Below are positions 1 through 64,000 of a DNA stretch of 64,000 bases, one piece after another (position 1 is the stretch's first letter; each line of letters opens with the position of its first letter). A model generated the notes under the pieces. It saw only the letters and a list, made by a program, of their open reading frames with translations. It was not told the DNA's origin and did no database searches. The translations under genes and the position numbers were made by a program. The stretch covers positions 13,379,201 through 13,443,200 of the forward strand of contig JAVTVX010000016.1 of assembly GCA_033439265.1 (NCBI GenBank), read 5' to 3'. This DNA is from Dillenia suffruticosa. Taxonomy: Eukaryota > Streptophyta > Magnoliopsida > Dilleniales > Dilleniaceae.

Positions 1-420
1 GAAGCGATACAATTTAGACAATGAGGGAAGCTAAACCCCAGGTATATTAGTTCATTCCGAGTCATGAAAAGGATCGAAAAGGTAGCTTACAGACTTGAGC
101 TACCAATAGAGCTTGCGTGTATTCACGACATATTTCATGTCTCTGTGCTGAGGAAATATTTACTAGATCCCTCTCATGTGCTAAAACCTCCACTATAGAG
201 CTAAGAGACGACCTGAGTTTTACTTTTCAGCCCATGGCTATACGTGATAGGCAGACCTGGAAGTTGAGAAGCAAAAAGGTGCCCCTGGCCTGAGTTTTGT
301 GGAGGATTGGCCAAGTCGAGGAGCAGACTTGGGAACCAAAGGATACTATGAGGAGATAATACCTCGAACTTTTCGATGTATAGTTTCGAGAACGAAACTT
401 TTTATTAGGGGGTTAGAACT
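1..420 (+). mobile_element. Element A: 3' end of a Ty3/gypsy pol region
   Basis: The stretch reads as the end of a gypsy integrase, with matches to the pattern RLELP...IHDIFHVSVLRKY...DPSHVL that precedes or includes the chromodomain-like tail in plant chromoviruses (Tekay/Del-like). It runs directly into an LTR at 421, so it is the 3' end of a plus-strand element whose body lies left of the window. It is a broken fossil with more than one break. Confidence 0.85.
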
Positions 421-1110
421 TGTAACACCGCTTTTTGGTGACTGTGTATCATGTACCACTCCTCATGATTCTATATATATATATATTAACATCCTTTTGA
501 AACATTTAAAATGAAATTTTAATTATCTATTTATTTGTTTTAAGATTTCGTCTCAAAATCCTTGAAACTGAAAATTTTAACGATAAGCCAAAAACCTTCT
601 TAGCAAGTGCCTCCAAAGTTTAAAGAAGTCAAAAATGGTTAAGAGAAGGCCTACATACTTAAATAGAGATATTTAAATGAAATTTCACATATTTAAAAAA
701 TTTCGAACAAAATTTCATATGAACCAAAAATGCAAATTGTTAAAAGTTAGGGGTCTAAATACAAATAAGGAAAGTGGAGGGACTAAGTTGCAAAATACTC
801 AATGATAGACACTTGGAGTCAAATGATTGGACAAGAGGACACCAAGACTATTAGTGGCCACATATGATATTCCACTAACAAAGTTGGAAGAAGGTTGCTT
901 GTAAAGAAAAAAATTAATGCATGAAATGTGGTTGGATGAGATTTTAGTAGATTTCTTATGCTTTCTTCCTTGTTGGCTGACTTGGACACTTCTTTTGCAT
1001 ACATTGTGGTTGCTTGCTGCCATTTCAAGTACATAAGAGGAGTCTTGACAAGTGTAGGATAAGATAAAGCATGCAAAATGAATCAAGAGTCAAGATAGTT
1101 TGATTAGGTT

Positions 1111-1118
1111 TATAAAAA
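1111..1118 (+). promoter_or_regulatory. TATA-like box inside element A LTR
   Basis: TATAAAAA lies about 690 bp into the LTR and is followed by a pyrimidine-rich stretch, a usual layout for an LTR promoter. It is inferred from position and sequence only. Confidence 0.4.
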
Positions 1119-2033
1119 GACCAAAACCAACTATTTTCTCTTCTATTCACCTCACTTGGATGAAATTTTTAGTAAGGAAAGAGGGATTGTTGAATTTTCA
1201 AGTGGAATTCTTGGAGCATTGGAGAAGGAACACAAATAAAGAGGTAAGAATATCCTTGACTCTATCTCTCTAGTTGATTGATATAGTATAAGGATTATGT
1301 AGAGATTGATATTTGATAAATTATGTTACTATGATGCTAAAGTGATCAAGGTTTCAAGAAAATTAAATGCATGTACTAGCATGCTAGATATGATTGTTTC
1401 AGACTTGAATTATATGTAGTAGTCTTGCCATGATATCCCATTGTGTATGACTCGAAATTTTAAACCATTTGTTTCTGAGTAAACTAGACTCCCTAAACTT
1501 TAAAATAAGGTATGACACAAAAATTTGAATTAGGAATTTGATTTATAGTGATTTTGGAAAGGGACAGCAAAATGACATATTTTGTTTTTTTATTTTCAAT
1601 GCACGGCCAGTATATTGTATAAATTTTTAAAATTTCTTCTGTACAAAATTTCTAGAAACTTAAAATATCAAAGTTTTATATCTTTGTCTAATCTTTAAAA
1701 TGGGATAAAATTCACTTGAATCGGAGTAGTATACTGGAAGTTATGTTACTTTTACTGAAACTGTGCAAATTTAGTTATTTAAGTATGAACTGCATTGAAC
1801 ATAGATTTTTATAAATTCGTGCTGTGGGAATCTGGAGATGAGTTGAACATGAAAAATATAGATATATGTCTTAGGTTTAATAAGCAATCTGAATCATTTG
1901 ATTCCGAGTTATATAGAGAATGTTATGTTATTTTTCCTATGATTGCGTAAGAGTTGAATTTGGAAATCTGAATTTTTGTAGATGTATGGGCTTAAACAAA
2001 TTAGGATGAATTGGAATTGGGCATGATCGGATT

Positions 2034-2036
<3 letters not shown>

Positions 2037-2066
<30 letters not shown>
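2037..2066. repeat. (AT)15 microsatellite
   Basis: Pure AT dinucleotide run inside the element A LTR. The matching minus-strand LTR copy near 50.47 kb has a degenerate tata/gtatac stretch at this place instead, so the site is hypervariable. Confidence 0.95.
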
Positions 2067-2074
<8 letters not shown>

Positions 2075-2807
2075 CTTAGGAGTAGATGACTATACTACAC
2101 TCAAGGGGCGGCTCAATTGAGTATTGAGGTTCTAGGGGAGTGGAGTTGGATCTTACTGTTGCCATGTCGTTAATAAGCAAAACCACGTTTTATCGTTTTC
2201 AAAACTTGATTTGTAAAATGACTTTGTTAAATGACTGGTAACATATTTTGTGATAAATGAAGTGTCCCAAAATTCTAAAATATGCATTCATGAATTTTGA
2301 TAAAAAATATATGTGCCATGTTTTAAATCATAAAATATATTTTGATGATATATACTATAATATACTATATTAGATTTTCATGATTTTTCTCGACATGTAT
2401 GGCACGGTTGGTTTATTAATTACCTGTCATGAATTTCTCACTCACTGAGTATTTGATTTTGCTCACCCCTCAATATTTTTAAATCTATACAGAATTAATC
2501 ATTGGAGAGATACGTTGACTTATTTCGACATATGTAGTATTGAAGACCGCTTCGGCAATTATCTTCTGCTATATCTCAAGGATATTAGTTGATCATGTCG
2601 AAATGACTGTGTGAAACCAAGGAACTTTCATTTGTAGTATATATATATATATTTGAGAACTTTTGTATTTTAAATACTAATAAAATATTTATAATTGAAA
2701 TTATGATTACCCTTGCATTACCTTGAGGATACGTAGCGGGGTTGGGCCGGTGTCTGAGGTAACGGATGACTGTTCACAGCCTTTAGATCATGAATCAGGG
2801 CGTGATA

Positions 2808-5800
2808 GAGAAGCTATAAAACAAATTGGAAAATACATAGGAAGCTAAAAATTTGAAGGAAAAATTACATAGGAGAGCAAGTTGATTTTCAAACTTAAAA
2901 AGGCAAGTATCCTGTATGTATTTATTAAATTTATGCCTAATAATTGTATAGAACATATTTTTTGATGTAATTGTATTGTTAGAACTCAGAAGAAATGAAT
3001 TAGGGAAAAGAGAATCTCGTCCTTGAATGAAATCCTCAAAATTTTATATGGTGGATAGTCTATCTATGATTCAGTTTTTGATTTATAACTTTATATGTTA
3101 AACTCCAAATTAAGTACGATTTTCTTCTGATAAAACTAGACTCCTACATCTTTAAAATGACATATGATTCAAGGAGTTTCGTGAAAAATTGAATTTTTGG
3201 TAAATTTTTGAAATAACATAATTTCTGCAGAAAAATTGTCCTGTTTATAGCATGAACATTCTCTATTCTTTATTAAATATCTTTTTCTGCATGATTGAAA
3301 ATCAAGTGAGGTTTTCTTCTAAGAAACTAAACTTTTGTAGCTTCAAAATGACATAAAATTTGCAGAATTTCATTGAGAAATGAATTTTTGGTGAATATCC
3401 TATCAAAAGAGTTTTGCTGATCAGAAGAGTAGAGATTTAGAATTTGAGGTAGGGGATAAAGTTTTTCTCAAGGTTTCTCTAGTCAAAGGGGTGATAAGGT
3501 TTGGAAAGAAAGAAAAAAAAAATCATCTTTAGATTTGTTGGTCCTTTTGAAATTTTAGTTAGAATTGGACTATCTGCTTATAAGTTAGCCTTACCTCCAG
3601 CACTTGAGGGAGTTCACCTTACTTTCCATGTTTTCATGTTAAGGAAATATGTTCATGATCCTTCACATATAATCAACTATGAGCCACTTCAGGTTGTGGA
3701 AGATATAACTTATGTTGAGCAACCGATCTAGATTTTGGACTATCAAGAGCAGACTGAAGGAAGAAGACTATTAAGTTGGTAAAAGTTCTGTGGAGACACC
3801 ATACCTCTGAGGAAGCATCTTGGAGTTAGAATAAAAAATGAGGAAACGATATCCCTATCTTTTTTAGCATGAATAATGATCCGGAGGACCGGATCCTTAA
3901 AGGGGAGAAGGATGTAAGGTCCCATTTTTAGAAAATATTAAAACATGCATTTTCGTTTGCATTTTAACTTATCGCGTTTAAATTCTTTCGCATCGCACTA
4001 TGATTGGATTTATGAATTTTCTCTTGATTGCGATGCATGTTTCAATTTTTAGGATACTTTGTGTATATATATAAAAAAATTAAATTAAATTAGGGTAGAC
4101 TAGTGGAACACATGAGTAAATGAAAATAGTTGAAATAAATCCACAAGAAAACCAAAATTAGGGTTTGGTATGGGATCCACAAAGGGTTGGTGTTGGACCC
4201 ATAAATTGCATGTGTCATCACAAAAGACACCTTAACATTTCATTACTCACCACATGGCACAACTAGCTTAGATGCATCAACTCACTAGGGGGACCCATAA
4301 ACCATTCATGATAGTAATGAACTTAATTCATTTCCAACTCAATTCACATTTTTCTTCTTTCCTCTCCAAAAACTCAACTGTAACTCCATAGGAATAGCCA
4401 TTTAAGCTTAAATCCAGCAATCTCCATCTAACTACTAAGTTTTCCTAACATAAAGAAGGGTAGAGAAGATGTATAAGAAGCTGAAAAACACATAAAAAGC
4501 TAAGGATTTGAAGGAAGAAGCACATAGGAGAGCAAGTTAATTCTAAAACCTAAAAAGTCAAGTACCTTATATGTGTTCGTTAAACTGATACCTAATAATC
4601 CTGTAGAATATTTTTTTGATATAATTGTGATGTTGGAATTCTGAAGAAATGAATTAGGGAAAAGAGAATCTCGTCCTTGAATGAAACTCTAGAAATTTTG
4701 TATGTTGCATAATCATCAATGACTTAGTTTTTGATTTATACCTTTTTCCATACAACACCAAATTGAGTACAATTTTCTTCTTGTAAAACTAGACTCCCAC
4801 ATCTTTAAAATGACATATGATTTAAGGAGTTTTGTGAAAATTTGAACTTTTGGTGAATTTTTGAAATAACATAATCTATATAAAAAAACTGTTATATTTA
4901 TAGCATGACCATGCTCTATTCTTTATTAAATATCTTTTCTTGCACAACGGAAAATCAAGTGAGGTTTTCTTCTGAAGAAATTAAACTTCTGTAAATGACA
5001 TAAAATCTGAAGAGTTTCATTAAGAAATGAATTTTTGATGATTTTTCAAAATGACACATCTTCTATAGAAAACCCTATTTCTGCTTGTTTCTGTACTAAA
5101 CTTTGCTTCGATTTTGAACTACTTTCTAAGCTGAATTCGGCTAAGTTCTAAACATAGAAATTATAGTGCTACTTCTTATCTTCAAATGATCATTGGAATC
5201 AGTCTAATATGATATGTGCGGAAAAAGTTATGTTAATTCTTCTATGACTGCACAAATAATATTGTAGATTTTGAGCTGTAAAGTTATTGTGTTGGCTTTC
5301 TTTGCACAATTGGGACTGAACTTAGCTACGAATATAAAAGTTGTAGTCTTAAACCCTAGTTTTGTATGATAACTTGATTCATCTCAATCTTAGCATTGCA
5401 GTTTAAGATATGACAGTTTTATTGAAACTTGTTTGTGTTAATAACTTATTGAAATAGTCTAATGGAATGATAGGTATTGGTTAACTATACAAATTGCATA
5501 TTGATAATAATTGGTAATGGATCAAGGGAAATTACTGTGTTACAAGATAGTAATTACCTTGTGAGAAGCATAAAAAGAAATTCCTCAAAAAGCTTGTGCG
5601 AAGCCTGCGGGTGAAGATTGAGGAATATGGGTTGAATATAGAGTTCCAAAACTTGTATGAAACTTGTGGGTAGAGGCATGTGAAGTGTTTGAAGTGTCTA
5701 ATCTAACAAGACCTAGATTTCATTTAAAAATACTAAATTTTTTGTTTGCTTTTTCAAACTCTCATATACTAACTTGGTTCAACGTTCTATACCTTTCTTT

Positions 5801-6566
5801 AATTATTAAGTGAAATAAAATAGTGAATATGAGAAAAAATAATGACTCCATAAGTAACTATTATATTTGTTTTCTTGAGAATGTTGGTGATAATATGCAT
5901 CTTTGGTATGGTCTGCAAATTTACAATACTGTATGATAATGTTGATATCTTGGTACCTATTTTCTTGTCATGCATACTATTGGCTCCCCATGTAATTGCT
6001 CAGCTTATACTGACCCCGATATCCATGTTTTTAGGTAATCTGAGAGATGAAAGAGAATCGTTGGGTAAAGGCCTATGAGCCAAAAGATTTTGATCCCTAC
6101 TCTTTTCTGACCAACCTATATTGATAAGGCTTGTAGTTTTGTGATACTTTTGCATTTGTATGAATTATCTGTTATATGTAAATGAATAGTTGGATGTCAA
6201 GGAGAGTCTTATATGTATAGTTTTGTCTATATTGAGACTATATTCCATAGTATATTATCGAATGGTCGAGAGAACCATCAATGTCGTTTGTTTGATATTA
6301 TAGGTAATCTATGTGTTTTATCATATCATATATTAATCTCTATGTGGCTAAATAGTCACTAAATAGGGGAGACTCTGCCGTTATTTTATTTGAAAAGAAT
6401 ACGTAAATTATTTTCTTTTAATATAAACCTTATTTCGTGTTATCACACGTGGAGTACGACTATCGTGAGTCCTGACATCGCATTTAAATCATGTTTGTTG
6501 TTTCCGCATTTGCATATATGTTCCCTTTTTATAGGGGGTACGACGTCTGGATAACGGGTCGTCACA
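2808..6566 (+). mobile_element. Element B: internally deleted Ty3/gypsy element
   Basis: Three parts are visible. Positions 2808-3398 match the middle of the right LTR (about 4459-5051) at roughly 85% by eye, so they are a remnant of the 5' LTR. Positions 3405-3730 encode the end of a gypsy integrase (FEVGDKVFLKVSP, then RKYVHDPSHI). Positions 3913-6566 are the 3' LTR, preceded by a purine-rich tract ending GGGGAGAAGGA. Nearly all of gag-pol is missing. The element is a fossil with a large internal loss. It abuts the end of element A with no spacer. Confidence 0.8.
3913..6566 (+). repeat. Element B: 3' LTR, about 2.65 kb
   Basis: It starts TGTAAGGTCCC just after the polypurine tract and ends GGTCGTCACA. 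The family is different from the element A LTR. Its internal 590 bp recur at 2808-3398. The following bases, ttaac, could be one copy of a target duplication, but the partner is lost. Confidence 0.8.
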
Positions 6567-6734
6567 TTAACCACTAGGCCACAACATGTTATTGTGTGAA
6601 GGAAATATCAGACATTATTTATAAGTGTTTTATGAAATTTATGACATTACCATTATTCTTGCATATGAATGATTCAAGGAATTTAAGCTACATATATATA
6701 TGCATGATTTTGTCTCAGTAGGAATATGGATAGT
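6567..6734. other. Unassigned spacer
   Basis: AT-rich spacer between elements B and H. I see no coding signal and no repeat match within the window. Confidence 0.5.
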
Positions 6735-9582
6735 TGAGTTAAGACTCCTATCCTTAGATCTGAGCACATGGCAACCGCCATGTTATTTCAATCTACGTGC
6801 AATCCCATACACGCACTCTAAAACTCCACAAGGCTAATCCTATAACAATACAATCTTAATTTCTAACCAATTCTCTATAATTATAAATCATTCTCTATAA
6901 GATCTCTTTCAACATGAAATATTAAATAAGTAAAGTCTTAATAACCTAATAACTTTAACATAAAGACACCAATCAAAATAAGATTATACATGTACAAAGC
7001 ATAAAAGTTTCTACAAGTAATCCATAATGTGACAAAGTTCAACAACCCTTTGACCCTTCAACCTCCATGAATTCATCTAAGAGCTACATACACCAAAACG
7101 ATACCGATCACATGATGTCAATGATTCCAATAGGTTTGGATTGTCACAAGGCTCAAAAGAAGATCCTTAACTAAATTAACTAGCTACAAACCTAAAAATA
7201 TAAGAGAAAGGAATGGGATGAGTAAAATTGTATCTAGTGAGTGAAAAATCTATCTACATGCCAATCAATAAGAGTGTGATTATATCCTAAATCCATTAAT
7301 AACAAATTTCATTTTTTTATCATTTCAAAAATAATCACAAGTATACAAAAACAATCACAAAATATTGACAACCAATGCATTCAAAATAAAACATTTCTCT
7401 TTGCATCAAAATGGGTTGCATTCAATTCAAAACCATGGGACTGCTGAAAAGATATCTCCCAAGCCAAGACCTTGGTCAAGGTCAAGTATTGGATCCACCA
7501 AGGGTTTTTATTCATTCATTTATCCAAAAATGTCTCAACCTTGGTGTTGGTTTGGACTCGCCATTGGTGACTCTTGGTTGCCCGACCTAAAACTTGGGTA
7601 GGTGAACCCCCCACATCATATTACCTCAAAACAATATCTGGCTCTATTCATATTGCTCTTACTCCAACCGGTCATGAGTGAGAAATAACCATAGTAGTTG
7701 CGCGTACTATCAATTAGCATAAAACATCATTTTCATTTGCAATTAAATTCCAAAACCATTTTGCAACTCATATTCATTTTTGTCTCAAATGAGCATCAAT
7801 CAACCAAGTAATGTAAATCATGTGACATTAACATGTTAAATTCACATTCCAATATCATCATTTCAAGAGAACATATCATACTAAAATTAAGTTACAAAAC
7901 CATTTTCCAATAAATAAGATTTGCAAAACATATAAATCATTTTTTATTGAACAGGACATAAAAGTTTCACTTATAGTTAAAGGAGTATATGCATTTTTAC
8001 TAGTCTAGATTTTTGTCTCTATCCTTGATTGAAAGACCTTCACCTAAATGTTATATAAATCACAATATAGAATTAAGATTAACTATTTATTCAATGCAAG
8101 TATAAAGCTAAATATATGATGGTGCAAATAAAAAATGTGACTTTATTATTTTGGCATCCATTAACTCTACTTAACACCGATTTCCATTCCAAATTTTGTA
8201 ATTCCAACCAATATTATAAGTTTTCAACTCCTACATGTCTAAGAGGAATGATCATATCTTAGAATAAAATTTCTAGATTCCAATTTTTACATGAAGACCT
8301 GACATGAAACAACAATTTTTATGCTTATAACCTAGGTCCATTCCAATCACCCAAAAACATTTAAATCCTTAATGCAATTACCCAAATTGCATATTTCAAA
8401 TTTGCATAGCCATAAGAAAATGGTTATAACTTTCGCTACACATATTCAAATCATGTGATTCAAGTCTCAAATTAGAGATAAAACTTAGTTCTACAAATTT
8501 TGTATTCAAAGCTTAGCCTAGTTCAGTCTAAAAGGCATCTCAAAGTTGAAGCAAAATACTCAGTCAAAACAGGGCATAATAGAGTATTCCTCTGCAAAAC
8601 ACATCACTTTGAAAAATTATTAAAAATCCAATTCTAATCAAAATTCAATGAATCATATTCATTTTCAAGGTATTTAAGTCTAGTTTCATATGAAAAAACC
8701 TCACTTAATTTGCCTATGTGCAGCAAACGTTATGATTGAAAGATCATAGCAAGCACAAAGAGTCTAATTTGTAGAAAATCAAGGGTTCCATCTTGGTTCT
8801 AACCTTTTAGCACACATCTAGGTTCAGATCATTAAACATGCTATTCACCATGATTTCAAAGATAAATCAAAGCCTAAAACCATAAATTTGAGCTTACCTT
8901 GCACTTGCCTCAAAGGATTCACATCAATCTCCAATATGAACACTTCCAAATGCAAGCTCCTTGCACCAAGTTTTTTTCTTATGATCAACTCAAGGATTTG
9001 CTAAATGATGTTAAGACTGAACTAGGAGAGCTTAGAGAACAAAGATTTGGCTGAAAGTTGTTTGGAAGATGTGAATGAAGTGAAAGAGAAAAAATAAATA
9101 AAATGTAAGGGACTCAAGAAGATTCAAGAACCCTATTCTCTCTCTCTTGCTCTCTCTCTCTCTCTCTTTATTTCTTTCTTTCACTTTCTTAGCCACTCCC
9201 ACCAATACACAACTAGTCTTCCCTTTTTTAAGTCACACAACCCATAATCCTCTTTTATTGAATTCAATGCAACTTATCTCCCTTGATAGTCCTTTTGACT
9301 TTTCTAACTCTTGTTTTCAAAAGAAAGGGAAGTCTAAAAATGTGGTTGGTTTTTTTTTTTTTTTTTTTTTTTCTTTTTGGAAAATTGGTAACTTTAACAT
9401 TGGGTTTCAAGGTAGGTTCAAAGAAGTGGACTCCAAAATTTTGAGTTTCAACACTAATTCAAACCAAGACCGAATTAAATTTGTTAATCCATGAAGTTTT
9501 ATGATTTAAATTTATATTATCAAAATTTATCATATAACGTACAAGTCATTCATACAACTAAATATTGCATCATGATTTTATA
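6735..9582 (-). repeat. Element H: 3' LTR
   Basis: It aligns along its length with 14779-17630, for example at the shared ctacgtgcaatc and aatattaaataagtaaag blocks. The outer (left) end is eroded, so the start is good to about 10 bp. Its inner end at 9582 is followed on the plus strand by gttgtaccccca, which is the polypurine tract of the minus strand. Confidence 0.8.
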
Positions 9583-12500
9583 AGTTGTACCCCCATAAAA
9601 AGAATTTCATTCTTGAAATTTACTAGGTCTCATGTTCAAACAAGTGGGGATATTGTCGTCGCATTTGAACTTCTGGTTTCCATATTATCTCTTCTACTCG
9701 ATCTTTTCTCTACAAAACTTTAACTATAGTTACCTCCTTATTTCTCATGATTTTAAGTGGACGATCCAAAACCGCTACCGGCTTAGTTTGAAAACTCAAA
9801 TTCTCTCTCAACTCAATTGGAGGCTTTTCAAAAACATGCAACTAGTCTGGTAAATACTTCTTTAGCATGGACACATGAAACACGTTATAAATTTTCTCTA
9901 ATTCCGAAGGCAACTCAAGTCTATATGTTACATTTCCAAATCTCTTAATAATCTTATACGAATCAATGTATCGAGGGCCTAGCTTTCCTCGACTCTGGAA
10001 ACGAATCACCCCTTTCCAAGGCAATACTTTCAAAATACCATATCATCTATTTCAAATTCCAATAGCCTTCTTCTTTTATTGGTGTAGCTCTTCTGACGAT
10101 CTTGTGCCACTTTATCGTTTCTTGAATTATCTTAACCTTTTCAATTATAGCATCAATTAATTCCAAGTTTTTGATCTTTCTTTCTCCAGCTTCATTCTAA
10201 CATAATGGAATTCGGCATTTTCTGCTATATAATACTTTATATGGTGGCATGTTGGATTGATAACTATTATTGTAAGCAAACTCCAACCAGAGGGAGATGC
10301 ATATCCCAACTACCTAAGAAGTCAAGTACCTAATCTTGAAGCATATCCTCCAAAGTTTGGATCGTTCTCTCAGATTGGCCGTCAGTCTGAGGATGGAATG
10401 TTATACTAAACTTTATCTTAGTCCCCAATTACTCCTATAGTCTTAGCCAAAAGTAAGAAATAAACCGTAAATCTATATGCGACACAATAAACATTGGCAC
10501 TCTATGCAACCTTACAATTTCATTTATGTATATCTTGGCTAACTTCTCCAATGAATATGTAGTTCGAATAGACAAGAAATGAGCAAACTTAGTAACTTTA
10601 TCCATAATTACCCATATGGCATCATATCCAATCTGAGATATAGGCAATCCAATGACAAAATCCATCGTTATGTACCTTCACTTGCTGGCATACTAGGCAT
10701 TTAGCTATGGTTAGCTATATCCCTTGTCATTCTAGGCCACCAATAGCACTCTCGAATGATCTGATACATTTTCATACTCCCTACATGCATAGCATAAGCT
10801 GAATTATGAACTTCCTCTAGTAAGACCTTTTGAAAATCACTATTTTTCAGAACACAAATTCTATCTTTAAACACCATTATAGCATCATTTCTCAATTTGA
10901 ACTTAGTTTCTTCCTCTCTTTGAATCTTTCCAAGCTTTAATTTCAACTCCTCATCTGATACTTGTAGTTCTCAGATTTTATCCATCAAGGTTTGCCTTGC
11001 CTCACATCTTGCCAAAAGAGCACCATGTCCATCACAAGCTAGCCTTATTCTAAGGGATCGAATGCTAATAGGATAGGGGAGATAAATATTTTTAATACTT
11101 GCTAGACTAGTTGATGACTCCTGACTCAAAATATCTACCACCACATTGGCTTTGCCCTGTAGGTAGTCAATAATAAGTTCATAATCCTTAATAAGTTCCA
11201 ACCACCTTCGACGTTTTAAATTTAACTTCTTTTAAGTAAGTAAACATTTCAGACTTTTATGATCTGTATAGATTTGACATGTCTTACCATGTAAATATTT
11301 CAGACTTTTATGATCTATATAGATTCAACATGTCTTACCATGTAAATAACGTCTCCATATTTTCAAAGTAAATACTAGAGCAACTAACTCCAAATCATGG
11401 GTTGGATAACTTACCTCATGCTTCTTTAGTTGCTTAGAGGCATAGGTTGTCACTTTGCCTCCTTGTATCAACACACACCCCAACCCTTACTTATTGGCAT
11501 CACTATACACAACAAATCCACCACCACTCGTAAAGAGTGAGAGAGTGGGAGCAAAAGTCAATTTCTTCTTGAGCACTTAGAAACTCATCTCACACTTTGA
11601 TAGTACCCATTAGCCCTAGGAAACTTTGAACTTCAGTGATATTCCTAGGTTACTCCTACTTAAGGATTGCTTTTACCTTTTTAGGATCTACAAAAATTCC
11701 TTGGATATAATATGGCCAAGAAAACCAGCCTCTTTCAACCAAAACTCATATTTGGTGAGTTTTGCATATAACTGCTTCACCTGAAATATCTGAAGTACAA
11801 TCTAAAGATACCCTGCATGCTCTTCATCATTCTTAGAATACATTAGGATATCATTTATGAAAACAATCACAAACTTATCTAACTACTGGTGGAAAACTCA
11901 GTTCATAAGATTCATAAAAGCAATTAGAGCATTTGTTAGGCCAAAAGGCATCACTAAGAACTCGTAATGACCATACCTAATCGGAAAAGCAGTCTTATGG
12001 ATGTCATTCTCCTTGATTTTAAGTTGATGATACACTGATCAAAGAACAATCCTTGAAAATATATATGCTCCTTGTAACTGATCAAAAAGATCATTGATCC
12101 TGAGAAGGGGGTATTTGTTCTTAATTGTGACCCGATTTAATTGCCTATAATCAATACAAAAACTTAAGGTACCATCTTCTTTTTAACAAACAAAATTGGT
12201 GCTTCCTACAGTGAAGAACTCGGCCTAATAAATCCCTTATCAAGTAATTTTTGTGACTACACTTTTAACTTCTTTAACTCCATGGAAGCCATCCTATAAG
12301 GAGGGATAGAAATTGGTACTGTTCTCGAAAGTAAATCAATGGTAAAATCAATTTTTCGATCTAGGGACAACCTTGGCAATTCCTCATGAAAAATATCCAA
12401 AACCTCTTTCACCATCGGAATATCTTCTAAGTTTGGACCCTCTTTCATTATATCAATCATATGAGCTAAATAAGTCCGGCATCCTTTCTTAATCATCTTT

Positions 12501-14778
12501 CGAGCTTCCAAAACTGAGACCACACAAGTTGTTAATACTCGGCATTCCCCAATGAACACCACACTGGGGCATCTGACCTTCTAAACTTAACTCTTTTTAT
12601 AAAGCAATCCGCCGTAGCTCTATGCCGAGATAACCAATGAATTTCCAATATTATATCGAAATCATGCATCTTAATAGGAAAGTCTACCGCCAATGTTATT
12701 TCTCCAACCTTAATTTCACTACCCTTATACACTGAACTTCTTACTAACTGTCTACCCAAAAGAGTCTTTACAAATAATTCATCCTCAAGAGGAGACAATT
12801 CTCTATCAGCATACCGTAAAAATGTAGTACTGACAAAGGATCTATCAACACTAGTATCAATCAATATGTATGCATTTTGATTGAATAGAGTCATCATACC
12901 TATTCACAAAAAACTTCTACAAGATTAAATTCTCAATCATAACATGGTTAGACTAATATTCATCGATCTCTAATCTTACATGTTTTTCCTTTAAACACTC
13001 TAAAATTATCTTCACAAAATGTTTTTGGTGCCATAACTCTCTATTTTTTCCGGAACACTTCACCTCCGATTACTACTCCAATCTAATGTCGAAAGCTCTC
13101 TAATTGCACTACTAGACTTTATTCCCCATTTAGACCTAATACAATATAATGATTCATCAATTTCCCTTCATGTAATCTCAGAGGTACAAAACATATAAAT
13201 ATCATCTTGTAAAATATTTGGGGTCATTGCAAAAGAATTTTAAGTTTATACCATATTCTAAAATTTTATTCATGCTTTTAGACAATATTAACTATAAAGA
13301 TTTAAACTTTAAACCCATTACATGTGATAACATCAGGGTTCGTCTGAGTATCTTCCTTAGTAATTGCATATATCCTAGTTTGTGCATGGGTTTGAGAATA
13401 GAAAGGATTCTGAATCACTATGTTGCTTCCTGTCTTGGTTATAGGACTGGTAATGGAAGAAGGAACAAGAACATTTTCACGATTTTCTTTAGGAGAACCT
13501 GTCCTAACTTGCAAGTTGACTCATTTGTCCTTCACCATCTAGCTCAGGGCAATTTCTTTTAAAATGATCAGTCTTTCCACAATAGAAACATCATTTAGGC
13601 TCTAGATAAGGGCCGGTATACACCTTCTTACAATTCCAACATTAGTCACGATTACCCCAAAAAGACCTCACACCAAAAATGGCACTGGCTAGAGAAACAT
13701 CCGCTTTTGGATAGGAATAACTCATTGGTGAAACATCTGAACCGGCAACTGAAGCACTGCCTTGGGAAGTCACACTATGACTCCTCTTGGATGATTGGTC
13801 AGGATTATTTCCAAACTTTATTTCTTTCCAATATTCTCTCTGATTTCACCCCTCTCTTGAACCATTTTCTCAGCTTTCAAAACCATTTGCAGCACATCCT
13901 TAAAGTTATAGATATCAAAGACTGTCATTTTCTCTTAAATTTAAGGTTCAATAGCTCTTCAAAATTTGGAACAAAGACACTCCTCCATGGCTACCATTTC
14001 TGGCACATATATGGAAGCTCTCTCAGCTCCATTTCATATTCAATCATAGACTTATTCCCTTGCCTAAGGTGGAAAAATTCCTTCCGCTTCTGATCTCTAT
14101 AAAAATGGGTGTAGTATTTTTCATCGAATTCCTTCCGCTTCTGATCCTTTAGGTTTTGCTACCAAGTCTGTGCTCTTTTATCAAGCAATCTAACAAACAC
14201 TTTCATCTTATCTTCATCATCCAAATCCATATCCTATATGGTTTCCGATACTCGATTAACCCAATCCTTAACTACTATAGCATCACTTACCCTAGTAAAG
14301 GTTTCACGGCCCAACTGCCAAGCTTCTTTGATCAGTTTGGATAATATAGTGGTGGGATGTGTAGAGGATGTGGCAACTAGTGTAGAAGGTGTAGTAGGGT
14401 TTGTAAGGTTTGGTGGTAGTGGTGATGGAGGTGGTGCTTGGGTTTCAGGTTGATTTTGTTGGTGAAACTATGCTCCATATTTACTCCATCAGTCTATACA
14501 TTCTTGGAAGCCACCATGGGAGGAGGTGGAATTTCCAATGATTCAGATGGCATCGAAGCATGAGGAAAAGAGTTAGCCTGGTGCTCGGAAGAGAGGGAAC
14601 TCACCTCGTGCGTCTCATAGGTACCATCAACTACAAAAGAAGACAAGGTATTGCTCATGGAAACGAATTAATCTATGCATACCTAACTAACCATGAGACT
14701 CGTCTATCCTAGGATCCATGGGAAGCTCAAAAACACTTTAATAAAATTGTCATCGACCTAAGTTCTAACCAATGAAAT
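9583..14778 (-). mobile_element. Element H: gag-pol body
   Basis: This body carries gag, protease, RT/RNase H and integrase remnants in normal order on the minus strand. Recognisable pieces are RGKLGPRYIDSYKI (integrase tail), ECYWWPRM (integrase zinc finger) and PPYRMASMELKKLK (start of RT). All domains are interrupted and there are many breaks over the body. Confidence 0.85.
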
Positions 14779-17153
14779 TGTCACACCTCAGTCCTTGGAG
14801 CCAAGCACGCAACAATCGTTGTGTTGTCTTGAACTACGTGCAATCTCAGGCACACGCTCCGAGACTCAACAAGGCTAATCCCACAACAATACAATCTCAA
14901 TTTCTAACCAATTCTCTATAATCATAAATCATTCTTCTTGGGACCTCTTTCAACTTGAAATATTAAATAAGTAAAGTTCTAATAACTTTAACATAGAGAC
15001 ACCAAAACAAAGTTAAACTCCCCTTGGACCATTCAACCTCCATGGATCCTTCTAAGAGCTACATATGCCAAAACGAGACCAACACACATGATGTCAATGA
15101 TTCCAAGACAGTTGGATTGTCACAAGGCTCAAAAGAAGATCCTTAGATGAATTAACTTGCTACAAACCTGAAATATAAGAGAAAGAATGGGATGAGTACA
15201 ATTGTATCCGGTGAGTAAGAAATCTATGTACATGCCAATAAGTATGAAAGTGATTATGTTCTAAATCCATTAACAACAAATTTCTTTTTTATCATTTCTA
15301 AAATAATCACAAATTTACAAAAAACATTCATAAAATATTGACAACCAATGCATTCAAAATAAAATATTTCTCTTTGCATCAAAATGAGTTTCATCCAATT
15401 CAAAATAATGGAACTGCCAAAAAGATATCTCCTAATACAAGATTTTAGCCGGGGTCAAGGATTGGATCCATCAAGGGTTCTTATTCATATATTTATCCAA
15501 AAATGTCTTGATCTTGGTGTTAGCTTGGATATCACCGTTGGTGACTCATGGATGCCCAATAGAAAATTTGGGTAGGTGAACCCCCGACATCATACTATCT
15601 CAATCCAATATCTAGCTCCACTCATATCGTTCTTACTCTAGTCGGTCATGAGTGAGCAATAACCACAGCAGCTGTATGTATAGTCAGTCGTCATATAACA
15701 TCATTTTGGTTCGTAATTAAATTCCAAAACCATTTGCAGCCCATATTCATCTTTGTTTCAAATGAATATCAATCAATCAAGTAATGTAAATCATGTGGCA
15801 TTAAAATGTCAAATTCACATTTCCAACATCATCATTTCAAGAGAACATGTCACACTTAAACTAAATTACAAAACCATTTTCCAAAAAATAAAATTTGCAA
15901 AACATATAAAATCATTTTTCATTAAACAAGAAATAAAAGTCTCACTCACAATTAGGGGAGGGTATGCACTCTTACTAGTCTAGATTCTTGGCTTTATCAT
16001 TGATTGAAGAATCTTTGCCAAAATGCTATATAAATCACAGCATAGAATTAAGATTAAGCATTTATTCAATGCAAGGATAAAGCTAAATACATGATGGTGC
16101 AAATGAAAAATATGTCTCTATTATTTTGGCATCCATTAACTCTTCTTAACACCGATCTTCATTCCAAATTTTACAATTCCAATTAATATTACAAGTTTCC
16201 AACTCCTACATGCCTGAGAGGAACAATCATATTTTAGACTAAAAGTTCCGGATTCCAACTTTTACTTGAAAACCAGACATGAAACAACAATTTTTATATT
16301 TATAACCTAGTCCATTCAAATCATCCAAAAAAATTTAAATCCATAATGCAATTATCCTAACTGCATATCTCTAATATGCGCAGTTATGAAAAAATAGCTA
16401 TAACTGTCATTACACATATCTCAATCATGTGATTGAAGTCTCAGATTAAAGATAAAACTTAGATCTACAAATTTTGTATTCAGCACTTAGCCTAATTCAG
16501 TCTCAAAATTGAAGCAAATTACTCAATCGCAACAAGGCAAAACAATGTATTCCTCTATAGAACGAATCACTTTGAACAATCATTAAAAATCCGATTCTGG
16601 TAACATTTTGAAAAATCATTAAAAATCCAATTCTTATCATAATCCTTCGAATCATATACATCATTTTTAAGGCAAATATGTCTAGTTTCATATGAAGAAA
16701 ACTTCACTTAATTTGCCTATCTACAGAAGAAGTTATGATTGAAAGATCATAGCAAGCACAAACAGTCTAATTTGTAGAAAATCAAGGGTTCCATTTTTGT
16801 TCTAATCTTTCAACCCACTTCTAAGTTCAGATCATTAAACATGCTATTCACCATGATTTCAAAGATAAACCAAGCCTAAAACCATAAATTTGAGCTTACC
16901 TTATACTTGGCTCAGAGGATTCACATCAATCTCCAACATGAGTACTTCCAAATGCAAACTCCTTGCACCAACGTATTGCAATCCCAAGTTTTTTTTCCTT
17001 ATGATCAACTCATGGATTTGCTAAATGATGTTAAGAGCAAACTAGGAGAGCTTGAAGATCAAACATTTGGCTGATAGTTGCTTGGAAGATATGAATAAAG
17101 TGAAGGAGAAAAAAAGTAAAATGTAAAGGACTCAAAAAGATTTAAGAACCCCT

Positions 17154-17200
<47 letters not shown>

Positions 17201-17630
17201 CTTTCTTTTACTTTCTCAGCCATTCATACCAATACACAACTATTTTTCCCTTTTTTTAGGTCACACAACCCACAACCTTCTTTTGTTGCATTAAATGTAA
17301 CTTATCTCCCTTTGATACTCCTTTTGACTTTTCCAACTATTGTTTTCAAAAGAGAGGAAGAAAACAAAAGAAAGGGAAGTTTGAAAATGTGACTGGGTTT
17401 TTTTTTTGTCCTTTTTTTTTCATTTTAGAAATTTGGTAGCTCTAACATTGGACGTCAATGTGGATTCAAAGAAGTGAACTCCAAAATTTTGGGCTTCAAC
17501 ACTAATTCAAATCAAGCCCAAATTAAATTTGCTAATCCATCAAATTTTATGATTTAAATTTACACAATCAAAATTTATCATATAGCATACAAGTCATTCA
17601 TACAACTAAACATTGGATCCTGGTTTTGCA
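14779..17630 (-). repeat. Element H: 5' LTR
   Basis: On the minus strand it starts TGCAAAACCAGG and ends GAGGTGTGACA, with TG and CA termini. It is 2.85 kb, the same length as its partner. Confidence 0.85.
17161..17198. repeat. (AT)19 microsatellite
   Basis: Pure AT run in the element H 5' LTR. The 3' LTR has a (CT)n run at the same place (about 9139-9168), so the two LTRs have diverged by repeat replacement here. Confidence 0.95.
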
Positions 17631-19880
17631 ATTAGTGCATTTTTTTATGCGGGTATTTGTACTTTGAATCCACATACTAGATGATGAGGTGTGGAATTCG
17701 AATGGTAGTGAATTGATTTAGTTCATTCGTTTGAGTTTGAATTTTACATTAAATTGTTCTATATTTGTTGATTCGAAAAATGTGCAAATTTGTTGAGATA
17801 ATTAATAAATATCTTTTAAATCACTTATAACTCTATGTACTAGGAAATATGGCTTCATCGAAAAATATTATAATTGATCTAAACAAGGAGGACAAACTAA
17901 ACAGTGACAACTATAATATTTGGTACCGGAAGGTTCATCTTATCTTTGAGGAGCATGAGCTCACAAAGGTCCTAATGAATGAGATAGTAGACTCTGCAGA
18001 AGGTATAATGGCAAAGGGAAGATGGGATTAAGATGTCTTCCACACTTGGAAGAAGAAGAACAGCCAAGTTAAGGCTATCGTTATTACTTGCATGATTGAT
18101 GGACTAATCCCAATATATGAACAGTACCCAATGGTTAAGAAAATGTGGCTCATTTTCAAGGAGCATTTTGGAGCCGTTTCGACCTCAAAAGTGAGAATGC
18201 TCATTTATAAGTTTATAACTTATAATAAGTGTCTCAAATTATACCATGAAACAGCATCTCATGCAAATGCCTAATATAATTGATTTGCTTAAAAATGCAG
18301 ATGAGCTAATATCAAATGAGCTACAAGTCCTCGAAGTGATTCAATCCTTATTTGATTCATGGGAAATCATAAAAACATACCTTACTCATGATGACAGTAT
18401 TCATATTTTTACTGATGTGAGTCGTCATTATGAGTTGGAGGAGGAAAATACCTAGCCTCTCTCGAGTCTCGCCTATGCAACAGAGTTGAGCAAGGACGCT
18501 CATGGATCTAAACACAAATGAAAGAGACATGACAAGAAGAATCAAGACAAAAGCAAGGAACACTTATATGAAAACCCTAATAACAAAGGACTGAAACACA
18601 ATAGGAAACCAATGTACAAGAACAAAGTGAAGTTCTACATTTGTGGCAAATTTGGTTATTTCGCTCGTAAATGTGATGAGCGGAAGGCATGCTATATTTC
18701 CTTTGTACATGGTTTATCTTTTGTCTCATCGATAGTGATGCTTACTGATTCCTTTTTTTTTTGTAGATTGTAAACTCAGGAGCCATAGATCATGTAACTC
18801 ATGATAGGAGCATATTTTTGGAATTCCATCTTTTAAGTGCTAAGCGAGAAGGATATACATAGGGATTAGTGTGTTTGTGAACGTCAAGGGAAAAGGCACT
18901 TGTAAGCTGGGGTTGCATGGTGGCCAAACTCTTTATTTGCACCTCCTCTACACATCAGATATTCAATGGGCTTTTAAAACCTTTGGTATGTATGTTTATT
19001 GTAACAACTTTTGAATTAGATCTAAACATGTAATAGATGGATTGTATGCCTTTGATACAATTTCTTATAATAGCAATATTTCTTGTGAATTGATAATTGT
19101 CATTACATCCAATTGTAGTATTGATGATGTGAATGTATGACATACTAAACTAGGACACATAGGGTAAGAAAAAATGAATCGATTAACTAAAAATGGTCTT
19201 TTAGAACTGCTAATAAGAGTTGAGTTGCCCGTGTATGAGTTTCGTCTATCTGGTAAAACCACAAGAAAACCATCTGATAAGACTATGAGAATAGACTCTC
19301 CATTAAAACTAATTCACTTTGACATCTATGGTCCTATGAATGTAAGAGAGAGAAACGAAGTTGCATATTTTATAATATTTATAAATGATTATACTTGTTC
19401 CGGTTAGAGTTATTGGATCTCGCTTAAGTTTTAGGTATTAGAATGCTTCAAAAGGTTTATAAATGAGGTAGATAACCAATTAGACATGAGATTTAAAACT
19501 CTTAGAATCGATCGAGTATGCAAGTATTTATCTAATCAGTTTAAAGATTTCTGTTTCAAGAAATGTATCACAAGACAATTGACTATTCCTGAAACTCTTT
19601 AGTAGAATGAAGTTGCCAAGAGAAGAAATAAAACACTCTTAAAAATGGTTAGGTCAATGATGGTGCAAGTAAACTTACCTATCTCCTGTTGGAGAGATGT
19701 ATTATTATCTACGACTCATGTCCTTAACTGTGTACCATTAAAGTCTGTAACAAATACTTCCTACGAACTATGGATAAGTAAGAGGTCTGACCTTAGTTAT
19801 ATAAGATCATGGGAATGTGTTGTGTATGTTCACTATTCCTCACACCCTCATGGGAAGTTGACGTGTGAATAAAGAAGTGT
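17631..19880 (+). mobile_element. Element I: Ty1/copia remnant, gag to integrase
   Basis: Gag starts at 17849 (MASSKN, then NYNIWYRKV, a hallmark of copia gag). A CCHC zinc knuckle (CGKFGYFARKCDE) lies near 18640, a protease-like NSGAIDHVTHD near 18775, and pre-integrase and integrase pieces at about 19150-19870 (HFDIYGPM, TLLKMVRSMM, YELW). Reverse transcriptase and RNase H are not found downstream and no LTR pair was recognised. The remnant is truncated at the 3' side and has many breaks. Element H lies directly against its leader at 17630. Confidence 0.85.
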
Positions 19881-20349
19881 ATTTTTATAAATACAATAGA
19901 ATTTTTATGGTACTGCCACCTATTTGTAATGGTAGCAAACAACAGCATTGTTAACTACTATATTAATTTTCAACATTATTTAAAATGTATGGAGCCCTTA
20001 CTCATCATTTTATCAAAAATTTGTCTACCAAATATGTGAACTAAAAGAAGAGATTACACCATGAAAATTTATTTGTAAAAATAGATTCAAAGGTAAGTTC
20101 ATCATCATGTAACCCTTTGCACTTATTATTTAAACAATTCTTATTGTATAATATAATCCTATACATTTACTCTACCCTATCGTGTATTCCGAAATACATG
20201 TTGTCCTAGCGTGGCATATAAAACAAAGTGTAGAAAATTTTGATCATTATAATATATCCATCAAGTTTTTATTATTAATTTTTCAAATTTATGTTACAAA
20301 TATCATTTTTATATAATACAATAATGATGGAATAAAGAGTGAAAACGTT
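19881..20349. other. AT-rich stretch with no gene seen
   Basis: This follows the copia integrase remnant. No RT motif or long frame is visible; it may be decayed retroelement sequence. Confidence 0.4.
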
Positions 20350-21700
20350 ATTACAAAAATTTGCGTGGTTACCGCTAAAGGGTACTATGTACCATAAGTC
20401 GACAGGAACATATGAATCACGGGTTTTACCACTAAAAGATAGTTGCTTAGCACTATTAGTCTCTAATTATTATAGATGGGAACAAATTAGTATTAAATGG
20501 ATAAATCTACCATAGGTCAAAGCTATTTACCATTAATAGGCGACAATTACAACTTATGGGCTTCTTGATGTGGTAGTGGATGAATAGGGTTATTAATTCC
20601 ATAATAACTAGTCAATATTACCCGATTAATTTCAAGTTATTCTAATTATGTAACCACGTGCTAAATTATTAATTGAAACAAGAATAAAAATGATAAACCT
20701 TAAACTTATGAAAGTTTCAAATACATCAACAATCAATCAATCGATTTAAACTAAATACAAAACCCTAAAAATTATTTCTAAATAAATTAGAGAAATAAAA
20801 CTAGAAATTACTTAAATGCTAAAACTAATAAAAAGCAAAAATAAAAAATAAAAAAATAACATATTAAATCTAACGAAATACTAAACAAAATAGGGTATTA
20901 AAATTAGACATCAAATAAATAAAGGAGTGTAAAATACACAAAATAAAATGTGCAAACCAAAAAAGTCTTAAATGTGAAATTGCAATAAAAAAGCAAACAC
21001 TGGAAAGGTCTCGAAGGCAATGGAAGAAGAAGAAGATGAAGCGATGGCGACTATTGGACTTCCGACGATGAAACGGAAGAATGATGTCAATTGTTTGACT
21101 TCTGGCAGTAGATCATGGAGAAGAGATTGAAGATTGGAATTGAAGAGCAGTGAACATAAAGGTGCGAGGATAGGATTTGAAGGGCAGAGGAAAACTCGAC
21201 GAAATGAATAAAGACCGAGGAACGATGACCTACGACAACAAAGTTTATAGCGAAAAGAATGAGGACATGTCAAAGACAATCAATTGAACAAAGAAGATGG
21301 TTGTGATTGGTGGCGAAACTAGAATCGTGTAGAGGTGATGATGGTGTGAACAGGCATGATTGATGAGGAACGGCTGATGAATGATGATGAACAGAGACTG
21401 ATGGTGATTGAAGATATCGAGTGGTGCAAAGACAGAAACAGTAGTAAATTGAAGACCGTAAACAATAAAGGCAAAAAAAATTGGTAATTGAAGAGAAGAA
21501 TTCGAATAGAAGAAAACAAGGGAATTAAAGGACAATTAAAATTATAAAATTGGATGACAACCGTCACTGGTAGAATGTTTTTCCCTTTGCACGCATTCCT
21601 CTGCTTTTATAGAATTTTTCAATCCTAATTCAAATTTAGTTCCAATTCTTCTTTGTAAGTTTCAAATTAAGAAATCCGGTTCGCAAAATATTTAAACCCA
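20350..21700 (-). mobile_element. Possible decayed solo LTR of Athila/Tat type
   Basis: The left edge (gcgtggttaccgctaaagg ... gtcgacagg) has the look of the end of a plant Tat/Athila LTR read on the minus strand. On that strand a TATA-like TATAAAAGCAG (about 21611-21621) follows an AT-rich upstream part, as in element D. No partner LTR or target duplication was found. Several His/Ser-rich frames across 20968-21567 are not convincing genes. Confidence 0.35.
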
Positions 21701-23296
21701 AAAATATGTAAAGAATAATTAAATTTTGTAACACTTTAGAACATGAGTTCTAAAATACAAGTTTTCAATTTTAGAAAAGCATACACAGAATATATATCCT
21801 AAAAAGTTTCAACTTTAAGATACCCTCCATTGGATCCATCTACATACCTAAAAAATTTAGAGCTAAAAAACATCAATACCAACAATTGGTCCAGGATTGC
21901 TCTTTACTCGACCGAATCTAGCTAGCAATGTTGTGGCTTCTATCTCTGTACTTTCTCTAAAAAGAATAAAAAAAATAAAGGAATAAATATAAAAATACTC
22001 GATAAGTGAAATACAATCACATAACTGTGTAAGAAAATGAATAATAAGTATGAGAATGTCAAACAATTGCTCCAAAAGGAAGCTTAACACGGCACAAGAT
22101 ATATTTGCAAGTGTATAGATTTCATAGCTCAAATCAAAATTTTTTTTAGAGACACTCCACATTCACAAAACATTATATAAATCCAAATTAAAGAAAAATA
22201 TTTTAGAAAATCAAGAAAATCATTTTCACATTCACAAACACAACAATCCATCCACTCACCGCTATGGAGAGTAGTCACTCACAGATTTCTCCACAATAAA
22301 GGTCTTGCCTCAATCAACCTTGTCCAACTACTAAGGGATATCATCAAGTAACCACAATTATCAAAATAAGTCAATCCAAGTCAACCCAAAAACCCTAACA
22401 TTCAAAACCTATTTTTCTCTCACTTACTATAACTCTAAATCTTCCAAATCCAAGTGGATAAGTAGTTAGGCAAATTGAATCTTGGGATAGGAAGATTATA
22501 ATATCTCAATATTGTCTCCAAAGGATCCTTCCAGTTTGGGTTACACCAAATCCCTTGATTCTCTCCCTTTTGTGACAACTCTAGATTCTCAAGCCCTTCT
22601 TCAAAATCAAGACTAAAATCTAATGTTGGGGAGTTAGATGAGTAGTTTGGAACCTTTGATCTTGAAATTTGGTTGTGAATCGATTGGGTTTGGGAGAAGA
22701 GAGAAGAGTAGTCTAGAAAATGAGATAAAGTTTTTCAGTCTCTTGGGTTTAGAGTCTCATTTCTCTTTTTATCTTCAAACCCATTCTTATATTTACTTAG
22801 TAGCCCTCTTACACTTTTATATTGTACAAAGTGTCCAATTTGTTCTTTTGGTTTATTGGGAAGCTTAACCCTATGAATGTAAGTATTTAAAATTATGTTT
22901 TATGAAGAAGAATGCATTTGCCGATAAGAAGGAAAGGTGGATATAAAAATTAGAATTTATGGAAAATAAATTAGAAATAATAAAAATATAGAATGTTCAA
23001 AAATATGGGATATATTATAAATTATATATTATATAACTAAAGGGTTTAAGTGGCCCAATGTGGAAAGCATTTTGGAGAGTTGGTGGGCCAAGGTTCAAAT
23101 CTACATAACTACAAGTACCGAGAGCAATTCGATGTTTAATACAAGTGTTTCAACATAAAACCGAGAGGTAAATGGAAGTGCAAGATGCATGTGCTCCAAC
23201 ACAAAGCTGAGAGGTAAGATCCAACTGCACTCTAGTAGTGTACCGAGAGTTAGTGGAGCCAGAAGGTAGCAGAGCTGAGTGGTAAATAGAAAAAAA
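21701..23296. other. AT-rich region with no gene seen
   Basis: I found no protein family match, RNA gene or LTR pair. Short frames are present but lack recognisable motifs. Part of it could be the lost 5' side of element E. Confidence 0.4.
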
Positions 23297-23364
23297 AATG
23301 TACCAAGAGACTTCAAGATCCACAATGTACCAAGAGACTTCAAGATCCGCAATGTACCAAGAGA
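23297..23364. repeat. 27-bp tandem repeat, about 2.5 copies
   Basis: The unit starts aatgtaccaagagacttc. Two full copies (23297-23323 and 23324-23350) differ at one base, followed by a half copy. Shorter echoes of accgagag occur either side (about 23115-23410), which suggests an older, longer array. Confidence 0.9.
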
Positions 23365-23689
23365 GAAATGGAATTTAATGGTAGTGCTCCAATACCAAGA
23401 AAATCGAGAGGTAGCATTCACCAAGAAATTGTGGAGTGTAATGAGAGAGAGATAAAAATAAATATGAGACTGAGAAATAGCAAATCAACTTTTCACAGAG
23501 ATGTCAAATTCCACCGAGTACCAAGCACTCTAATAACCAAAAACTTAAAAAACGATAGTCTATCAGTTAAGAGCTTAAAAAAGTTATTGTGCAGACCAAA
23601 GAACAAAATCCACATTTATATCTATATTAATAACTCTCCTACAATTTACAAGGTACACAAATCTCAAATGGTCCTTTAGAGTTCAATAC

Positions 23690-24369
23690 CACAACTGAAC
23701 TTTACAGGTATTACATGAAGATCCTTCTAGGGAGGAGGATGGTGCATTGCCTGCCTTGATGTCTACCCTACAGATTGAGCAAAGACTAAAGAAAGGAGAA
23801 GTGATATATGTGGTCGCCATGATAGAAGATGGAAGAGACAACAAGGAAAAGATTCCCTAACCTATGGCCAAAGTATTGAAGGAGTTCTCAGATGTTTTTC
23901 CTGATGAAATGCCTAGGAAATTGCCTCCTAGGAGAGCCACAGACCACTAGATTGAATTAATACCAGGAGCAAAGGCCCTGTCACAAGCACCTTATTGATT
24001 TTTCCCTAAAGAGTTGGAACAACTGAGGAAGTAATTGAAGGAACTATTGGACTACTGATGCATTCAACCTTCAAAGGCTCCCTTTGGTGCTTTAGTCCTT
24101 TTTCAAAAGAACAAAGATGATTTCCTCAAGATATGTGTAGAGTACAAGGCCCAAAACAAAGTAACGAAGAAAAATAAGTACCTGGTAACCTTGGTGGCTG
24201 ATTTATTTGATCGACTTGCAAAGGTCAAATTCTTCACCAAACTTGACTTGAGATCCAGGTATTGGCAAGTAAGGATTATCGAGTGTGATGAGCCAAAAAC
24301 AACATGTGTAACCAAATATGGCTCATATGAGTTTCTTGTAATGACCTTCAGTTGGACAAATGCCCCAAC
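23690..24369 (+). mobile_element. Element E, left part: gypsy protease-RT linker and RT
   Basis: The translation matches the start of a chromovirus RT: FSDVFPDEMPRKLPPRR, IQPSKAPFGALVLFQK, FFTKLDLRSRYWQVRI and YGSYEFLVM. It is cut at 24369 inside RT by element C and resumes at 41552. It is broken in several further places, and the 5' part (LTR, gag) is not recognisable. Confidence 0.85.
24365..24369. repeat. Target site duplication of element C, left copy
   Basis: ccaac directly before the LTR start TGTAACACC. The right copy is at 41552-41556. Confidence 0.9.
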
Positions 24370-24573
24370 TGTAACACCATCACTGCGGTATCCGTACTAT
24401 TGTACTCTTGTTTCGGAATTAAATAAAAATATTTTTCAGTTATATATATAGAGAAATTTTTATTTTTTTTTATTTTTGATTTTGGGGGCTTTAAATCGAA
24501 ATTTTTGATGTTTATATATAAAGTATCTGTATTACCGATTTGAGGTATACCCTATTTTGTTAAAATTTGAAAC

Positions 24574-24616
<43 letters not shown>

Positions 24617-24917
24617 GGAAAACACAACGTTTTGCCCAAATCGCTGCGTTTTCCCCCAAATTGGATTAGGGCTTTAAGCCCTAATCTCTCCTTCTTCTCT
24701 CCCTCTCTACTTCTCTCTTTCCCTTTTGGCCAAAAGCCTCTTTCTTACTCTCCCTTTCTTCCTCTCGCTGTTGCTCTCTCCCTCTCTTTGGCTTCACCAC
24801 CCTCCGCCGCTCGCTCCACCACTGCTCCTCCCTCCTGCGAGCACAACACGAGCACGCCACAGCACAATCTTCCTCGCGTGAGCACGCCGCAGCCCGAGCT
24901 TCCTCGCGCGAGCGCGC
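24370..24917 (+). repeat. Element C: left LTR, first piece
   Basis: It matches 38640-39210 of the right LTR (gtaccgtactattgtactc-type start, long A run, then a CT-rich stretch and a GC-rich stretch). It is interrupted at 24917 by element D. Confidence 0.9.
24578..24611. repeat. Long A run in element C LTR
   Basis: About 34 A residues. The partner LTR has a run of only about 16 at 38825-38840, so the tract has changed length since insertion. Confidence 0.9.
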
Positions 24918-26244
24918 TGGTCGGGTTGTCGAAGCCCTCAAATTAATTTTGATTTCCCCAATACAACAAACTGTAGCAATAGTGGTTACTAGGTCGAATC
25001 CCAAGGAAACTAGTTAATTCAATCTCTTAGTTAATGTAAAAAAATTAAGTTGGGGGTTTTCAAACAATTTGCTAAAATAAAATTTGCCGAATAAAAATTA
25101 ATAACTTAAAAATAAGAAACAAATCAACAATGCAAAATACTAAAATTTAAGGAAGAAACTTAATTTATCAAATTCCGATCCAAGGGTTCTTATATTCGAC
25201 TGTCTTATTGATCATTAGTTGAAAATATTATTTTTGCAATTCAAGCATTTAACCTTAAATCTATTAGGATAGCCGAAATAAATCTTTCATTTTCCTAAAA
25301 TAATTGACCAAATCCAGCATCCAATCAAAACTTATCATTAATCAAATAGGTACGATAACGTTTCATATCAAATAATGAGAGTATTAAGTTTTGTGAAAAC
25401 AGTTAAACCAAAATACAAGTAACCAGAATAGCCGTACAATTATTTGATTTTGTTCCATTGATTTCTTAGGTTAAAATGAATATCGGCAACGACCCATAAA
25501 CATAAATAACCTATTTGCTACTTGTACCATTCATTCATAACAATTACGGATCACTGAAATTCTGGATGTAGTAGAAAATTTGATATTGAATTAAATTGTC
25601 AGATTAACCAATACCAATCATTCATAAAAATAAACCAAGAATTGATGAATACTTGAATTAAAAATGCAAGAAATTAAATAAAATACATAACCTCAAAATG
25701 AAGACAATCAATGAAATTCCCCTTGAATCAGAAGAAAAATTAGTCACTCATGGTGAAAACAAACAAGAAAAGAAAATTGTTCTTAAATGAAAAGAAAAAA
25801 AACTAAAACCTAAAGGAATAAAATGTGCAACTGCCCTCTTCTCCTGTGAACAGTAACATGAATAGTGCTGTGGACTCCCTTGGAATATTTATAGGCCATG
25901 AGACTTCAAGGTAAATTAGAAGTCTTCTCTTGCGTGACCTAGATCTCAAAAAGATTCTTCCCTAAAAAATAAGAAACAATTAACTCTTTTAAGCAATTTT
26001 ACTTGAAGTAAAATTTCTATTACAAATAAGTTTCCCATTTTAGATACTTCCTCCTTCCTTTGTCGGCCCAATTGATATATTGAACCAATTAATTCCAAAA
26101 TTGCCTCCTTAAACCCATTTTAATCTAATCTCCAATTTTGATCCCCTAAAAATAAAAAGTCATAAAAAACATTCATTAAGGCAATAACCAATCCAAAATC
26201 ATACTATAATAGCAATAATAAAAATGACATTTTGTGTATTATCA
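24918..26244 (-). repeat. Element D: 3' LTR, 1327 bp
   Basis: On the minus strand it starts TGATAATACACAAAATG and ends AACCCGACCA. A TATA-like TATAAATA lies on the minus strand at about 25887-25894. Confidence 0.9.
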
Positions 26245-26262
26245 AATTCCCCCACACCAAAC
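26245..26262 (-). other. Element D: polypurine tract
   Basis: On the minus strand the bases before the 3' LTR read TTGGTGTGGGGGAATTT. This is the usual place and composition for the plus-strand primer of an LTR element. Confidence 0.8.
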
Positions 26263-27823
26263 TAATGCTTGTCCTCAAGCATACTCTAAATTAATAGCTC
26301 AAAACCATTCTCTTTTTCACTCATTCATCTCTTTCAATTCATCTTCAAATAATTTCAAAAAAGCACATATCGAAAAATTCAATCCAAAATAACAATCCGG
26401 AGAGTAAGTGATCATAGTTTCATGACCATAAAAGAAAATATAAGCATCCCATCAAACTCAACAATCTCATCAAAATTCAATATATCAAGATTCAATACCT
26501 TCACAAGGAATTCACTCTCACACGCAAAGTATTTAAGGAAATTTATCAATAACTCTCAAAATCAAATCAAAATATGTTATTACCATAAGCTTGCTTATTT
26601 ATCAAATGTCCACCACCACTTATATGAATTCAAAACAAAAATCCAAGAGTCTTTGTAAGGGTTGTAACGTGGCTTGGGTAAAAGTAGGATAAAAATGATA
26701 AATGTGATGTGTAATGAATATATCAAAGAAGCATGATGAGAATCACAATATCATATCCCATATCATGAAATACAATCTACCTAAAGAAAAATAACCCAAT
26801 CAAAACTATCTCATTTCTCGATCAGATTTTTGAATTTCTCCAAATTCCAAATTCTGGGAATTTTTTTTTCTTTCATTTTCTGCCCTTTTCGCTTCCCTTT
26901 TGTTTATTTTTTTTTGAAGCACAATCGATTTGGGGATGAATGAAAATACGGAGCATATGCAACTCATCCCAATCGTATAATTGACTTCCCAAAAAATAAT
27001 TCCCACAATAGAAGTACTCAATTCCCTTTATAAATAACCACTCAATCTATGTGCAAATCACACGCTTCTTTGATATAAGGACCAAAAAGAGGGTTAAGCA
27101 TAAAAAGAAGGTTATATGTCAATTAATGTGGTTAAAGTAAAGAAAATGGGTATAAGCTCAAAAGGGTTTCATTAGGGGAAATATTATGCATGGAAGGTTT
27201 TTTTTCGAAAGCTAAAAAAGGGAAAACCTAAATGCCCCCATCATATTAATGCATGAATTCATTGATGTGGTCTCAAAAAATATAGCAAAGCAAGTTTTAG
27301 AATAAACATACTATGATTGATAAACACTCATAAAAAAATAGAGCAAAGATGATGTATGCTCTTAAGGCTCAAAAGCTCACAAAAGGTGTTTAATTTATAT
27401 CAAATCTATCACATTTTCAATCGATTTAATTATCAAGATCAATGAAAATATTTAAAACAATTTATCCAAAAATAACTAATCACGCTTGTCTCTTTCATGC
27501 ATTTCAAACTCAAATCAACAATGCACATTAACTCAAAATCATTATCTGACAAAATCCAGAGATATGAAGTTCCAAAGAAGAATAAAAGAATTGACGTTGG
27601 CATGAAAATCCTCCCCCACACCTAGATACTACATTGTCCTCAATGTATGCAAAAGATGAGAATTTTAGACACAGTGTTAAAGAAATTCACAACTAACACA
27701 ATTGAAAACTAATCTCATAAATGAAAGATGCTAGGCAATGAAAGAGGACAATGACAAGAAAGATAAAAAATGAGAGAACTCCCCTAAGGTGATGGCGGGC
27801 GCTGTGGAGTGCTTCTGCCCAAA

Positions 27824-27991
27824 ACCGCGTGATCATCTCTTAAGAATGAGAGTGCTTCTGCCCAAATTCGGATTGCACCTTCAGAATACCGCATGATCAT
27901 CTCTTAAGAATGAGAGTGCTTCTGCCTAAAAATTTTATTTGACTTTTGAAACCGCGTGATCACGCTCGAATGCCAAGACTGCTTTTGCCTC
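27824..27991. repeat. About 64-bp tandem repeat in element D, three copies
   Basis: Copies start at 27824, 27888 and 27951 with accgcgtgatc or accgcatgatc, and each ends with a cttctgcc or cttttgcc block. The first two are nearly identical and the third is more diverged. It lies in the noncoding part between the 3' LTR and the protease. Confidence 0.85.
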
Positions 27992-28109
27992 CAAAAATTC
28001 TGTATTGAACCATGACTTGGGTGATTGAATTGGACATCTACAAAAATTAAAAGAAGAGATCAATAACACTTAAAATTAAATAAATGAAATTACTAAAAAT
28101 TAAATCAAA

Positions 28110-28160
28110 CTCTTAAAAAAAATTTGGGTTACCTCCCAACAAGCGCAATTATTTCACGTC
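28110..28160 (-). other. Element D: conserved GGGAGGTAACCC motif
   Basis: The minus strand reads GCGCTTGTTGGGAGGTAACC near 28125-28145. A motif of this kind is common downstream of the coding region in plant Athila/Tat elements. Its presence next to the protease shows that the stretch that should hold RT and integrase was lost. Confidence 0.6.
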
Positions 28161-28233
28161 GCTGTGCTCGACGGTCTTCACTTGTTTCTCTTCAAGGAGG
28201 CTTTAATTTTACTTTGTGAGGCTCATATGACTT

Positions 28234-29563
28234 TCATTCCACATCTAATTGTGCATTCAATTCAAAATCAATATCATATTTTTTTTCACAAATTTCCTGC
28301 ACAATTAAATCAAAAATATCAGCATAATAAATTGATTGACACTCATTTGGGTATTTCATATGATCAAAAATAATAAATTTCATAATCTCGCCGTCGAACT
28401 TAACGGAGAGAGTACCCTCATCCATATCTATTTTGGTTTTTGCTATCTTCATGAATGGTTGTCCTAATAGAAGCGGAGCTGAATTTGTGATAGTGTCTCC
28501 TTCCATTTTCAAGATGTAAAAATCAGTTGGAAAAATTAATTTGTTAACCGGCACCAAAATATCTTCAACAATCCCCTCTGGGTAAGCATAAGAGTGGTCA
28601 ACTAACTGAATAACAACCCCAGTTCCTTTTAAGGGATCCAATTTCAGACCACTATAAATTGAATAAAGTATGATATTAATAGGTGCTCCTAAATCTAGCA
28701 TGACATACTTTATTTTTTTTTACCAATGTACAAGGTACAGTGAACATACCTGGATCTGGACATTTTTTGGGTAGAGTTCTTTTGATGATATCACATGCAT
28801 TTTCACCGATCTCAAGACCCCTTATAGTCACTATTTCTTTCTCATATTCATTCGTCTTGGATTCCTCAAACTTGTGTTCATCTTCCTTGTCCATATCCTT
28901 TCCTTCATTTGCCTTCTTAGAATGAGTGAAATTCAAATGAAATTCCTTCTCACTTCTTAATGTTATTGTGCTAATGTTCTCTTTAGGGTTTACTACCGTT
29001 TGTGAAGGTAGTTTCCCTGAGGTTCGAGCTTCCAAGTTGCTAAGCGAGGTTGCCAGTTGAGTGATTTGATTCCCCAAATCCTGTATACTTGCTCTCGTTT
29101 CCTATTGAAATTGTTGAGTGTTAGTCACGAGAGTTTTTATAATATCTTCTAAAGATATACCTGAATTAGAAGATTGTAAAGGTGCTGGTGGTGATCTGTC
29201 AAAAAATTGGGGCGCATATCTTGGCTGTCCTCCTTGATTTCCATAGCTTAAATTTGGATGATCGTTACATTCAAGATTATAATAGTTGGAGAAAGGGTCA
29301 TACATACGTTGAGATTGATCAGGAAATCCTCTTGCGATATTTACATGTTGAGTGGAATCTTCTTGTAAAGATGGACAGATATCCGTAGGATGCCCCGGAA
29401 TTGAATATATGCCACAAACCTTAGCTACCTGCAATTGCCCTATAGTTAACTGACGAACCAATGCAGTTAGTTTAGAAATTTGATTTTCAAGATTTGAGTA
29501 ACTTACCTCAAAAGCTGGGTATTCGAAGCACGGTGGTCGTTGATTTAGATCTGGTGTAGCCAA
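28234..29563 (-). mobile_element. Element D: gag and protease part
   Basis: The gag part (about 29563-28680) holds a Tat/Athila-type signature, VCGIYSIPGHPTDICPSLQE, then DHPNLSYGNQGG. The protease part (about 28700-28234) has the retropepsin-like pattern LDLGAPINI...LLGQPFMKIAKTKID. The family is recognised from these motifs. The coding region is broken in a few places. Confidence 0.85.
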
Positions 29564-29659
29564 CTCTTACAGAGTCCTTTCACGATTTTCCATCTTTTCC
29601 TCTTCTTCAAAAATCAGTAGACAAGTGAAAAACACAAACTAAGAAATTAAAATAGTTCG

Positions 29660-29679
29660 TCGGCAACGGCGCCAAAATT
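29660..29679 (-). other. Element D: primer binding site, tRNA-Asp type
   Basis: Next to the 5' LTR the minus strand reads TTTTGGCGCCGTTGCCG. The TGGCGCCGTTGCCG part is complementary to the 3' end of plant tRNA-Asp(GTC). This primer is common in Athila/Tat elements. Confidence 0.75.
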
Positions 29680-31007
29680 TGGTCGGGTTGTCGAAACCCT
29701 CAAATTAATACTGATTTCCCCATTGCAACAAACTGTAGCAATAGTGGTTACCAGGTCGAATTCCAAAGGAACTAGTTAATTCAATCTCTTAGTTAATGTA
29801 AAAAAATTAAGTTAGGGGTTTTCAAACAATTTACTAAAATAAAATTTGTCGAATAAAATTTAATAACTTAAAAATAAGAAACAAATCAACAATGCAAAAT
29901 ACTAAAATTTAAGGAAGAAACTCAATTTATCAAACTCCGATCCAAGGGTTCATATATTCGATTGTCTTATTGATCATTGGTTGAAAATATTATTCTTGCA
30001 ATTTAAGCATTTAACCTTAGATCTTTTAGGATAGACATAATAAATCTTAAGTTTTTCTAAAATAATTTACCACACCCAACATCCAATCAAAACTTATCAT
30101 TAATCAACTGGACACGATAACATTCCATATCAAATAATGACAGCATTAAGTTCTCTGAAAACAGTTAAATCAAAATATAAATAACCAGGATAGTCGTACA
30201 ATTATTTGATTTTGTTCTATCGATTCCTTCGATTAAAATGAATATCGACAACGACCCATAAACATAAATAACCTATTTGTTACTTGTACCATTCATTCAT
30301 GACAATTACAGATCACTAAAATCCTGGATGCAGTAGAAAATTTGATATTGAATTAAATTATCAGATTAACCAATACCAATCTTTCATAAAAATAAACCAA
30401 GAATCGACGAATACTTGAATTAAAAATACAAGAAATTAAATAAAATACATAACCTCACAATGAAGACGATCAATGAAATTCTCCTTGAATCAGAAGAAAA
30501 ATTAGTCACTCATGGTGAAAACAAACGAGAGAAAAAAATTGTTCTTAAATGAAAAGAAAAAAAAACTAAAACCTAAAGGAATAAAATGTGTAGCCACCCT
30601 CTTCTCCTGTGAACAGTAACGTGAATAGTATTGTGGACTCTCTAGGAATATATATAGACTGTGAGACTCCAAGGTAAATTAGAAATCTTCTCTTGTGTGA
30701 CCTAGATCTTAAAAAGATTCTTCCCTGAAAAATAGGAAACAATTAACTTTTTTAAACAATTTTACTTGAAGTAAAATTTCTATTACAAATAAGTTTCGCA
30801 TTTTAGATTCTTCCTCCTTCCTTTGTAGGCCCAATTGATATCTTGAACCAATTAATTCCAAAATTGTCTCCTTAAACCCATTTTGATCCAATCTCTATTT
30901 TTGATCCCCTAAAAATAAAAAGTCATAAAAAACATTCATTAGGGCAATAACCAATGCAAAATCATACTATAATAGCAATAATAAAAATGACATTTTGTGC
31001 ATTATCA
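29680..31007 (-). repeat. Element D: 5' LTR, 1328 bp
   Basis: It is the same length as its partner to within one base and colinear with it throughout. It ends at 31007, directly before the resumed LTR of element C. Confidence 0.9.
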
Positions 31008-33313
31008 CGCGTCACAGCGCATGACCTTCCACTGGCGCGCGACTGTAGTCCAGCTCGCGAGCGCACGCCTCAGCCCGTGAGCCCGCTAGCCCACCAACCC
31101 ATGAGCCCGCGACGGCCCGCGAGCCTGCGACCGCCCATGAGCCTGCGAGCCCGCTATCTATCCTCTCCTTCGAGAGCTCGCTTGCACGCGAGCCCCCTTG
31201 CTACAACCCCAGCTGATGCCCAAGCCGCAGTCATCAACCGACCCCTGAACCCTAGGTCGCAGCTTCTTCATTGCAGGTAACGGCTGCATTGGTTGTAGTT
31301 CTAAGGTTTGGTGCTTAAAATTTGAGTTAGTTGCTAACATAGTTTCAAATGTGAAAATATTACAGGTTTTAGATCAATTCGATTAGCGAACGAAAGTTAG
31401 GTCTGAGATCTGAGGAACCCTAGGTGAGAGAAATACAATCACTTCAATATTTTAATTGATTTTGTCGAATTTAGGTTGAATTTAGAATCGGAAACTATAT
31501 TTATATATATTCTGAAATATGTTTAATTCGAGGAAAATTAGGAAAAATGAGAAATATTAGAAATTTGACTATTTGTGAGCTAAATGATTCGAAATTGATG
31601 AAACGGGAATCTAAAAAGGAGATTGTGTAAATTTAGGGTTGTGTTAAAGTGGAAAGTAAAATTAAAAATCTCTTATTAGACTTTTATTTGATATTAAATT
31701 GTGATGATTTGATTAGGAAAATCTTTTTGAAGACTCGAGCAGTCAGATTAGATTTATTTGAAAATAGGGAGTGACCACCCTCCCTAGAAAAGTGAATGAG
31801 ACTCTAATCTTTTGCATGAAATAGTAAAACTTGTTTTTGCCATGTTTTCCATAAAACATGTTTTCGATATGCATGGACTCGACGTATGATATTAAATTTC
31901 AAAACTTGTTTTGTGACATTTGGAATGTCGTAAATTTATATTTCTGATGACTATGCATTCATGGTTTGAAATGAAATGATATTGTGCCATTATTTGAGAA
32001 CCAGATATGTTTTTCTATTCTACCGTAGCATTGACATGGATTTGAAACGATTTGATGATTGTATTACCACACGGATTAAAAATGTTTTGATGATTTGTGT
32101 GGGCCGGGTGCCCATTTGTGATGAGATGATCTGTATGGGCTGGCTGCCCACTTGTGATGAGATGATGTTCTTTGATGAATTTCGTAGCTACGAAGGGCAT
32201 TTGTAGAGGTACCGGCTTGCCCGAATATGCTTTTGCAGGAGGTATTCACAAACGTCATGTCTAATGGCTATAGGCGTGGCCGGTTGAATCCACGTAAGGG
32301 AGAGGACATGTGTGACGCCACCGTCTAGCTCCGGGCGGGATCTTATACACGATAATTAGCTAACCCCAGCGAACTCATGGCCAACATCGGGGTAGAGAGC
32401 GACTTTTGAACTTTATGCATAATAAAACCCCGATGCGTCAGTCCTTGGTCATGGTTGACCTCTGCCAGAATATTTTTGGCTTGCTCTAATAATAGTTGCT
32501 TTTGAATGGATGCATATATACTTGATATCGTGTAATTAGTTAAATGATTTCAAATTACTAAACACATTATGTTTTATTGTGAAATGTAAATTATTGTTAC
32601 GAATAATGTTATTTGATACTCAAATAGTTCACCCACACTATTTATGCTTGATATTGATCCCCTCACTCACTGGGTATCTTCCCTGATACTCACCCCTCTC
32701 ATTACCTTCCTCAGACAGGATTACTGTGATAGAGCGACGTTACAAACTCTAGAGGTTTTCGTAGCATATTGGTGGATTCGGTATTCATGACTGTGAGATT
32801 TAATTCAAATAAAATTTTGAAGTCCTTATATTATTTCGACCCTGCGAGGTCATGATATTGAGATCCGTAGTTGGCCGTGTACATTTATATGGGATGACTA
32901 TATAAATTATGGATATTGTTTAGGAAACTCCCATATTTTACTTGCATTGAGGCACTTGTAAGCATTTAAAAATTTTTACTTAGAAAATTATTATACATTG
33001 TATAAACTTTAGGCCCGCTCAATGTGGCGGCTATTCATGCTCTAGTTAGGCATGGCAGTAGAGATTTGTGGTTAGAACTGCTAGTAATTAAAAAGCCTTG
33101 CATTGTCCTGGTTGTCTGCTGTAGTTTGGTTCATTGTCTTGAGGCCAAGATGACCCTTTTATTTGATTGACAGGATGGTTGTGAATTATACAGGTCAAAT
33201 TGTACTTGGGAGACTTCCGACATATGGAGGGATTCTGTCCAATTTTTTATAAAAATACAGCCAACATCCAAGGTAACGGGCGGCTGCCCACGACTCTGGT
33301 TCGGGGTATGACA
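31008..33313 (+). repeat. Element C: left LTR, second piece
   Basis: It resumes with a GC-rich block (31020-31160) colinear with 39200-39390 of the right LTR and ends TCGGGGTATGACA. A block at about 32100-32165 holds two similar units (gtgcccatttgtgatgagat and ctgcccacttgtgatgagat). Confidence 0.9.
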
Positions 33314-36300
33314 GTTTTATTGGTATCAGAGCATCTGGGTTAGAGAAAGGATAGTAGTAAAAGTCTTCCCAAGTATATTAAAAGTTCTCAATGCATTAGA
33401 GAATTTCATACAGTCATTTAAAGTCTCATACTTGGCCATAGACATATAAGTTCATCCATTTTAAGGGGTTGATACATGATGCATCTAACCCATTATTTCA
33501 CATTTAAATGCCTTGATTCATAACTCAAATTCTTTTTGGGGGGTTAGTTACTAGTAATTAACCATAATTCTTGATTTCTACCTAACTAAAAAGATACTAT
33601 TTTTACAAAATTATGCCACCTAGACGTGGTAGGCGTGGTGCTAGAGTCGCACCACCTGAGAGTCCCTAGTGCCCGATGTACCTAGGGTACCCGAGGCTCC
33701 ACGAGTACCAGAGGATGCTTCTTCTACTCGAGCACGGTTACCAGCACCACCCCCAACACCTCCATCAGTTGTTATAGCTGAGATTCCTCCACCACCACTC
33801 GATGCCTTGAGGCAGTGGTAGGAGTGGTACAATAGATATGGGGCGCAGATGCTACCACCTCCATTACAGACTCCAGCAACCGCACCTGCGGCCATACCTG
33901 CACCTACGGCACCGATTCCTCCTTTGGTGGCCGGTCCTTATGTTTCTACTCCGACCGATGAAACATCGGTTGCTTTGAGGCGCATCCATGAGCTTACTCA
34001 GTTGGTGAAAGAGTCTCAGCAGCTCGTATGTACAGACTTTTCAGGATCTAGTGATGTCGTAGCGGCGAAGCACTAGATCAACATGACTCGCAGGATCCTT
34101 ACTAATCTGGGGTTGACAGAGGAGCTCAGTTGAGAGTTGCTAAGAGACTCCTCGACAGAGATGCCCTCTTGTGGTAGGAGGCTATCCGTGATAGTGCTAC
34201 GCAGACCCTGTGGTGGGAGGACTTTCTACACAAGTTCGACCATAGGTACTTCACCTCGTTCTAACAAGATCGTATGAGGATAGAGTTTCTACACTTACAC
34301 CAGGGGACTAGGTCAATCTCAGAGTATGAGGCTGAGCTTAGACGACTAGCGGCCTTTGTCCCCAACATGGCTACACCGGCTCAGATGAGGTTCAAGTTTG
34401 AAGATGGCCTCCAATTGAGCATCATGAAGTATATAACGGTGATCTCTCTTTTATACTCTCAGAGGTGATTGATTCAGCATATTGGGTAGAGGAGATCGTC
34501 CGAGCTGAGGCTAGGCAGAGAGAGAGTCACCAAAAGAGGAAGATTAGGTCACCGGGTGGACAGTCTTTGAAGAAGGGTAGAGGTTTTGGACATCCGGGGG
34601 TTCTTTCAGCTTTAGACTAGCAAGATGGGACAGGAACCTCGACCACAGGGTTTTGGGGTACCAGCCCCTAATGTCTCTACACAGTCTACGATACAGAGAC
34701 AACCTTTCTGTCCTAGATGTGGTAGCCACCATACCTTAAGGGCATGAAGAGTACCAGTTACTTGCTTCCAGTGTAGGAAGCAAGGTCATATTAAGAGTAC
34801 TTACCCAGAGTTAGGTCGAGGAAGACAGACTTCTTAAGGTTGTACTGGTACTTCTGGCATAGGCCAACAGGGGACACCTGTGCACTCAGCTCTTACAGCT
34901 CCTTGGACTGTAACCGGGAGTAATATAGTGCCAGGACCATCGCGACAGTAGCCTAGGGCCCAGGCTTGTGTGTTTGCGATGACACAGGAGGACGCACAGG
35001 CAAACCATAATGTTATTATGGGTAATCCTCCTACAGACCCCTCAGTGTAGTACTTTAGTTCTTTCTTTTTGAGATTTTGTATAATATGATATAGATATAC
35101 AGTTTTGACTAGTTAAAGTTTTAGAAACTTAACTAGTTAGATATATATATAAAGATGTCTATTTTTTACATTTTAAATACCTTTAATTTTTTTCTTACCT
35201 TTAGGTACCATGCGAATATTCAGTATCGACGCCCGTATTCTCATAGATACTAGGTCAAATTTTTCATATGTGAGTGACACGTTCGCTTGCCATTCTGATA
35301 GGCCTCTCTCACCACTTGATGAGGAGATTATGATAGTCACTCCTCTTGACAAGCATATCATTCGAGATACAGTCTATAGGGGCTCTGAGATCAGTATTGG
35401 GGAGCTATTGGAGGCAGATCTGATTCCGTTCACTATCACGGATTTTGATGCCATCTTAAGGATGGATTGACTGAGTTTACACCGGGCTTCCATGGATTGT
35501 TACACGAAAGAAGTTGAGTTTTGGAGGTCCGGGTAGCCACCGTTAGTATTCTGGGACGAGAGACGACTATTGCCCCATAGTATTATATCTATTATGAAGG
35601 CCAGATGCTTGGTACGCCATGGTTGTACGCCTTATCTGACTTATGTTGTCGATACCACCATTGAGGGACCGAGACATGAAGATGTCCCTATGGTGCAGGA
35701 GTTTCTAGATGTGTTCTCCGAGGAGCTTCCAGTATTACCACCAGTTCGGGAGTTCGATTTCGAGATTGATCTAGTATCGGGGACCAATCATATTTCTATT
35801 CCGCCATATAGAATGGTGTCTACTGAACTAAGAGAGCTTAAGATTCAGTTGCAGAAACTTCTAGACAAGGGGTTTATACGCCTGAGCACGTCACCCTGGG
35901 GTGCTCTGGTGTTATTCGTAAAAAAGAAAGATAGTACATTTTGGCTTTGTGTGGATTACAGATAGTTGAACAAAGCCACAATCAAAAACATATATCTCTT
36001 ACAACGTATAGATGATTTGTTTGATCAGTTGTAGGGAGCTATGGTTTTCTCAAAAATTGATCTCCGTTTGGGTTATCATCAGTTGAGGGTTCGGGCTGGA
36101 GATGTGCCCAAGACATCCTTTCGCACCCGATATGGCCACTATGAGTTTTTAGTCATGCCGTTTGGGTTGACTAATGCTCCAGCTGCTTTTATGGATTTGA
36201 TGAACCGAGTCTTCCATGATTTCTTGGATCAGTTTCTCATCGTATTTATCAATGATATCTTGGTGTATTCACAGAGTGATGAAGATCATGTTCAGCACAT

Positions 36301-38639
36301 TCGAGAGGTATTACAGATACTCCGTGAAAAGCAGTTATATGTTAAATTCTCAAAATGTGAGTTTTGATTGAGACATATAGAATTTTTAGGGCACATTGTC
36401 TCTGCGGAAGGTATTCATGTTGATCCGTGAAAGATTGAGGCTATATTAAAGTGGGAGCAGCAACAGACAGTTATCGAGATCCGTAGTTTTCACGGTTTAG
36501 CCGGGTTTTATCATTGATTTGTAAACAGATTTTCTCGGATAGCTGCTCCGTTATCTAAATTGACCCGGAAGAGGTTCAAATTTGTTTGGGATGACCGTTG
36601 TGAGGCGAGCTTTCAGGAGCTCCAACAATGGTTGACATCTGTCCCTATTTTAGCCTTTCCCACTAGCAGTCAGAAATATACAGTGCATAATGATGCTAGC
36701 CGACAGGGATTGGGTTGTGTTCTGATGCAGGATGGTCGAGTCATTGCATATGCTTCTCGGCAGTTGAAGAAGCATGAGTCGAACTACCCGACGTACGATC
36801 TTGAGTTGGCCGCCATAGTCTTTGCCTTGAAGATATGGCGACATTACTTATATGGGGTGACTTGTAGGGTATTCACGGATCACAAAAGTCTAAAATACAT
36901 GTTCACCTAGTGGGAGTTGAACCTCAGACAGAGGAGATGGTTGGAGTTATTGAAAGACTATGACCTTATCATTGATTACCATCCAGGAAAGGCAAATGTG
37001 GTGGCAAATGCATTGAGCCGAAAGTCATCATCCTCCTCTTCTCCCTCTACTATGATAGAGAGTACTTACCTCTCTTGCTTGATGGGACTTCGTACACTCG
37101 AAGTTAGTTTGACTAGTGATGATCAAGGAGCACTACTAGCTCGATTTGAGGTGAGGCCGACTTTGCTTGATCGCATCAAAGAGTTTCAGGGGTCAGATGA
37201 GGAGCTCCAGAGTATTCTTGAGAAGAACAGCAGAGGCGAGAGTAGAGACTTTCGAGTCCGCGATGACCGACTAGTTGTATACAGAGAGTGGTTTGCATTC
37301 TCGTCGACAGCGATTTTCGTAGGGTTATTCTTGAGGAGGCTCATTCCTCCGCTTATGCCCTGCATCCGGGCGGCACAAAAATGTATCGGACTATCTGAGA
37401 TAATTATTGGTAGCCTTGGATAAAAAGGGAGATCGTAGATTTTGTGACTAAATGTTTAGTTTGCCAGCAGGTAAAGGCCGAACATCAGCGGTCGGCTAGT
37501 ACATTACAGCCCCTCCCCATTCCTGAGTGGAAGTGAAAACATATCATGATGGATTTTGTGATGAGACTGCCTCGGATTTCAGCACGGCATGACACCGTAT
37601 AGGTGATTGTAGATAGACTTACGAAGTCTGCACACTTTGTTGCTATTCGTGTCGATTTCTCTTTGGAAGTGTTGGCACATCTCTACATCGACACTATTGT
37701 TAGACTTCATGGAGTACCTGTGTCGATAGTGTTAGATAGAGATCCTAGATTTATATCTAGGTTTTGGCCCAAGTTACAAGAGGCAATGGGCACAAGGTTA
37801 AATTTTAGTATGGCCTATCTTTCGCAGACAGATGGTCAGTTAGAGAGGACCATTTAGACACTTGAGGATATGCTGAGAGCATGCGTGATGGATTTCCGGG
37901 GTAGTTGGGATTGGCACCTTCCACTGGTCGAATTTGCATATAATAATAGTTATCAGGCTAGTATAGGGATGCCCCCGTATAAGGCACTATATGGCAGGAG
38001 GTGCCGCACCCCGATATGCTAGGATGAGGTCGAAGAGCGACGTCTCAGCAGTGTTGAGTTAATTGAGAAAATGAAGGATAAAGTTAAGGTCATCCGTAAG
38101 CGGATGAAAGCCGCCCAGGACAGACAGAAGGCATATGCCGATCGTAGGCGGCAACCTCTTGAGTTTGTCATTGGAGATATAGTTTTCTTGAGAATATCTC
38201 CTTGGAAGAGAGTTATACGGTTCAGGTAGTGGGGCAAGTTAAGCCCCGGATATATTGGGTCATTCCGCGTCCTTGAGAAGGTCGGGAGTATAGCATATAG
38301 ATTGGAGCTACCAAATAAACTATCCCGTATTCATGATGTCTTCCGTGTCTCAGTACTCAGGAAGTGCTCAGCCGATCCTTCTCATGTACTTGAGCCTCCA
38401 CCTATTGAGTTACGAGCGGACCTTAGTCTTCTAGTTCAGCCCGTGACTATCCTAGATCGCAAGTCAGAAAACTACAGAGTAAGGAAGTTTCATTGGTTAG
38501 AGTTTTGTGGCGGAGTGACCAGGTCGAGGAGGAGACCTGAGAGCCCGAGAAGACTATTAGGAGACAGTATCCCCATTTGTTTACTGTTGAGCTTTCTGTT
38601 AGTTTCAGGGACAAAACTTGTTTTTAGGGAGTTAGAAAA
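33314..38639 (+). mobile_element. Element C: gag-pol body
   Basis: A tRNA-Met primer site (TGGTATCAGAGC) lies at 33321-33332. Gag starts at 33613 (MPPRRGRRGARV) and includes a zinc-knuckle region near 34700-34800. An AT-rich spacer precedes the protease (about 35205-35560, RILIDTRSNFSYVS). RT is at about 35690-36370 ([17 protein letters not shown], with FINDILVYS), RNase H at 36560-36910 ([12 protein letters not shown]), the integrase zinc finger and core at 37000-37860 and the integrase tail to about 38560, with an ILDRK chromodomain-like start. All parts are in normal order; there are many breaks. Confidence 0.92.
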
Positions 38640-41551
38640 TGTAACATTGACACTACGGTGTCTGTACTATTGTACTCCTATTCTGGAATTAAATAAAAAT
38701 ATTTCTCGATTTTATATATAGAGAAATTTTTATTTATTTTGATTTTTGATATATATATATATATATAAAGTATCCGTATTACCGATTTGAGGTATACCCT
38801 ATTTTGTTAAAATTTAGAACCTTAAAAAAAAAAAAAAAAAGGTAAACACAATGTTTTGCCCAAAACGCTGCGTTTTCCCCCCAAATTGGATTAGGGTTTT
38901 AAGCCCTAATCTCTCTCTCTCTTCCTCTCTCTCTCTCCTCCTCTTCCCCTTCCGGCGACCTGCCTCCCTCCCTTGCTTGAATTCGCCGCTCTCCTTCGTA
39001 GCACGCCACCACCACTATCCTCTTCTTCTTCTCTCCCTCTCTACTTTTCTCTTTCCCTTTCGGCCGAAAGCCTCTCTCTCACTCTCCCTTTCTCCCTCTT
39101 GTTGTCGCTCTCTCTCTCTCTTCGGCTTTACTACCCTCCGCCCATCTCTCCACCGTTGCTCCTCCCTCCCGCAAGCACAACCTTCCCGCGAGCGCGCTGC
39201 AACGCGAGCTTCCTCGCGCGAGTGCGCCACAGTGCGCTACTTTTTGCAAGCACGCGACTGCAATCCAGCTCGCTAGCATGCGCCTCAGCCCATGAGTGCG
39301 CCAGCCAGCGAGCGTGCCAGCCTGCGAGCCCACCAGCCCACGAGCCCGCGACAGCCCACGAGCCCGCGACAGCCCACGACAGCCCACGATCTGTCCTCTC
39401 CTTTGAGAGCTCTTCTGTGTGCAGGGCCCCCTTGCTGCAACCCCAGCTGAAGCCCAAACCATAGTCATCAACCAACCCCCGAACCCTAGGTCGCGGCTTC
39501 TTCACTGTAGGTAACGGCTGCGTCGGTTGTAGTTCCAGGGTTTGGTGCTTAGAATTTGAGTTAGTTGCTAACATAATTTCAAATGTGGAAATATTACAGG
39601 TTTTAGACCAATTCGACAGACAAACAAAAGCTAGGTCCAAGATCTGAGGAACCCTAGGTGAGAGAAATGCAATCACTTCAACATTTGAATTGATTTTGTC
39701 GAATTTAGTTTGAATTTAGAATCAGAAGTTATATTTATATATATTCTGAAATATATTTAATTCGAGAAAAATTAGAAAAAATGAGAAATATTAGAAATTT
39801 GACCATTTGTGAGTCAAATGATTCGGAATTGATGAAACGGGAATCTAGAAAGTAGATTGTATAAATCTAATGTTGTATTAAATTAGAAAGAAAAATTAAA
39901 AATCCCTTATTAGGCTTTTGTTTGATATTAAATTGTAATGATTTGATTAGAGAAATCTTTTAGGAGACTCAAGCAGTCAGATTGGATTTATTTTGAAAAT
40001 AGGGAGTGACCACTCTCCCTAAAAAAGTGAGTAGGATTCTAATCTCTTGCATGAAATAGTAAAACTTGTTTTTGCCATATTTTCCATAAAACATGTTTTC
40101 GATATGCATGGACTTGACGTATGATATTAAATTTCAAAACTTGTTTTGTGACAGTTGGAGTGTCGTAAATTTATATTTTCGATAACTATGCATCCATGGT
40201 TTGAAATGAAATGATATTGTGCCATTATTTGAGAACTAGATATGCTTTTCTATTCTACTGTCGCGTTGACATGGATTTGAAATGATTTGATGATTGTATT
40301 GGCACACGAATTTAAAATGTTTTGATGATTTGTATGTACCGGGTGCCCATTTGTGATGAGATGATCTGTATAGGCCAAGTGCCCACTTGTGATGAGATAA
40401 TGTTCTTTGATAAATTCCATAGCTACGAAGGGCGTTTGTAGAGACACCAGGTTGCCTTGATACGATTCTGTAGGAGGTATCTGTAAACGTCATATGTCTA
40501 ATGGCTATAGGCATGGCCAGTTAAACCCATGTAAGGGGTAAGACGTGTGTGACGCCACCATCTAGCACCGGGTAGGGTCTTATGCACGATGATGAGATAG
40601 CCCCAGCGAACTCATGGCCAACGTTAGGGTAGAGAGCGACTTTTGAACTTTATGCATAATAAAAACCCCGATGCATCTGTCTTTGGTCATAGTTGACCTC
40701 TGCCAGGATCATTTTTGGCTTACTCTAATAATACTTGATTTTAAATGGATGCATATATGCTTGATATCGTATGATTGGTTAAATGATTTTAAATTGCTAA
40801 ACACATCATGTTTTACTGTGCAATGTAAATTATTGTTACGAATAATATTGTTTGACACTCCAATGGTTTATCCACACTATTTATGCTTGATATTAATCCA
40901 CTCATTCACTAGGTATCTTCTCTGATACTCACTCCTCTCCTTACTTTTCTTAGACATGATTACTGTGATAGAGCGACGTATAGGCTCTAGAGGTTTTCAT
41001 AGCATATTGGTGGATTCGGTATTCACGACGATGAGATTTAATTCAAATAAAAATTTGAAATCCTTATTTTATTTTGACCCTACGAGGTCATGATATTGAG
41101 ATCTGTAGTTGGCCGTGTACATTTATATGGGATGACTGTATAAATTATGGACATTGTTTGGGAAACTCCTACATTTTACTTGCATTGAAGCACCTGTAAG
41201 CATTTAAAAATTTTTACTTAGAAAATTATTGTACAGTGTATAAACTTTAGATCCGCTTGGTGTGGTGGCTGCTCATACTCTAGTTGGGTATAACAATAGA
41301 GGTCTGTGGCCAGGATTGCTAGTAATTAAAAAGCCTTATGTTGTTGTGGTTGTCTACTGTGATTTAGTTCATTGTCTTGACGCAGGGATAACTCTTTTAT
41401 TTAATTGACAAGATGGTTATGAATTATACAGGTCAAATTGTACTGAGAGACCTCTAAAATATGGGGAGGTTCTGTCCGATTTTCTGTAAAAATACAATCA
41501 GTATTCAGGGTAACAGGGCAGCTGCTCACGAATCTGGTTCGAGGCGTGACC
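38640..41551 (+). repeat. Element C: right LTR, about 2.9 kb
   Basis: It starts TGTAACATTGACAC after the pol tail and ends before ccaac at 41552. The GC-rich stretch at 39180-39390 contains short direct repeats (cccgcgacagcccacgag type). Reading frames that span this block on both strands are composition artefacts. Confidence 0.9.
39330..39390. repeat. 18-bp GC-rich direct repeats in element C LTR
   Basis: Units of the type acgagcccgcgacagccc occur about three times with partial copies. The matching part of the left LTR (31080-31150) has cgcgagcctgcgaccgccc-type variants. The block is rich in CG dinucleotides, unlike the rest of the window. Confidence 0.75.
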
Positions 41552-42074
41552 CCAACAACATTTTGCAACTTAATGACTGATGTGTTTCATGAGTACTTGG
41601 ATCATTTTATGTAATCTATCAAGATAACATTGTAGTATACAGCGAGACTTTGGAAGAACACTTGATTCACTTGAGGAAGGCATTGCAAAGATTTAGAGAA
41701 AACTAAATCTTTGTCAAGAAGGAGAAATGTGAGTTTTGCCCCATGGAAATCACGTTCTTTAGTCACATTATTCACCAAGGACAGGTGAGGATGGACCCTC
41801 AAAAAGTGGAAGCTATTTTGGATTGAAAAACTCCTTAAGGGGTCCATGAACTTAGATCTTTCTTGGGACTAACAAACTACTACAAAAAGATTACTAAAGA
41901 TTACTCCAAGAATGCTACAAACTTGACAAATTTATTGAAGAAAGAGAGTACTTGAACATGGATAGAAAGATGCCAGTTTGCGTTTGAAAATTTGAAGCAT
42001 CCAATAGCCTCGGAACCAATCCTATACTTACCCGACTTCAACATGCCCTTTGAAGTGTACATGGATGCATTAGG
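41552..42074 (+). mobile_element. Element E, right part: RT and RNase H start
   Basis: It begins with the second copy of ccaac and continues the RT of E: LMTDVFHEYLDHF, NIVVYSETLEEHLIHLRKAL, VRMDPQKVEAI, then RSFLGLTNYYKKI and LPDFNMPFEVYMDALG. It stops abruptly at about 42074, where a G-type LTR begins in mid-sequence. The parallel copy at 49367-50275 continues past this point. It carries multiple breaks. Confidence 0.88.
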
Positions 42075-43433
42075 CGTAGAGACACAGTTGTACGAAGGGT
42101 AACCTATTTGAGAAACGAGGAGATTTAGGGAAAGTGTCGTACCCTCCCCGATCAAGTGAGTGGGTTTTACTGTTGCCATGTAGTTAACAAGAAAAACCAT
42201 GTTTTATCATTTTCAAAGCATGATTTGTGAAATGATTGTAAAATGGTTTTGTTAAATGACTGGTAATATATTTTGTGATAAATGGAGTATTCCAAAATTC
42301 TAAAATATGCATTCATGAATTTTCATGAAAAATATATGTGCCATGTTTTAAATCATGAAATGTACTTTGATATATGCTATAATATACTATATTAGATTTT
42401 CGTAATTTTCCTCGACATGTATGGCACGGTTGGTTTATTGATAATTTTGATGCGAAACTAGAAACTCAGGCATTGGTACCTAAATCCCCTTGATCATAGA
42501 TCGGGGATAGTACTTATAGCTATAATACGATGATATGATAGGCGTCATCCCATGCAGGCTCGTCTCGTATGCTATAGCAGACCCATCTCGTTATATAGAT
42601 TATTGAACGTTTGTGATATCTCGAGACGCAGACACTCCACAGGTTAGTTGGCATGTATATGATACTATGTTTCGAACTAGCCAAATTGAACCGAAAGGGG
42701 AGGACTGAATGACGTTTTAGTCTAATACTTGGGGAGGTCCAATGCCAACGCTAAGGTTTTGGGGTTGTTTTTCATTTAGATACAAAAATCTCTTGGTGGC
42801 TCATCATTGGTCGAGATAGACCTTTGCTGAGAACATGATTTGACATGACTCTACGATTTATGACATGAGATTTTGGGATGCATGTGTTTAGATTGGATGG
42901 AAAACTGTGTTGCAATTACTATGATTTTGATAATATGTCTTGCATGGATATACATACATATATGACCTTGACACTCCATCCTCACCTTACTTATTAATTA
43001 CCTGTCATAAATTTCTCACTCACTGAGTATTTGATTATACTTACCCCTCAATATTCTTAAATCTATATAGAGTTGGTCATTGAAGAGACACATTGACTTA
43101 TTTTGACGTACGTAGTATTAGAGATCACTTACGGTAATTATCTTCCACTGTATTTTGAGATTATTAGTTGATCATCTGGGTTGACTGTATGTAGTAATGG
43201 AACTCTCGGTTGAAATTCATATTTGTACTGACTAAATACTTTGTACATATATATGAGAACTTTATATTTAGTACTTTAAGTTGAAAAATAACTTAGAAAA
43301 ATGATTTTGAAAATATGTGTGATTGTTTTAAAATTAACCTTGCATTACCTAGGGATACGTGGCACAGTTGGGCCAACATCCAAGGTAACGGGCAACTGTT
43401 CACGGCTTCTGGATCGTGGATTAGGACGTGACA
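42070..43433 (+). repeat. G-type LTR, 3' part
   Basis: It is colinear with the 3' half of the element A LTR (about 2075-2807), for example cttactgttgccatg and tcattgg/tcattga blocks, but holds about 540 bp more (42440-42990). It ends GGATTAGGACGTGACA, directly before ttgtt and the element F LTR. It has no 5' half here; that half lies inverted at 50453-52390. Confidence 0.88.
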
Positions 43434-43438
43434 TTGTT
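43434..43438. repeat. Target site duplication of the G-type LTR, one copy
   Basis: ttgtt follows the end of the G-type LTR. The reverse-complement copy aacaa is at 52391-52395, next to the start of the inverted G-type LTR half. Confidence 0.85.
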
Positions 43439-43572
43439 GGGTAATGGATCTTTGCCAAGTGTTAGGATACTTGTTGATCATGCGAAGTTCTTGCTCTAGA
43501 TGTAAGCCATGTGTCCTTTCATGTGTCATGTGGTAGCATGAGAAAAATATGCAATTGACAAGTGTCCAAATT

Positions 43573-43773
43573 GTGTCACGTGGATAGAGGAGGTCAAATG
43601 CAAACTGACTACTTAAAGTTACATGCGTCAAGTGGATGAAGAAAGTAAAATGTAAATTGACAACTTAAAGTGACATGTGCCAAATGCATAGAGAAGGTAA
43701 AATGCAAATTGACAACATAAAGTGACATGTGCCAGATGGATGGAGAAGGTAAAATAAAAATTGACTACTTCAA
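43573..43773. repeat. 52-bp tandem repeat in element F 3' LTR, about 4 copies
   Basis: Copies begin at 43573, 43618, 43670 and 43722 with gtgacatgtgcc-like starts and end attgacaacttaaa-like. The first copy is shorter. The 5' LTR carries the same array at 48595-48767 with one unit truncated. Confidence 0.9.
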
Positions 43774-44348
43774 GTGACACATATTCATCACATTTGGTGA
43801 CATGGCCGGTGGTTGGTCGGTGGCAACTTATCCGTGGTAAGGTGGTCGGTGGCCATGCTTGGGTGCCAAGATCCAATGTATTTTAGGTACTCAGTAGTTC
43901 TGGTTAATTGTTCTCGATACTTATTTCCATATAATATTTAAGAATTATACATAAATAAGGAAATACCTCCAATTTGAATTCAATAAAAATAGTTTCAGGA
44001 CCTAATTCTTTAAGCATAAAAAGACAACTCTCTCTTTCAAGAACAAAACTCAAAACAGCTAACTTTGTTGACTTTTATTTGGTGGGCTAATGATTTAGAA
44101 AAATTCTAAAAAAATAAGTTTTCGCTTATTTGATATATGAGGAACAATTATCGATACTTTTTCTTCTTGTTTTCTAAATATTTCAAATATCTCATTTTTG
44201 CGTACTTAATTTATAGCGAGTTGGTTAAACCTAAGTTTTCAACATTCTAAATATCCGATTTCGTACCCAATTCCCATGTTTCAGGTAACATACTCATTTT
44301 CTTATTAATAATAAGTTATTTCTAACAACTAAATTGGGGTATGTGACA

Positions 44349-47300
44349 TTCTTTCCCACTTAAAAAAATTTTGTTCTCGAAATTCATACTTAATTATAGA
44401 AACAAAGCGGGATACTTTTGTCGGATATCATCTTCAAGTTCCCATGTCGTATTTTCTATTCCATGATTGCTCGAAAGTACTTTTACCCTTACTTTTGCTA
44501 TCTTTACTTTTCTGCTAAGGGCATCTGTAACTACATTTGCTTTTCCTGGTTGGTAATTGATGATACAATTATAGTTCTTGAGATATTTTCCTCATCTTCT
44601 TTGCCTCATGTTAAGTTCTTTTTGAGAGAATAAATACTTTAAATTCTTTTAATATGTGAATACCACAAAAGTTAGCTCATACAGATAATCTCTCCACTTT
44701 TTGAGGGCAAATACTTTGATAGCTAACTTCAAATCATGAATGGAATAGTTTTGTTCATAAGACTTTAATTGCCTTAATGTACATGCTATAACCTTTGCTT
44801 TTTGCATTACGGCCTAATCTTTCTTTTGATACATCAGTGTAAACATCAAACCCATCCTTTTCTTTAGATAAGACAGGTATTGGAGCTATAGTTGGTCCTT
44901 GCTTCAATTCAAGGAAACTTCTTTCACATTCATTGTTCCGGTTAAACTTAGTATTCTTCCGAGTTAGCTTTGTCAAAATTCCATCTTCCGAGTTAGTTTT
45001 GTTAAAATTCTAGCTAGTTTCAAAAATTTTGCACAAAACTTCTATAATATCTGACTAGTCCTAGGAAACTTCATATCTCAGCTATCATCCTTGGTGTTTT
45101 TCATGACAAAATGGATTCTATCTTAAAAGGATCAACAAAAATTCTTTGACCAAGGAAAGTAATTTTTTTTTCTAACCAAAATTCGTATTTACTAAACTTG
45201 GCATACAATTTGTTTCCTCTAAAGGTTTGCAACACACAATGCAAATATTTTTTGTGTTCTTCCTATGATTTTGAGTATACTAGTATATCATCTATGAAAT
45301 CATCACGAAATGGTCAATATATTGATGAAATACTCTATGCATTAAATCCATGAAAGCAGCTGGTGCATTAGTTAACCCAAAAAGGCATGACCACAAACTC
45401 ATAATGACCATATCGAGTTCTGAAACCTATCTTGGGAATGTCCTCTTTTTTAATCCTCAATTGATAATACCCCTGTCTTAGATCAAACTTAGTAAAAGTT
45501 TTAGCACCTTGTAACCGATCAAACAAATCATCTATCAAAAGCAATGGGCATTTGTTTTTTATTGTAACATTGTTAAATCTTTAATAATCAACACACAATC
45601 ATAATATATACCATTTTTTTTTACAAATAACATAGGAGATCTCTATAGTGATACAGTTGGTCGAATAAACCCTATTTCAAGTAAATCTTGCAATTGTAAC
45701 TTAAGTTCTTTTAATTCTAGAAGGGCCGTTCTATACGGGGTCTTAGATATTAGTTCTACTCCTGAAATAAGATCTAAACCAAATTCTGTTTCCCTTTCCA
45801 GAGGTAATGAGGTTAATTTTTCAGGAAACACATCTGAGTAATCTCTTACTATAGGGATATTCTCAATTTTCTTTTTCTCAATGGGTTAATTCATAAGATA
45901 AGCCAGATATCTAGTACATCTTTTATACAAAAAGTTTTCTAGAGCGTGTTCCAAATATAACTATGTGAGAAAAGAGTTTTCTATCTCCTACTAATTCAAC
46001 TTCAAGTTGTCCCGTAGTACAAAGATTTACTATCTTTGTTCTACAATCCATTTTTGCTTGATACCGGGATAATAAGTCCATTCCTAGTATAATGTTATTG
46101 TCCGGGATAAGTAAGACAATCAAATATGTTAGGAATTCTTGTTTATCAATCTCAACTTTGCATGACTTAATTACAAGTTCAGTAGTCATATTACTTCCTA
46201 TTGGAGTACTTATTTCCAATATGTTTGACAACTTTTCAATCTTAACATCTATCAAATAGAAGCAATAAATGAATGTGTGAAATTAGGATCAAATGATATT
46301 TTAACCTTATGATTATTGAAGCATACCTTCCACAACATTAGATGCTTCAAGGATTTCTTCTCATTCCATGGCAAAAACTCTTCCTTGCATCCTAGGTTTA
46401 TTATTTTGATTGCCTTGTCTTTGACCTTGAGGTAGGCTTCTCTTTCCTACTGTCTTGGGACAATTTATAATATAATGTTCATTACTTCCACATCTCATCC
46501 ACTTTTCGGCTTTCAACCAACAACTAACTTCAATATGTCCTAACTTTTGACAATAATTACAAAATTCTCTTTGTCCTATTTGCTTACTAGAATTTGCTAT
46601 ACCATTTTGTTGGTTATTAATAACTTGGCTTTGGGGTGCTAAGCCATTTGAACCCCTTCTTCGTAACTTAGTCAACTTGATGAAGTTGTCCTCCTACTAA
46701 GTTCTACTTGTCATTTGTTCTTGCTATCCTTGACTCGACAAGCCAGTTCTAGCTATATAAATATTCCAAGAAGGGACCTTAAAATAATGAAAGAACTTAA
46801 TATGTCAAAAGGATGGCAAAAGCATCTCGGTAGTATACAATTCCTTAGCAACTATATTACATAACCTTCATCCTACTAAAGTAACGAAAGTACTTTAAGC
46901 AATACCCATGATTTGATCCTAAGAGATCAAGTTTACTATACTCTAAATTTCAGCCAATTTATTAAGTTCTTGCTATGTTCTTTACTATCTCTTCTTGCCA
47001 TACAAAGATCATGTAGGCATGTTTGCAAAGCTTGGAATTCATCTTTGTAGTTCTAGATAACTATTGCAGACATTAATTTTTCATTCTCCAATGATATGAT
47101 TTTCCTACTTAGTTGCTCAATCTTTTCATCTACCTTATTACAATAATCAGTCAAGAATTGATTCCATTTTTCTTGATAATCTAGTTTTTCTCTTAGCACA
47201 CAAGTTTCTAGCTCATATACCTATTTTACTACAACTAATTCATCCCTGTACCTATTATTGTCATAACATGCCTTACATGATAATTTTCTTCAATTGAAAT

Positions 47301-47456
47301 CTGATTTTTATCCGGATCCATTACAAAAAAATTTCCCCACAATGTTAGAAAATCTTCATGAGACAATAATTATTCCTAATTATGATAAATACTCATGTGC
47401 AAATATTCCTACCTAATATCATTGTTTTCCTAACCTAGGCTCTGATAACATTCAAT
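44349..47456 (-). mobile_element. Element F: gag to RNase H body
   Basis: On the minus strand: a gag leader with a heptad-like, possibly coiled-coil stretch (about 47330-46900), zinc knuckles CNYCQKLGHIEVSC and CGSNEHYIINC (about 46590-46450), protease (about 46255-45930, NIILGMDLLSRY), RT (about 45830-45180) and RNase H (about 44980-44480). Integrase is essentially absent. A deletion joining the RNase H region to the polypurine tract would explain this. It has many breaks. Confidence 0.85.
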
Positions 47457-48442
47457 TGTCACGCCCCAAATCCACCCCCTCGCCTAGGCTTCATGGCAAC
47501 GGAATGCCTGGTTCTCACCAGGGCTTAGTCACTTGCATAGTAGTGGAAATCATACTAAAATAGTAAATTTTTCATTTATTTAAAATCACTACATAGTACA
47601 AAAATCTTCTATACATAATAAGGTAGCAGAACTTCTATACCTGAGTGGTTATTCATAACAAGGTTATCTTTATCCGTTCATCTAATTCTCCATGACCTTT
47701 GTCCCTGCATGTTCTAAAAATAATTTTTTGGTATGAGTTTGATAGCTCAGTGAGGTTCGTGTATGCATGTGTGGAAAAACTTTTATTGTTAAATTATATG
47801 ATAAAGTTTTTATAATAAAATCTTGTAAAAACTTTCAATGCAACAACAACATACACAAGACAATAATAATAGTAACACATAACAATTCAAACAGTTTACT
47901 TTCGTCTTATCTCTCCATTACGAGGATGTTCTTCTTATCCCTCTCACGAGGTTTATTTCCAAAAAGTCCTATCACTTTCCCCCGCATTAAGTGGACAAAC
48001 CTTCTGTCCACATTAATGGGGTGCTACTGGTATGTATTTTGATATTTGACAAAGTCCTTACTTGCTCGGACTATCTCCACACATATCGGCTTATATAACA
48101 AACACAAACACATACATTGATGCAGTAGTAGGAAAATCATTGTAACAATAGTAAATCATGATTACAGTAGAGAATTACGAGGGCAGTAGAAAATCACGAT
48201 AGTTATGCATAAAATTATATGAATACAAAGGACACTCGTTTCAAGAAAATATAAAGAACACTCACCTTAAAGAGTTAGCCAAGATCTTTAACTATTTTGC
48301 TCTTTCCTTTTACTATTTTCTCTCTTCTTCTCCTTATTTCTCTTCTTTTCTTCTTCTCTTCTTCTCTTTCTCTCTTCCTTTCTCTCTCTCTCTTTTTCCT
48401 TTTCTTTTGGCTGAATTGGTTTGGGGAATGGAAGGGATGGAG

Positions 48443-48450
48443 TATTTATA
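48443..48450 (-). promoter_or_regulatory. TATA box of element F 5' LTR
   Basis: On the minus strand GCCTATAAATAC is followed by a GA-rich leader (48298-48415). It lies only about 8 bp past the point where the G-type LTR entered the other F LTR copy. Confidence 0.6.
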
Positions 48451-48594
48451 GGCTTTGTTGGGTAATGAATCTTTGACAAGTGTTAGGACACTTGTTGATC
48501 ATGTAAAGTTCTTGTTCTAGATGTAAGCCATGTGTCCTTCCATGTGTCATGTGGTGGCATAAGAAAAATATGCAATTGACAAGTGTCCAAATAT

Positions 48595-48767
48595 GTGTCA
48601 TGTGGATAGAGTAGGTTGAATGCAAATTGACTACTTAAAGGGACATGTGTCAAGTGGATGGACAAAGTAAAATACAAATTGACAACCTAAAGTGACATGT
48701 GCTAAATGGATGGAGAAGGTAAAATACAAATTAATGGAGAAGGTAAAATGCAAATTAACTACTTCAA
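48595..48767. repeat. 52-bp tandem repeat in element F 5' LTR
   Basis: This is the counterpart of the array at 43573-43773. It has about 3.5 units, one of them shortened. Confidence 0.85.
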
Positions 48768-49366
48768 GTGGCACATATTCATCACATTTGGTGACATGGC
48801 CGGTGGTTGGTCGGTCACGGCTTATCCATGGTAAGGTGGTCGGTGGCTATGCTTAGGTGCCAAGATCCAATGTATTTTAGGTACTCAATAGTTCTAGTTA
48901 ATTATTCTAGATACTTATTTTCGTATAATATCATTTAAGTAAATGTATACATTTATTTAAGAATTATACGTAAATAAGGAAATACCTCTCATTTGGATTC
49001 AATAAAAATAGTTTCAGAACCCAATTCCTTAAGAATAAAAAGTCAACTTTCCCTTCTAAGAACAAAACTTGAAACAGCTAACTGTGTTGATTTTTATTTA
49101 GAGGGCTAATGACTTAAAAAAATTCTAAAAAATAGGTTCTCACTTTCTTTATATATGAGGAACAATTATCGGGACTTTTCCTCGTTGTTTTCTAAACATT
49201 TCAGATATCTCATTTTTTGGTACTTAGTTTACAGCGAGTTGGTTAAATCTAGATTTTTATTATTCTAAGTATCCGATTTCGTACCAAATTCCCATGTTTC
49301 AGATAACATCCTCATTTCCTTATTAATTTTAAGTTATTTATAGCAACTAAATTGCGGTATGTAACA

Positions 49367-50275
49367 CTCTTGCCTAATCCAAGACTCAAAATTAAATTGC
49401 ACTACAGAAGGGCAGCCACTACATGTTCCATTTCCCTGTGGTTAAGAGCATTCACTACTTGATTATGTTTTCTCGGTCTATGTTTCCATTGAAAGTTTCG
49501 CTAGGAATTCTTGCCACTGTGCTTGTTTAGGAGAAATCTTCTTTTGTGTGGTAAAGTATTTGTTGGCTACATTTTCCATCCATACTACAAACTTGGTTCC
49601 AAGTAGGTAATGTTGCCAGGTCTGCAGACAATGGATGACTACTGTTATTTCCTTATCATGTACTGAATCATTTTGTTCTACATTCTTAAGTTTTCTACTC
49701 TCAAATACAATGGGATGGCCTTACTACATTAGTACTCATCCTATTGCTTTGCCTAATGCATCCATGTATACTTCAAAGGGCATGTTGAAGTCGGGTAAGT
49801 ATAAGATTGGTTCCGAGGCTACTAGATGCTTCAAATTTTCAAACGCAAACTGGCATCTTTCTGTCCATGTTCCAGTGCCCTCTTGCTTCAATAAATTTGT
49901 CAAGTTTGTAGCATTCTTGGAGTAATCTTTAATAATCTTTCTGTAGTAGTTTGTTAGTCCCAAGAAAGATCTAAGTTCATGCACCCCTTAAGGAGTTTTC
50001 CAATCCAAAATAGCTTCCACTTTTTGAGGGTCCATCCTCACCTGTCCTTGGTGAATAATGTGACTAAAGAACGTGATTTCCATGTGGCAAAACTCACATT
50101 TCTCCTTCTTGACAAAGATTTAGTTTTCTCTAAATCGTTGCAATGCCTTCCTCAAGTGAATCAAGTGTTCTTCCAAAGTCTCGCTGTATACTACAATGTT
50201 ATCTTGATAGACTACCATAAAATGATCCAAGTAGTCATGAAACACATCAGTCATTAAGTTGCAAAATGTTATTGG
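49367..50275 (-). mobile_element. Element E, inverted copy: RT and RNase H
   Basis: The minus strand is about 96-97% the same as 41552-42074 by eye, then continues into RNase H (KEITVVIHCLQTWQHYLLGT) until element F begins at 49366. The right end is ccaat, next to an element C LTR end, so this copy shares the C insertion point seen at 41551/41552. It is broken in several places. Confidence 0.88.
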
Positions 50276-50453
50276 TGTCACGCCTCGAACCAGGGTCGTA
50301 AGCAGCCGCCCGTTATCCTGGATGTCGGCTGTATTTTTATAAAAAATCAGACAGAATCTCCCCATATTTAGGAGGTCTCCCAAGTACAATTTGATATGTA
50401 TAATTCACAACCATCCTGTCAATTAAATAAAAGGGTCATCCCAACCTCAAGAC
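50276..50453 (-). repeat. Element C LTR, last 180 bp, inverted
   Basis: The minus strand matches the end of the element C LTR (33130-33313 and 41370-41551): tcttgagg, gtgaattatacag-like, and the end GGCGTGACA. It stops within a ctcaagaca segment, where a G-type LTR begins in mid-sequence. Confidence 0.85.
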
Positions 50454-52390
50454 ATCGTTGAACTATGAAATGTATACGTATACATATGTGTATACGTTTT
50501 TATGTATACTCTATGTATCTCTACAAACGTTCCATTGTTAAGGCTTAATTTTTATCATAAATGTATTAGTGTTTATTTCCTACTTAAATATAACATAAAA
50601 CTAGGTCACTTATATATTCATAGTAAACTCCTAAATTCTACTTAGCAAAATAATCTCAAATTTCATAATTTTCCTCTTATGCAAGTAAATTCGTAATAAC
50701 TTTCTATATTTAAATTGGATTCGAATGATTCAAATTATTAATTACAGCTAAGACATATATCTACATTTTTCGTCGTCAACTCATCTCCAATTTCCCACTA
50801 CACGAATTTATAAAAATCTATCTTTAATACTATTCGTACTTATATAACTAAATTTGCACAGTTTTGGTAGAAAATTCATATCTTAATATATATACATCTC
50901 CGATTTACATGATTCCAAGTTCTACTGAAAATAAGAGGCTGTGCTACAACTTTCATGTTCAGTATTTCCTTTAATTCTAAGTGCAGAATTTCATAAAATT
51001 TTATTTCTGCCTCAGTTCTAGTTCTAAATTATGTTCTGCACGGTTTCAATAAAAACACCATAACTTCTAGTTTACTACACCGATTCAAGTGAATGTTATT
51101 CCATTTTAAAGATAAAAAAGAGACCTAAAAGTTTTATGTTTAGAGATGTCCCTAATGTTGTCCAGAAGTTATCTTAATATTTAAATAAATTTATTGGTCG
51201 TGCATAGGACTATGAATAAATCATCGATTTTTATTGTTTCTTCTAAAAATCACTATAATTTCATTTCTTAATAAAAAATTTTGCACCATAACTCATGTTA
51301 AAGCTTAGGGAGTCTAGTTTTTACCATAACCAAACCAATCTAAATTTCGATTATCACAGGATAAGATATAATGGAATTACTATAGTTTGAAGATATGTTA
51401 GCTTACTTGAACAAACATATTTCATGAGACCAATTTAATCCAATGTATACTGAAAGAAGAATATATTACCTCTTTAATAAGATCTTGACATCTAAATATT
51501 CATCACCAACACCATTCTTTAGCACTTGATTACCACATCTTGCAACACATATACATCAATAAAAAAAAAACATCTATATCATACTAATACTATCTAAATA
51601 ATTAGAATTCTATCAATAAAAAATTTTCCTTACCTCTTCAACACCTCAAGTGCTTGGATTGGCACAAGAAATTCTCACTTCTTATACTAGAACTCATGAC
51701 CAAGAGGGTAAATTTGAGAAGAAAATGATGTCCAATACTTGAAACAACTCATTTATGTAAATCTAGCAAAAATTTTGACCATTGATTCATTTCCATGCAA
51801 GATCTCTACTCTACACTTGTCCTAAGTCTTTCTCCCATGCAAAGTTGCTTACAAGCTATCTTCATGCTCCTCCTTTATGTCAAATTCAGTCATGATGAAT
51901 TCAAAGCACAAAGAAAGGGGTTTTTGACCAACCAATGAGAATTCATATAAGGATTTTTTAACCAATGAGATTTCTCCTTGGTGGAATGAGCTTAGGTGGC
52001 CACTATGTGTGCTCTTGGCCACTGGTTGATCTTCAATTGTCATTCAATGGTTAGTTTTGCAACTTAGTCCCTCAAGTTCTCATATTTGCACTTTTAGTCC
52101 CTAAACTTTCTAAAAATTATAAATTTGACCATATGCGATTTTTTTCAAATTTTCATATTCACTTCTTAATGCTTATATTTAATTGTTTTGGCTTTCGTTA
52201 GCCACTTTCAATGATTTTAGGGCTTACTGGTACTTTTCAGAAAAATTTTCGGCTTACCAATAGAATTTTTGGTTTAAATGATTTTTAAGGACAAAGTTTT
52301 AAAAATTTCAAATCATGTGTCTCAAATGGATACAATATCATATATTTGAACATGAGTAGAGTACATCATACACCGAGAGTCGATGTTACA
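50454..52390 (-). repeat. G-type LTR, 5' part, inverted
   Basis: On the minus strand it starts TGTAACATCGACTCTCGG at 52390 and follows the first 1.9 kb or so of the element A LTR (gggactaagttgcaaaa, cacttgaatcgg-like blocks). It stops at about 50454 at the point where the piece at 42070 takes up the alignment. The adjoining bases at 52391 are aacaa, matching ttgtt at 43434. Confidence 0.85.
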
Positions 52391-53930
52391 AACAAAGCCT
52401 ATAAATACCCATTCATTCCATTCCCTAAACCAATTCAGCCAAAAGAAAGGAAAAAGAGAGAAAGAGAGAGAAAAAGAAAAGAAGAGAAATAAGGAGAAGA
52501 AGAGAGAAAAGGGTAAAAGGAAAGAGCAAACTCATTAAAGATCTTGATTAGCTTTTTGAGGTGACTATTCTTTATATTTTTTGAAATGAATATCCATTGT
52601 ATTCATATAATTTTATGCACAACTACCTTGATTTTCTACTACACTCGTAATTTTCTATTGCAAGCATAATTTACTACTGTTATAATAATTTTCCTACTAC
52701 TATATCAATGTATGTGTTTGTGTTTGTTATATAAGCCGATATATGTGGAGATAGTTCGAGCAATTAAAACTTTGTCGAATATCAAAATATATACCGGTAG
52801 CACCCCATTAATGTGGATAAGAGATTTGTCCGCTTAATGCAGGAAAGAGTGATAGGCCTTTCCGGAAATGGATCTCGTGGGAGGGATAAGAAAAACATCC
52901 TCATAATAGAGAGATAAGACAAAAGTGAACTATTTGAATTGTTATGTGTTAATGTTATTATTGTCTTGTGTATGTTGTTGCTGCATTGAAAGTTTTTACA
53001 AGATTTTATTATAAAATCTTTATCGTACAATTTAACAATAAAAGTTTTTCTACACATGCGCACACGTACTCCACTAGACTATCAAGCTTACACAAAAAAT
53101 TATTTTTAGATCATGTAGGGACAAAGGTCAAGGAGGATTAGATAAACGGATAAAGATAGCCTTGTTATGGATAACCACTCTAGTACAGAAGTTCGCTGTC
53201 TTATTATGTATAGAAGATTTTTGTAATATGTAGTGATTTTAAATAAATAAAAATTTTACTATTTTAGTATGATTTCCGCTACCATGCAAGTGACTGAGCC
53301 CTAGTGAGAAGTAGGCAGTCCGTCGCTAATGAAGCCCCATCGAGGGGGTGGATTTGGGGCATGACAATTGAATGGTATCAAAGCCTAGGTTAGGAAAACA
53401 TTGATATTATGTAGGAATATTTGTACATAAGTATTTATCATAATTAGAAATAATCATTATATCTCATGAAGATTTTCTAATATTGTTGGGAAATTTTATA
53501 GTAATAGATCCAGATAGAGATCAGATTTCAATTGAAGAAGATTATCATGTAAGGCATGTTTCGACAACAATAGGTACAAGGATGAATTAGTTGTAGTAAA
53601 ATAGGTATATGAGCTAGAAACTTGAGTGCTAAAAGGAAAACTATATTGTCAAGAGAAATGGAGTGAATTCCTGACTAATTATTGTAATAAGGTAGATGAA
53701 GAGATTAAGCAACTAAGTAAGGAAAACATATCATTGGAGAATGAAAAATTGAGGTCTGCAATAGTTATCTCGAACTACGAAGATTAGTTCCAAGCTTTGC
53801 AAACAGGCTTACATGATCTTTGTATGGCAGGAAGAGATAGTAAAGAATATAGCCAGAACTTAGTAAATTGGCTGAAATTTGGAGTATAGTAAACTTAATC
53901 TCTTAGCTCATCATTAAACTAATTTTACCA
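52391..53930 (+). mobile_element. Element F', 5' end of a second F copy, plus strand
   Basis: Positions 52391-53366 are the second half of an F-type LTR, colinear with 47457-48459 in inverse. A tRNA-Met-like primer site (TGGTATCAAAGC) follows at about 53373. The gag leader runs to about 53930, matching 46890-47456 inverted, then homology stops. The start is the point where the G-type LTR entered. It has multiple breaks. Confidence 0.85.
52400..52407 (+). promoter_or_regulatory. TATA box of element F' LTR
   Basis: TATAAATA is followed by the GA-rich leader at 52440-52515. The G-type LTR entered just upstream and separated it from its upstream half. Confidence 0.6.
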
Positions 53931-53934
53931 ACAG

Positions 53935-54870
53935 ATTTTTATGGAATACTTGGGAGAATTGCTCTCTTGTGGATTGTCAATAGTAACAGCAGTAGGAGTA
54001 ATAGGCTAATTATGATGGGACTTAAAAGAATTACCCTGTCCAAACATATGTTGTCCAGAGATATGTATAGGTTTTGTTTTACATTCAGAGAAGTGATGGC
54101 CAATCTTTTTGTAGTAAGTGCGACGTCCTTTTAGAAGCTCCATAGTTGATTTCTAAGAAGGAGAAGAATGATGAGGAGAGGTTGGAGTGGCAAAGACAAT
54201 ATTAGCAAATGATGTAAATTTCTCTATGTGAAGAACACTGAGATGACTTTCTTCTGTAACCAATTCTTGATGACAGAATCAAGATTGGGTAGAGACCTAT
54301 GATGAAGAAGGGAGCTACAGATGGGTTCAAATTCAGCTCAAAGAGTCATCAATAAATGCCATATGTTCTAGCAATCACGAAGACTAATAGTGGTTGCATC
54401 AATACTAGGCCATGTAGGATTCCCAAGTGCCAATTGATCCCAAAGTTCCTATGGTTCAAACACATAGCTATGGATAATTTGGCCAGGTTGTTATTGCATG
54501 CGAAGAAAATGTCTATATAGTTGAAATTGATTGACATCATCATACATAGAATACTGAGATTTTAAGAAATCTCATAACTCTTTTATAGTGTCAAAACATC
54601 AAAAGTCAAGTTTTATAACGTTGTGTTTTGAAACCATGTGAGAATCTGATATTTCATGTCATCCCAATAGACATTTTATGAATGCATCTACTTCCTCATC
54701 TTTCTTTTGTGTAGGTTTGGGGACATCTCCAATAACAACATACCAAAAAAATCCTTCCTTTGAAAAAACGGCTCATTTCCTCAGTCGATAGATCATAATT
54801 GGAGTCATTAAAGATGACATTAAATGGTTAAGAAAAGTGTTGGTACATATGATGTAAAAATATATAATAA
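53935..54870 (-). mobile_element. Ty1/copia gag remnant
   Basis: On the minus strand the sequence resembles a copia gag (retrotran_gag/UBN2 type): a YDDVNQFQLYRHFL-like stretch, then LWDQLALGNPTWPS and a poorly kept zinc-knuckle region. There is no integrase or RT to the left because element F' begins there. It has many breaks. The family call rests on two motifs only. Confidence 0.6.
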
Positions 54871-55039
54871 TAGCACTTGGGAATCACAAGAAATAATAAT
54901 AATAAAGAAAAGAACACTGCTTGTAGAGTTAGAATTTGGCAAATTTGACCTCGTAAATGGATTCAGGACATAAAAAAATCTTAGAAAGCAGTCTTGTTGA
55001 CAAAAAAAAAGTTAAAAAATGACTGAACTAGCTAGTTAA

Positions 55040-55420
55040 AATATAGTTAACGGTTGAACCGGATTACTTGAATCAAACAAGGGTACAAGAAATCTAACGT
55101 GGCTCATGTGCTGAAGTGTAGGGTGAGTGGCAGATACATAAAGTGACGTGTTCAACAAGTGGATACTGATGTGGAGGGACAAGTGGATACTAATATTGAA
55201 GATATGTGGCTGATGATGTTGCTGAATATCTAACGTGACAGTTGATGCCACTTGCTAATGTGGCTATTGACGTGACAAAGTAGGCCTAGACTACTGACAT
55301 AGGAGATGACGTGTTTGCAAACATGTCGATGAAGTGTTTGATGATGTGGCTACTGACTTGACTAACGCTAGCCAATCAGGGCACGACATGTGGCAAAGGT
55401 TGAATGATTCTGCTGAGGCA
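55040..55420. repeat. Degenerate repeats of a gtggc/gacgtg motif
   Basis: Short variants of tgatgtggct, actgacgtg and aagtggatac occur about a dozen times without a fixed period. It looks like a decayed array in a probable copia LTR (55040-56215, minus strand). Confidence 0.6.
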
Positions 55421-56215
55421 TTGAAATGGTGTCACTTTGTACTTGTTGACTCAAAATGCCTTCGTTTGGTTCCTTTCTAACCTTTGGATGGTAGCTTTTG
55501 CCAAAACAAGCTAGTTGCTTTCCAGTGGTGTGTGTAGGTACACGCCTATTCATCTGATAGTCTGATTACCATCATTGTAATCAGTAAGTGATGTAGATTA
55601 ATTTGGTACATACCAATTGACTACCAGATAAATCGATAAATAGCAAAAGATTAGAATATAGGCCTAATCACAAGCTTTAACAAGATGCTAGTGGTTATTG
55701 CGGGGAACTTTGGGTGGCGCATGACGCGCAAAGTCATGGATGAGGATGAAATTTTTACTGTCGAGTTTATAGAAGGTTGTGAACACTGTGGTGCGCTCAA
55801 ATGATTGATTCGGTAACTTTGGCCTAGAGGCGCGTAGGCGCGTGGTGGGATATTCGATGGTGATTTTGGCGGAAGTTGAGATGGGTTGTTGAAGAAAAAT
55901 GGTTTTCCTATTTCCTTTTATAATTCACTCGATATAATAATACTGAGAGAGTTATATTGGGAGAGAAGAAAAAAAATGAGGGTTTTAAACTTATTGAAAA
56001 CCCTAGGATATTTTTGTAACCCTTTTTGTATAAGGGGCACTGATATGATGTAAAAATTGAGAGAGATAATGAGAAAAAGAGTTCTTCGTATTTTTTGTGC
56101 ATAATACATTGAACAAATGAGTTAGTTATTTTTTTTGGGTGAAAGTTGGTTAGTGGGTTATTAAAAAAAATAACTAACCTTTCTTAAAATAATGCCCTTT
56201 GTGGGCATAACTTCC
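55421..56215 (-). mobile_element. Probable copia LTR remnant
   Basis: On the minus strand the stretch starts with GGAAGTTATGCCCACAAAG after a purine-rich gtgcaagtggga tract, as expected for the 3' LTR of a copia element. No second LTR or target duplication was found, so the limits are approximate. Confidence 0.4.
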
Positions 56216-57480
56216 AATATTTCCCACTTGCACACAAGGGCATTTTGCATCCGTCACAAGATCATATCTCATGCGATCTATCACATCACCTACTGGACTT
56301 TCATATAGGATTGGGTATCGTGCGATCGACGAGTATACCTGCAAGCAAAAACTTCTCGATGCACCTGTTAGGATGATCGAGAAGTCACTGTTAGTACAAA
56401 AAAAACTTACTGCACCCCAAACTCAATGCAATTACATCTATTTTGCTACTTTCCTCAATGAAAGTGATCTCCAATCATTTGCTCAACTGTATATTTACTA
56501 TTATATTTGAATTCCAACATGGATAAACATAACAGCCGATCAGTGAATATAACACCATAATATAATGCTAATTTGTTTTCCTTTCATACTACTAACTTTC
56601 AATATTATCTTAACTATTTTCATAAACAAGCACCACCAAACCGAATCAACCATGGTTTCTTGGTGACATGCTAAAGTAACAACAGCAAAATAAAATCTCA
56701 AAAGATAGACAAAAATCGTAAGGGTACAAGAGATCCCATCTATTGGATCTCAGGTCTCACACAGTAGGAACGAGAATCATTATTATACTATCGTCTCAAA
56801 TATAGCTCTCACTATCCCTTGATTATCTTATCACACATGGTATGAAACATATGTCACAGTGTTATTCATCCATCTCTCAAAAGGGTATATGTCAGATTTT
56901 TCTAATATTATACATGTATAGGATTCAGTCTACATATAAGACTTTATCCAGAGATCTCAGAGACGATATCACTAAACGCAAGTGATATCCAAGATCTCAA
57001 ATCTAGCTACTTACAGGCAATATGGATGTGGGTATGTCCATGTCGGTCATATCACATATGACCTCATCCTCAACATGTATCAGGACGACTTATGTTCTAG
57101 TTAGACCACTCTCAAAATCTCTTACGATTAGAAACCGTCTTATCTCCACTTACTTAGAGTTCAAGGTGATCACTCGTGTATGAGAGTCGACCACATCAGT
57201 CGGATATATCTTTTTATCATAACTCACTAGAAAATATATGACAATAAATTAGTTATTCTTTTTTCTATTCCAATTTTAACGTGACAATGTCTTGGTCAGG
57301 TGATTGACATATTCCGGGGGTTTATATTTGAAAACCTCTGATTCAGTTTGAGGTTTACACTAACCACTTGTTCTACTTCCTATTTCGACCAAAATTTATG
57401 TGATCTTTTTTATTATCATTTGGTTGGAGCAGCGTTGCATATCTATTGCAGGATCCACACAACACGATTTTGGAATTATG
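56216..57480 (-). mobile_element. Probable 3' noncoding part of a copia element
   Basis: The AT-rich sequence has no frames of note. On the minus strand it leads into the purine-rich tract at about 56216-56235. Its style (gagacctgagatcc, gagatctctgg) resembles the region after pol in some plant copia elements. This is recognition by eye only. Confidence 0.3.
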
Positions 57481-58036
57481 AATATTCAAAAATTATTTCA
57501 AACTTAATTTTTCTTTAGAGGAAGAAATTATTTCAAATAAAATCACTTAAAAGCGCACCCACAATACAAGGAGGATGACAAAACCCCGACTCACTAAGAT
57601 CTGGCACAAGGCATGAAACTAGAGCTAACAGATAAGTAACAGTATTTGCAAACCTTTTTACGAAATTGAACAAAATTTTTATTTTGACAACCCATTATAG
57701 AGTGTCTCATTCCCTAACAAAAGAGAAAAGCATGTATGGAACTAGAAATTAAATCGTTATAAAACTACAATACCCAAAAAAGTAGTATCAGAATCGTCAT
57801 CCCTATGTGCGTAAACACACAAGGAAAAAGGTAGCAAAATTTTAAATTTTACTCTCGCTATAATTTTCCAAAAATTTGGACAGAGTTTCCTTTGAAAATG
57901 GCCAAATCTAGGTATGCAGGGGTTATACAAACTTCACAAAACCTATAATACTCAAATATTATATCACATTCAGATTAATGGACCTCATAACTCATCCAGC
58001 AACCAAACAGATCAGCGGACAAGCTATATCACTTAA
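57481..58036. other. Unassigned stretch, possibly decayed LTR
   Basis: It contains ggacagagtttcctttg, a phrase common in plant gypsy LTRs, but no partner copy is in the window. No gene seen. Confidence 0.3.
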
Positions 58037-58041
58037 CTATC
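58037..58041. repeat. Target site duplication of element J, left copy
   Basis: ctatc directly before TGTCACAACC. The right copy is at 59915-59919. Confidence 0.85.
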
Positions 58042-58481
58042 TGTCACAACCCAACCTACTAACTCCACAAATGTTGAGCTGGACTGTTGAATTCAATAAT
58101 GGAATGAAAACAAAGCATGGGGACTGCAAAACAGAGCATGTGAGCTTTCTAAAATTGACACGTTAATGGGTGGATTCATGATAAGGAACTGCTTGTGAAA
58201 GGTTGTAGATTGAAAGAAGGGTTGAGGGAGAAGGGAAAGAGAGAGTTAGAGAGAGAGAGACGTAGAGGGAGAGAAAAAATAGAAGCATTGACAGAGAGTG
58301 GAATAAGAAGAAGATTTCTCATTCAATTGCCTGCTTACTTTTGGGTCTATTATAAGTATTTAAAGACTGCTAACAGATTTAACTACTTCAATTAGTTGGT
58401 TTTAACCATCAAATCAACAACCTATGTAACTAACTAAACTAATCTCCAAGCCGTTAGTTTCAAAGTTCAATAGCTGCTTCT
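58042..58481 (-). repeat. Element J: 3' LTR
   Basis: It is colinear with 59459-59914 (cctactaactccacaaatg, gttgagctggactgttg, ctccaagccgttag). On the minus strand a purine-rich gaagggaaggg tract precedes it. Confidence 0.85.
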
Positions 58482-58490
58482 CCCTTCCCT

Positions 58491-59294
58491 TCAAAGAAAC
58501 ACCTTGTCCTCAAGGTTCGAAGGTAATAAAAATGAGCTTAATAGGTTGACTATAGTGATGGATGAGTCAACTACAGCAGCAGAAGCATTTTTTTCCTTCT
58601 TCTTCTTCTCGTATTTTATTTTTTTCTTTTTCTTCTTGTATTTCTCCTTATCTTTCGCTTCTTCCAAAATAATATTGAAGACATCATCTGAAGCTGCTTC
58701 CTCCACCTCTTGCTGATTCTTGGCAGCGGTTATTTTGCTTCCAAGTTTATGTAGGCATTCTTCTGTTTGAGTGAAAAATGATGGGAAAACATTATATGTC
58801 AAATTATTATTGCTGCTTACCATTATCAGTGGCCCAAAAGAATCATATTTCCCAGTGAAGAATAGGAAATCAAATAGTGGTCCATGATATTTCTGAGTTG
58901 AATCTGCATCTTTGGCCTGGGAAAGGGTGCCTGCTTGTATAGATTTTTTGACTTGCACCGCAACAGATGCAACTGCTTTGCCCTTATCCAGATTTATATC
59001 ATTTTGAACTGCACTTTTGTAAAAACCACAATCAACTTCATGATCCGAATTACAAGATATTGCTAAGGCTTGTTGCTTCTTCTTTGTTGTAGAGAACCCA
59101 ACTAGAGGTTCCTTCATCACAGACACTGGACCTTGAATTATATGAGTTGAAGTAGTTGGTTTCTCATTCCCCGTAAAACCTTTGTCTTTGGAGGAACTTT
59201 GTCCAGCTGCTGAACCTGTAAAGAAGTTTGGGACTCTCGTTTTGTTTTTGTCCCATCTTAATGGTGGTGTGATTTTCTCATCAAGATTTCCCAA
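58491..59294 (-). mobile_element. Element J: interior frame with a BRAHMA-derived segment
   Basis: A 267-residue frame inside J. Residues about 25-168 resemble the region of plant BRAHMA (BRM, SWI/SNF ATPase) ahead of the QLQ/HSA part. The strongest match is KYHGPLFDFLFFTGKYDSFG at residues 135-154, close to the KYHGPLFDFPFFTRKHDSFG remembered from BRM proteins. EHEVDCG-like and KGKAVAS-like pieces precede it. Residues 170-267 do not look like BRM: a Lys/Glu-rich, probably coiled stretch (212-236) and a LEDKVFL end typical of retroelements. No ATPase motif is present. I infer capture of a host segment by the element; the BRM match is from memory. Confidence 0.7.
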
Positions 59295-59458
59295 AAAAAA
59301 AAAAAAAAAAAAAAAAGAACTTCTTTTTTTCGATCTAGTTCATCCATGCTTGGTACCATCTGAAGACAACTGTCTTTGATTGTTTTTATTGTTTCATACC
59401 AAGTTTCATCTGCCATTATTTAGTGCTAACCTAGGAATTACAGGCTCGGATGCTAATT

Positions 59459-59914
59459 TGTCGCAGCCAACCTACTAACTCCACAAATGTTGAGCTGGAC
59501 TGTTGAATTCAATAATGGAATGAAAAGAGAGCATGAGGACTACAAAACAAAGCATGTGAGCATGCTGGGTTTGGCACGTTAATGGGTGGATTGATGATAA
59601 GGAATTGCTCGTGAAAGGTTGTAGGTTGAAAGAGGGGTTGAGGGAGAAGGGGAAGTGAGAGTTACAGAGGGAGAAAGAAGTAGATGGAGAGAGAAAATAG
59701 AAACATTGATAGAGAGTGGAGTAAGAAGAAGAATTCTCATTCAATTACCTGCTTCCTTCTGGGTCTATTACAAGTATTTAAAGACTATTCTAACAGATTT
59801 AACTATTTCAACTGAATGGTTTTAAAAATCAAATCATCAACCTATGTAACAAACTAAGCTAATCTCCAAGCCGTTAGCGTCAAAGTTCAGTATCTGCTTC
59901 TGTAGGTTGTAACA
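59459..59914 (-). repeat. Element J: 5' LTR, 456 bp
   Basis: On the minus strand it starts TGTTACAACC and ends GGTTGGCTGCGACA. The outer end is set by the ctatc duplication. Confidence 0.85.
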
Positions 59915-59919
59915 CTATC
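59915..59919. repeat. Target site duplication of element J, right copy
   Basis: ctatc directly after the LTR end; it matches 58037-58041. Confidence 0.85.
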
Positions 59920-60048
59920 ATACATACTTGGCTTGACAAGCCCATAATATCTAAACACGAAGGTGACCGTCCTATTGCCGCACAAATGACCATCATTCCA
60001 TAGCAAATCATCATTTCTGGCTATAGCAAATCTTATATAACTAAATAC

Positions 60049-60340
60049 CTGTTGGAGTCCAACAGCTAGGAATCTCCCAAAGGCTAGTTTTTTAGCTGTT
60101 GTGGTGTACACTTCCCCTTCTGTACTTGATAGATCAGGTTGTGTTTTGGACTTTTCCGAGGTTATTTTGGGATTTCAAAGGTCTAGTCTTGAATTCTCTT
60201 TTTGGGCCTTGAAATGCTTGCACAATGCTGTAAGATTTCAGTCCAATACTTCAAGTGCTTGCGATTGAATTGGGCCCATTGATTTGTGAATGTCTTGTTT
60301 GAGTTGACTGCTCTTCCTCTGATAATTTCCAACTAGGGCC
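60049..60340 (-). pseudogene. Possible exon remnant of an unrecognised host gene
   Basis: On the minus strand one frame reads GNYQRKSSQLKQDIHKSMGP ... KSKTQPDLSSTEGEVYTTTA ... GRFLAVGLQQ and ends CAACAG followed by GTATTTAG, a good splice donor at 60049/60048. Two in-frame TGA codons interrupt it, so it is not a working exon if it ever was one. I do not recognise the protein. The composition is less AT-rich and more protein-like than its surroundings. It could equally be chance or part of an old element. Element J was inserted about 130 bp downstream of the donor. Confidence 0.3.
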
Positions 60341-61140
60341 GATAATGGATCGATTATGTTTGGATCATATTAATATCATATTTGATTCTAAATCATAACT
60401 CTAATATTTATATCTAACCTTAACCGAGTCAAATTAAAAAAATAAAAAACCATATCCAATTCTATAAATTTTTCTAAAAATCTGATCTGATCCGATATAT
60501 TATATATTTTAAAAAATTCAATCAGATCCGATAATAAACCAACCCAAACCCCACCCAAAAAGAAAAATATAATAAAAAATCATTTAAACATGCACAAAAC
60601 TCATAAAAACATGCACAAGAACCGCAGAAAAGAGACATAAATCATTCAAACATTAATCAAAGTATACAAATTTCATATTTTGATAAATGAGAAACAATTC
60701 ATAAAATAAAATTGAAAATAAATTATATCTTTGGAAAGCAAAACATGAGTTTTTCTAAAATAATGTGACAAATTTCAAGTGACCAAATTAGTAATAGGAA
60801 AATCTTCGGCCATTTTATATTGATCATCATTCTCGATCCTCATTCAATAATGCCAATAGTTGTATAGTTTCAAGTTGAGCTTTTGACTCATTTTCTAAAA
60901 AAGAATTGAAACAAATATTAAAATATAATAAATCAACATTTAAATATTTAGTTTAAATTCATACCTAGATATTGAATTAAAAATCTTTTTTAATTTAATA
61001 ATATAATATTAAGATAAAATTTTATTTTATTATAAATTGTTATCGGATCGAATCGGATCAAATTATTTATAACTTAAATCCATATCCGAACCAACTTGAC
61101 TACTCGAATATTAGAATTTGACCCTAATCCGATTTCTGAA
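60334..61140. mobile_element. Possible small hAT-like DNA transposon or MITE
   Basis: This is a very AT-rich block of about 0.8 kb. Its ends carry related, oppositely oriented motifs: tagggccgataatggatcg at the left and, on the minus strand from the right, tagggtcaaattc. Subterminal gatctgatccgat and atcggatcgaatcgg motifs are also inverted. No clear target duplication was found and there is no coding capacity. Confidence 0.3.
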
Positions 61141-61577
61141 ATAAAAAACCAAATCCTACTGATTGGATTTTTTAGGTGTCCTTGGGATATTGCCATCCTT
61201 ATTTCCAACATCTTCTGGGTGTATCTGCATAGCCACTGCCATGGCGCCACTCATGTTGATACCCCTGTTCTTCTCCCCTTCACATTACCACCATGGTGAT
61301 ATGATTATTGTTTTGTCTTTCTCCGCTTTTGTGCATTTTTCAGCTTTCTTTGTCCATCCAATTGATCCAAAAACTTTTTTGCAAGTTGTTGTACATCATA
61401 TTTTTACTAATCTAAGATTAAACAAATTTTATAGGGGGAAAAAAGATTTTTTTGCCGATAAGATATGACTCGTTCAATTTAATTCTCACCTCATTTAGTC
61501 CGCAAAGCATTACTCTAACAAAATTCATGCAGTTACATTTCAACTTAATCAAGAATATCCTCCTTAAGTGCCTTCAT
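61141..61577. other. Intergenic DNA downstream of CCaMK
   Basis: No convincing gene. A frame at 61163-61468 (plus) is hydrophobic by composition and has no family match that I know. Confidence 0.4.
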
Positions 61578-61581
61578 CCCC

Positions 61582-61602
61582 TTCTCTCTCTCTCTCTCTC
61601 TC
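61582..61602. repeat. (CT)n microsatellite
   Basis: About ten CT units. With the (GA)n run at 61699-61725 it forms an inverted pair about 100 bp apart. Confidence 0.9.
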
Positions 61603-61698
61603 ATGTGTATGTGTATGCCCGCAATTGGTCAGCTTATATTTTCATATGTTCACACACCCATAAAATTATGTTTGCGCATAAAAAAGAAAAAAAAAAAG

Positions 61699-61725
61699 GA
61701 GAGAGAGAGAGAGAGAGAGAGAGAA
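61699..61725. repeat. (GA)n microsatellite
   Basis: About 13 GA units, complementary to the (CT)n run at 61582-61602. It is about 200 bp past the CCaMK stop codon, in or just after the probable 3' UTR. Confidence 0.9.
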
Positions 61726-61924
61726 TAAAATAGTAGTACGATTGACTATTTAAAATATTTGATAGTGCATAAATCTGCAGCCTAGTACTTAAATGTAATT
61801 CCAAATATTCATCCATATAGAGTCCAGCATAAGAAGAAAAGTGTGAAGGAAGTTAATAAACAAATTGACAGAATGTAAGAGAGCAACTTGGATTGTTGAA
61901 AGTTGAGTTGAGAAGCCAAAAGCG

Positions 61925-64000
<2,076 letters not shown>

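Follow-up and report, generated by a model that had tools for sequence, protein, structure and literature searches.

Does a short LTR element in the genome of Dillenia suffruticosa carry a captured fragment of the gene for the chromatin remodeller BRAHMA (BRM), and if so, by which route did host sequence enter it? We addressed this question for element J, which lies in a 64,000-nucleotide window (C16:13379201-13443200) of a genome searched as 596 Mb in 37 contigs. The combined evidence indicates that J is very probably a decayed member of a non-autonomous LTR retrotransposon family, short in length, that acquired pieces of host mRNAs by template switching.

Structure of element J

The preliminary description of this locus had named LTR-like repeats and a CTATC duplication, and both are borne out: blastn returns a direct repeat pair (88.3% identity over 435 bp; 87.1% at 449 aligned sites of the LTR pair), and CTATC is read at both edges. 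Element sense is the minus strand, a point missed in that description, and in this direction the parts are ordered as LTR, degraded primer-binding-like site, gag-like start, two BRM pieces, lysine-rich tail, purine run, and LTR. Features and their positions in the window are as follows.

58037-58041: left target-site duplication CTATC (read directly)
58042-58481, minus strand: 3' LTR in element sense (blastn of repeats, edges)
58482-58492, minus strand: polypurine-tract-like GAAGGGAAGGG (sequence)
58491-58692, minus strand: element tail, a lysine-rich frame ending NLEDKVFL (sequence and genome search)
58491-59339, minus strand: 282-aa stop-to-stop frame holding the BRM pieces (frame listing)
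58693-58800, minus strand: second BRM piece, TQTEECLHKLGSKITAAKNQQEVEEA (DNA identity 88.9% to BRM-A, 88.0% to BRM-B)
58796-59214, minus strand: first BRM piece, SAAGQSSSKD ... KYHGPLFDF ... NNNLT (DNA identity 86.2% to BRM-A, 82.9% to BRM-B)
59258-59416, minus strand: short ATG frame MADETWYETIKTI..., a gag-like remnant by position, running into a ~24-nt T tract (frame)
59443-59458, minus strand: primer-binding-site-like AATTAGCATCCGAGCC; sister copy L013 reads AAATTGGTATCAGAGC there (sequence)
59459-59914, minus strand: 5' LTR in element sense, TGTTACAACC...GGCTGCGACA (blastn, sequence)
59915-59919: right target-site duplication CTATC (sequence)

The LTRs measure 440 and 456 bp and enclose an interior of ~977 bp. 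The 5' LTR starts with TGTTACA and ends with GCGACA, giving the TG...CA termini, and the outer start of the 3' LTR is absent, with ~14 nt missing beside the purine tract. Primer-binding site and polypurine tract are in place but degraded in J and clearer in L013 and L016; a run of GGGGCGGGATA occupies the polypurine position in L013, L015, and L016, and the primer-binding-like stretch of J is one that we presume to correspond to initiator methionine tRNA. With paired LTRs, a short target-site duplication, a primer-binding site, and a polypurine tract, J has the make-up of an LTR retrotransposon.

The proposed lack of retroelement enzymes agrees with the Pfam scan, which covered the two interior frames of 282 and 53 aa (a third scanned frame lies mostly outside the element) and gave no match above cut-off for either, the short ATG frame MADETWYETIKTI... 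included. As no reverse transcriptase or integrase family was found in the two interior frames, J does not classify as an autonomous LTR retrotransposon. Searches with J's own frame gave nothing useful in PDB (best E = 0.63) or among viral and genome contigs, and a single match (E = 1) among plasmids. Parts of the tail (query 58486-58700) are found at many BRM-free places in the genome, and on C34 six tail matches, at ~11.33, 11.57, 11.79, 11.99, 12.19, and 12.40 Mb, are spaced roughly 200-235 kb apart, as if a large block were in tandem.

Other repeats occur in the window. Positions 24918-31007 hold a repeat pair of ~1.3 kb (92% identical) around frames that, on our assumption, resemble gag and protease; a pol frame was not seen among the listed frames of that interval, which is possibly a truncated LTR element. 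A second pair of ~2.2 kb (31080-33312 and 39319-41550, 87% identical) flanks reverse transcriptase- and RNase H-like frames at 35537-38721 and probably represents an older LTR element. Positions 46919-48459 and 52391-53906 form an inverted repeat pair, 87% identical over 1.5 kb.

The BRM fragment and its dispersed copies

The peptide initially singled out as BRM-like, KYHGPLFDFLFFTGKYDSFG, is present in the 282-aa minus-strand frame (59339-58491), and the similarity, first put at about 145 residues, amounts to 69% over 165 aa against the host BRM on C19 (E = 9e-76 in a single protein comparison). A second block of 33 aa matches the same gene at 82% (E = 2e-13), and at the DNA level J and BRM are 86% identical over 434 aligned bases. 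The two BRM pieces of J overlap by 5 nt at their joint, and ~578 nt of BRM are absent between them. The host carries a pair of long, related BRM genes, BRM-A on C19 and BRM-B on C30. The C-terminal part of BRM-A matches BRG1/SNF2-type remodellers in PDB and Helicase_C in Pfam, and no Pfam family was found in the 474-aa donor stretch; BRM is taken here as the name of plant genes built in this way and of the donor stretch itself. What J retains of BRM lies upstream of the ATPase and is interrupted by a gap; without the SNF2 ATPase domain, J does not qualify as a functional BRM protein.

The preliminary description saw no intron in the interior and offered intron comparison as a check on capture through RNA. 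The captured BRM stretch is indeed intron-free, but this says nothing on an RNA route: judging from reading frame and splice signals, the captured stretch and both its ends appear to sit within a single donor exon, and the intron test on BRM is therefore uninformative between RNA and DNA capture.

The proposed search for further J copies, run with one BRM exon as query (pieces of other BRM exons would escape it), recovered both BRM genes together with 11 additional places, all of which match two exon parts only (query 153-637 and 1215-1322). Family sizes are lower bounds, as each genome search scored no more than 40 candidates. Ten of the 11 places were examined; the one remaining, on C19, matches over 86 nt and lies ~14 kb away from another copy. 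A full flanking LTR pair is present at six of the ten (J, L011, L012, L013, L015, and L016); at L017 the pair is partial, and none flanks L014, L018, or L020. Four of the six LTR-paired copies have 5-bp target duplications, all different: a script found CTATC in J, CTTGT in L011, and TATCG in L016, and GAGCA in L013, seen by eye, adjoins a changed last LTR base. No duplication was found for L012 and L015. Dispersal with differing target-site duplications is thus read directly from these copies, and host match, two BRM genes, and dispersed LTR-flanked copies together support the original claim that J is an LTR element with a captured BRM fragment.

J, L011, and L012 have in common a 15-bp deletion and the BRM-to-tail joint, and their internal gaps differ. 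A tree of the BRM piece, built from 11 rows and without L018, has poor resolution. At sites where the two host genes differ, all ten copies are more A-like (12-21 sites) than B-like (6-11 sites), which, in a comparison made without an outgroup, fits capture from BRM-A and capture before the A/B duplication alike. BRM capture by an LTR element was not found in the open-access literature searched, and a text search of that literature with the J peptide and plant BRM peptides found no paper.

Including loci that carry other host genes, the count comes to at least 19 loci (10 examined BRM loci, two with PABP only, and seven with DUF7356 and no BRM), 16 of which were read in sequence; DUF7356 loci on C37, C12, and partly C17 fall outside that set. 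No autonomous partner of the family was found. The first 371 nt of the L016 interior contain a gag-like start that recurs at at least 19 BRM-free places among the candidates scored, and offers a possible route to an autonomous relative.

PABP and DUF7356 pieces and the route of capture

In seven of the ten examined BRM loci (L013-L018 and L020), BRM runs into a piece of a poly(A)-binding protein (PABP) gene; the L014 frame matches poly(A)-binding protein in PDB (E = 6.3e-29) and RRM_1 in Pfam (1.5e-11). The donor lies on C18 and a paralogue on C4, both with an intron in the captured stretch (84 bp, GT-AG, in the C18 gene), and this intron is missing in all seven chimeras, whose sequence is contiguous at the splice point. 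Two PABP-only loci on C19, L033 and L034, carry more of PABP than the chimeras and apparently lack all four of the host gaps there, which measure 68 to 519 nt; no LTR pair flanks either locus within 6.3 kb. L033 carries the primer-site region of the family (72.8% over 213 bp); L034 has hardly any family match and could therefore be an ordinary processed pseudogene. At nine positions where both host genes agree and the chimeras typically differ, L033 has four of the changes and L034 one, which suggests that the PABP of L033 and that of the chimeras go back to a single origin. Two element RNAs may have given rise to the chimeras.

A third donor, encoding DUF7356, lies upstream of BRM in three of the seven chimeras (L013, L014, and L020). 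Its piece also occurs at seven BRM-free loci, among them L025, L035, L036, and L037, each of these four inside a repeat pair, and the L037 piece translates to DUF7356 above the curated cut-off (E = 1.2e-15). The donor on C35 and its paralogue on C13 are both intron-split. Intron A|B is missing in 7/7 copies read (the joint bases are changed in L035), and intron B|C in 3/3. In L014, a single frame of 278 aa spans the DUF7356, BRM, and PABP pieces, all three of which keep the reading frame of their donors. The three pieces and their host donors, the loss of PABP and DUF7356 introns, and the chimeric joining are all direct observations. Between DUF7356 and BRM, L013, L014, and L020 have ~60 nt with no source match, which may be a fourth captured piece; a 39-nt part of this spacer recurs on C31, C18, and C12.

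The BRM-PABP joint lies at AAATCTGGAT, 10 nt that the two donors have in common. As AAACTGGAT now stands at this place in most chimeras, the exact joint point is one that we infer from the donors. The BRM exon and the PABP stretch have two 10-nt tracts in common, and identical tracts of at least 10 nt account for 2.9e-5 of breakpoint pairs. Donor pieces that are intron-free and a joint on common bases both fit template switching, and an RNA route is indicated for the family because the PABP and DUF7356 pieces are spliced in sister copies, J itself holding only BRM. Under this explanation, template switching in the course of reverse transcription would have linked mRNA pieces from a host BRM exon, PABP, and the DUF7356 gene, presumably within a virus-like particle and with enzymes supplied by an autonomous relative. 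The BRM piece would likewise be RNA-derived, and the joined pieces would then have been amplified and recombined, with the copies decaying afterwards; the order of capture events is likewise only inferred. Points against this explanation are that the BRM piece would be intron-free anyway, that L014, L018, L020, L033, and L034 have no flanking pair and L017 only a partial one, that no autonomous partner came to light, that ~60 nt are unsourced, that the tree is poorly resolved, and that the joint point is drawn from the donors.

Could the gene pieces instead be processed pseudogenes, made by another retrotransposon and landing in LTR elements, or DNA-level pickups, that were then co-copied? We regard this as unlikely. 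Such an origin would accommodate several observations: spliced sequence by itself names no enzyme, the captured BRM stretch offers no intron whose loss could be scored, L033 and L034 hold spliced PABP with no flanking LTR pair, and the T tract of ~24 nt in J lies some 80 nt upstream of its BRM piece. BRM ends that fall within an exon, and unrelated genes that meet at a 10-nt common stretch, are however better fitted by strand switching.

It is less probable still that small RNAs produced from the family dampen the host BRM and PABP genes. Perfect matches to BRM-A reach 45 nt in J and 31-36 nt in L013, L014, and L016, long enough to make 21-24 nt RNAs possible and no more, but the pieces have the same orientation as the order of LTR and primer site, so that an extra antisense step would be required. 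That the BRM likeness is due to chance or a common low-complexity stretch can be rejected as having a negligible probability, given that nothing points to it beyond the lysine-rich tail, itself outside the match, and that the single protein comparison (E = 9e-76) and the 86% DNA identity over 434 aligned bases stand against it.

Age, coding potential, and known systems

LTR-pair divergence (K2P) ranges from 0.065 to 0.196 in six copies and is 0.143 in J. At substitution rates of 2.5e-9 to 1.3e-8, J would be roughly 6-29 million years old. For the BRM piece, the host pair A-B has a Ka/Ks of 0.35, and A against the ten copies gives 0.51-1.06; of ten chosen copy pairs, seven fall at 0.91-1.33 and the other three at 2.35-4.54. 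The BRM piece is without clear protein-level constraint. For the PABP piece the values are 0.09 for the host pair, 0.23-0.44 for the C18 gene against nine copies, and 0.30-0.82 for 36 copy pairs. A branch-class test (four row sets by two classes, p uncorrected, neutral expectation rough) gave its lowest p for synonymous excess, 0.034, for PABP changes common to the seven chimeras, and 0.056 with all nine copies, which is at most a hint of constraint. Common BRM changes did not differ from neutral in this test. Terminal changes showed no synonymous excess, and terminal synonymous changes in BRM fell below expectation, an unexplained deficit on account of which we call the neutral expectation rough. 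In-frame stops interrupt the PABP stretch of 4/9 copies, and no examined copy appears clearly to encode a useful protein. It is very doubtful that the captured PABP RNA-binding domain was once kept for a benefit to the element, with a small chimeric RNA-binding protein of master copies holding the polyadenylated RNA of the element for packaging as a stand-in for gag.

TRIM and LARD elements are non-autonomous, LTR-bounded, and without pol, TRIMs having very short LTRs and interior. By these class definitions J resembles both; its length of ~1.9 kb with LTRs of ~450 bp fits the size limits of neither, and we reject J as a TRIM given LTRs of 440 and 456 bp and an interior of ~977 bp. BRM, PABP, and DUF7356 pieces lie between LTRs with their donors elsewhere in the genome, as in a gene-capturing element of the Bs1 type. 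Host-gene capture by plant LTR elements is already known, but its steps are usually lost. Here, one-, two-, and three-gene versions coexist with donors, splice junctions, and a 10-nt switch point, and with the steps of capture preserved side by side, the order and mechanism of exon shuffling by retrotransposons become testable in one genome.

The LTR-captured genes of rice and sorghum are likewise host sequence inside LTR retrotransposons; in the available part of that account (PMC3726574) they are defined within full-length elements, whereas the fragments here are decayed and can be followed back to exons of their donors, splice junctions included. A survey of maize, in the portion accessible (PMC2774510), counts 425 intact LTR elements with gene fragments, from at least 189 independent captures, and the J family resembles this set in holding host gene fragments within LTR elements. 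Under the conditions of that survey, the same portion gives no element with more than one nuclear gene, whereas seven of the ten BRM loci here combine two donors and three of those seven have three (PMC2774510). Bs1 of maize, as described in the section available of a 2026 review (PMC13317346), is an LTR element to which three host genes have contributed pieces, and the J family is like it in having three unrelated donor genes, none at full length. It differs from Bs1 in its donors and in the coexistence of one-, two-, and three-gene versions in this genome; the chimeric gene of Bs1 is described as transcribed and translated (PMC13317346). The best reading of the J family is thus capture of the Bs1 kind in combinatorial form.
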